Positions 1-33,746 of a stretch of DNA of 33,746 bases are shown piece after piece. A program made the translations under genes and the position numbers. The notes under the pieces were generated by a model. The model made no database searches and was not told the DNA's origin. It worked only from the letters and a program-made list of their open reading frames with translations. This DNA is from Zhihengliuella salsuginis. GTDB taxonomy: Bacteria; Actinomycetota; Actinomycetes; Actinomycetales; Micrococcaceae. The stretch lies in NCBI RefSeq assembly GCF_014651715.1, contig NZ_BMXK01000017.1, positions 1 to 33,746 on the forward strand, read 5' to 3'. Position 1 is the first letter of the stretch. The number at the start of each line of letters is the position of its first letter.

Positions 1-246
1 CAACGAGTCCACACCATCCGGAACCTGCGCCGCGAACGCAACACCAGCCCGGCAGACGCCGGCCCGGGCGGCCGGACCCGCCTCATCGCAGCCGACCAGC
101 ACGCGACCGGAACCCGGCGCACCATGCACCACCTCGGCTACACGCCCGAGGACCACCACGACTTCCAGCACAACACCGCCACCACAGCGCAGCACCCCGC
201 ACAGCCCGGCCGGAACGACGCAGACGACGAGCAGCAGTGCGCGTGA
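1..246 (+). CDS. C-terminal fragment of an unidentified protein (5' end outside window)
   Basis: Frame 1 is open from the first base to a TGA at 244-246, giving 81 residues without a start codon in the window. The peptide is rich in Arg, His, Gln, Thr and Asp, has no hydrophobic stretch, and ends in an acidic Asp/Glu/Gln tail, so it looks like the soluble, low-complexity end of a larger protein. High GC at third positions supports real coding. I do not recognise the family; a tail of a DUF222/HNH-type endonuclease, common in Micrococcaceae, is possible but unsupported. It converges on the gntR gene with only 28 bases between stops. Confidence 0.45.
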   Translation, partial: QRVHTIRNLRRERNTSPADAGPGGRTRLIAADQHATGTRRTMHHLGYTPEDHHDFQHNTATTAQHPAQPGRNDADDEQQCA

Positions 247-274
247 CGGCGGCCGCCGCGGACGTAGCCGCAGA

Positions 275-958
275 TCAGGCCTCGTCGGCCTCCAGGTGCC
301 CCAGCAGCTCGGCCTCGGCGCGGTCCAGATAGGCTCGCAGCTCGTCGGCCGCCGCCACGCGCTCGCCCTGCCGCAGCAACTGGACCAGGGCGATGTTCGC
401 GTCCACATAGCGGGTGTGGAAGTCCGGGGCCCGCCGCATCGCGTGGAACACCAGACGCATCTGGGCCAGCACCTGCGTCATCAGCCGCTCCACCTGCGAA
501 CTCTCCGTCGCCCGGATGAGCTGCTCGTGGAACCGCTGGTTCGCCGAGGCCATCGCGGCGACGTCACCCGCCTCGCGGGCGCGCTGGGCCGTCTCGACCA
601 CGCCCTCCAGGGCCGCCACATCCAGCCGGGTGCCCCACAGGACCGCAGCCGGCTCCAACAGGCGCCGCACCCGGTAGATCTCCCGGACCTGCTCGGCGCC
701 CGGGGCCATGACGAACACGCCCCGGTTCGGAACACGCGTCACGATCAGCTCCCCGGCCAGCACCGTGAACGCCTCCCGCAGGGTGTTCCGCGAGACGCTC
801 AACGCCTCCGCGAGCTGCTGCTCGGACAACTTCGCGCCCGGCTCCAGCTGCCCGTCCGCGATCGACTTCCGCAGCACCGAGGCGACCCACGCGCCGGTGT
901 GGGCGTGCGGGGCGGCCTCGTCGGGAAGCGCGTAGCGGATCAGGCTGGGCGTAGGCAT
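275..958 (-). CDS. GntR family regulator, FadR subfamily (FCD domain), probable regulator of the pxp operon
   Basis: A 227-residue DNA-binding repressor or activator. Residues 24-83 form a GntR winged helix (helix-turn-helix around LAEALSVSRNTLREAF, wing around VPNRGVFVM); residues about 90-220 form an all-helical FCD effector domain. Of the usual FCD metal ligands, the FH at residues 142-143 is kept. By my alignment the two later histidines are replaced (Asn in the DANIALVQ segment, Tyr in LRAYL), so effector binding may be metal-independent. It is the last gene of the pxp cluster, nine bases after the biotin-carboxylase stop. An 11-bp FadR-type operator lies in front of pxpA. Family call is firm; control of pxp is inference from position plus operator. 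Confidence 0.9.
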   Translation of the reverse strand: MPTPSLIRYALPDEAAPHAHTGAWVASVLRKSIADGQLEPGAKLSEQQLAEALSVSRNTLREAFTVLAGELIVTRVPNRGVFVMAPGAEQVREIYRVRRLLEPAAVLWGTRLDVAALEGVVETAQRAREAGDVAAMASANQRFHEQLIRATESSQVERLMTQVLAQMRLVFHAMRRAPDFHTRYVDANIALVQLLRQGERVAAADELRAYLDRAEAELLGHLEADEA

Positions 959-970
959 GACACCAATCTA
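959..970 (-). promoter_or_regulatory. Putative leaderless promoter of gntR (-10 TAGATT, six bases before ATG)
   Basis: Reading the minus strand, TAGATT (970-965) is followed by six bases and then the gntR ATG. Transcription would begin at or next to the start codon. The first three bases of the hexamer are the TAG stop codon of the preceding gene. No Shine-Dalgarno sequence precedes this ATG. The same arrangement recurs at other genes in the window, which raises its credibility. Confidence 0.5.
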
Positions 971-2725
971 TCCGTCGATCCGCCCGAGCGCCTCGCCGCG
1001 TTTCACGGCCTGGCCCGGCTCCTGATCGCCGCGCGAGAACACGCCGGCACGGTGCGCCGGAACCGGCGACTCCATCTTCATCGCCTCCATGATCGCCACC
1101 GGCTCGTCCGCCGCGACGTCGGCGCCGTCCTCGGCGACCCACTTCACCAGATTCCCCTCGACCGGCGAGGCGATCGCGCCGGCCGAGGAGCCGTCGTCGT
1201 CCTCATCCGCCTCGACGCCGGCCGGGACGCTGCCGCCGGAGCGCAGGGCCGCCAGCAGGTCCGCGGGGACGCCGACCTGGACGGCCCGGCCGTCGATGTC
1301 GACCGTGAGGCGCTCGCGGCGTCCGTCGTGCGCGGGCAGGGCGATGTCCTCGGACCCCTCGACGGTCGAGCCGTCGCCCGGCTGGAACGCGTCCTCGATC
1401 CACGTGGTGTAGACGCCGAACTCCTCGCTGCCCGTGAAGGCCGGATCCGCGACGACCGCCCGGTGGAAGGGCAGGACGGAGGGCACGCCCTCGATGACGA
1501 ACTCGTCGAGCGCGGCCCGGGCGCGCACCAGCGCCTGCTCGCGGGTGGCGCCCGTGACGATCAGCTTGGCCATCAGCGAGTCGTAGGCGGCCGGGATGGA
1601 CGAGCCCGTGCGCACGCCGGTGTCCACGCGGATGCCCGCGCCGGTGGCCACGTCGAAGCGGGTCACGTCGCCCGGCGCGGGCAGGAAGCCGCGGGCCGGG
1701 TCCTCGGCGTTGATGCGGAACTCGAACGCGTGCCCGCGCGGCGCCGGGTCCTCGGTGAGACTGAGCGGCTCGCCGGCCGCGATCCGGAACTGCTCGGCCA
1801 CCAGGTCCACGCCGGTAGTCTCCTCGGTGATCGGGTGCTCCACCTGCAGGCGCGTGTTGACCTCGAGGAAGGAGATCAGCCCGTCCGGGGCCACCAGGAA
1901 CTCGACGGTTCCGGCGCCGACGTAGCCTGCCGTCCGGCAGATCTCGCGGGCGGCCTCGTGGATGCGCGAGCGCTGGTCGTCGGTGAGGAACGGCGCGGGG
2001 GCCTCCTCGACGAGCTTCTGGTTCCGCCGCTGCAGCGAGCAGTCGCGCGTGCCGACCACGACGACGTTGCCGTGCCGGTCCGCGAGCACCTGCGCCTCAA
2101 CGTGGCGGGGCTTGTCGAGGAACCGCTCCACGAAGCACTCGCCGCGGCCGAACGCGACCTCCGCCTCGCGCACGGCGGAGGCGAACGCCTCCTCGACGTC
2201 GTCCAGCTCGCGGGCGATCCTCATGCCGCGGCCGCCTCCGCCGTGGGCGGCCTTGATGATCACCGGCAGGCCGTGCTCCTCGGCGAAGGCGCGGGCCTCG
2301 TCGGCGGAATCGACGGGGCCGTCGCTGCCGGGGACCAGCGGGGCGCCGGCGTTCACCGCGATGTCACGGGCGGTCACCTTGTTGCCGAGCGCGCGGATCG
2401 TCTCCGGGTCCGGCCCGATCCACGCCAGGCCGGCGTCGATCACGGCCTGGGCGAAGTCGGCGTTCTCCGAGAGGAACCCGTAGCCCGGGTGCACGGCGTC
2501 GGCCCCCGAGAGGCGGGCCGCGCCCAGCACCTTCTCGATGTTCAGGTACGTGTCGGCGCCCGAGGTGCCCTGGAGCGGGTAGGCCTCGTCGGCCCGGCGC
2601 ACGTGCAGCGCGTCGGCGTCGGGATCGGAGTAGACCGCCACCGACTCGAGGCCGGCGTCCGAGCAGGCGCGGGCGATCCGCACGGCGATCTCCCCGCGGT
2701 TGGCGATCAGGACCTTCTTCAGCAC
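968..2725 (-). other. Alternative internal start giving a stand-alone biotin carboxylase-BCCP (585 aa)
   Basis: Inside the fused frame, GAGAGG (2737-2732 on the minus strand) lies six bases before a GTG at 2725-2723 that opens exactly at [14 protein letters not shown], the usual N-terminus of an AccC/AccA-type biotin carboxylase. The resulting 585 residues match the family's normal length (about 580-600 for actinobacterial BC-BCCP chains). The cell may therefore make the fusion, the separate enzyme, or both. This entry marks the internal initiation site and alternative product, not a second locus. Confidence 0.6.
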
Positions 2726-4474
2726 GGTGTTCCTCTCGGTCGGTGACGGTGACGGTTTTGATGCGGGTGGGGCCGGAGCGGGCACCGCCGGCTCTGCGGA
2801 CGACGACGGCGCCCGGCCCGCCGCCGATCGCGTGCGGTTCGCGGGGTCGGCGTCGACGGGGACGAAGCGGATCCGCGATCCCGGCGGGAGCTGGGCCGCG
2901 ATCGAGAGGTCCTCGGAGAGCACGGTCCCGATGACGGGGTAGCCGCCCGTGACCGGGTGGTCGGCCATGAACAGCACGGGCAGGCCCGAAGGCGGGACCT
3001 GGAGTGCGCCGGCGACCATGCCCTCGCTTGCGAGCTCGCCGTCGCGCGCCCGGACCAGCGGGCCGGACACGTCGCCGGTACCGGTGTCGCCAGTGGAGTC
3101 CTCGAGCTGCAGGCGCAGGCCCACGCGGTTGGAGTCGGGCCCGACGACCCAGTCCTGGTTGGCGAACCGCTCCAGCTCGGCGTCGCCGAACCAGTCGGCG
3201 CGTGGGCCGGCGACGAAGCGCAGGGTCGCGGCGCCGTCGTCGTCCGGGCCGGGGGCGCGCAGGGTGGTGGGTTCCGGGGCGCCCACCGGGCGCAGGGTCG
3301 GGTCGGCGAGGCGGGGCAGCAGCGCGCCGGCGGCGAGCGGGGCCGGGCCGAGCCCGGAGAGCGAGTCGGTCGCGCGGCTGCCCAGGGTGGCCGCGGCCGC
3401 GATCCCGCCGCGGACGCCGAGGTACGTGCGCAGCCCGGCCGTCGCGGGGGAGAGGGCGAGGGTTTCGCCGTCGAGCAGCGCGAACGGGGCGCCGAACGGC
3501 GCCGGGCGCTCGGTCCGTCGTTCGTCGGACGCTGCGGGGGTGATGACCGCGTCCGCGGTGGCGCCGGTCAGGGCGAGCACCTGGTCGCCGACGGCGCGGA
3601 AGCGGGCGCGGGAGAGGAGGATCTCGACGACGGCGTCGCCCGCCCCGTTGCCCAGCAGGCGGTTGACCTGGCGCGCGGCCGGGCGGTCGGCCGCGCCGGA
3701 GGCGGGGACGCCGAGGGCGGCCTGGCCGGCGCGTCCGAGGTCCTGGACGAGGGACTGCAGGCCCGGGTCGAGCACCTCGAGGCCGGGGGTGCCTGGGGCC
3801 GGGGGCACGGGTTCGGCTGCGGGCGCGCTCGTGTCGCGGCTGGTCGTGAGCTGCTCGGTCACCGCGCGGAAGCGCACGCGGTCGAGCGGGGCGATCAGCG
3901 CCGGCTGCTCCCGTTCGAGGTCCCACAGGACGGCGTCGGTGCGGCCGATCAACTGCCATCCGCCGGGGCTCTGGCGCGGGTAGACGGCCGAGAACTCGCC
4001 GGCCAGCGCCACGGAGCCGGCCGGCACCGCGGTGCGCGGCGAGTCGCGGCGGGGCACCGACAGACGCGCGTCGCCGCCGGTCAGGTACGTGAAGCCCGGG
4101 GCGAAACCGCCGAAGGCGCCGGTCCACTCGGTGCCCGTGTGGGCGTTGACGACGGCCTCGGGGCTGAGCCCGGTGAGCCGGGAGACCTCGGCGAGGTCGT
4201 CGCCGTCGTACACGACCTCGATCTCGACCTGCCGGCCGGAGCCGGCGGTGCCGGAGGTCTCCGGCAGGCCCTCGCCCAGGCGCGCGGCCAGGCGGGCGGC
4301 GCCGGAGGGGGAGTGGGCGCGGACGAGCACCGTGGTGGCGGCGGCGATGACCTCCGCCTGTCCAGGGAGCGGGCGCTCTGCGAGCTCCGCCTGCAGGGCG
4401 AGGACCTCGTCGAGGCCGGGCAGCTCGATCAGGACGGCCCGGTCGCCGAAGGGGCGGACCTCGAACTGTTTCAC
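968..4474 (-). CDS. Fused 5-oxoprolinase subunits PxpB-PxpC with biotin carboxylase and BCCP domains
   Basis: One uninterrupted frame of 1168 codons. Residues 1-208 are PxpB/KipI (CT_C_D; starts [13 protein letters not shown], contains [10 protein letters not shown]). Residues 231-550 are PxpC/KipA ([23 protein letters not shown]). A Pro/Ser/Ala-rich linker covers about 551-583. From 584 comes biotin carboxylase ([17 protein letters not shown]-grasp glycine loop GGGGRGM, catalytic [11 protein letters not shown]), ending in a BCCP domain with the biotinyl lysine in EAMKMES. PxpBC with PxpA hydrolyses 5-oxoproline to glutamate using ATP; BC/BCCP carboxylates biotin. The GTG start overlaps the pxpA stop (GTGA, 4471-4474). 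In relatives PxpBC and BC-BCCP are usually separate; here no stop separates them, though an internal GTG with a ribosome site exists at 2725. No separate carboxyltransferase is adjacent. Confidence 0.85.
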
Positions 4475-5229
4475 GCGAAACTCCGGATGTGGATGCCGGC
4501 GGCCTCGAGGGCGCGGCGCACGGCGGCGGCCATCGCCACCGCGCCGGGGGTGTCCGAGTGGACGCAGATGCTCTCCGCGTCGGTCGTGAGCACGGTCCCG
4601 TCGACGGCGACGATCTTGCCCTCGGTGGCGAGACGGACCATGTTCGCGGTGACGGTGCCGACGTCGTGGATGACGGCGTCCGGCTCCCGGCGGGAGACGA
4701 GCGTGCCCTCGGGGGTGTAGTTGCGGTCGGCGAACGCCTCGGAGACGGCGCGCAGGCCGGCCGCCTCCGCCTTGGCGTGCACCACCGAGCCGGGCAAGCC
4801 GAGGATCGGCAGGTCCCCGCCGAGGGCGCGGACGGCGTCGACGACGGCCTGGGCGTGCCCCTCGTGGGTGACGATCGCGTTGTAGAGGGCGCCGTGCGGC
4901 TTGACGTAGTGGATGCGCTTGCCGGTCGACGCGGCCATCGCCTGGAGGGCGCCGAGCTGGTAGAGGATGTCGTCGGCGAGCTCGGTCTGCGAGCAGTCGA
5001 GGAAGCGGCGGCCGAAGCCGGCCAGGTCGCGGTAGGCCACGTGGGCGCCGATCGTGATGTTCGCGGACGCGGCGTCGCGGCAGGTCTGCGCGATCGTCGA
5101 CGGGTCGCCGGCGTGGAAGCCGCAGGCCACGTTGGCGCTGGAGACCGATTCGAAAATCGCGGCGTCGTCGCCCATGGACCAGCTGCCGAAGGACTCGCCG
5201 ACGTCGGAGTTGAGGTCGATAACCGGCAT
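4471..5229 (-). CDS. pxpA: 5-oxoprolinase subunit PxpA (LamB/YcsF family)
   Basis: A 252-residue LamB/YcsF protein of standard length. It begins with the family signature [17 protein letters not shown], followed by [27 protein letters not shown] and [10 protein letters not shown], which carry the conserved His, Asp and Lys residues of the active site. With PxpB and PxpC it forms the ATP-dependent 5-oxoprolinase that opens pyroglutamate to L-glutamate in the cytoplasm. It is the first gene of the minus-strand operon; GGAG lies nine bases before the ATG. Its stop overlaps the GTG of the PxpBC fusion by four bases, so the two are probably translationally coupled. Identification is firm. Confidence 0.93.
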
Positions 5230-5264
5230 TTCGTGATCTCCGTCTCGTTGGGGTCGGTGTCTTC

Positions 5265-5297
5265 AGCATGCCGCATCGGCGCGGATTGTTCAACAAT
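5265..5297 (-). promoter_or_regulatory. pxpA promoter with overlapping FadR-type GntR operator
   Basis: On the minus strand, TTGAAC (5293-5288) and CATGCT (5270-5265) are separated by 17 bases, a fair sigma-70 promoter 35 bases before the pxpA ATG. The perfect dyad ATTGTT-C-AACAAT at 5285-5297 contains TTGTTCAACAA, which fits the FadR-subfamily consensus TNGTNNNACNA at every fixed position. It covers the -35 element, so binding should repress. The regulator is probably the gntR gene at the end of the same operon. Confidence 0.65.
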
Positions 5298-5377
5298 TTA
5301 TGGCGACGAATCTCGGGCATGACGCCGGCCGGGGCGGCGCGGCGGTGCTGGTGCGTGCTGCCGGCGGCGGAGGGGCC

Positions 5378-5390
5378 TAGAGTTTCGAGG
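5378..5390 (+). promoter_or_regulatory. Putative leaderless promoter of the MFS gene (TAGAGT, seven bases before GTG)
   Basis: TAGAGT at 5378-5383 is followed by seven bases and the GTG at 5391, the spacing expected if transcription starts at the first base of the start codon. No convincing -35 hexamer is visible. Confidence 0.45.
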
Positions 5391-6647
5391 GTGACGAGCC
5401 CCCATTCCCCCGACCCCCGCTGGCGCGGCCACGTGCCCGGGTCGCGCGAGTACCGGCGCGTCATCATCGCCCTCGTCGCCGCCGGGATCGCGGCGTTCTC
5501 GCAGCTGTATGCCGCGCAGGGCATGCTTCCGTCGCTGGCGCGGGACATGGGCATCACCGAGCCGCAGGCCGCCCTGTCGGTCTCCGCCGCGACCGGCGGG
5601 CTGGCGCTCGCCGTGCTCCCGTGGAGCATCGTCGCGGACCGGCTGGGCCGGCAGCGGACGCTGACGATCGCGATGATCGCCGCCGTCGTGCTGGGCGTCG
5701 GCGTGAGCCTCGCGCCCGACTACGCGTGGCTGCTGGCGCTGCGCGCCGCGCAGGGGGCCGCGATCGCCGGCATCCCGGCGACGGCGATGGCCTACCTCTC
5801 CGAGGAGCTGACGCCGGCCGGCGTGGCGACCGCGGCCGGACTCTTCGTCTCCGGCAACACCGTCGGCGGCCTGTCCGGCCGCCTCATCGCCGGCCCGCTC
5901 GGCGAGCTCGTCTCCTGGCAGATCGGCTTCGGCGCCGTCACCCTGGTGGCCGCCGCGGCGGCCGTCGCCTTCATCCTCGCGGCCCCGCCGTCCCTCGGAT
6001 TCGTCCCCGAGCGCGCCTCCCGCGGCACGAAGGCGCCGCCCGGCTCCCAGCTGACCTTCCGCGCCAAGCTGGGCGCCGTGCTCCGCAGCCGCCACCTGCT
6101 GGCGCTCTACGGGCAGGCGCTGCTGCTCATGGGCGGGTTCGTCGCCGTCTACAACTACCTGGGATTCCGGCTCGAGGCGCCGCCGCTGCTGGTCGCGCCG
6201 GCGCTGACCTCGCTCGTGTTCATCGCCTACCTGGCCGGCACCTTCGCCTCGCCGAAGGCCGGACGCCTCGCGCTGCGCTTCGGCCGGCTGGGCACCCTCC
6301 TGGGCGGCACGGCCCTCATGCTCGCCGGCCTGGCGCTGACCCTGATCACCTGGCTGCCGGCGATCATCGCCGGGATGGTGGTCTTCACGGCCGGCTTCTT
6401 CGTCGCGCACGCCGTCGCGAGCGGCTGGATCTCGACCTTCGCGCCGACGGGCCGGGCGCAGGCGACGGCCCTCTACAACCTGGGGTACTACGGCGGATCG
6501 AGCGTCTTCGGCTGGGCCGTCGGCCTCGCCTTCGCGCCGTTCGGCTGGCCGGGCATCGTCGTGTCGGTGGCGGTGCTCGCGCTCGTCGCGGCAGGGTGGG
6601 CCTGGCTGGTCCTGCGGCCCGGGCCCGGCGATAGGCTGGAGGCGTGA
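5391..6647 (+). CDS. MFS transporter (DHA1/YnfM-like exporter)
   Basis: A 418-residue membrane protein with about 12 hydrophobic helices in two six-helix halves. The loop after helix 2 carries motif A of the major facilitator superfamily (DRLGRQRTL), and the first helix region resembles YnfM/AraJ-type drug and sugar efflux proteins. The GTG at 5391 is preferred over an in-frame ATG at 5268 because the longer version would run through the pxpA operator and add 41 non-hydrophobic residues, and because a -10-like TAGAGT sits seven bases before the GTG. It diverges from pxpA and overlaps the downstream MATE gene by GTGA, so the two exporters are probably co-expressed. Substrate is not predictable. 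Confidence 0.88.
6632..6643 (+). promoter_or_regulatory. Putative internal leaderless promoter of the MATE gene
   Basis: TAGGCT at 6632-6637 lies six bases before the GTG at 6644, inside the last codons of the MFS gene. The GGAGG at 6638-6642 is only one base from the start codon, too close for a normal ribosome site. Initiation is therefore probably by coupling through the GTGA overlap, from a leaderless transcript, or both. Confidence 0.4.
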
Positions 6648-7981
6648 CCCCCTCCGATTCCACCGCGCAGACGCACCGCGGCCTCGGCCGGTCGATCCTC
6701 GCGCTCGCGGTCCCCGCCCTCGGCGCGCTGATCGCCGAGCCCCTGTTCCTCGCCGCCGACACCGCCATCATCGGCCACCTCGGCGTTCCCGAGCTCGCCG
6801 GCATCGGCCTCGGGGCGACGATCGTGACGACCGCCGTCGGCCTGTTGATCTTCCTCGCCTATTCGACGACCCCGGCCGTCGCACGCCACATCGGCGCCGG
6901 CCGGCTGCCGCAGGCGCTCGCTGCCGGGCGCGACGGCGTCGCCCTGGCTCTCGGGCTCGGCATCGTCCTGGCCGTGGCCGGCTGGTTCTCCGCGCCGGCG
7001 ATCGTCGCCGCGATGGGCGGGACGGGCGACGTCGCGCGCTTCGGCATCGACTATGTGCGCTTCTCGATGCCCGGGCTGCCGGCGATGCTGCTGGTGCTCG
7101 CCGCGACCGGCGTGCTGCGCGGGATGCAGGACACCAAGACCCCGCTCTACGTCGCCGCGGCCGGGTTCGGCGTGAACATCCTGCTCAACTTCGCGCTCGT
7201 CTACGGGGCCGGGCTCTCGGTCGCCGGCAGCGCGATCGGCACGTCGATCGTGCAGTGGGCGATGGCCCTCGTCTACCTGCGCATCCTCGTCCCGCGCGCC
7301 CGCGCCGCAGCCGTCCCGTTGCGGCCGAGCGGTCGCGGCGTCGTCGCCATGGCGCACGTCGGCTCGTGGCTCATGCTGCGCACACTGAGCCTGCGCATCG
7401 CGATCCTCGCGACCGTCTGGGTCGCCACGAGTCAGGGGGCCGTCACGCTCGCCGGCCACCAGCTGGTGTTCACGCTCTTCACGTTCCTCGCGTTCGCGCT
7501 CGACGCCCTCGCCATCGCCGCCCAGGCGCTCATCGGCAAGGAGCTCGGCGCGTCCAATCCAGCTCGCGCCCACGCGCTCACCCGGACGATGACGCGCTGG
7601 GGCCTGATGTTCGGGGTTGTCACGGGCGCGCTGCTCGCCCTCGCCGCCCCCTGGCTGCCGTACCTGTTCACCGGCGACGACGAGGTACGCGCCGCCGCGA
7701 CGATCGGCCTCTGGGTGCTGGCGGCGTCGCAGCCGGTGTGCGGGCTGGTGTTCGTGCTCGACGGCGTCCTGATCGGCGCCGGCGACGCACGGTACCTGGC
7801 GCTCGCGGGGCTCGTCGCATTCGTTCTGTACGCTCCGCTGCTCGCCGCGGCGGCGTGGGCGGATCTGCCCGGGGAGCCGATCCTGAAGCTCTGGCTCGCG
7901 TTCGGTGTCGGCTACCTCGTCGCCCGAGCGCTCACGCTGACCTGGCGGATCCGCAACGACGCGTGGATGCGCCTGGGCTGA
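6644..7981 (+). CDS. MATE family efflux transporter (DinF-like)
   Basis: A 445-residue, 12-helix protein. The N-terminal half (LAVPALGALIAEPLFLAADTAIIGHLG) carries the typical MATE/DinF opening, and the second half repeats the fold. Family members export drugs or metabolites in exchange for H+ or Na+. Length is normal. The GTG start overlaps the MFS stop (GTGA 6644-6647), implying coupled expression of two exporters of different superfamilies. It converges on the flavin-binding gene with five bases between stops and no hairpin. Substrate unknown. Confidence 0.9.
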   Translation: MTPSDSTAQTHRGLGRSILALAVPALGALIAEPLFLAADTAIIGHLGVPELAGIGLGATIVTTAVGLLIFLAYSTTPAVARHIGAGRLPQALAAGRDGVALALGLGIVLAVAGWFSAPAIVAAMGGTGDVARFGIDYVRFSMPGLPAMLLVLAATGVLRGMQDTKTPLYVAAAGFGVNILLNFALVYGAGLSVAGSAIGTSIVQWAMALVYLRILVPRARAAAVPLRPSGRGVVAMAHVGSWLMLRTLSLRIAILATVWVATSQGAVTLAGHQLVFTLFTFLAFALDALAIAAQALIGKELGASNPARAHALTRTMTRWGLMFGVVTGALLALAAPWLPYLFTGDDEVRAAATIGLWVLAASQPVCGLVFVLDGVLIGAGDARYLALAGLVAFVLYAPLLAAAAWADLPGEPILKLWLAFGVGYLVARALTLTWRIRNDAWMRLG

Positions 7982-7986
7982 GGGCG

Positions 7987-8538
7987 CTACGACTCCGCCG
8001 GGAACCCGGGCAGACCGTCGATGCTGTGCGCGTTGCGTTCGACGCGATAGGCGGACATCCCGTCCGGTCCCTTCTTCTCGGCCTGCAGGCGGAGAAGATC
8101 CCGCTCGCCGGTCACCTCCATGACGGGGACGCCCCAGCCGCAGGAGTCGCTGATGCGCGTCACGTCCACGACGATGACCGCCTGGGTGCTGGGATGCGCG
8201 GGGTGCCGGGCAACGACCTCGTCGAACTCCGGTGTTCCGGGCAGGTGCACCGACCCGCGGCCGTGGAGACGGACGATGCGGGGCCGGGGCCCGAAGGAGT
8301 TGAACATGAGGCACAGCCGACCGTTTTCCCGAAGGTGCGCGATCGTCTCCACTCCGCTGCCGGTGTAGTCGACCCACGCCACGCGGCGCGGGCCCAGCAC
8401 CGAGAAAGAGTCGTGGCCGCGGGGCGAGACGTTCACATGCCCGTCCGCGGCGAGGGGCGAGGTGGCGACGAACCACATGGGTTGTTCGTCGATCCAGGAC
8501 TGCAGCTTGTCGTCGATTGAATCGAAGATTTTTCCCAT
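7987..8538 (-). CDS. Pyridoxamine 5'-phosphate oxidase-like FMN-binding protein
   Basis: A 183-residue split-barrel flavoprotein. The N-terminal segment (MWFVATSPLAADGHVNVSPRGHDSF) and VAWVDYTGSGVETIAHLRENGRLCLMF are typical of the actinobacterial PPOX-like family, which binds FMN or F420 and is mostly uncharacterised; true PdxH activity is not implied. AAGG lies about nine bases before the ATG. The gene follows the VanZ-like gene with nine bases between them, so both are probably on one transcript. Family call good, substrate unknown. Confidence 0.85.
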   Translation of the reverse strand: MGKIFDSIDDKLQSWIDEQPMWFVATSPLAADGHVNVSPRGHDSFSVLGPRRVAWVDYTGSGVETIAHLRENGRLCLMFNSFGPRPRIVRLHGRGSVHLPGTPEFDEVVARHPAHPSTQAVIVVDVTRISDSCGWGVPVMEVTGERDLLRLQAEKKGPDGMSAYRVERNAHSIDGLPGFPAES

Positions 8539-8547
8539 GCTGTGACC

Positions 8548-9120
8548 TTATCCCTGCTGTTCTCCGAGGGCGGCTTCGATGCGGGTCCCCGCAAATTGCC
8601 GCCGCCGTCGCGCCTTCTTGAATCGTCGTGCGACGGCTGCGCCGACGAGGCTCCCGATGCAGGCCCAGAACACGTCGTCGATACTCGCCACGCGGCCGAG
8701 TGCCAAGGCGTATTGGCAGGCTTCTACGAACAGGGCCAGTCCCACGCAGATCGTCGCGATCAGGCCCGTCTTGTCTGTCGCTAGGCCCAGGAGGAAGCCG
8801 CCGATGCCGAACATCAGGCAGTTCGCGACCACTTCGATGAGCACCGAGCCACCCAGCCCCAGCCCGCCGCTGAACGAGGCGAACGGGATCAACGACAGCG
8901 TGCGCGCGGGATCAAAACCCCACATCCGGGGAACGAGCGTTATCAGCAGCACGCCGGAGCCCCAGCAGAGTGTCGCCCAGACCCACAGCATCCGGCCGAC
9001 CACGTGCCGTCGCGCGCGGAGCGCGGGGAGATAGGCGAGGAGAACTGCAACGGCGAGGACAGCCGCGAGGACCAGGAACATCGGAAGAAGGTGGCCGAAG
9101 GACCGGAGCAGATTCGTCAT
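8548..9120 (-). CDS. VanZ-like membrane protein
   Basis: A 190-residue protein with four to five hydrophobic helices (an N-terminal helix, then WVWATLCWGSGVLLITLVP, the VEVVANCLMF-like segment, and IATICVGLALFVEACQYAL). Residues about 77-165 match the VanZ pattern: short loop, N..MF.P/G.G, E..Q, then DD.. near SIDDVFW. VanZ in enterococci gives low-level teicoplanin resistance; chromosomal homologues in actinobacteria have unknown function. The basic C-terminus (RRFKKARRRRQ) should be cytoplasmic. First gene of a two-gene operon with the PPOX-like gene. Confidence 0.8.
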   Translation of the reverse strand: MTNLLRSFGHLLPMFLVLAAVLAVAVLLAYLPALRARRHVVGRMLWVWATLCWGSGVLLITLVPRMWGFDPARTLSLIPFASFSGGLGLGGSVLIEVVANCLMFGIGGFLLGLATDKTGLIATICVGLALFVEACQYALALGRVASIDDVFWACIGSLVGAAVARRFKKARRRRQFAGTRIEAALGEQQG

Positions 9121-9198
9121 CGGCAGCCCAACCTACCGGATCAGACGAGCCTCCGGGCCGTGCTGCCGACGCAGGCCCCGCCCTGTTAGGCTCCCGAC
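9121..9198. promoter_or_regulatory. Divergent promoter region between the VanZ-like gene and the AAA+ ATPase gene
   Basis: On the plus strand TAGGCT (9187-9192) is six bases before the ATG at 9199, the leaderless pattern. On the minus strand TAGGTT (9135-9130) is nine bases before the VanZ-like ATG, leaving at most a two- or three-base leader. Neither start has a Shine-Dalgarno sequence. No clear operator dyad was seen. Confidence 0.4.
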
Positions 9199-10656
9199 AT
9201 GGGGAGAGACATCGAGGACTTTATTCAGGACTTCGGCGAACTCGTGCGGACAGCCCAGCGGGCCCAACCGCATTCGGCGCGAGGCCGAGAGCTGCTCGAC
9301 ACGCTGACGGAACACCTCGGCAAGGCGCCGTCGGACGTTTCCGAGGTGGTCGAGGACGTCCCGGTCCATCGTCTGGTCGACGCAGACATCATCTTGGAAT
9401 CCATGACTGCCAATGGCCGGTGCGTCGGTATCGGTGGCGGGGACAACCGGCGCCATATGTCGCTGGCCGACATGGTCCAGCAGTCGGAGATGCACCCGAA
9501 TTTCCCGCTGGGTCCGCCGGACTATGTGAATCTGCCCGTGGGGCCGGACGAGCAGCGCCAGGTCATCGGATTCGGCTTGAGGCTGTTCATGTACGACGAC
9601 GTGCCGGTCGCGCTGCTGCAGCGCAAGGCCGAACCGCGGTCCGGGAGGGAGTCGGCGTCGCTCGAGATTCTCTGCAGTGAACGCGACGCGGTCACCGGGT
9701 TCCTGGCCGAGTTCCGCAAGCGCATGCAGAGCGAGAGCGTGATCAAGGGGCAGATCGTCTCGCTGAGCCGCGGCGAGTACGGGCCGATGAGCGCCGGAGT
9801 CACCTTTCACGCCCGCCCGGACCTCGATCGTGGGGACGTCGTCCTGCCGGACGGCGTCCTGGACCGGGTGAGCGAGCATGCTCTCGGCATCGCGAACCAG
9901 CGGTCGGCGCTCCTCGCCGCGCAGCAGCATCTCAAGCGCGGGATCCTCCTGTACGGACCGCCGGGTACGGGCAAGACCCACACGGTGCGGTACCTCCTCG
10001 GCGCCAGCGCCGGGACCACGGCAATCCTGCTGTCCGGCCAGACACTCGGCGCCGTCAGCGAGGCGGCCCAGATGGCTCGCGCCTTCCAGCCGTCGATCGT
10101 GGTGCTCGAGGACTGCGATCTCATCGCCGAGGACCGGAGCTTCGGCCACGGACCCCAGCCGCTCCTGTTCGAGGTGCTCGACGCGATGGACGGGCTGGAC
10201 GGGGACGCGGATGTCACGTTCGTCCTCACGACCAACCGCGTCGACATGCTGGAGCGCGCTCTCGCCCAGCGACCCGGCCGGGTGGACCTGGCCGTGGAGA
10301 TCCCGCTGCCGCAGCAGCGCGAGAGAGCCGCGCTCCTGCGGCTCTATGCCGGCGATCTGCCCTTCAGCCGGGATGCGATCGACGCGGTATCCGAACGAAC
10401 GTCGGGTACGACGGCGTCGCTCGGCCGGGAGCTGATCCGCCGGGCCGTTCTGAGGTCGGCCCTGGACGCCGCCCCGGCGTCGGACGAGCACCTGCTGGCT
10501 GCTGCAGACGAGCTGATGGACGACGGCGCGGCGCTCACCCGGAGCCTGCTCGGCAGCGGAACGGCGGACGTGGACGATGCGCCCGCAGGACCGGAGCCCG
10601 GCATGCCGGGCCCTGCGGCCCGCATGGGCTGGACGTCACTTCCCGGCGGCGGCTAG
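9199..10656 (+). CDS. AAA+ ATPase of unknown role
   Basis: A 485-residue soluble protein. Residues 1-220 are an N-terminal region I do not recognise. The AAA core follows: Walker A GPPGTGKT (253-260, Lys259), Walker B VVLED (Glu304-Asp305, order ED instead of the usual DE), sensor 1 TTN (Asn346) and an arginine-finger region QRPGRVD. A small helical lid and a disordered Pro/Gly-rich tail complete it. The core resembles the FtsH/CDC48/proteasomal-ATPase branch, but there is no protease domain, membrane helix or second AAA module, so it probably remodels a protein substrate as a ring. No functional partner is adjacent. Its 3' end overlaps the convergent mmuM by 21 bases. Confidence 0.88.
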   Translation: MGRDIEDFIQDFGELVRTAQRAQPHSARGRELLDTLTEHLGKAPSDVSEVVEDVPVHRLVDADIILESMTANGRCVGIGGGDNRRHMSLADMVQQSEMHPNFPLGPPDYVNLPVGPDEQRQVIGFGLRLFMYDDVPVALLQRKAEPRSGRESASLEILCSERDAVTGFLAEFRKRMQSESVIKGQIVSLSRGEYGPMSAGVTFHARPDLDRGDVVLPDGVLDRVSEHALGIANQRSALLAAQQHLKRGILLYGPPGTGKTHTVRYLLGASAGTTAILLSGQTLGAVSEAAQMARAFQPSIVVLEDCDLIAEDRSFGHGPQPLLFEVLDAMDGLDGDADVTFVLTTNRVDMLERALAQRPGRVDLAVEIPLPQQRERAALLRLYAGDLPFSRDAIDAVSERTSGTTASLGRELIRRAVLRSALDAAPASDEHLLAAADELMDDGAALTRSLLGSGTADVDDAPAGPEPGMPGPAARMGWTSLPGGG

Positions 10657-11583
10657 GGCGGCGATGTCTCCCGGCGTGGTGCGGCAGCAGCCGCCGATCA
10701 TCCGTGCGCCCAGGGATCGCCACTCGGCGGCGCCGTCGGCCAGGGTGCGCGGGCCGGCGGCTGAACCGGCGGCGGCCGGCGCCCACGTCTTGGTGACGGG
10801 GTCGTACTCCTCACCCGAGTTCGGGTAGGCGATGAGTGGCAGGTCGGTCGTCGCGCGCAGGGCCGCGAGGGCCTCGGAGACGAGCTCCAGCGGCACGCAG
10901 TTGACGCCGATCGCCGCGACGCGCGGTTCGGCGGCGCACAGCGCGGCGACTTCCGCGAGCGGCGTCCCGTCGCTGATGTGCCCGCCGTCGCGCAGGGTGA
11001 ACGAGAACCACGCCTCGACGTCGTACTCCGCGACGAGCGAGAGCAGCGCCTCCGCCTCCGCCGCCGACGGCAGCGTCTCGCAGGCCAGGGCGTCGACGCC
11101 GGCCGCGACGAGCGCCTCGATGCGCGGGCGGTGGAACGCGACGAACTCCGCGCGGGTGAGCCGGTAGTCGCCGCGGTACTCGGAGCCGTCCGCGAGGAAG
11201 GCCCCGTAGGGTCCCACGGAACCGGCCACGACCAGGGGCGCCGCGCCGCCGTCGTGCTCCTGCAGGTATTCCTGCCGGGCCGCGTCGGCGAGGCGCGCGC
11301 TCGAAGCCACGAGGGTGAGAGCCTGCTCGGCGTCGAGGCCGCGCGGTGCGAAGCCCTGCGGCGTGGCCTGGTAGCTCGCGGTGATCGCGACGTGCGCCCC
11401 GGCCGCGAAGTAGTCGCGGTGCACGCGCTGGATCAGCTCGGGCTGCTCGAGCAGGACCTTGGCCGACCACAGGGGGTCCTCCAGGTCGCAGCCGTGCGCC
11501 TCGAGTTCGGTGGCCAGGGCGCCGTCGACCACCAGGCCGGCGCCGGCGTCGAGGGTTTCGGAGAGGAGGGTGTTGCGGGGCAT
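10636..11583 (-). CDS. mmuM: Homocysteine S-methyltransferase
   Basis: A 315-residue enzyme that transfers a methyl group from S-methylmethionine (or S-adenosylmethionine) to homocysteine, making methionine in the cytoplasm. The three zinc cysteines of the family are visible: Cys229 in IGVNC and Cys299/Cys300 in GGCC near the C-terminus. The N-terminal VVDGALATELEAHGCDL is also typical. GGAG lies seven bases before the ATG at 11583. It follows an amino-acid permease by 65 bases in the same direction, the mmuP-mmuM arrangement known from E. coli. Confident. Confidence 0.93.
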   Translation of the reverse strand: MPRNTLLSETLDAGAGLVVDGALATELEAHGCDLEDPLWSAKVLLEQPELIQRVHRDYFAAGAHVAITASYQATPQGFAPRGLDAEQALTLVASSARLADAARQEYLQEHDGGAAPLVVAGSVGPYGAFLADGSEYRGDYRLTRAEFVAFHRPRIEALVAAGVDALACETLPSAAEAEALLSLVAEYDVEAWFSFTLRDGGHISDGTPLAEVAALCAAEPRVAAIGVNCVPLELVSEALAALRATTDLPLIAYPNSGEEYDPVTKTWAPAAAGSAAGPRTLADGAAEWRSLGARMIGGCCRTTPGDIAALAAAGK

Positions 11584-11648
11584 GCGGTACTCCGTGGGGT
11601 GGGGGCAGGGCGGAACGACGACGGCGGCGCCGAGGCGGGTGGTCAGGC

Positions 11649-13082
11649 TCAGGCCCGCGCGCGGCGGGCGGGCTTGATCTTGAAGTGGTGGTAGGCGTAG
11701 CAGGCCGCGACGAACGGGATCCCGAAGTAGAGGGCGGCCGCCTGAGCCGGGTCGAACGCGATGCCGATCAGCGAGACGAGGCAGAGCGTGAACGCGAGGA
11801 TCGGCACGATCGGGAACAGCGGGGCGCGGTAGGGCAGGGAGGCGACGTCGCCGCCGTCGCGCACGAACGCCCGGCGGTGGAAGAAGTGGGAGGCGGTGAT
11901 GGACATCCACACGCCGACGACGGCGAAACCGGAGATCGAGACCAGGACCAGGAAGACCGTCTCCGGGGCGACGACGCTGCTGACGAGGGAGGCCAGCCCG
12001 CCGACCATGCTCACGGAGAGCGCGACGAGCGGGATGCCGCGCTTGGTGAGCTTCTTCAAGACGGCCGGGGCCTGGCCCTCGCCGGCGAGCGAGTGCAGCA
12101 TGCGCGCGCAGGAGAAGAGGCCGCTGTTGCCGGCGGAGAGGAGCGCGGTGATGATCACGAAGTTCATGATGTCCGCCGCCCAGGGGACGCCGACGGCGGA
12201 GAAGACGGTCACGAACGGGCTCTCGTCCAGCCCGACTCGGTCGTAGGGGATGGTGGCCGCGATGACGGCGATCGCTCCGACGAAGAAGATCAGCAGGCGG
12301 ATGACGGTGCTGCGCATCGCCTTCGGGATGCTGGTGGCCGGGTCCTTCGTCTCGCCCGCGGCGACGCCGATGAGCTCGGAGCCCGAGAACGCGTAGAACA
12401 CGGCGAGCGTGGTGATGAAGACGCCCGTGAACCCGTTGGGGAACAGACCGGCGTCGGTGTGGAAGTTCTCGAAGAGGACGGGGTGGCCGCCGCCGGCGCC
12501 CAGGGGCTGGAAGCCGAGCAGTGCCGCGCCGCCGAGGACGATCAGGCCGATGACGGCCGCGACCTTCACGAGGGAGAACCAGAACTCGGACTCGCCGAAG
12601 AACTTCGAGGAGACGGCGTTGAGCCCGAAGAGCAGGGCGGCGAAGACGAGGCACCAGACCCACACGTCGACCTCGGGGAACCAGCGCTGCATGAGGAGGC
12701 CTGACGCGGTGAACTCGGAGCCGATGGCCACCGCCCAGGTCAGCCAGTAGAGCCAGGCGGTGGCGAAGCCAGTGCCGGGGCCGATGGATCGGGCGGCGTA
12801 GACGTGGAACGCCCCGGAGACCGGGTAGGCGATGGCCAGCTCGCTGAGGCAGGTCATGACGAGGTAGACCACGAACGCGCCGATCAGGTAGGCGATGACC
12901 GCCCCCAACGGCCCCGCCTGGGAGATCGTGTACCCGGAGCTGACGAAGAGCCCGGAGCCGATCACCCCGCCCATGGCGATCATGATGAGGTGCCGCGGCC
13001 CCATGGACCGGCGGAGTCCTTCGGCATCTGCGGGCTGTTGCGTCTTCGGGGCTGCCGGTGCAGCGGATGTCTGGTGTTCCAC
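11649..13082 (-). CDS. Amino-acid permease (APC superfamily), probable S-methylmethionine permease
   Basis: A 477-residue transporter with about 12 helices. The sequence after a 30-residue soluble N-terminus (HLIMIAMGGVIGSGLFVSSG) is the substrate-binding opening of AAT-family permeases (GG.IG.GLF), and SELAIAYPVSGAFHVYA and GSEL follow as expected. Start is GTG at 13082 with GGAAGG four bases upstream. The linked mmuM suggests it imports S-methylmethionine as MmuP does; sequence alone cannot exclude other amino acids. The leader from the likely -10 (TAAAGT, 13133-13128) is only about 40 bases, too short for a SAM riboswitch. Confidence 0.88.
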   Translation of the reverse strand: MEHQTSAAPAAPKTQQPADAEGLRRSMGPRHLIMIAMGGVIGSGLFVSSGYTISQAGPLGAVIAYLIGAFVVYLVMTCLSELAIAYPVSGAFHVYAARSIGPGTGFATAWLYWLTWAVAIGSEFTASGLLMQRWFPEVDVWVWCLVFAALLFGLNAVSSKFFGESEFWFSLVKVAAVIGLIVLGGAALLGFQPLGAGGGHPVLFENFHTDAGLFPNGFTGVFITTLAVFYAFSGSELIGVAAGETKDPATSIPKAMRSTVIRLLIFFVGAIAVIAATIPYDRVGLDESPFVTVFSAVGVPWAADIMNFVIITALLSAGNSGLFSCARMLHSLAGEGQAPAVLKKLTKRGIPLVALSVSMVGGLASLVSSVVAPETVFLVLVSISGFAVVGVWMSITASHFFHRRAFVRDGGDVASLPYRAPLFPIVPILAFTLCLVSLIGIAFDPAQAAALYFGIPFVAACYAYHHFKIKPARRARA

Positions 13083-13185
13083 GGGGCCTTCCAGCTGGCG
13101 GACGGGGCTCAGGGCAGAGCTCGACGCACTTTACCGGCCGTGTAGGCCGAGCAGCGCCGTCGAGTCGGTCGATGACGTGCACGCG

Positions 13186-13197
13186 TAGAATCGGCGG
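13186..13197 (+). promoter_or_regulatory. Putative leaderless promoter (TAGAAT, six bases before GTG)
   Basis: TAGAAT at 13186-13191 is followed by six bases and the GTG at 13198. No Shine-Dalgarno sequence is present. The divergent permease promoter lies about 50 bases away. Confidence 0.45.
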
Positions 13198-13764
13198 GTG
13201 CCTTCCGTTCAGACCCCCGCCGCCGTTGCCCGCGCCTACTGGAAGCCGCTGCTGATCCGCGCGGCGCTGGCCGCGGCCGTCGGACTGACCAGCGTTTTCT
13301 GGGCGGCTCCGCCGCTGCAGGTGCTCGGCCTGATTCTGGCGGCCTTCTTCGTGGCCAACGCGGCCCTGCTGCGGCGGCTGATCGCCAGCGAGCAGACGCC
13401 GGCCGCGGCCCGCGCAGCGCTCGCGGCGACCGCCGTCGCGTGGCTCGCAGCCGGCGTCGTCCTGGTGTTCTTGCCCACAGTCGCCGGCGTGACCGCGGCC
13501 GCTGCGGCCGGCTGGATCGCGGGCGGCGCCGGGCAGATCGTTGCTTGGGCACGCACCCGCAAGACGTTCGTCCCGGCGCGGGACTGGGCGCTGACGGGGC
13601 TGGTGGAGACGGGGATCGGCGTGGGCCTGCTGCTCTTCTGGGGTGTGGACGCGCACGGGATCTTCGGCATCGCCGGAGGCGGTCAGGTCATCGTGGCCGT
13701 GTTCGTCGCGATCGCGGCGCTGGGCTACCGCCACGATGCCGTCTCGACCCCGGCAGACCGGTAG
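13198..13764 (+). CDS. Small multi-pass membrane protein (DUF308/HdeD-like topology)
   Basis: A 188-residue protein with about six hydrophobic helices separated by short Arg- and Lys-containing loops, without a signal peptide. The repeated two-helix pattern with an LLRRLIASEQTPAAARAAL loop resembles DUF308-type proteins, but similarity is in topology only. Third-position GC and a leaderless -10 ahead of the GTG support the start. The TAG stop may double as the first bases of a -10 (TAGACT, 13762-13767) for the next gene. Function unknown. Confidence 0.75.
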   Translation: MPSVQTPAAVARAYWKPLLIRAALAAAVGLTSVFWAAPPLQVLGLILAAFFVANAALLRRLIASEQTPAAARAALAATAVAWLAAGVVLVFLPTVAGVTAAAAAGWIAGGAGQIVAWARTRKTFVPARDWALTGLVETGIGVGLLLFWGVDAHGIFGIAGGGQVIVAVFVAIAALGYRHDAVSTPADR

Positions 13765-13803
13765 ACTGACCCCGGTCCCGAAATACCGCAGGAGGCGAAC
13801 CCA

Positions 13804-14100
13804 GTGGCTAATCAGCCCAAGAAGTCGTGGCAGCAGAGCATCAAGGCTCCGTTGATCTTTTCCCTGACCATGGGCTTGGTCGCAGGTGTCGTCGCGACCG
13901 TCACCGCGACCGGCGGAGGGAACAACGAGGTGCGCTTCGACCTGGGCCTGACGGCGTTCGGGATCGCCTTCATCGCCTCGCTGCTGCTGACCTCGCTGCT
14001 CATCATGGCCTCGAAGGACAACCCGGAGAAGATGGGCGAGGGGTCGGGCGTGAACCGAACCTCGCGGAACCCGGACCGCAAGGGCGGGCACGGGCACTAG
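13804..14100 (+). CDS. Small two-helix membrane protein of unknown function
   Basis: A 98-residue protein: a basic N-terminus, helix 1 (PLIFSLTMGLVAGVVATVTA), a short charged loop with RFDLG, helix 2 (FGIAFIASLLLTSLLIMA) and a hydrophilic tail ending in a Lys/Gly/His-rich stretch (RKGGHGH). A strong AGGAGG (13790-13795) is eight bases before the GTG start, unlike most neighbours, which lack one. It lies 39 bases after the previous gene and is followed by an intrinsic terminator. Both tail and size suggest an accessory membrane subunit, but I do not recognise it. Confidence 0.75.
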   Translation: MANQPKKSWQQSIKAPLIFSLTMGLVAGVVATVTATGGGNNEVRFDLGLTAFGIAFIASLLLTSLLIMASKDNPEKMGEGSGVNRTSRNPDRKGGHGH

Positions 14101-14114
14101 GGCCGGGAAGCAGG

Positions 14115-14146
14115 CGGGAGGGCATGAGCCCTCCCGTTCGTTGTTT
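14115..14146 (+). terminator. Intrinsic terminator
   Basis: A nine-base-pair perfect stem (CGGGAGGGC 14115-14123, GCCCTCCCG 14128-14136) with the loop ATGA is followed by the T-rich TTCGTTGTTT. This is the clearest Rho-independent terminator in the window and ends the 13198-14100 transcript. Its T tract reaches the stop codon of the convergent CGNR gene. Confidence 0.85.
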
Positions 14147-14702
14147 AAGGGCGGTTCGCGCCCGTGCCGGCCCTGCGCTGGCGGTAGGCGCGCACGTGCT
14201 CACGGTTCGCGCAGTTGCCGGTGTCGCAGAAGCGCTTCGACCGGTTGCGCGACAGGTCCAGGAGCACCGCTGTGCAGTCCGCCGCGGCACAGGTGCGCAG
14301 CCGGTCGAGCTCGCCGGAGCGCACGACGTCCATGACCGCGAGCGCGATCTCGGTGGAGATGCGGTCCGCCAGCGGGGCGTCATGGGTGGTGGCGTGCAGG
14401 TGGTAGTCCCAGTCGTCGTGCTTGACCAGCTGCGGCAGGGCCCGCGCGTTGCGCAGGATGTTGTTGACGATCTCCACCGCGTCGTCGACGCCGGCCGTCC
14501 AGAGCGAGCGGAACACCGTCCTCAGGTGCCGCACCTCGCGCAGTTCGCCCTGCGTTCCGGCACGGAAACCCGAGTACTGCTCCTGGGCCAGGAAGTGGTC
14601 CAGATCGGCGACGGTCTTGAGCTGGTCCACCTCCACCTCGGACGTGTTGACCAGATTCACCGCCGAACGCAACGCGATCAGCGTGTCAGGGGCAAACTGC
14701 AT
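14145..14702 (-). CDS. CGNR zinc-finger regulator (ABATE domain)
   Basis: A 185-residue protein. Residues 1-130 form the helical ABATE stress/effector domain (ALRSAVNLVNTSEVEVDQL at the start). Residues 138-178 form the CGNR zinc ribbon: C-x4-C (CAAADC), then RFCDTGNC-ANR, with CANR in place of the name-giving CGNR. These proteins are presumed transcriptional regulators. A GAGGAG lies 13 bases before the ATG, longer than ideal. It diverges from an EamA exporter, and shared TGTCA repeats between them suggest it controls both promoters (inference). Confidence 0.88.
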   Translation of the reverse strand: MQFAPDTLIALRSAVNLVNTSEVEVDQLKTVADLDHFLAQEQYSGFRAGTQGELREVRHLRTVFRSLWTAGVDDAVEIVNNILRNARALPQLVKHDDWDYHLHATTHDAPLADRISTEIALAVMDVVRSGELDRLRTCAAADCTAVLLDLSRNRSKRFCDTGNCANREHVRAYRQRRAGTGANRP

Positions 14703-14808
14703 GTCAGTCGTGTCACTCCTCGCGGTGTACTGGATCGTCCGGGTTCATCCAGTGTACTTTAACGCGTAGAGTTCGTGTCAGCAGTCAAATGCGTGACACT
14801 CATGACAC
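14702..14808. promoter_or_regulatory. Divergent CGNR/EamA promoter region with repeated TGTCA half-sites and a central dyad
   Basis: TGTCA-N4-TGTCA occurs at 14702-14715 on the plus strand and again at 14807-14794 on the minus strand, so two copies face each other across the region; a single GTGTCA is at 14775-14780. Between them lies the dyad ACTGGAT-N11-ATCCAGT (14729-14753). A plus-strand promoter TTCATC (14744-14749) - 17 bases - TAGAGT (14767-14772) could serve the EamA gene. The repeats are probably binding sites for the divergently encoded CGNR protein. Confidence 0.5.
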
Positions 14809-14853
14809 CCGTGGTGGGCGTGGAATCGACGGCGGATACCGGAAGGCGGATAG

Positions 14854-15891
14854 ATGAGGGAGGCAGGCGTGGCGGAGCGCATGGGACAGGCGGACCCCGG
14901 GTCCACGACGACGGCCGCGGAGCCGGGTGCGGGGCACGCTGGTGCTTCGCCCAAGCGCAGTCTGTTCGGTTTCGGCATCGCCCTCTTCAGTGCGATCGTC
15001 TTCGCGACGAGCGGGTCGTTCGCCAAGCCGCTGCTCGAGGCGGGGTGGACGAGCGGCGCCGCGGTGGGGGCGCGCATGCTCGGTGCCGCGCTCGTCCTGC
15101 TCCTCCCGACGCTGTGGGTGCTGCGCGGCAAGTGGCACACCGTCGCGCCGAACTGGAAGCCGATCGTGCTCTTCGGCGTCTTCGGTGTCGCGATCTGCCA
15201 GTTCTCCTACTTCCAGGCCGTCCAGTACCTGGACGTGTCGGTGGCCCTGCTGCTCGAGTACATGGCCCCCATCCTGATCGTCCTCGCCGTGTGGGCCGTC
15301 ACGCGGCGCAGCCCGCGCCTGCTGACGATCCTCGGCGCGGTGACGTCCGTCGTCGGGCTGGTCCTGGTCCTCGACGTGTCCGGCGCGAAGGGGGTGGAGC
15401 CGCTCGGCGTGATGTGGGGGCTCATCGCCGCCGTCGGCCTGGCCGTGTTCTTCGTGGTCGGGGCGCAGCAGAACGACTCGCTGAACCCGCTCGTGCTCAC
15501 CACCGGCGGGCTGCTCGTGGGATCGGCGCTCATCTTCGGGCTCGGCGCCTTGGGCCTGCTGCCGATGCGGGCCACCTTCGGGACGGTGAGCTTCAGCGGT
15601 TTCGAGACCGAGTGGTGGGTGGCTCTGGCGGGCCTGACGATCATCGCCGCCGTGCTCGCCTACCTCTCGGGCATCTTCGCCGCGCGGGCGCTCGGGGCGA
15701 CGCTCGCCTCGTTCATCGGATTGACGGAGGTCATCTTCGCGGTCACCTGGGCCTGGCTCCTGCTCGGCGAGATGCCGGCGGCGATCCAGCTGCTGGGCGG
15801 GCTGTGCATCGTCGCCGGAGTGATCCTGGTCCGCGCCGACGAGCTGCGGCAGGCCCGGAAACTCGTCCGCAACGCGGGTGCCGTCGTATAG
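14854..15891 (+). CDS. EamA/DMT family transporter
   Basis: A 345-residue membrane protein with ten helices in two EamA repeats (first from FGIALFSAIVFATSGSFAKPLLEAGW, second from GVMWGLIAAVGLAVFFVV). The end of repeat 2 shows the usual SFIGLTEVIFAVTWAWLLLGE. The family exports amino acids, nucleosides or other metabolites. GGAAGG lies eight bases before the ATG. A 35-residue hydrophilic, Ala/Gly-rich N-terminus precedes helix 1, slightly longer than usual; a GTG at 14869 could be used instead. Divergent from the CGNR regulator. Substrate unknown. Confidence 0.9.
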   Translation: MREAGVAERMGQADPGSTTTAAEPGAGHAGASPKRSLFGFGIALFSAIVFATSGSFAKPLLEAGWTSGAAVGARMLGAALVLLLPTLWVLRGKWHTVAPNWKPIVLFGVFGVAICQFSYFQAVQYLDVSVALLLEYMAPILIVLAVWAVTRRSPRLLTILGAVTSVVGLVLVLDVSGAKGVEPLGVMWGLIAAVGLAVFFVVGAQQNDSLNPLVLTTGGLLVGSALIFGLGALGLLPMRATFGTVSFSGFETEWWVALAGLTIIAAVLAYLSGIFAARALGATLASFIGLTEVIFAVTWAWLLLGEMPAAIQLLGGLCIVAGVILVRADELRQARKLVRNAGAVV

Positions 15892-15903
15892 CCTGAAGCC
15901 GGA

Positions 15904-15925
15904 CGCCGGCGCACGGGTGCCGGCG
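15904..15925 (+). terminator. GC hairpin between the EamA and GSCFA genes
   Basis: CGCCGGC (15904-15910) and GCCGGCG (15919-15925) pair over an eight-base loop. There is no T tract, so it may be a weak terminator or an mRNA-stabilising hairpin. It sits just before the ribosome site of the next gene (AGGAAAGGGG, 15931-15940). Confidence 0.4.
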
Positions 15926-15945
15926 AAGGCAGGAAAGGGGACCAC

Positions 15946-17049
15946 GTGGACAGCGCATCCGATCGGCCCGCCGAGCCGGTGCGGCGGTCGCCGTACCGTG
16001 GCAACGACCCACGCACGTACTGGAAGTCGGCCGTCTCCGGCCGCGCGCCGGACGGGCTGGAGAACCTCTACGCCAAGAAATTCGCGATCGACGAGACCAC
16101 CCGAATCGCCACGGCCGGCAGCTGCTTCGCCCAGCACATCGCCCGTAACATGCGCGAACGCGGTTTCCAGGTGCTGGATCTGGAACCCGCACCGCGGCAA
16201 GTCTCCACGAGCACCGGCAACCGGTACGGCTACGGCATCTACTCGGCGCGTTTCGGCAACATCTACTACGCCCGCCAACTGCTCCAGCTGGTGCAGGAGG
16301 CGCTGGGGCAGCGCGCGCCGTCGGACGCGGTGTGGACCCGCGACGGCCGCTACTACGACGCGTTGCGTCCCGCGGTCGAGCCGACGGGCCTGGAGACGGC
16401 GGAGCTCGTGGCCGCGCATCGACGCAGGCACGTCCACCGGGTGAAGATGCTGCTCAACCGGGTCGACGTCTTCGTCTTCACGTTCGGCCTCACCGAGGGC
16501 TGGGTGCACCGGGAGTCCGGCACCGTGTATCCGACCGCTCCGGGGACGATCGCCGGCGATTTCGATCCGGACGTCTACGAGTTCCGGAACTTCGGGTACG
16601 CGGACGTCTACGAGGATTTCGTGGCGTTCAGAGAGCTGGTCCACTCCGTCAACCCGGACGTGAAATTCCTGATCACGGTGTCGCCCGTACCGCTGGCGGC
16701 CACGGCGTCGGGCGGGCACGTGCTGCCGGCCACGGTCTACTCCAAGTCCGTGCTGCGCGCCGTCGCGGGCGATCTCGCGACCCGGTTCGACGACGTCGAC
16801 TACTTCCCCTCGTACGAGATCGTCACCTCGGTCTTCGCCGGCAACGACTTTTTCGACGAGACCGGCCGCAATGTCAGGCCGGAGGGCGTCGACCTGGTCA
16901 TGGACTACTTCTTCGCCGAGCACCGCCCGCCGAACGGGCACGACGACGGCGCAGCGGCCGCCCGTGCCGCGGAACCCTCCCCGCAGCGCGTGGTGGAGGG
17001 CGAAGAGGTATTCTGCGAGGAGGCCCTGCTGGAGGCGTTCGGACCATGA
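15946..17049 (+). CDS. GSCFA domain protein (SGNH-hydrolase-like)
   Basis: A 367-residue protein. The name-giving motif GSCFA is at residues 58-62 (probable catalytic Ser59), followed by FGLTEGW and SPVPLAAT, all diagnostic of the GSCFA family, a branch of the SGNH/GDSL hydrolase fold. Members are thought to act as esterases or acyltransferases on glycans, but activity is unproven. There is no signal peptide, so it should act in the cytoplasm. GTG start with AGGAAAGGGG five bases upstream. Its stop overlaps the next gene's ATG (ATGA 17046-17049). Confidence 0.88.
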   Translation: MDSASDRPAEPVRRSPYRGNDPRTYWKSAVSGRAPDGLENLYAKKFAIDETTRIATAGSCFAQHIARNMRERGFQVLDLEPAPRQVSTSTGNRYGYGIYSARFGNIYYARQLLQLVQEALGQRAPSDAVWTRDGRYYDALRPAVEPTGLETAELVAAHRRRHVHRVKMLLNRVDVFVFTFGLTEGWVHRESGTVYPTAPGTIAGDFDPDVYEFRNFGYADVYEDFVAFRELVHSVNPDVKFLITVSPVPLAATASGGHVLPATVYSKSVLRAVAGDLATRFDDVDYFPSYEIVTSVFAGNDFFDETGRNVRPEGVDLVMDYFFAEHRPPNGHDDGAAAARAAEPSPQRVVEGEEVFCEEALLEAFGP

Positions 17050-17828
17050 GAATCGCAGTCATCGGCAACTCGCACCTCGGCCATATGGCCGAACCGGCCC
17101 GCGCGGCGGCCGATCCCGTCGGCGCGAGCGTCGACTTCTTCATCGAGCGCACCTACGGGACGGCCGGGCTGGGCGTCCGCGACGCGGGAGGGGACGTGGT
17201 GCGGATGCCCAGCATCCGGCTCGTCGCCGAGGCGGACGCCGGCACCGTGGTCGACGTGGAGGCCTACGACGCGTTCGTGGTCGTCGCCTTCGGCATCTCG
17301 GCGATCTCCCTGGTCGACGCCGCGCAGAAGTACCAGCGGGACACGTACCGGGGCTGGCTGCCGCAGTTCATCCTCTCCGAGGCGATGTTCCGCGAGTACC
17401 TCGACGCCGTCATGGAGCGGACCAAGGGCTTCCGCCTGCTCCGCCTGCTGCGGGAGCGGACGGACAAGCCGATCTGGCTGATCCCCCAGCCCTACCCCCT
17501 GGCCTGGGCGGCCGAGCGGGAGGGCGACAAGTTCGCGCGGTATGCGGACCTGCGGGCTGCCGGAGAGCAGGGCCGGGTGCGCGCGGACTTCGAGGCCCAG
17601 CTGGGTCGCCTCGCAGGCATCGGCGTCCAGATCTTCCACCAGCCGGAGGAGACCATGGAGGACACGTGCTTCACCCGTCCGGAGTACGGGCTCGCGGACC
17701 CGGCCGACGCTGGTGAGGGCTCCTTCTACGTTCGCGGCGATTTCTACCACATGAACAAGCGTTTCGGGGAGGCCGTCATGGATCCTCTGCTCCTCAAGGG
17801 TGTGCTGCCGGGCGGCGATCGGCTCTAG
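17046..17828 (+). CDS. SGNH/GDSL-like hydrolase coupled to the GSCFA gene
   Basis: A 260-residue protein. It opens with a short beta strand and block I of SGNH hydrolases (MRIAVIGNSHLGHM, Ser9 as probable nucleophile), and near the C-terminus carries the block V pattern D-x-x-H (Asp232, His235 in GDFYHMN). The middle is not recognisable beyond VAFGIS, which could be the block II/III region. It has no signal peptide or membrane helix. The four-base overlap with the GSCFA gene implies coupled translation, and two enzymes of related fold made together may act on one substrate or as a heteromer. No glycosyltransferase or polysaccharide gene is nearby. Confidence 0.75.
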   Translation: MRIAVIGNSHLGHMAEPARAAADPVGASVDFFIERTYGTAGLGVRDAGGDVVRMPSIRLVAEADAGTVVDVEAYDAFVVVAFGISAISLVDAAQKYQRDTYRGWLPQFILSEAMFREYLDAVMERTKGFRLLRLLRERTDKPIWLIPQPYPLAWAAEREGDKFARYADLRAAGEQGRVRADFEAQLGRLAGIGVQIFHQPEETMEDTCFTRPEYGLADPADAGEGSFYVRGDFYHMNKRFGEAVMDPLLLKGVLPGGDRL

Positions 17829-17952
17829 CCCGCCGGGCGGCGCAGAATCCGGTCACCGTTAAATAACGAGCTCAGGGACACTCTGTACCTTCAAGGGTTC
17901 AGCAGTTATTCTGGCTTGTGGGAACGGGAAACTCTTGCGGAAGGTGAAGATC
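17829..17952 (+). other. Intergenic region with a small dyad and possible promoter
   Basis: CGTTA-AA-TAACG at 17857-17868 is a perfect, AT-rich dyad in otherwise GC-rich DNA. TATTCT at 17907-17912 is a plausible -10; no good -35 is at the right distance. The region precedes two small membrane proteins, and the dyad may be an operator. Confidence 0.3.
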
Positions 17953-18333
17953 GTGAGTTCGATCCATCAGGTCGAGCGCCGTCGGCATGCTCGACGGCCT
18001 GTCGCCATGGCGTTGCTCATGCTCTTCACGGCCGGGTTCGGCGCATGGAATCTCATCCATGCCGCCGGCCCGGCCACTGTTGTGTTTGTGAGCCTCTGGA
18101 TGGTTCTCGCCGGTGCCGCTACCCCGCTGATGACGCGCTTCTTGCAGCCCGAAGCGACGACGATGCGCTGGTGCGGCGTCGCCGGGCTCGCGGCGTCGGT
18201 AGCGGCGGCCGTGTCGGCCGCACTGCTGGCCGAGGCCGGGGCCTGGGAGCTATACGGGGTGCTGGTCATCATGTTTCTTGGCATGACCATCGCCCCGCGC
18301 TATACCGCAGTCGGCTGGGACCGGGATGACTGA
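17953..18333 (+). CDS. Small membrane protein of unknown function
   Basis: 126 residues with four hydrophobic helices after a very basic N-terminus (VERRRHARRP), which should stay in the cytoplasm. The GTG at 17953 is chosen because GGAAGG (17939-17944) lies eight bases upstream; a TTG at 17935 in the same frame has a poorer site. The end overlaps the next gene by eight bases (ATGACTGA), so the two are made together. I do not recognise the family. Confidence 0.65.
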   Translation: MSSIHQVERRRHARRPVAMALLMLFTAGFGAWNLIHAAGPATVVFVSLWMVLAGAATPLMTRFLQPEATTMRWCGVAGLAASVAAAVSAALLAEAGAWELYGVLVIMFLGMTIAPRYTAVGWDRDD

Positions 18334-18742
18334 GGTGTCCGCCCCCGCGGCCCCGGCTCTGAACGTCCCTTCGGTGACGGTGAAGGCGTGCTTCGCCTTT
18401 TCACTCGCGTGCACCAGCGTGGCCGTGCTCATCGCGCTCCCGGAGCAAGGGACCTTCTGGTCGCCGGCCGCCCAACTCTGGGCGTGGGCTCTGTATTCGG
18501 TCGCCGTGGCCGCGATCTACTTCGTCACCTACGGGCGGATCCGACACGCGCGCCTACCGTACTGGCGCACCGCGGCGACAGTCGTGGCCGCCGCGTGCGC
18601 CGGAGTTGTCGTGACCGCCTACGCGACCCCGGCGGAAGTCCCGGTCATGATGGTGTTCGGGCACGCCGTGGTGGCGGCGTTCCTGGGTGCCTGGGCGCTG
18701 TTCCCCGGGTGGATCCTCTGGCGCCGCCACCTGGTGCGGTAG
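18326..18742 (+). CDS. Small membrane protein, partner of the preceding gene
   Basis: 138 residues, four hydrophobic helices (VKACFAFSLACTSVAVLIAL, LWAWALYSVAVAAIYFVTYG, TAATVVAAACAGVVVTAY, VFGHAVVAAFLGAWALFPGW) and a basic tail WRRHLVR. Like its upstream partner it has four helices of about 20 residues, suggesting a heteromeric membrane complex, but there is no sequence resemblance strong enough to call them paralogues. Its TAG stop lies inside an arm of the inverted repeat that separates it from the convergent copA. Confidence 0.65.
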   Translation: MTEVSAPAAPALNVPSVTVKACFAFSLACTSVAVLIALPEQGTFWSPAAQLWAWALYSVAVAAIYFVTYGRIRHARLPYWRTAATVVAAACAGVVVTAYATPAEVPVMMVFGHAVVAAFLGAWALFPGWILWRRHLVR

Positions 18743-18778
18743 GCCGCGGTCCCGCCAGCCGAGGATCCTGCCTACCGC
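18736..18778. terminator. Candidate bidirectional terminator formed by the two convergent gene ends
   Basis: GCGGTAGGC (18736-18744) and GCCTACCGC (18770-18778) are a nine-base-pair perfect inverted repeat around a 25-base loop. Each arm contains the TAG stop codon of one of the convergent genes, so both end in the codons CGG TAG. No T tract follows on either side. Confidence 0.5.
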
Positions 18779-21060
18779 CCGAAGCGCAGCAGCCGCAGCG
18801 AGTTCGCGACCACCAGCACCGAGCTGGCCGCCATCGCCGCACCCGCGAGCATCGGGTTCAGCAGGCCGAGGGCCGCGACCGGGATGCCGAGCGTGTTGTA
18901 GGCAAACGCCCAGAACAGGTTGGTCTTGATGATCGACAGCGTCTTGCGGGAGAGCTCGATCGACGTCACGACCTGGCCCAGCTCGCTGCCCATGACCGTG
19001 ATGTCCGCGGCCTCGATCGCCACGTCCGTGCCTGAGCCCATGGCGATGCCCAGGTCGGCGGTCGCCAGCGCGGGCGCGTCGTTCACGCCGTCGCCCACCA
19101 TCGCCACCTGCCGGCCCTCGCCCTGCAGCCGCTTCACCGCGTCCACCTTGCCCTCGGGCAGGACGGACGCGAACACGTCCTCGGGCGCGATCCCGACCTC
19201 GGCGGCGACCTGCGCGGCCACCTGCTCGTTGTCGCCGGTGAGCAGGACCGGGCGCAGCCCGATCTCCCGCAGCCGCTTGATCGCCGCCGCCGACCCCGGC
19301 TTCACCGTGTCCTGCAGGGACATGATGCCGACCACGCGCGGCCCCGCCGCGTCGACGACCCCGGCGAGCACCGCCGTCGCACCCTGCGCTTGGGCCGCCG
19401 CCAGGCGGTCGCGCTCGGCGGCCGAGAGCTTGATGCCCTCCTCGGCGAGCCACCGCTCCTGCCCCACGTAGACCCGTGACGGTTCACCGGAGCCAGGCAG
19501 AACGACGTCGGCGCTGACGCCGCCACCCGCGGCGGAGGCGAAGTTCGACGCGGTGAACGCGGCCTCCGGCACTGACGGGGCGGAGGCGACGATTGCGGTG
19601 GCGATCGGGTGCTCGGAGCCGGCCTCGACGGCTGCCGCGAGGCCGTGCAGCTGGTCGTCGGCGAGGTCGCCGAACGGCTCGAGGGCCGTCACCTGCAGCT
19701 CGCCGGCGGTGACCGTGCCGGTCTTGTCGAGCACCACGGTGTCGATGCGGCGGGTGTCCTCGAGCACCTGCGGCCCGCGGATCAGCAGGCCCAGCTGGGC
19801 GCCGCGGCCCGTGCCGGCGAGCAGGCCGACCGGGGTGGCCAGGCCGAGCGCGCACGGGCAGGCGATCACCAGGACGGTGACCGCGGCCTTGAAGGCCGAC
19901 TGCAGGTCACCCGTGAAGACCATCCACAGCACGAACGTGATGACCGCGATGACCAGGACGATCGGCACGAAGACCGAGGAGATGCGGTCGGCCAGGCGCG
20001 CGATCGGCGCCTTGGCGGTCTGCGCCTGCGAGACCAGCCGGCCCATCTGCGCGAGCGTGGTGTCGCTGCCGACGCGGGTGGCCTTGATGAGCAGGCGGCC
20101 GGACGTGTTGATGGTCGCGCCGGTGACGTCGTCGCCCGGGGAGACCTCGACCGGGACGGACTCGCCGGTGATCACCGAGGTGTCGACGGCGGACGCGCCC
20201 TCGGTGACGACCCCGTCCGTGGCGATCTTCTCGCCCGGGCGGACCACGATGACGTCGCCGGGGGAGAGGGATCCGGCCGGAACGCGTTGCTCGGCGCCGT
20301 CCCGGAGGACGATCGCGTCCTTGGCGCCCAGGCTCAGCAGCGACTTCAGGGCGTCGCCGGCACGGGCTTTGGCGCGGGCCTCGAGCCACCGGCCGAGCAG
20401 CAGGAAGGTGGTGACGACGCCGGCCGTCTCGAAGTAGAGCTGGTGGTCGGCCATCGAGGCCATGTCCGCGCCGGCGTGGGCGGTGAGGTCCGGATCGGCG
20501 ATCAGCTGCCACGCGGAGAACAGGAAAGCGGCGAGCACGCCGATGGAGACCAGGGTGTCCATGGTGGAGGCGCCGTGGCGCGCGTTGACCGCCGCGGCCC
20601 GGTGGAAGGGCCAGCCGGAGTAGAAGGTCACCGGCGCGGCGAGGGCGAGCGCGACCCAGCCCCAGTGCGGGAACTGCGCCGCCGGGACCATCGAGATCAC
20701 GAACAGCGGGACCGTCAGGATCGCGGCCAGGATCAGCCGCGGCCGGAGCACGTCGGCGGGGACGTCGTCGTGCTGGTGCCCGGAGTGCCCCGCGTGCTCC
20801 GGCTGCTTGACGCTGGCGCGGTAGCCGGCCGATTCGACGGCCTTGACCAGGTCCTCGTCGCTGACGTGGGACGGGACCTGCACGCTGGCGGACTCGAGGG
20901 GCAGGTTCACGCTCGCCTCGACGCCGTCGAGTTTCCCGAGCTTCCGCTCGACGCGGCCGACGCACGAGGCGCAGGTCATGCCCTCGACGCTCAGGTCGAC
21001 GGTGCGGTTCGCTTCAGGCGCGGCCTCGGCCGGCGGATGGTGGCTGTGGTGCGTGCTCAT
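18772..21060 (-). CDS. copA: Copper-exporting P1B-type ATPase
   Basis: A 762-residue membrane pump that exports Cu+ at the expense of ATP. One N-terminal heavy-metal domain with GMTCASC (Cys30, Cys33) is followed by eight helices. The usual motifs are TGES (298-301), the ion-site CPC (401-403), the phosphorylated DKTGT (Asp445) and GDGVND (656-661); the HP of the nucleotide domain is in SEHP. His-rich patches (HHSHHPP at 4-10, and HAGHSGHQHDD after the metal domain) may bind extra metal. AAGGAG is six bases before the ATG. Last gene of csoR-copZ-copA, separated from copZ by a 131-base structured spacer. Confidence 0.96.
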   Translation of the reverse strand: MSTHHSHHPPAEAAPEANRTVDLSVEGMTCASCVGRVERKLGKLDGVEASVNLPLESASVQVPSHVSDEDLVKAVESAGYRASVKQPEHAGHSGHQHDDVPADVLRPRLILAAILTVPLFVISMVPAAQFPHWGWVALALAAPVTFYSGWPFHRAAAVNARHGASTMDTLVSIGVLAAFLFSAWQLIADPDLTAHAGADMASMADHQLYFETAGVVTTFLLLGRWLEARAKARAGDALKSLLSLGAKDAIVLRDGAEQRVPAGSLSPGDVIVVRPGEKIATDGVVTEGASAVDTSVITGESVPVEVSPGDDVTGATINTSGRLLIKATRVGSDTTLAQMGRLVSQAQTAKAPIARLADRISSVFVPIVLVIAVITFVLWMVFTGDLQSAFKAAVTVLVIACPCALGLATPVGLLAGTGRGAQLGLLIRGPQVLEDTRRIDTVVLDKTGTVTAGELQVTALEPFGDLADDQLHGLAAAVEAGSEHPIATAIVASAPSVPEAAFTASNFASAAGGGVSADVVLPGSGEPSRVYVGQERWLAEEGIKLSAAERDRLAAAQAQGATAVLAGVVDAAGPRVVGIMSLQDTVKPGSAAAIKRLREIGLRPVLLTGDNEQVAAQVAAEVGIAPEDVFASVLPEGKVDAVKRLQGEGRQVAMVGDGVNDAPALATADLGIAMGSGTDVAIEAADITVMGSELGQVVTSIELSRKTLSIIKTNLFWAFAYNTLGIPVAALGLLNPMLAGAAMAASSVLVVANSLRLLRFGR

Positions 21061-21191
21061 CAGAGGCTCCTTGGGTGCTGAGCAACCCGAATTCAGCCCG
21101 TTCGAGGGCGCACGGGAGGGCGAAGGCAACTGGTTTCGGTTGCCATGGCGGACGGGCTGATGGTGAAAACGGGCTGTTCAGCCCGCGCGGG
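21061..21191 (-). other. Structured copZ-copA spacer with terminator-like hairpin and competing stems
   Basis: In transcript order (minus strand), CGGGCTG-AA-CAGCCCG (21185-21170) forms a seven-pair hairpin directly followed by TTTT, a terminator-like element. Next, TCAGCCCGT (21160-21152) pairs with ACGGGCTGA (21101-21093), nine perfect base pairs, enclosing an inner hairpin GGCAAC/GTTGCC (21144-21139 with 21130-21125). Because the first hairpin and the outer stem share complementary CAGCCC/GGGCTG segments, alternative pairings are possible. It may lower or regulate copA expression relative to copZ. Confidence 0.5.
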
Positions 21192-21419
21192 TCAGGCGTT
21201 GTTGCTGACGAGGGTGTATCCGGCCTCGGCGACGGCCTCGCTGACTTCGGCTTCGTCGAGATCGCGGACGGAGGTGATCGTGGCGGTGGAGGTGCCGCCG
21301 GCGTTGAGGGCGACGTCCACGGAGTCGACGCCCGCGATGGACTCGATCTCCTCGGTGACGGAGGCGACGCAGTGGCCGCAGGTCATGCCGGAGATGCTGA
21401 CGGTCAGGGTGTTGCTCAT
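21192..21419 (-). CDS. copZ: Copper chaperone CopZ (heavy-metal-associated domain)
   Basis: A 75-residue single HMA domain with the beta-alpha-beta-beta-alpha-beta layout. Its copper loop is GMTCGHC; the extra His between the cysteines is typical of actinobacterial CopZ. It carries Cu+ in the cytoplasm to CopA and CsoR. AGGAGG is six bases before the ATG, and it follows csoR by 24 bases, so it is part of the csoR-led transcript. Length normal. Confident. Confidence 0.94.
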   Translation of the reverse strand: MSNTLTVSISGMTCGHCVASVTEEIESIAGVDSVDVALNAGGTSTATITSVRDLDEAEVSEAVAEAGYTLVSNNA

Positions 21420-21443
21420 GGTGATTCCTCCTGGGTGTGGTGG

Positions 21444-21764
21444 CTAGCGCAGCAGGCGGCTGATGGCCGCCGACGCTTCTTTGACCTTGTCTTCGACGAT
21501 GCTCGGATCGCCGGTGGCCTGCGACTGCTCGGCGGCGCCGACGACGCAGTGGCCGATGTGGTCCTCGACGAGATTCAGGGAGACCTTGTGCATGGCCGCG
21601 TTGATCGCGGACACCTGCGTGAGGACGTCGATGCAGTACGTGTCCTCCTCGACCATGCGGGCGATGCCGCGCACCTGCCCTTCGATCCGGCGCAGACGCT
21701 TGAGCAGCGCGTCCTTGTCGGCCGAGTATCCGTGCGGGTGGGTCTTGTCGGTGCGCGTCTCCAT
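21444..21764 (-). CDS. csoR: Copper-sensing repressor CsoR
   Basis: A 106-residue all-helical repressor of the CsoR/RcnR (DUF156) family. The Cu+ ligands C-H-C are present: Cys in DTYCIDVL, then His and Cys in the H-x3-C of EDHIGHC. KRLRRIEGQVRGIARMVEE is the family signature. It represses the operon until Cu+ binding releases DNA. The ATG at 21764 has no ribosome site; a -10 hexamer TATTGT ends seven bases ahead of it, so the mRNA is probably leaderless. Two CsoR-type palindromes lie in the promoter. Confidence 0.95.
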   Translation of the reverse strand: METRTDKTHPHGYSADKDALLKRLRRIEGQVRGIARMVEEDTYCIDVLTQVSAINAAMHKVSLNLVEDHIGHCVVGAAEQSQATGDPSIVEDKVKEASAAISRLLR

Positions 21765-21818
21765 AACCCCGACAATACCCCTGGAGGGTATGTTCGTCAA
21801 GTACCCCCTAGGGGTATT
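21765..21818 (-). promoter_or_regulatory. csoR-copZ-copA promoter with two CsoR operators
   Basis: Minus strand: TTGACG (21800-21795), 17 bases, TATTGT (21777-21772), then the csoR ATG seven bases on. Operator 1, ATACCC-N5-GGGTAT (21775-21791), covers the spacer and part of the -10. Operator 2, TACCCC-CTA-GGGGTA (21802-21816), lies just upstream of the -35. Both match the GC-rich-centre, TA-flanked CsoR site pattern. Two sites imply cooperative or graded repression by CsoR tetramers. Confidence 0.8.
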
Positions 21819-21839
21819 TTTGGGTGACGTGTGCGCGGA

Positions 21840-21890
21840 TGCAACAAGAGCGGCCCGCGACTCGATGTCGCGGACCGCTCCGGTGTTGCA
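21840..21890 (-). terminator. Large hairpin after the threonine aldolase gene
   Basis: GAGCGGCCCGCGAC (21848-21861) pairs with GTCGCGGACCGCTC (21867-21880) with one mismatch, around the loop TCGAT; TGCAAC (21840-21845) and GTTGCA (21885-21890) extend it past a small internal loop. No T tract follows on either strand. It separates the threonine aldolase operon from the csoR promoter and probably stops read-through into it. Confidence 0.7.
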
Positions 21891-21907
21891 GCCTCTGGGG
21901 CCGGCGT

Positions 21908-22960
21908 TCAGGCCACGGCCGCCTCGACCGCGGCGACCAGGCCGTCGATGTCCTCCTCGGTGGTGTCCCACGAGCACATCCAGCGGACCTCCCCCGTGGC
22001 CGGGTCCCAGTCGTAGAAGCGGAAGGACTCGCGCACGCGGTCCGCCGCCCCGTCCGGCAGGATCGCGAAGACGCCGTTGGCCTGTGTCTGCTGCGTGAGC
22101 CGCACGCCCCCGATCGTCTCGACGCCGGCGCGCAGGCGCTGCGCCATCGCGTTGGCGTGCGCCGCCGAGCGCAGCCACAGGTCGCCCTCGTAGAGCGCGA
22201 TCAGCTGCGCCGAGAGGAAGCGCATCTTCGAGGCCAGTTGCATGTTCATCTTGCGCAGGTACTTCAGCCCGGAGTCGTCGTCCCCGAGCCAGACCACGGC
22301 CTCGCCGAGCAGCAGCCCGTTCTTGGTCCCGCCGAGGCTCACGACGTCGACGCCGGCGTCCGTCGTGAACGCGCGCAGCGGCACGCCCAGGTGGGCCGCC
22401 GCGTTGGAGAGCCGCGCCCCGTCCAGGTGCAGGCGCATGCCGCGTGCGTGCACGTGGTCGGCGATGGCGCGCACCTCCTCCGGCGTGTAGCACGTGCCGA
22501 GCTCGGTGGTCTGCGTGATGGAGACGGCGAGCGGCTGGGCGCGGTGCTCGTCGCCCCACCCCCACGCCTCACGGTCGATGAGCTCGGGGGTCAGCTTGCC
22601 GTCCGGCGTCGGGACGGTCAGCAGCTTGATGCCGCCGACCCGCTCCGGGGCGCCGTTCTCGTCCACGTTGATGTGCGCCGTCTCGGCGCAGACGACGGCG
22701 CCCCAGCGCGGCAGCAGCGACTGCAGCGAGAGGACGTTCGCGCCGGTGCCGTTGAACACGGGGAACGCGGTGGCGCCCGCGCCGAAGTGCCCGGCGACGA
22801 CCTCCTGCAGCCGTGCTGTGTATGGGTCCTCGCCGTAGGCGGTGACGTGCCCGGCGTTGGCCGCCGCCACGGCCGCGACGACTTCCGGGTGGGCGCCGGC
22901 GTAGTTGTCGGAGGCGAAACCGCGCGCGGCGGCGATCACTTCGGTGCTTGTGGCGGTCAT
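21908..22960 (-). CDS. Threonine aldolase family PLP enzyme
   Basis: A 350-residue fold-type I PLP enzyme. The PLP lysine is Lys213 in SLGGTKNG; Asp180 in LHLDGAR contacts the pyridine nitrogen, and FNGTGAN holds the phosphate. Low-specificity L-threonine aldolases split threonine and allo-threonine to glycine and acetaldehyde; beta-hydroxy-amino-acid substrates related to the SDR and DUF6421-like partners are equally possible. The ATG overlaps the SDR stop (ATGA, 22957-22960). Last gene of a three-gene coupled operon ending in a strong hairpin. Confidence 0.9.
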   Translation of the reverse strand: MTATSTEVIAAARGFASDNYAGAHPEVVAAVAAANAGHVTAYGEDPYTARLQEVVAGHFGAGATAFPVFNGTGANVLSLQSLLPRWGAVVCAETAHINVDENGAPERVGGIKLLTVPTPDGKLTPELIDREAWGWGDEHRAQPLAVSITQTTELGTCYTPEEVRAIADHVHARGMRLHLDGARLSNAAAHLGVPLRAFTTDAGVDVVSLGGTKNGLLLGEAVVWLGDDDSGLKYLRKMNMQLASKMRFLSAQLIALYEGDLWLRSAAHANAMAQRLRAGVETIGGVRLTQQTQANGVFAILPDGAADRVRESFRFYDWDPATGEVRWMCSWDTTEEDIDGLVAAVEAAVA

Positions 22961-23673
22961 GCGAAGACCCCCGTCTCGGTATCGGATCCCGCGGCGAGGC
23001 GCAGGTGGCGGCCGTTGATCTCGGCGGCGTCGAGTGCAAACAACTGCACGGCAGCCTCGCCGAGGACCTCGACGTCGGTGAAGCCGGGGAACTTCCGGTC
23101 CGGCCGGTCAGCCCGCATCGCGGCGTCGACCAGCGCCTTGACCACCAGTACGACGGCGGCGGCGCGGCCGCCGTCGTACCCCTGCGCGATCGCGCGGGTC
23201 CAGGTCTCGGCGGCGGCCTTGACGGCCGCGTAGTTGGCCCCGCCCGCGGTGGGCGCGGATGCGGACTCGGCGGAGACGATCGCGACGCGGCCGGCGTCGG
23301 AGGCGGCGACGTCGTCGTTGAACGCGCGGGTGGTGTTGCGCAGGGTGGTCATGACGCGCGAGTGCAGGAAGTCCCAGTCCTCGTCGGTCTGGTCCGCGAG
23401 CGTCTTGCCGCCGCGCCAGCCGCCGACCAGGTGGATGAGGCCGTCGGCCGGGCCGAGGTCGCGGTGCACGTCCTCCGCCAGGGCGGCCACGGCGGCCGGA
23501 TCCGTCAGGTCGCACGCGTACCCCGTGACGTCCGCGTGGACCCCGGCCACCCGGGCGATCCGCCCGGCGTCGCTGCCCACGGCGGCGACGCGCATTCCCG
23601 CCCGCGCCAGCGCGGTGCAGACGGCGATTCCGGCGGCGCTGGTCGCGCCCGCGACGACCACCGCGCGGCTCAT
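22957..23673 (-). CDS. SDR family NAD(P)-dependent oxidoreductase
   Basis: A 238-residue classical-type short-chain dehydrogenase. Its nucleotide-binding loop is AGATSAAGIA (residues 9-17) rather than the strict TGxxxGIG, and the catalytic pair is Tyr148-x3-Lys152 (YAAVK) with serines at 134 and 137. It has no predicted substrate. The start at 23673 overlaps the upstream stop by ATGA, and its own stop overlaps the aldolase ATG, so it is translationally locked into the operon. An SDR next to a threonine aldolase could interconvert a beta-hydroxy and a beta-keto amino acid (inference). Confidence 0.88.
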   Translation of the reverse strand: MSRAVVVAGATSAAGIAVCTALARAGMRVAAVGSDAGRIARVAGVHADVTGYACDLTDPAAVAALAEDVHRDLGPADGLIHLVGGWRGGKTLADQTDEDWDFLHSRVMTTLRNTTRAFNDDVAASDAGRVAIVSAESASAPTAGGANYAAVKAAAETWTRAIAQGYDGGRAAAVVLVVKALVDAAMRADRPDRKFPGFTDVEVLGEAAVQLFALDAAEINGRHLRLAAGSDTETGVFA

Positions 23674-25073
23674 GCCGACTCCCGCGCGTCCGGCGTGGCG
23701 CCCGTGATGCCGGAGGTCGACTCGATGACGCCGCGGATCTTCTTCTCCAGCGCCTCGTAGAACATGGAGAGCGGGAACTCGTCGTCGAGGACCTGGTCGG
23801 TCAGCCCGCGCGGCGGCCCGTCGAGCGGCAGCGCGTCCGGGCCCTTGGCCCACACGGAGGCGGGGTTCGGGGTCAGCGTCTCGGAGACGAGCTCGTACGC
23901 GGCGAGCCAGTGGGCCGGCTTGGGGCGGTCGATCGAGCGCCAGTAGAGCTCCTCGATCTTCACGCCGAGTTCCACGACGACGCCGGTCACCTCGTCCCAG
24001 TCGATCGTCATCTTGCCGTCGGTCCAGTGCAGGACGTGGTGCTGGTGCATCCACGCGAACAGCAGCTGGCCGCCGAGGCCGTCGTAGTTGCGGACGCGGT
24101 TGCCGGTCACGGCGAAACGGAAGATGCGGTCGAAGATCACCGCGTACTGCACCAGCTTCGCGTGCCGGCGCGTGGCCTCGTCGCGCGACTCGTCCCGCTC
24201 GATCCGCACGGATTCGCGGAACGCGGTCAGGTCGCAGCGCAGCTCCTCGAGCGAGTACAGGAAGTACGGCATGCGCTGCTTGATCATGAACGGGTCGAAC
24301 GGCAGGTCCCCGCGCATGTGGGTGCGGTCGTGGATGAGGTCCCACATGACGAACGTCTTCTCCGCCAGGTGCTGGTCCTCGGCGAGCTCCGCGGCGCCGG
24401 CGGGCAGCTCGAGCGAGGTGATCTCCGCGGCGGCCTTCAGAACCCGGCGGAAGCGGGCGGCCTCGCGGTCGGCGAAGATGCCGCCCCACGTGAAGGCCGG
24501 GGTGCTGCGCACGGCCACGCTCTCCGGGAAGAGGACCGCGGAGTTGGTGTCGTAGCCGGGAGTGAAGTCCAGGAAGCGGATCGGCACGAACAGCTTGTTC
24601 GAGTAGTCGCCCGCCTCCAGATCGGCGATGAACTCGGGCCAGATGACCTCCACCAGGACGGCTTCGACGAAGCGGTTGGTGCTGCCGTTCTGGGTGTACA
24701 TCGGGAAGAGGACCAGGTGCGGCAGCCCGTCGACACGCTCGGCCTCCGGGTGGAAGGCGACGAGCGAGTCGAGGAAGTCCGGCACCTCGAACCCGCCGTC
24801 GGCCCAGCGGCGCAGGTCCTGCTGCACCAGGGCGAGGTACTCGGCGTCGTGCGGCAGGTGCCCGGCCAGCTCCTCGACCGAGGCCAGGATGGTCTCGACG
24901 TGGGCCTTCGCGCCGGCGTGGTCGCCCGGCTCCGGGATGGACCCGTCCTTGATCTGGACGTCCTGGAGCGCGGTCGCCGCGGCCTTCAGGGCCTTCCAGG
25001 CGGGCAGGTTCGGCAGGTCGTCGGCCGGGGTACGGCCGGTGGTCAGGGTGGTGTGCGTGGCGGTCAACGTCAT
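23670..25073 (-). CDS. DUF6421-like protein of unknown function
   Basis: A 467-residue soluble protein; from memory its length and pattern fit DUF6421 of actinobacteria, but I cannot check this here. Visible features are two His clusters, HDRTH (248-252) and HQHHVLH around residue 340, plus conserved-looking aromatic runs (FLDFTPGYDTN, FTWGGIFADRE). The His spacing suggests a metal site, so a metalloenzyme is possible. No signal peptide or membrane helix. First gene of the coupled operon with SDR and threonine aldolase. No clear ribosome site sits right before the ATG. Confidence 0.7.
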   Translation of the reverse strand: MTLTATHTTLTTGRTPADDLPNLPAWKALKAAATALQDVQIKDGSIPEPGDHAGAKAHVETILASVEELAGHLPHDAEYLALVQQDLRRWADGGFEVPDFLDSLVAFHPEAERVDGLPHLVLFPMYTQNGSTNRFVEAVLVEVIWPEFIADLEAGDYSNKLFVPIRFLDFTPGYDTNSAVLFPESVAVRSTPAFTWGGIFADREAARFRRVLKAAAEITSLELPAGAAELAEDQHLAEKTFVMWDLIHDRTHMRGDLPFDPFMIKQRMPYFLYSLEELRCDLTAFRESVRIERDESRDEATRRHAKLVQYAVIFDRIFRFAVTGNRVRNYDGLGGQLLFAWMHQHHVLHWTDGKMTIDWDEVTGVVVELGVKIEELYWRSIDRPKPAHWLAAYELVSETLTPNPASVWAKGPDALPLDGPPRGLTDQVLDDEFPLSMFYEALEKKIRGVIESTSGITGATPDARESA

Positions 25074-25130
25074 CGTCCCCTCCAGTCGGTGCTCTCGGGC
25101 GCGCGGCCCTCGGTGGTCTGCATCACCTCA

Positions 25131-25160
25131 ATAGTGCAGCTTATTACACTAGCGTAGCAA
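25131..25160 (-). promoter_or_regulatory. Promoter with overlapping operator dyad for the DUF6421-like operon
   Basis: Minus strand: TTGCTA (25160-25155), 18 bases, CACTAT (25136-25131), about 58 bases before the ATG. The dyad TAGTG-N10-CACTA (25132-25151) lies in the spacer and over the -10. It is AT-rich compared with its surroundings. The cognate regulator is not encoded next to it. Confidence 0.55.
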
Positions 25161-25221
25161 CTTGAGCGCACTTCGGCTAGAGGTCGCGGCCGGGCTCCCG
25201 CGCCGGCTCAGCCGCTCACGT

Positions 25222-25234
25222 TATGCTGAATTTC
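25222..25234 (+). promoter_or_regulatory. Putative leaderless promoter of the FemX-like gene (TATGCT, seven bases before GTG)
   Basis: TATGCT at 25222-25227 is followed by seven bases and the GTG at 25235. The ATG contained in this hexamer (25223) is in the same frame, but it has no ribosome site and would be upstream of the predicted transcript start. Confidence 0.5.
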
Positions 25235-26401
25235 GTGCCAGATACCCAGCTTTCGGTCCGCCGCATCACCGCCGACGAACACCGCGAACACCTCGGAACC
25301 CGCCCCGGCGCCAGCTTCCTGCAGCTGCCCGCCTGGGCCCGCGTGAAGCGGGAGTGGCGGCCCGAGTACGTCGGCTTCTTCGCCGCCGGCGCGCTCGTCG
25401 GATCGGCCCAGGTGCTGCACCGCCCGCTGCCCGTGCTGGGCCGCACGCTCGCCTACATCCCCGAGGGCCCGGTGGTGGACTTCTCCGTGCACACGACGGC
25501 GGACGTCACGCGCCCGCTGCTGGCCCACCTCAAGCACGGGGGCGCGTTCCTCGTCCGCATGGGCGTCCCGGGGGTGCGCGCCGAGTGGCGCGCGGCCGAC
25601 GTCCGCAAGGCTCTCTCCGGCAAGAAGAAGGAGGGCGACGCCCCGGCGCCCGAGCTGATGACCGGGCTGGACGCGGTCTACGCCGACGAGCAGATGGTGT
25701 TCACGGCCGCCGAGCTGAAGGCCGCCGGATGGACGAAGCCCGAGGTCAGCGAGGACTTCTCGGCCGGGCAGCCCGAGTTCCAGGCCCGCATCCCGCTGCG
25801 GACCCTCGCGGGGGAGGCGCTCGACGTCGACGGCGTCCTCGCCGGGATGAACCAGAACGCGCGCCGCGAGACGCGCAAGGCGGCCTCCGGGCCGCTCGAG
25901 GTGCAGGTGGGCGGGGTGGGCGACGTCGAGCGCTTCCACGCCCTGTACCGGGAGACCGCCGAGCGCGACGGCTTCACCGGCCGGCCGGCGTCGTACTTCA
26001 CCACCATGTACAACGAGCTGAACGCGCACGCGCCGGGCACGTGCACGCTCTACTTCGCGGTGCACGAGGGCCGCGACCTGGCGGCGGCGATCCGCGTCCA
26101 GTCCGGCGAGGGGTCCTGGTACGTCTACGGGGCGTCGTCGTCTCAGGAGCGCAAGCTCTTCGCGCCGAAGGCGCTGATCCACCGGATGATCGCGGACTCG
26201 CTTGCGGCCGGCTGCGCGTACCTGGACCACGGCGGCGTCTCGCCGACGCTCAGCCGCGACCACCACCTGGCCGGGCTGACGCTGTTCAAGACCACGCTCG
26301 GCTGCGACGTCGTGCAGACCCTCGGCGAATGGGACTACCCGCTGAACAAGCCGCTCGCGAAGGCCTTCGAGCTGTACATGAAGGCGCGCGAGAAGAAGTA
26401 G
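25235..26401 (+). CDS. FemX/FemAB-like peptidoglycan bridge aminoacyltransferase
   Basis: A 388-residue member of the FemABX family, two GNAT-like lobes with a C-terminal signature around WYVYGASSSQERKLFAPKALIHRMI and YLDHGGV. These enzymes use aminoacyl-tRNA to add amino acids to the peptidoglycan stem at the membrane, making the interpeptide bridge, which suits Micrococcales cell walls. The coiled-coil insertion of staphylococcal FemA is missing, as is common in actinobacteria. The first two lobes are joined through FQARIPL. Start at GTG 25235 rests on the leaderless -10; an ATG at 25223 would add four residues. It diverges from the DUF6421-like operon. Confidence 0.82.
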   Translation: MPDTQLSVRRITADEHREHLGTRPGASFLQLPAWARVKREWRPEYVGFFAAGALVGSAQVLHRPLPVLGRTLAYIPEGPVVDFSVHTTADVTRPLLAHLKHGGAFLVRMGVPGVRAEWRAADVRKALSGKKKEGDAPAPELMTGLDAVYADEQMVFTAAELKAAGWTKPEVSEDFSAGQPEFQARIPLRTLAGEALDVDGVLAGMNQNARRETRKAASGPLEVQVGGVGDVERFHALYRETAERDGFTGRPASYFTTMYNELNAHAPGTCTLYFAVHEGRDLAAAIRVQSGEGSWYVYGASSSQERKLFAPKALIHRMIADSLAAGCAYLDHGGVSPTLSRDHHLAGLTLFKTTLGCDVVQTLGEWDYPLNKPLAKAFELYMKAREKK

Positions 26402-26505
26402 CGCCCAGCCGCCGGCTGCTGCGGGTGACTTGGAGCTTTGAGGCCGCCTGTCCTCGGTGCGCCGTCATGTGCCGTTTCCTGCCCGGGGCATGAGCTCCGG
26501 CAGCG

Positions 26506-26574
26506 AGAGAGCGCTCTCTTGACACTGTGATCCTGCCCACATACAGTGATGGCACATCTCAGAGAGCGCTCTCT
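26506..26574 (+). promoter_or_regulatory. Beta-glucoside operon promoter bracketed by two identical palindromic operators
   Basis: TTGACA (26519-26524), 17 bases, TACAGT (26542-26547): an almost consensus promoter with start near 26554. AGAGAGCGCTCTCT occurs twice, at 26506-26519 (touching the -35) and 26561-26574 (just after the start), 55 bases centre to centre, about five helix turns. The site shares 10 of 14 positions with the Streptomyces CebR box (TGGGAGCGCTCCCA). The LacI-type gene at 31508 is the likely binder. The rest of the 214-base gap 26402-26615 holds only weak hairpins. Confidence 0.85.
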
Positions 26575-26615
26575 CGCCATCGGCACGAGTCGCTCCCAAA
26601 ACCTAAGGAGCGATC

Positions 26616-27932
26616 GTGAAAATCTCGCGACTCAAGAAGATCACTGCTCTCGCCGGCGCCGCATCCCTGGCCGTAGTGGCCTCCGGCTGCGGCGGCGCCA
26701 ATGCCGAGCCGGCAGGCGCCGACAACCCCATCACCCTGACGGTCACCACCTTCGGCCAGTTCGGCTACGACGACCTCTACGCGGAGTACGAGGAGCAGAA
26801 CCCCGGCGTGACCATCGAAGCGAACAACGTCGACGGCAGCGCCAACGCCCGGACGGACGCGTTCACGAAACTCGCTGCCGGATCGGGTCTGAGCGACGTC
26901 GTCGCCGTCGAGGAGGGCTGGCTCGGCTCGATCATGGAGGTGTCCGACCAGTTCGTGGACCTCAACGAGCACGGCGCGGCGGACATCAAGGACAACTGGG
27001 TGGACTGGAAGTTCGAACAGGGCACCGATCCCGAGGGCCGTGTCATCGGGTACGGCACCGACATCGGCCCGCAGGCGCTCTGCTTCAACGGAGACCTCTT
27101 CGAGGCCGCGGGGCTGCCCACCGACCGCGAGGAAGTCGCCGAGCTGTTCGGTGGAGACGACGCCACCTGGGAGACCTACTTCGATCTGGGCAGGCAGTAC
27201 AACGAAGCCACCGGCAAAGCCTGGTACGACCAGTCGAGCTTCGTCTGGAACTCCATGGTCAACCAGATGGACGAGGGGTACTACACGGCCGACGGCGAGC
27301 TGAACATCGAGGGCAACGAGAAGATGCGCGCCCAGTTCGACCTCCTGGCTGCAGGAACGGCCGACGGGCTGTCGGCGAACCAGAAGCAGTTCGACTGGGG
27401 CAACGGCAAGGCGTTCGTGGACGGATCCTTCGCCGTGCACGTCTGCCCCGCCTGGATGCTCGGAACCATCCAGGAGCAGCTCGAGTCCGCCGGCGGCGGC
27501 CCCGAGACCGGCTGGGACGTCGCCGACGTCTTCCCCGGCGGCGCCTCCAACTGGGGCGGGGCTTTCCTCTCGGTGCCTGCGACGTCCGAGCGCCCGGCCG
27601 AGGCGGCTGCACTCGCGGCATGGCTGACGGCGCCGGAGCAGCAGGTCAAGCAGTCGGCCGCGGCGAACAACTTCCCGAGCACCCTGGAAGCCCAGGCGGA
27701 GATCGTCGAGACGGCGAAGCCGAATGAACTGTTCAACGACGCGCCCTACGGAGAGATCTTCGCCTCGCGTGCCGAAGGAGTGATCGCACAGTTCAAGGGC
27801 CCGGACGACTCGGTGATCCAGGAGAACGTCTTCGCGCCCGCGCTGAAGATGCTCGACAACGGGACGGGAACCGCCGACGAGGCGTGGGACGAAGCCGTCA
27901 CCCTTCTCAACGACCTCGTGGTCAACAACTAG
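26616..27932 (+). CDS. Sugar ABC transporter solute-binding lipoprotein (CebE-like)
   Basis: A 438-residue extracellular lipoprotein. The basic N-terminus and hydrophobic core end in a lipobox VASGC (Cys25 lipidated), followed by the mature family 1 solute-binding protein fold (TLTVTTFGQFGYDDLYAEYEE; SFAVHVCPAWMLG late). It captures cellobiose or other beta-glucosides and delivers them to the two permeases; a nucleotide-binding subunit is not encoded here, so a shared MsiK-type ATPase elsewhere is expected, as in Streptomyces. AAGGAG is five bases before the GTG. First gene of the operon, under the twin palindromes. Confidence 0.9.
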   Translation: MKISRLKKITALAGAASLAVVASGCGGANAEPAGADNPITLTVTTFGQFGYDDLYAEYEEQNPGVTIEANNVDGSANARTDAFTKLAAGSGLSDVVAVEEGWLGSIMEVSDQFVDLNEHGAADIKDNWVDWKFEQGTDPEGRVIGYGTDIGPQALCFNGDLFEAAGLPTDREEVAELFGGDDATWETYFDLGRQYNEATGKAWYDQSSFVWNSMVNQMDEGYYTADGELNIEGNEKMRAQFDLLAAGTADGLSANQKQFDWGNGKAFVDGSFAVHVCPAWMLGTIQEQLESAGGGPETGWDVADVFPGGASNWGGAFLSVPATSERPAEAAALAAWLTAPEQQVKQSAAANNFPSTLEAQAEIVETAKPNELFNDAPYGEIFASRAEGVIAQFKGPDDSVIQENVFAPALKMLDNGTGTADEAWDEAVTLLNDLVVNN

Positions 27933-27946
27933 CAGCACCCCGCCGC

Positions 27947-27973
27947 GGGGCCTCCGGTTCGCCCGGAGGCCCC
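27947..27973 (+). terminator. Strong hairpin after the binding-protein gene
   Basis: GGGGCCTCCGG (27947-27957) and CCGGAGGCCCC (27963-27973) form an 11-base-pair perfect stem with a five-base loop, without a T tract. Such hairpins after binding-protein genes partly stop or stabilise the mRNA so the binding protein exceeds the permeases. The permease genes follow within 25 bases, so it cannot be a complete terminator. Confidence 0.65.
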
Positions 27974-27995
27974 CTCATGGAGTTCGAGATTCGTC

Positions 27996-29132
27996 ATGAC
28001 CACCACCTTGGATCGCCCGGCCGCCAGCAGCGCCGCCATCACGAAACCCCGGCCCACTTTCCGCCAGCGCCTGAACGTCTTCGACGTGAAGGCCTCGCCC
28101 TACCTCTACATCGCGCCGTTCTTCATCCTGTTCGCCCTGGTGGGACTCTTCCCCCTCGGCTACACGTTCGTCGTCTCGCTGTTCGACTGGCACCTCCTCA
28201 AGGGCCAGGGCGAGTTCGTCGGCCTGCAGAACTTCCGGGAGGTGCTCCAGGACCGTTTCTTCTGGAACTCCCTGTTCAACACGATGAGCATCTTCCTGCT
28301 CTCCACCATCCCGCAGCTCGTCGTCGCGATCACCATCGCGGCCGTGCTGGATCAGAACCTGCGGGCCAGGACGTTCTGGCGCATGAGCATCCTGCTGCCC
28401 TACATCGTCACCCCGGTCGCCGTGGCCATGATCTTCGCGAACATGTTCGGCGAGCAGTACGGGCTCATCAACAACATCCTGGGCGCCGTCGGGATCGACC
28501 CGGTTCTCTGGATGAACGAGACGCTGCCCAGCCATATCGCCATCGCCACGATGGTGAACTGGCGCTGGACCGGGTACAACGCTCTGATCCTGCTCGCGGC
28601 GATGCAGGCCGTGCCCCGCGACGTCTACGAGGCCGCAGCGATCGACGGCGCGCGCCCGCTGCGACGCTTCTTCAGCATCACCCTGCCGAGCATCAGGCCG
28701 ACGATGATCTTCGTGGTCATCACCGCCACCATCGGCGGCCTGCAGATCTTCACCGAACCGAAGCTCTTCGACCCGAGGACGGCCGGCGGCACAGCCCGGC
28801 AGTTCCAGACCACCGTGCTGTACCTCTGGGAGATGGCCTTCCAGCGCCAGAACTTCGGCAAGGCGGCGACGATCGCCTGGCTGCTGTTCATCATCATTAT
28901 TCTGTTCGGCATCCTGAACTGGCTCATCTCCCGGCGCATCGCCACCTCCGGCGACTCCCGCAACGGGGGCGGGCCGGCACGGAGACGACGGCGCAAGCGC
29001 TCCGCGACTCCCGCCGTCGTCCTGCCCGCCGTGGGCCCGCAGCCCCCGGCACCCGCAGCCGACCAGCCACCGGAGCCACCCGTCGAAACGGCGGGAAGAC
29101 CAGCAGGGACCACCCCGAGGAGGGGGACATGA
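27996..29132 (+). CDS. Sugar ABC transporter permease (CebF-like) with extended C-terminal tail
   Basis: A 378-residue inner-membrane permease with six core helices (the first around YLYIAPFFILFALVGLFPLG) and the EAA loop ..YEAAAIDGARPLRRFFSITLPSIRP, where the ATPase docks. It forms the channel with the next gene product. After the last helix (LLFIIIILFGILNWLI) a tail of about 65 residues, first Arg-rich then Pro/Ala-rich, exceeds the usual length and uses codons rare here (AGA, CGA, CCA, AGG). The next gene's ATG overlaps its stop (ATGA 29129-29132). GGAG lies 13 bases before the start, rather far. Confidence 0.9.
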   Translation: MTTTLDRPAASSAAITKPRPTFRQRLNVFDVKASPYLYIAPFFILFALVGLFPLGYTFVVSLFDWHLLKGQGEFVGLQNFREVLQDRFFWNSLFNTMSIFLLSTIPQLVVAITIAAVLDQNLRARTFWRMSILLPYIVTPVAVAMIFANMFGEQYGLINNILGAVGIDPVLWMNETLPSHIAIATMVNWRWTGYNALILLAAMQAVPRDVYEAAAIDGARPLRRFFSITLPSIRPTMIFVVITATIGGLQIFTEPKLFDPRTAGGTARQFQTTVLYLWEMAFQRQNFGKAATIAWLLFIIIILFGILNWLISRRIATSGDSRNGGGPARRRRRKRSATPAVVLPAVGPQPPAPAADQPPEPPVETAGRPAGTTPRRGT

Positions 29133-30028
29133 CCGCCATCGACACCAGGCCGCAACAGGCCCGCACGCCGGGCGCCCGCGGCCGCACGTTCAAACGCGGC
29201 ATGCTGGGGAACGGGCGCCGGCCTGGATTCCTGACCTACGGGCTGCTGTGCGCCTTCTTCCTGGCCTCGGCCTACCCGCTCTGGTGGTCGGCGGTCATCG
29301 GCAGCCGCTCCAACGAGGCCCTCGGCCTGACCTGGCCTCCGCTCCTGCCTGGCGGCAACTTCTGGACGAACGTCGGCGAGGTGTTCGACACCATCCCGTT
29401 CTGGCTGGCGCTGGGCAACAGCGTGCTGATCTCGGGCATCATCACCGTCTCGGTGGTCACCTTCTCGACCCTGGCCGGCTACTCGTTCGCCAAGCTCCGC
29501 TTCAAGGGGCGGAACGGGCTGATGGTCGCCGTGATCGCCACCATGGCCATCCCCACGCAGCTCGGCGTCATCCCGCTCTTCATGCTGATGCGCACGCTCG
29601 GGTGGACGGGCGAGATCGGAGCCGTGGTGATCCCCACCCTCGTCACGGCGTTCGGTGTCTTCTTCATGCGCCAGTACCTCGTGGACGTCATCCCCGACGA
29701 GCTCATCGAAGCGGCCCGGGTGGACGGGGCGTCGATGATCTCCACCTTCTGGCACGTCGCGCTTCCCGCGGCCCGGCCGGCCATGGCGATCCTCGGCCTG
29801 TTCACGTTCATGACCGCGTGGACGGACTTCCTGTGGCCGCTGCTGGTGCTCGACGCGACCAACCCCACCCTGCAGACGGCGCTCAGCCAGCTGCAGGCGG
29901 CCCGCTACGTGGACTACTCGATCGTCCTCGCCGGCGCCGTCATGGCCACCCTCCCCCTGCTGGCGCTCTTCATCGTCGCCGGCCGTCAACTTATTTCCGG
30001 AATCATGCAAGGAGCAGTGAAGGGCTAA
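29129..30028 (+). CDS. Sugar ABC transporter permease (CebG-like)
   Basis: A 299-residue permease with six helices and the EAA loop LIEAARVDGASMISTFWHVALPAARP, the usual second permease of CUT1 sugar importers. Its hydrophilic N-terminus (residues 1-35) is rich in Arg. The ribosome site GAGGAGGGGG is strong and lies inside the tail of the upstream permease gene. Start codon overlaps the previous stop (ATGA) and its own stop overlaps the beta-glucosidase start (TAATG, 30026-30030), so translation of the three genes is coupled. Confidence 0.92.
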   Translation: MTAIDTRPQQARTPGARGRTFKRGMLGNGRRPGFLTYGLLCAFFLASAYPLWWSAVIGSRSNEALGLTWPPLLPGGNFWTNVGEVFDTIPFWLALGNSVLISGIITVSVVTFSTLAGYSFAKLRFKGRNGLMVAVIATMAIPTQLGVIPLFMLMRTLGWTGEIGAVVIPTLVTAFGVFFMRQYLVDVIPDELIEAARVDGASMISTFWHVALPAARPAMAILGLFTFMTAWTDFLWPLLVLDATNPTLQTALSQLQAARYVDYSIVLAGAVMATLPLLALFIVAGRQLISGIMQGAVKG

Positions 30029-31473
30029 TGCCACTCGACGCAACATCCCAACCAGTGAACGCGCCCGCCGCCAGGTCGTGGCCCGAGGGCTTCCTCTGGG
30101 GCTCGGCCACCGCGGCGGCGCAGGTCGAAGGCGCCAGCCACGAGGGCGGCAAGGAGGACTCCGTCTGGGATGCCTTCGCCCGGGTCCCCGGCGCCATCGC
30201 CAACGGCGAGACCCTGAAGGACGCCGTGCAGCACTACCGGCGCATGCCGGAGGACGTCGCCATCATGAAGGAGCTCGGGCTGGGCTCCTACCGGTTCTCC
30301 ACCAGCTGGGCGCGCGTGCGCCCGGGCGACCGCGGGCCGAACGCCGAAGGCTTCGACTTCTACTCGCGCCTCGTGGACGAACTGCTCGAGGCCGGAATCC
30401 TGCCGTGGCTGACCCTCTACCACTGGGACCTGCCCCAGGCCCTCGAGGAGAAGGGCGGGTGGGCTGACCGCGACACCGCCTACCGCTTCGTCGAGTACGC
30501 CGCCGACGTGTACTCGGCGCTCGGGGACCGAGTGCAGCACTGGACCACGTTCAACGAGCCGTTCTGCTCCTCGCTCCTCGGCTACGCGGCCGGCGTGCAC
30601 GCTCCGGGCCGCCAGGATCCCAGTGCCGCCGTCGCCGCGATCCACCACCAGCATCTTGCGCACGGTATGGCCGTCAACGAACTGCGCGGCCGCGGCGCGC
30701 AGCAGCTGGGGATCACCCTCAACCTCAGCAACTCCATCCCGCGAGATCCCTCCGACCCGGTGGACGTCGACGCCGCGCGCCGCTTCGACTCGCTGCAGAA
30801 CCGGATCTTCCTGGACCCGATCCTCCGCGGCGCGTACCCGGAGGACACGCTGGCCGACCTCGAGCAGTTCGGCATCCGCGATGTCATCCAGCCCGGCGAC
30901 CTGGAGATCATCGGCGCCCCGCTCGAGTTCCTGGGCGTCAACCACTACCACGACGACCTCATCAGCGGGCACCCGGACAACGAGGGCGGGGACGGCCATT
31001 CCGGCGGAGCAACGCGCCCGACGTCGTCGTGCTGGATCGGGTCCGAGGACCTCGCCTTCCCGAGCCGCGGCCTGCCGCGGACCGCGATGGACTGGGAGGT
31101 CAACCCGGACGGCCTGCGCAAGCTCCTGGTGCGCCTGGGCGGGGAGTACCCGTCGCTGCCGCCGCTGTACGTCACGGAGAACGGCGCGGCGTACGACGAC
31201 GTCGTCAGCAGCGACGGTGCGGTGCACGACGTCGAGCGCACCGCGTACATCCTCGATCACATCGCCGCCGTCGGCGAGGCCATCGACCAGGGCGCGGATG
31301 TGCGGGGGTACTTCGTCTGGTCGCTGCTCGACAATTTCGAGTGGTCGTGGGGCTACGGGAAGCGTTTCGGCATCGTGCGGGTGGACTACGAGTCGTTCGA
31401 GCGCACGGTGAAGGACAGCGGGCTGGCGTACGCACGGGTGATCGCCGCGGCCGCGCCCGCACCCAGCCCGTGA
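30028..31473 (+). CDS. GH1 beta-glucosidase
   Basis: A 481-residue family 1 glycoside hydrolase, retaining mechanism. The acid/base Glu177 is in TFNEP (174-178) and the nucleophile Glu384 in YVTENG (381-386); the N-terminal FLWGSATAAAQVEGA and C-terminal SLLDNFEWSWGY are also classical. No signal peptide, so it cleaves imported cellobiose or aryl/alkyl glucosides in the cytoplasm (BglC role in Streptomyces). Coupled to the permease gene by a TAATG overlap. Length is normal. The linked LacI regulator starts 34 bases downstream. Confidence 0.94.
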   Translation: MPLDATSQPVNAPAARSWPEGFLWGSATAAAQVEGASHEGGKEDSVWDAFARVPGAIANGETLKDAVQHYRRMPEDVAIMKELGLGSYRFSTSWARVRPGDRGPNAEGFDFYSRLVDELLEAGILPWLTLYHWDLPQALEEKGGWADRDTAYRFVEYAADVYSALGDRVQHWTTFNEPFCSSLLGYAAGVHAPGRQDPSAAVAAIHHQHLAHGMAVNELRGRGAQQLGITLNLSNSIPRDPSDPVDVDAARRFDSLQNRIFLDPILRGAYPEDTLADLEQFGIRDVIQPGDLEIIGAPLEFLGVNHYHDDLISGHPDNEGGDGHSGGATRPTSSCWIGSEDLAFPSRGLPRTAMDWEVNPDGLRKLLVRLGGEYPSLPPLYVTENGAAYDDVVSSDGAVHDVERTAYILDHIAAVGEAIDQGADVRGYFVWSLLDNFEWSWGYGKRFGIVRVDYESFERTVKDSGLAYARVIAAAAPAPSP

Positions 31474-31475
31474 CG

Positions 31476-31511
31476 TAGGCTTGAGCCATGTTTTCGAGGC
31501 TCCGGGGATGA
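31476..31511 (+). promoter_or_regulatory. lacI promoter with leaderless seven-codon upstream ORF
   Basis: TAGGCT (31476-31481), two bases after the beta-glucosidase stop, is six bases before an ATG at 31488. From this ATG a mini-ORF runs ATG TTT TCG AGG CTC CGG GGA TGA, ending at 31511. Its stop overlaps the lacI ATG (ATGA 31508-31511). GAGG at 31496-31499 is a ribosome site eight bases before the lacI ATG. So lacI may be translated by coupling to the mini-ORF. Confidence 0.5.
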
Positions 31512-32533
31512 CGATGACGCAGGACGCGGACGGGCCCCGGCCGGCTCCCACCCTGGAGATGGTGGCAGCCTTGGCCGGGGTCTCGCGGGCGACTGTGTCC
31601 CGCGTCGTCAACGGTTCCCCGAAAGTCGATTCCGAGCTGGCGCAGGCGGTGAGGAAGGCGATCCAGGCGCTCGACTACACGCCCAACCGGGCCGCGCGCT
31701 CCCTGGCCAAGCGCCGGGCCAACGCGGTCACGTTGATCGTCCCGGAAGCGACGTCGAAGGTCTTCGCGGACCCGTTCTTCGCCACGATCGTGCAGGGCAT
31801 CGCCCTGCACCTCGCTGATACCGACTACACGCTCAACATGGTGATCTCCTCTGAATCGAAGCCGGAGAAGACGCGCAGCTTCCTGCTCGGCGGCAATGTG
31901 GACGGCGTGCTGGTGGTCTCCCACCACAGCGGGGACCACTCGTGGACGCACCTCTCGGGATCGCTGCCCATGGTGTTCGCCGGCCGGCCCTTCGTGGGCG
32001 GCAACGAGAGCTACTTCGTCGAAGTCGACAACGAAGAGGCGGCCTGCAACGCCACCCGGCGGCTCGTCTCCAGCGGTCGCCAGCACCTGGCGACGATCGC
32101 CGGTCCGCAGGACATGCCTCCCGGTATCGACCGGTTGGCCGGCTGGCGGACAGCAGTGCGTGAGGCCGGACTGCCGGACGGGCTGGTCGAGTTCGGGGAC
32201 TTCACCCTGGCGTCCGGCGCGCAGGCCATGCAGCGCCTTCTGGACCGGAATGTTCCGATCGATGCCGTCTTCGCGGCCAACGACCAGATGGCGGCCGGCG
32301 CCTACACGGCGATCCAGGGTCGGGGTCTGCGGATTCCCCAGGACATCGCCGTCGTCGGCTTCGACGACGATTCCTTCGCAACCTCCGTGACACCGCCGTT
32401 GACGACCGTGCACCACCCGATCACCGAGCTGGGCAAGAAGATGGCTGAAACCCTCGTCAATCTCATCGAGGGCAGGCCGGCCGAACGCGTCACGAGGCTG
32501 CCCACCACGCTGGTGGTCCGCGACTCCACGTAG
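31508..32533 (+). CDS. LacI family repressor, CebR-like
   Basis: A 341-residue regulator with an N-terminal LacI helix-turn-helix (TLEMVAALAGVSRATVSRVV, about residues 14-33), the hinge with RAARSLAKRRANAVTLIV, and a periplasmic-binding-protein-like effector domain (DAVFAANDQMAAGAY, VAVVGFDDD). It probably binds the two palindromes before the binding-protein gene and is released by cellobiose. Start: ATG 31508 has a GAGG eight bases ahead; an earlier in-frame TTG at 31481 would sit on the -10 element and is unlikely. It shares neither its own palindrome nor a long gap with the operon. Confidence 0.9.
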   Translation: MTMTQDADGPRPAPTLEMVAALAGVSRATVSRVVNGSPKVDSELAQAVRKAIQALDYTPNRAARSLAKRRANAVTLIVPEATSKVFADPFFATIVQGIALHLADTDYTLNMVISSESKPEKTRSFLLGGNVDGVLVVSHHSGDHSWTHLSGSLPMVFAGRPFVGGNESYFVEVDNEEAACNATRRLVSSGRQHLATIAGPQDMPPGIDRLAGWRTAVREAGLPDGLVEFGDFTLASGAQAMQRLLDRNVPIDAVFAANDQMAAGAYTAIQGRGLRIPQDIAVVGFDDDSFATSVTPPLTTVHHPITELGKKMAETLVNLIEGRPAERVTRLPTTLVVRDST

Positions 32534-32633
32534 CGCCGGCCGCTCTGCTCCCACATCACACCGCTACCGGGCCGTGTGTTCTGATGTCGCGCGCCCACCG
32601 CATCCCCGACCCTTCCTTGGAGAGGACCGCAGA
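32534..32633 (+). other. Intergenic region between lacI and the oxidoreductase gene
   Basis: ACATCA (32553-32558) and TGATGT (32582-32587) pair over a 23-base loop containing CAC/GTG, a weak hairpin at best. GGAGAGG (32619-32625) is the ribosome site of the next gene. No convincing promoter was seen, so the oxidoreductase gene may be read from the lacI transcript. Confidence 0.35.
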
Positions 32634-33683
32634 ATGCTTCCAGCCCCCGTCAGTACCCAGGACCCCGCGACGGCCACGGGGCGCCCGCTGAGGTGGGGCG
32701 TCGTCGCCACGGGAACGATCGCCGCGCGCGTCGTAGCGGACCTTGCACTGCTCGACGACGCGATCCTCCAGGCCGTGAGCTCCCGTACCGAGGCGTCCGC
32801 GCGGGCCTTCGCCCGGCGTTTCGGATTCGCGGAGGTGTACTCCGACGCGGAGGACCGGCCCGGGTATGAGCGGCTCTTCGACGATCCCGCCGTCGACGTC
32901 GTCTATATTGCTACGCCGCACGCACAGCATCACGCCGTGGCGATGGCCGCCCTGACGGCGGGCAAGCACGTTCTGTGCGAGAAGCCTTTGGCAATGAACG
33001 CGCGGCAGGCCGGTGAGCTCGCAGATCTGGCGCGGGATCGGGGGCTGTTCCTGATGGAGGCGGTCTGGACGCGTTTCCTGCCGAGCTTCTGCCGCGCGGC
33101 CGAGATCCTGCGCTCCGGGGAGATCGGATCGGCTCAGTGGTTGCAGGCCGATCTGGGGTTCGTTGCACCCGATGACCCTGCCTCGAGGATTCAGGATCCC
33201 GCTGCCGGTGGAGGCGCCCTCCTCGATCTCGCGGTGTACCCCTTGACCTGGGCGCTGGGCGTCTTCGGCGAGCCCAGCGACATCGTGGCCAGGGGCGCCC
33301 TCACGCCGGAAGGCATCGATCGGCAGAACGCCCTCACGCTGACCTACGCGAGCGGAGCCTGCGCGCAGCTGCTCACCTCGATCGGCGCCGACTCTCCGGG
33401 CGAGGCCACCATTGCCGGTACCGAGGGATGGCTGCGCTCCGCGGGCCCCTTGTTCAACCCGCGCGAGCTCGTGATTCAAGCCAAGGGCGGCCCGGCGCGG
33501 ACGGAGCGCTTCGAGGTGCCCGGCAACGGCTTCGGCTACGAGCTGCGAGAGGTGACCCGGTGCCTGCAATCGGGGCTGACCGACAGCCCGTACATGCCGC
33601 CGGCCGAGTCCGTTCGGATGATGGAACTGCTCGATGAGGCGCGGCGGCAGATGGGGATTCGATACGCCAGCGACGCCGACTAG
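32634..33683 (+). CDS. Gfo/Idh/MocA family oxidoreductase
   Basis: A 349-residue NAD(P)-dependent enzyme. The Rossmann start is WGVVATGTIAARVVADL, and the catalytic lysine is in EKPLAMN. The C-terminal alpha/beta domain contains GGGALLDLAVYPLTWAL, which fits the sugar/trans-dihydrodiol dehydrogenase branch. Members oxidise or rearrange sugars and inositols. The ATG at 32634 is chosen for GGAGAGG eight bases upstream; an earlier in-frame ATG at 32574 would add 20 non-conserved residues. Position beside the beta-glucoside operon suggests sugar catabolism, but it may be independent. Confidence 0.9.
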   Translation: MLPAPVSTQDPATATGRPLRWGVVATGTIAARVVADLALLDDAILQAVSSRTEASARAFARRFGFAEVYSDAEDRPGYERLFDDPAVDVVYIATPHAQHHAVAMAALTAGKHVLCEKPLAMNARQAGELADLARDRGLFLMEAVWTRFLPSFCRAAEILRSGEIGSAQWLQADLGFVAPDDPASRIQDPAAGGGALLDLAVYPLTWALGVFGEPSDIVARGALTPEGIDRQNALTLTYASGACAQLLTSIGADSPGEATIAGTEGWLRSAGPLFNPRELVIQAKGGPARTERFEVPGNGFGYELREVTRCLQSGLTDSPYMPPAESVRMMELLDEARRQMGIRYASDAD

Positions 33684-33746
33684 GAGACTGCTGAACTAAT
33701 CGCAGGGTTTAAGGCGCGTCTGCTGGACTTTGCTGCTGGGACATTA
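33684..33746. other. Right end of the window; no feature recognised
   Basis: The last 63 bases hold no stem-loop, promoter or coding start I can support. They are less GC-rich than the genes upstream, which suits an intergenic or boundary region continuing beyond the window. Confidence 0.3.

Follow-up and report, generated by a model that had tools for sequence, protein, structure and literature searches.

In this study, a single open reading frame (ORF) was found to join PxpB- and PxpC-like domains to a biotin carboxylase (BC) and a BCCP domain in the window, that is, the whole 33,746-nucleotide stretch of Zhihengliuella salsuginis DNA that was analysed. The best reading of this fusion is a tethered biotin-dependent lactam carboxylase, which would act together with PxpA and have 5-oxoproline or a related lactam as its substrate, a chemistry that we infer from sequence. 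The ORF lies on the minus strand (968..4474), runs from a GTG at 4474 to a stop codon that ends at 968, and comprises 1168 codons without an internal stop; the predicted protein is 121 kDa.

Pfam analysis resolved the domain sequence as CT_C_D, CT_A_B, BC and BCCP, with every listed domain above its cut-off. The PxpB-like CT_C_D domain (PF02682, 1.9e-58) covers residues 5-193 (3896..4462, minus), and the PxpC-like CT_A_B domain (PF02626, 1.5e-72) covers residues 254-539 (2858..3715, minus). The BC (PF00289, PF02786, PF02785; residues 585-1027; 1394..2722, minus) is composed of Biotin_carb_N (585-693), ATP-grasp (699-905) and Biotin_carb_C (918-1027), and is followed by the Biotin_lipoyl domain of BCCP (PF00364, 6.1e-11; residues 1101-1166; 977..1174, minus), in which the putative biotin lysine is K1133 inside an EAMKM motif. 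The protein therefore carries the features by which biotin-dependent carboxylases are broadly recognised, namely, a BC with ATP-grasp, a BCCP with a biotin lysine and a carboxyltransferase (CT) domain. A sequence-only reading of this DNA, which did not name the strand, had proposed that PxpBC is joined in frame to BC-BCCP without a stop and in the above order; both points were confirmed.

The fused gene in its operon and genus

The fusion is flanked by genes that place it in a pxp operon. The pxpA gene (LamB_YcsF; 4471..5229, minus; PF03746, 3.4e-97) lies upstream, its stop codon overlapping the GTG start of the fusion, and its product passed the NCBIfam PxpA subfamily model NF003814 (349 bits, cut-off 226). 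A GntR/FCD regulator gene (275..958, minus; PF00392, PF07729) is located directly downstream, and a regulator of this type occupies the equivalent position in the genomes G001, G002 and G003.

The fused frame was open in four of the five genomes of the genus, two of these four being single-contig assemblies, which goes beyond what chance would explain. Comparison of the junction with relatives, as the sequence-only reading had suggested, thus revealed the same fused frame in three further genomes, and a sequencing error or frameshift at 2740-2850 was rejected given the open frame in four assemblies. The fused PxpC rows had one origin in the PxpC tree (support 100/99). In the fifth genome (G004), pxpA-pxpBC is accompanied by a BC relative in which no ATP-grasp domain was detected and which lacks BCCP.

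The PxpBC and BC parts are connected by a linker (residues 542-580; 2735..2851, minus) that is predicted to be disordered and is rich in Pro, Ala and Ser (27 of 39 residues), as had been expected from the sequence. In the predicted structure, pLDDT was below 50 across residues 542-580 and also in eight other segments (mean 79.5, pTM 0.56), so the domain arrangement is not fixed by the model. The 6-base tandem repeat previously noted in the linker is present at 2742..2753, as two in-frame copies of GGTGAC on the plus strand. Near the end of the linker, a ribosome-site-like GAGAGGA (2731..2737, minus) precedes an internal GTG (codon 584; 2723..2725, minus); this start with its ribosome site had also been pointed out, and it was found to lie at or near the position where relatives start BC. 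In L092, L114 and L153-L156, BC likewise starts behind an identical GAGAGGA, and the site in the window is probably a remnant of the separate-gene state. With a strength of 4 bases it is unexceptional, since 10 of the 52 in-frame start codons in the window, the internal GTG among them, have a ribosome-site match of at least 4 bases. The linker of G001, which differs from the other fused genomes at 40-50% of 4-fold sites, retains a GGAGGT at a distance of six bases from an ATG in the same frame, and this is the sole 6-base match among the 75 in-frame start codons of G001. The internal GTG probably also yields some free BC-BCCP (62 kDa) alongside the 121 kDa fusion; free PxpBC cannot be made, proteolysis aside, because no stop follows PxpC.

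Unfused relatives and the probable route to fusion

Outside the genus, the pxpBC and BC-BCCP genes are conserved but unjoined neighbours. The gene order indicates that the link between biotin and Pxp extends beyond the fusion, a point absent from the sequence-only reading. In-frame joining was found in none of the 59 other loci classified besides the fused four, with the best 30 loci among the matches of a family scan (100 genomes) retrieved, so independent fusions may exist in other genera. PxpBC ended before the BC start or within 12 bases of it in 58 of these loci and continued past it, out of frame, in the remaining one; three of the 59 (H6, H11 and H19) were plasmid matches aligning in one piece. 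PxpB-PxpC formed one ORF in all 54 fused or BC-adjacent loci, which were gathered mostly with a BC-containing query and give no measure of their share among Pxp loci, and in none of the 15 loci without BC. The biotin motif was EAMKM in 50 of the 54 and EAMKT in two. PxpB and PxpC were separate in three loci with BC further downstream and in three with BC on the opposite strand, and the PxpB-PxpC fusion is therefore not simply tied to BC. The loci display three states, namely, PxpB and PxpC separate, PxpBC fused with an adjacent BC-BCCP, and the single chain.

A second, distinct Pxp lineage carries BC approximately 0.8 kb downstream of PxpC in three loci; a BCCP gene lies between PxpC and BC in both of the loci inspected, and each of the three genomes has a further BC elsewhere. 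In the phylum sample, 22 genomes had a CT, and only two of them, the genome of the window (G000) and G013, had BC directly adjacent in this way; 14 loci had no BC within roughly 1.5 kb on either side. No fusion of Pxp with biotin carboxylase was described in the titles or abstract starts among the matches listed from the open-access literature.

In other Micrococcaceae genera, the two genes share the same frame, but a TGA stands between the ribosome site and the ATG. This layout suggests that the fusion probably arose by stop-codon loss, with the former start signals retained. In the PxpC tree, however, most of the closest branch exhibits an ATGA overlap rather than this layout, and the route is thus only a likely one. 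We regard it as somewhat more likely than not that stop-codon loss joined pxpBC and BC-BCCP, neighbours that already co-operated, into a tethered enzyme working with PxpA. Alternatively, the loss of the stop may have been neutral, with the separate chains already complexed and the drifting linker kept open by high G+C. Mononucleotide shuffles of the linker remain open in 55-75% of cases, so the openness of a single linker is weak evidence; third-position G+C is 82-87% in the linker, lower than in the coding parts on either side (90-97%), and the ribosome site and start persist in the fused frame, all of which is compatible with neutral loss. However, the four linkers vary in length (38, 40, 49 and 50 codons) and are in frame each time, whereas separate-gene relatives show all three frame offsets (0 in 14, 1 in 6 and 2 in 31 of 51 loci), and the fusion has been retained over up to 37% protein divergence of the PxpBC part. 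We consider neutral loss rather unlikely on this evidence.

Proposed reaction of the fused protein

Fusion of neighbouring genes is good evidence of joint action and ties the biotin carboxylase to the Pxp subunits. In the tethered-enzyme reading, BC would carboxylate the biotin of BCCP using ATP and bicarbonate, and the PxpBC carboxyltransferase would pass this carboxyl group on to 5-oxoproline or a similar lactam, at its lactam nitrogen (or oxygen), a step modelled on urea carboxylase acting on urea. PxpA would then open the activated ring with release of CO2, yielding glutamate. More broadly, we tentatively propose that a whole Pxp clade of Actinomycetota and Pseudomonadota may use biotin-dependent carboxylation, instead of direct phosphorylation, to open the ring of 5-oxoproline or a related lactam, with the genus holding the single-chain form; if true, this would be a second mechanism for 5-oxoproline use.

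The trees delimit this clade. BC-adjacent and fused rows fell into one clade of the PxpC tree in 50 of 51 cases (96/86), spanning both phyla, and the Pxp-linked BCs, including that of the window, formed one clade of 53 rows in the BC tree (95/99), from which L120 is absent. Alignment A2 was excluded since its PxpBC rows matched only 19-23%.

An ordinary ATP-driven, biotin-free 5-oxoprolinase, in which BC-BCCP serves as a regulator, a scaffold or a bicarbonate sensor or is decaying, appears unlikely, although several observations are in its favour. The E. coli pxpBCA operon is biotin-free, as are the 14 phylum-sample loci without a BC nearby, and BC is therefore not required for the reaction in general. 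The Pxp operon of C. glutamicum is likewise biotin-free by description, the word "carboxylase" being absent from the main text, where a phosphorylation mechanism without biotin is assumed for the Pxp subunits (PMC13274462). The degenerate BC of G004, which lacks BCCP, counts against a strict biotin requirement. CT residues are shared across classes; only one weak PxpC column (397) and no PxpB column separated biotin-linked from biotin-free Pxp, and this lack of a CT column indicating carboxyl transfer counts against the biotin-dependent reading. On the other side, the BC of the window is Pfam-complete and the remaining fused BCs align over their full length. All four fused proteins contain GGGGRGM, EVNTR and the biotin lysine, and the BC of the Pxp-linked lineage is conserved across two phyla.

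It is very improbable that BC-BCCP serves an acyl-CoA carboxylase and is merely located in the pxp operon. Among solved proteins, BC-BCCP does match the alpha3 subunit of an acyl-CoA carboxylase best (749 bits), and the Pxp-linked BCs adjoin other BC-BCCPs in the BC tree. However, a further BC-BCCP (59% identity) is encoded by the host, among four BC genes in total (three besides the fused one), and the Pxp-linked BCs form a clade of their own and here are covalently fused to PxpBC.

Comparison with known systems

Urea carboxylase comprises BC, CT_A_B, CT_C_D and BCCP, the same Pfam domain set as the fusion, in that order, compared with CT_C_D, CT_A_B, BC and BCCP here; the order BC, CT_A_B, CT_C_D was seen in L132 and L146. 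The fusion scored 668.2 bits against the urea carboxylase model TIGR02712, below the cut-off of 1303.85. The sequence-only reading had described the fusion as the urea-carboxylase set in another order, but a reshuffling by descent is unsupported by both trees: the CT of the window is separate from the urea-carboxylase-type clade in the PxpC tree (100/100) and its BC is distant from the urea-carboxylase BCs in the BC tree, although these rows are few (four and two, respectively) and their branches long.

With PxpABC 5-oxoprolinase, the locus shares PxpA, CT_C_D and CT_A_B in one operon, and the PxpB and PxpC domains exceed their Pfam cut-offs; the scores against the curated equivalog models for PxpB/PxpC were below the cut-offs (TIGR00370, 131.5 of 145.55; NF045499, 151.9 of 500). 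In E. coli, PxpB and PxpC are separate and have no biotin part, whereas here they form one chain with BC and BCCP. In C. glutamicum, a GntR-type regulator, PxpR, is described near the pxp genes, as here (PMC13274462). For the 5-oxoprolinase of Pseudomonas putida, chains of 64 and 51 kDa in component A and a mass of 82 kDa for component B are cited (PMC8453981); the BC-BCCP, PxpBC and PxpA parts here would be 62, 56 and 26 kDa, three PxpA making 78 kDa, and the P. putida enzyme may be of the type with BC-BCCP and PxpBC. An AccA3-type acyl-CoA carboxylase alpha subunit is the nearest solved relative of the fused BC-BCCP half, which differs in its pairing with Pxp carboxyltransferase domains and in its own BC-tree clade.

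In Pseudomonas aeruginosa, PA0492, PA0495 and PA0496 are presumably PxpA, PxpB and PxpC, and the genes of PA0492-PA0496 are separate, unlike the fusion. A BC homologue and a protein that requires biotin are described in an operon there (PMC5521831, PMC6249292), and the function of PA0493 and PA0494 is stated as unknown in the latter (PMC6249292). Operons of pxpA, pxpBC and BC-BCCP in Shinella, Pantoea and Paracoccus are annotated as "5-oxoprolinase/urea amidolyase family protein" or "urea amidolyase family protein", and their BC partner as "biotin carboxylase N-terminal domain-containing protein". These operons have the same genes, order and clade as the locus described here, with an extra gene between pxpA and pxpBC in Pantoea and Paracoccus, and differ in keeping separate what is one fused gene in the window.

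The fused frame in the window and its genus

Translation of positions 971-4474 (minus strand) produced 1168 residues with zero stops, and the terminating stop codon ends at 968. The sequence-only reading had placed PxpBC and the biotin carboxylase-biotin carrier part (BC-BCCP) in one frame with no separating stop, and this was borne out; the 6-base tandem repeat (2742-2753) and the internal GTG (2725) that it reported are also present. Pfam domains occurred in the order CT_C_D, CT_A_B, Biotin_carb_N, ATP-grasp, Biotin_carb_C and Biotin_lipoyl, every one above its cut-off. The GTG start of the fused frame overlaps the stop of the upstream gene, which profile searching identified as LamB_YcsF, that is, PxpA.

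That reading had also proposed comparing the junction with relatives' genomes, and the frame was open in four of five genomes of the genus, the window's included, where the whole protein (or residues 6-1168) was matched stop-free; two of these four are single-contig assemblies. The fusion is thus a real gene fusion, so far seen in one genus, and what is new is the joined form of a neighbour pair already known. From the last PxpC residues to KVLIANRG, the linkers comprise 38, 40, 49 and 50 residues and are in frame in all four. Openness itself is weak evidence because shuffling would leave any one linker open in 55-75% of cases; better, though modest, evidence is the frame kept through three length differences, for which lengths drawn at random modulo 3 would give a chance of about 1 in 27. 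Judged by third-position G+C (82-87% in the linkers, 90-97% on either side), the linker seems to be under weaker constraint than the domains. In the fold prediction, residues 542-580 had pLDDT below 50 and lacked secondary structure; other stretches were also of low pLDDT and pTM was 0.56, and the model is therefore uninformative on domain packing.

Junctions in relatives and the internal start

Scanning species genomes gave 80 loci, 22 of which have both halves adjoining, and the best 30 loci among the matches taken from a sample of the family, Micrococcaceae (100 genomes), comprised four fused loci and 26 with PxpC adjoining BC. After ten duplicates were removed, 55 loci were classified: four read through in frame, 50 had a stop before or near BC (upstream of the first BC codon that was compared, or no more than 12 bases past its first base) and one read through out of frame. 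The PxpC frame also stopped before BC in all eight additional loci, so that the usual ending was found in 58/59 non-fused loci overall, including L120 of G004, the fifth genome of the genus. In the out-of-frame locus (L017, Arthrobacter sp. ATA002, about 6578-7116), the PxpC frame continues 470 bases into BC, through either a frameshift or a sequencing fault.

Some loci from two other Micrococcaceae genera have PxpC and BC in a shared frame that is interrupted by a TGA, which follows the ribosome site and precedes the ATG. The junction reads GAGAGGACTGATCCATG in two such loci (L092 and L153) and GAGAGGACTGACCCATG in a third (L154), with similar junctions in L089 and L093; that of the window reads GAGAGGAACACCGTG. 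Comparison of these junctions suggests that the fusion likely arose by loss of a TGA-type stop, the ribosome site and start remaining in place. The genera with this layout are not the nearest branch to the fused four in the PxpC tree; the nearest branch mostly has an ATGA overlap, and one of its loci (L113) shares the frame with a TAA ahead of the ribosome site.

In another fused genome (G001), which differs from the other fused genomes at 40-50% of 4-fold degenerate sites, the linker carries GGAGGT six bases ahead of an in-frame ATG, the sole 6-base match among 75 in-frame start codons. The window's internal ribosome site is weaker, and 10 of 52 in-frame starts do as well, itself counted. Two products of 121 and 62 kDa are likely on these predictions; since a stop after PxpC is absent, PxpBC free of BC would be obtained only via proteolysis.

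Descent of the Pxp-biotin pair

The PxpC tree (75 domains, four odd or partial rows excluded) placed 50 of the 51 rows with BC fused or directly downstream in one clade (support 96/86), which includes Corynebacterium, Cryobacterium, Arthrobacter relatives, Variovorax, Xenorhabdus, rhizobia and others; G004, which has a long branch, is the only BC-adjacent row that falls elsewhere. The four fused rows share a single origin (100/99). In the BC tree (78 domains; the remaining BC rows were cut from 61 to 23, and L120 was left out), all 53 Pxp-linked BCs formed one clade (95/99) beside other BC-BCCPs, the nearest being two such proteins that include the second BC-BCCP of the host. PxpB and PxpC lie in one frame in 54/54 fused or BC-adjacent loci and in none of 15 loci without BC, three with BC further downstream and three with BC on the other strand. 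The biotin motif of the 54 is EAMKM in 50 and EAMKT in L088 and L093; BCCP is absent from L120, and neither motif nor BCCP was found in L141, which ends soon past BC.

In a different family of the phylum, three genomes carry separate PxpB and PxpC genes with BC about 0.8 kb downstream, and each has a second BC elsewhere. The two loci read (L125, 2591-3076 and 3125-3805; L129, 794-1279 and 2-778) have the row of separate genes PxpB, PxpC, BCCP, BC; L127 is similarly spaced. Because the PxpC tree sets this lineage apart from that of the window, the Pxp-BC association may have arisen more than once. Separately, three loci of one family of the phylum (L128, L130 and L137) have a BC about 1 kb upstream of a pxpBCA operon on the opposite strand, possibly unrelated to it.

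Proposed chemistry and known systems

A biotin-dependent lactam carboxylase is the best-supported account of the fusion, and its proposed chemistry is plausible. By domain homology, BC would charge biotin with a carboxyl group and the swinging BCCP would deliver it to the PxpBC carboxyltransferase; by analogy with urea carboxylase, the group would pass to a lactam, whose activated ring would be opened by PxpA. The substrate is deduced from the presence of PxpA. In related operons of Pantoea and Paracoccus, PxpA and PxpBC are separated by a gene annotated as a putative hydro-lyase (L151 2181-2978 and L152 2225-2995, respectively), and upstream of PxpA lies an MFS transporter in the former and an NRAMP-family transporter in the latter.

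Against biotin chemistry stands Pxp without BC. Of 80 genomes sampled from the phylum, 22 had CT_A_B, and 14 of 26 CT_A_B loci were Pxp-type with BC absent from the flanks examined; E. coli K-12 likewise has pxpBCA without BC. A search for carboxyltransferase columns marking biotin-linked Pxp gave one weak column in PxpC and zero in PxpB, none useful. In G004, the gene after pxpBC (L120 3844-5328, minus strand) matches the biotin carboxylase N and C domains, with the ATP-grasp model and BCCP unmatched; it is likely a pseudo-enzyme within the pxp operon, and this lineage, at least, therefore appears to do without biotin from that operon.

PA0493 and PA0494 of P. aeruginosa lie in what we take to be the pxp operon. 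A passage of PMC6249292 describes these genes, in an operon, as of unknown function, and one in PMC3199775 notes split urea-carboxylase CT homologues of unknown function. For classical PxpABC, phosphorylation of 5-oxoproline by PxpB and PxpC is assumed in a passage of PMC13274462. P. putida 5-oxoprolinase has ATPase component chains of 64 and 51 kDa and a second component of 82 kDa (as cited in a passage of PMC8453981), against calculated masses here of 62 kDa (BC-BCCP), 56 kDa (PxpBC) and 78 kDa (three PxpA), a likeness of sizes only. Urea carboxylase lies elsewhere in both trees: the four urea-carboxylase-type rows of the PxpC tree form a clade of their own, apart from BC-linked Pxp, and the two urea-carboxylase BC rows lie far from the Pxp-linked BC clade. 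Among solved structures, the closest to the BC-BCCP half is an acyl-CoA carboxylase alpha3 subunit.
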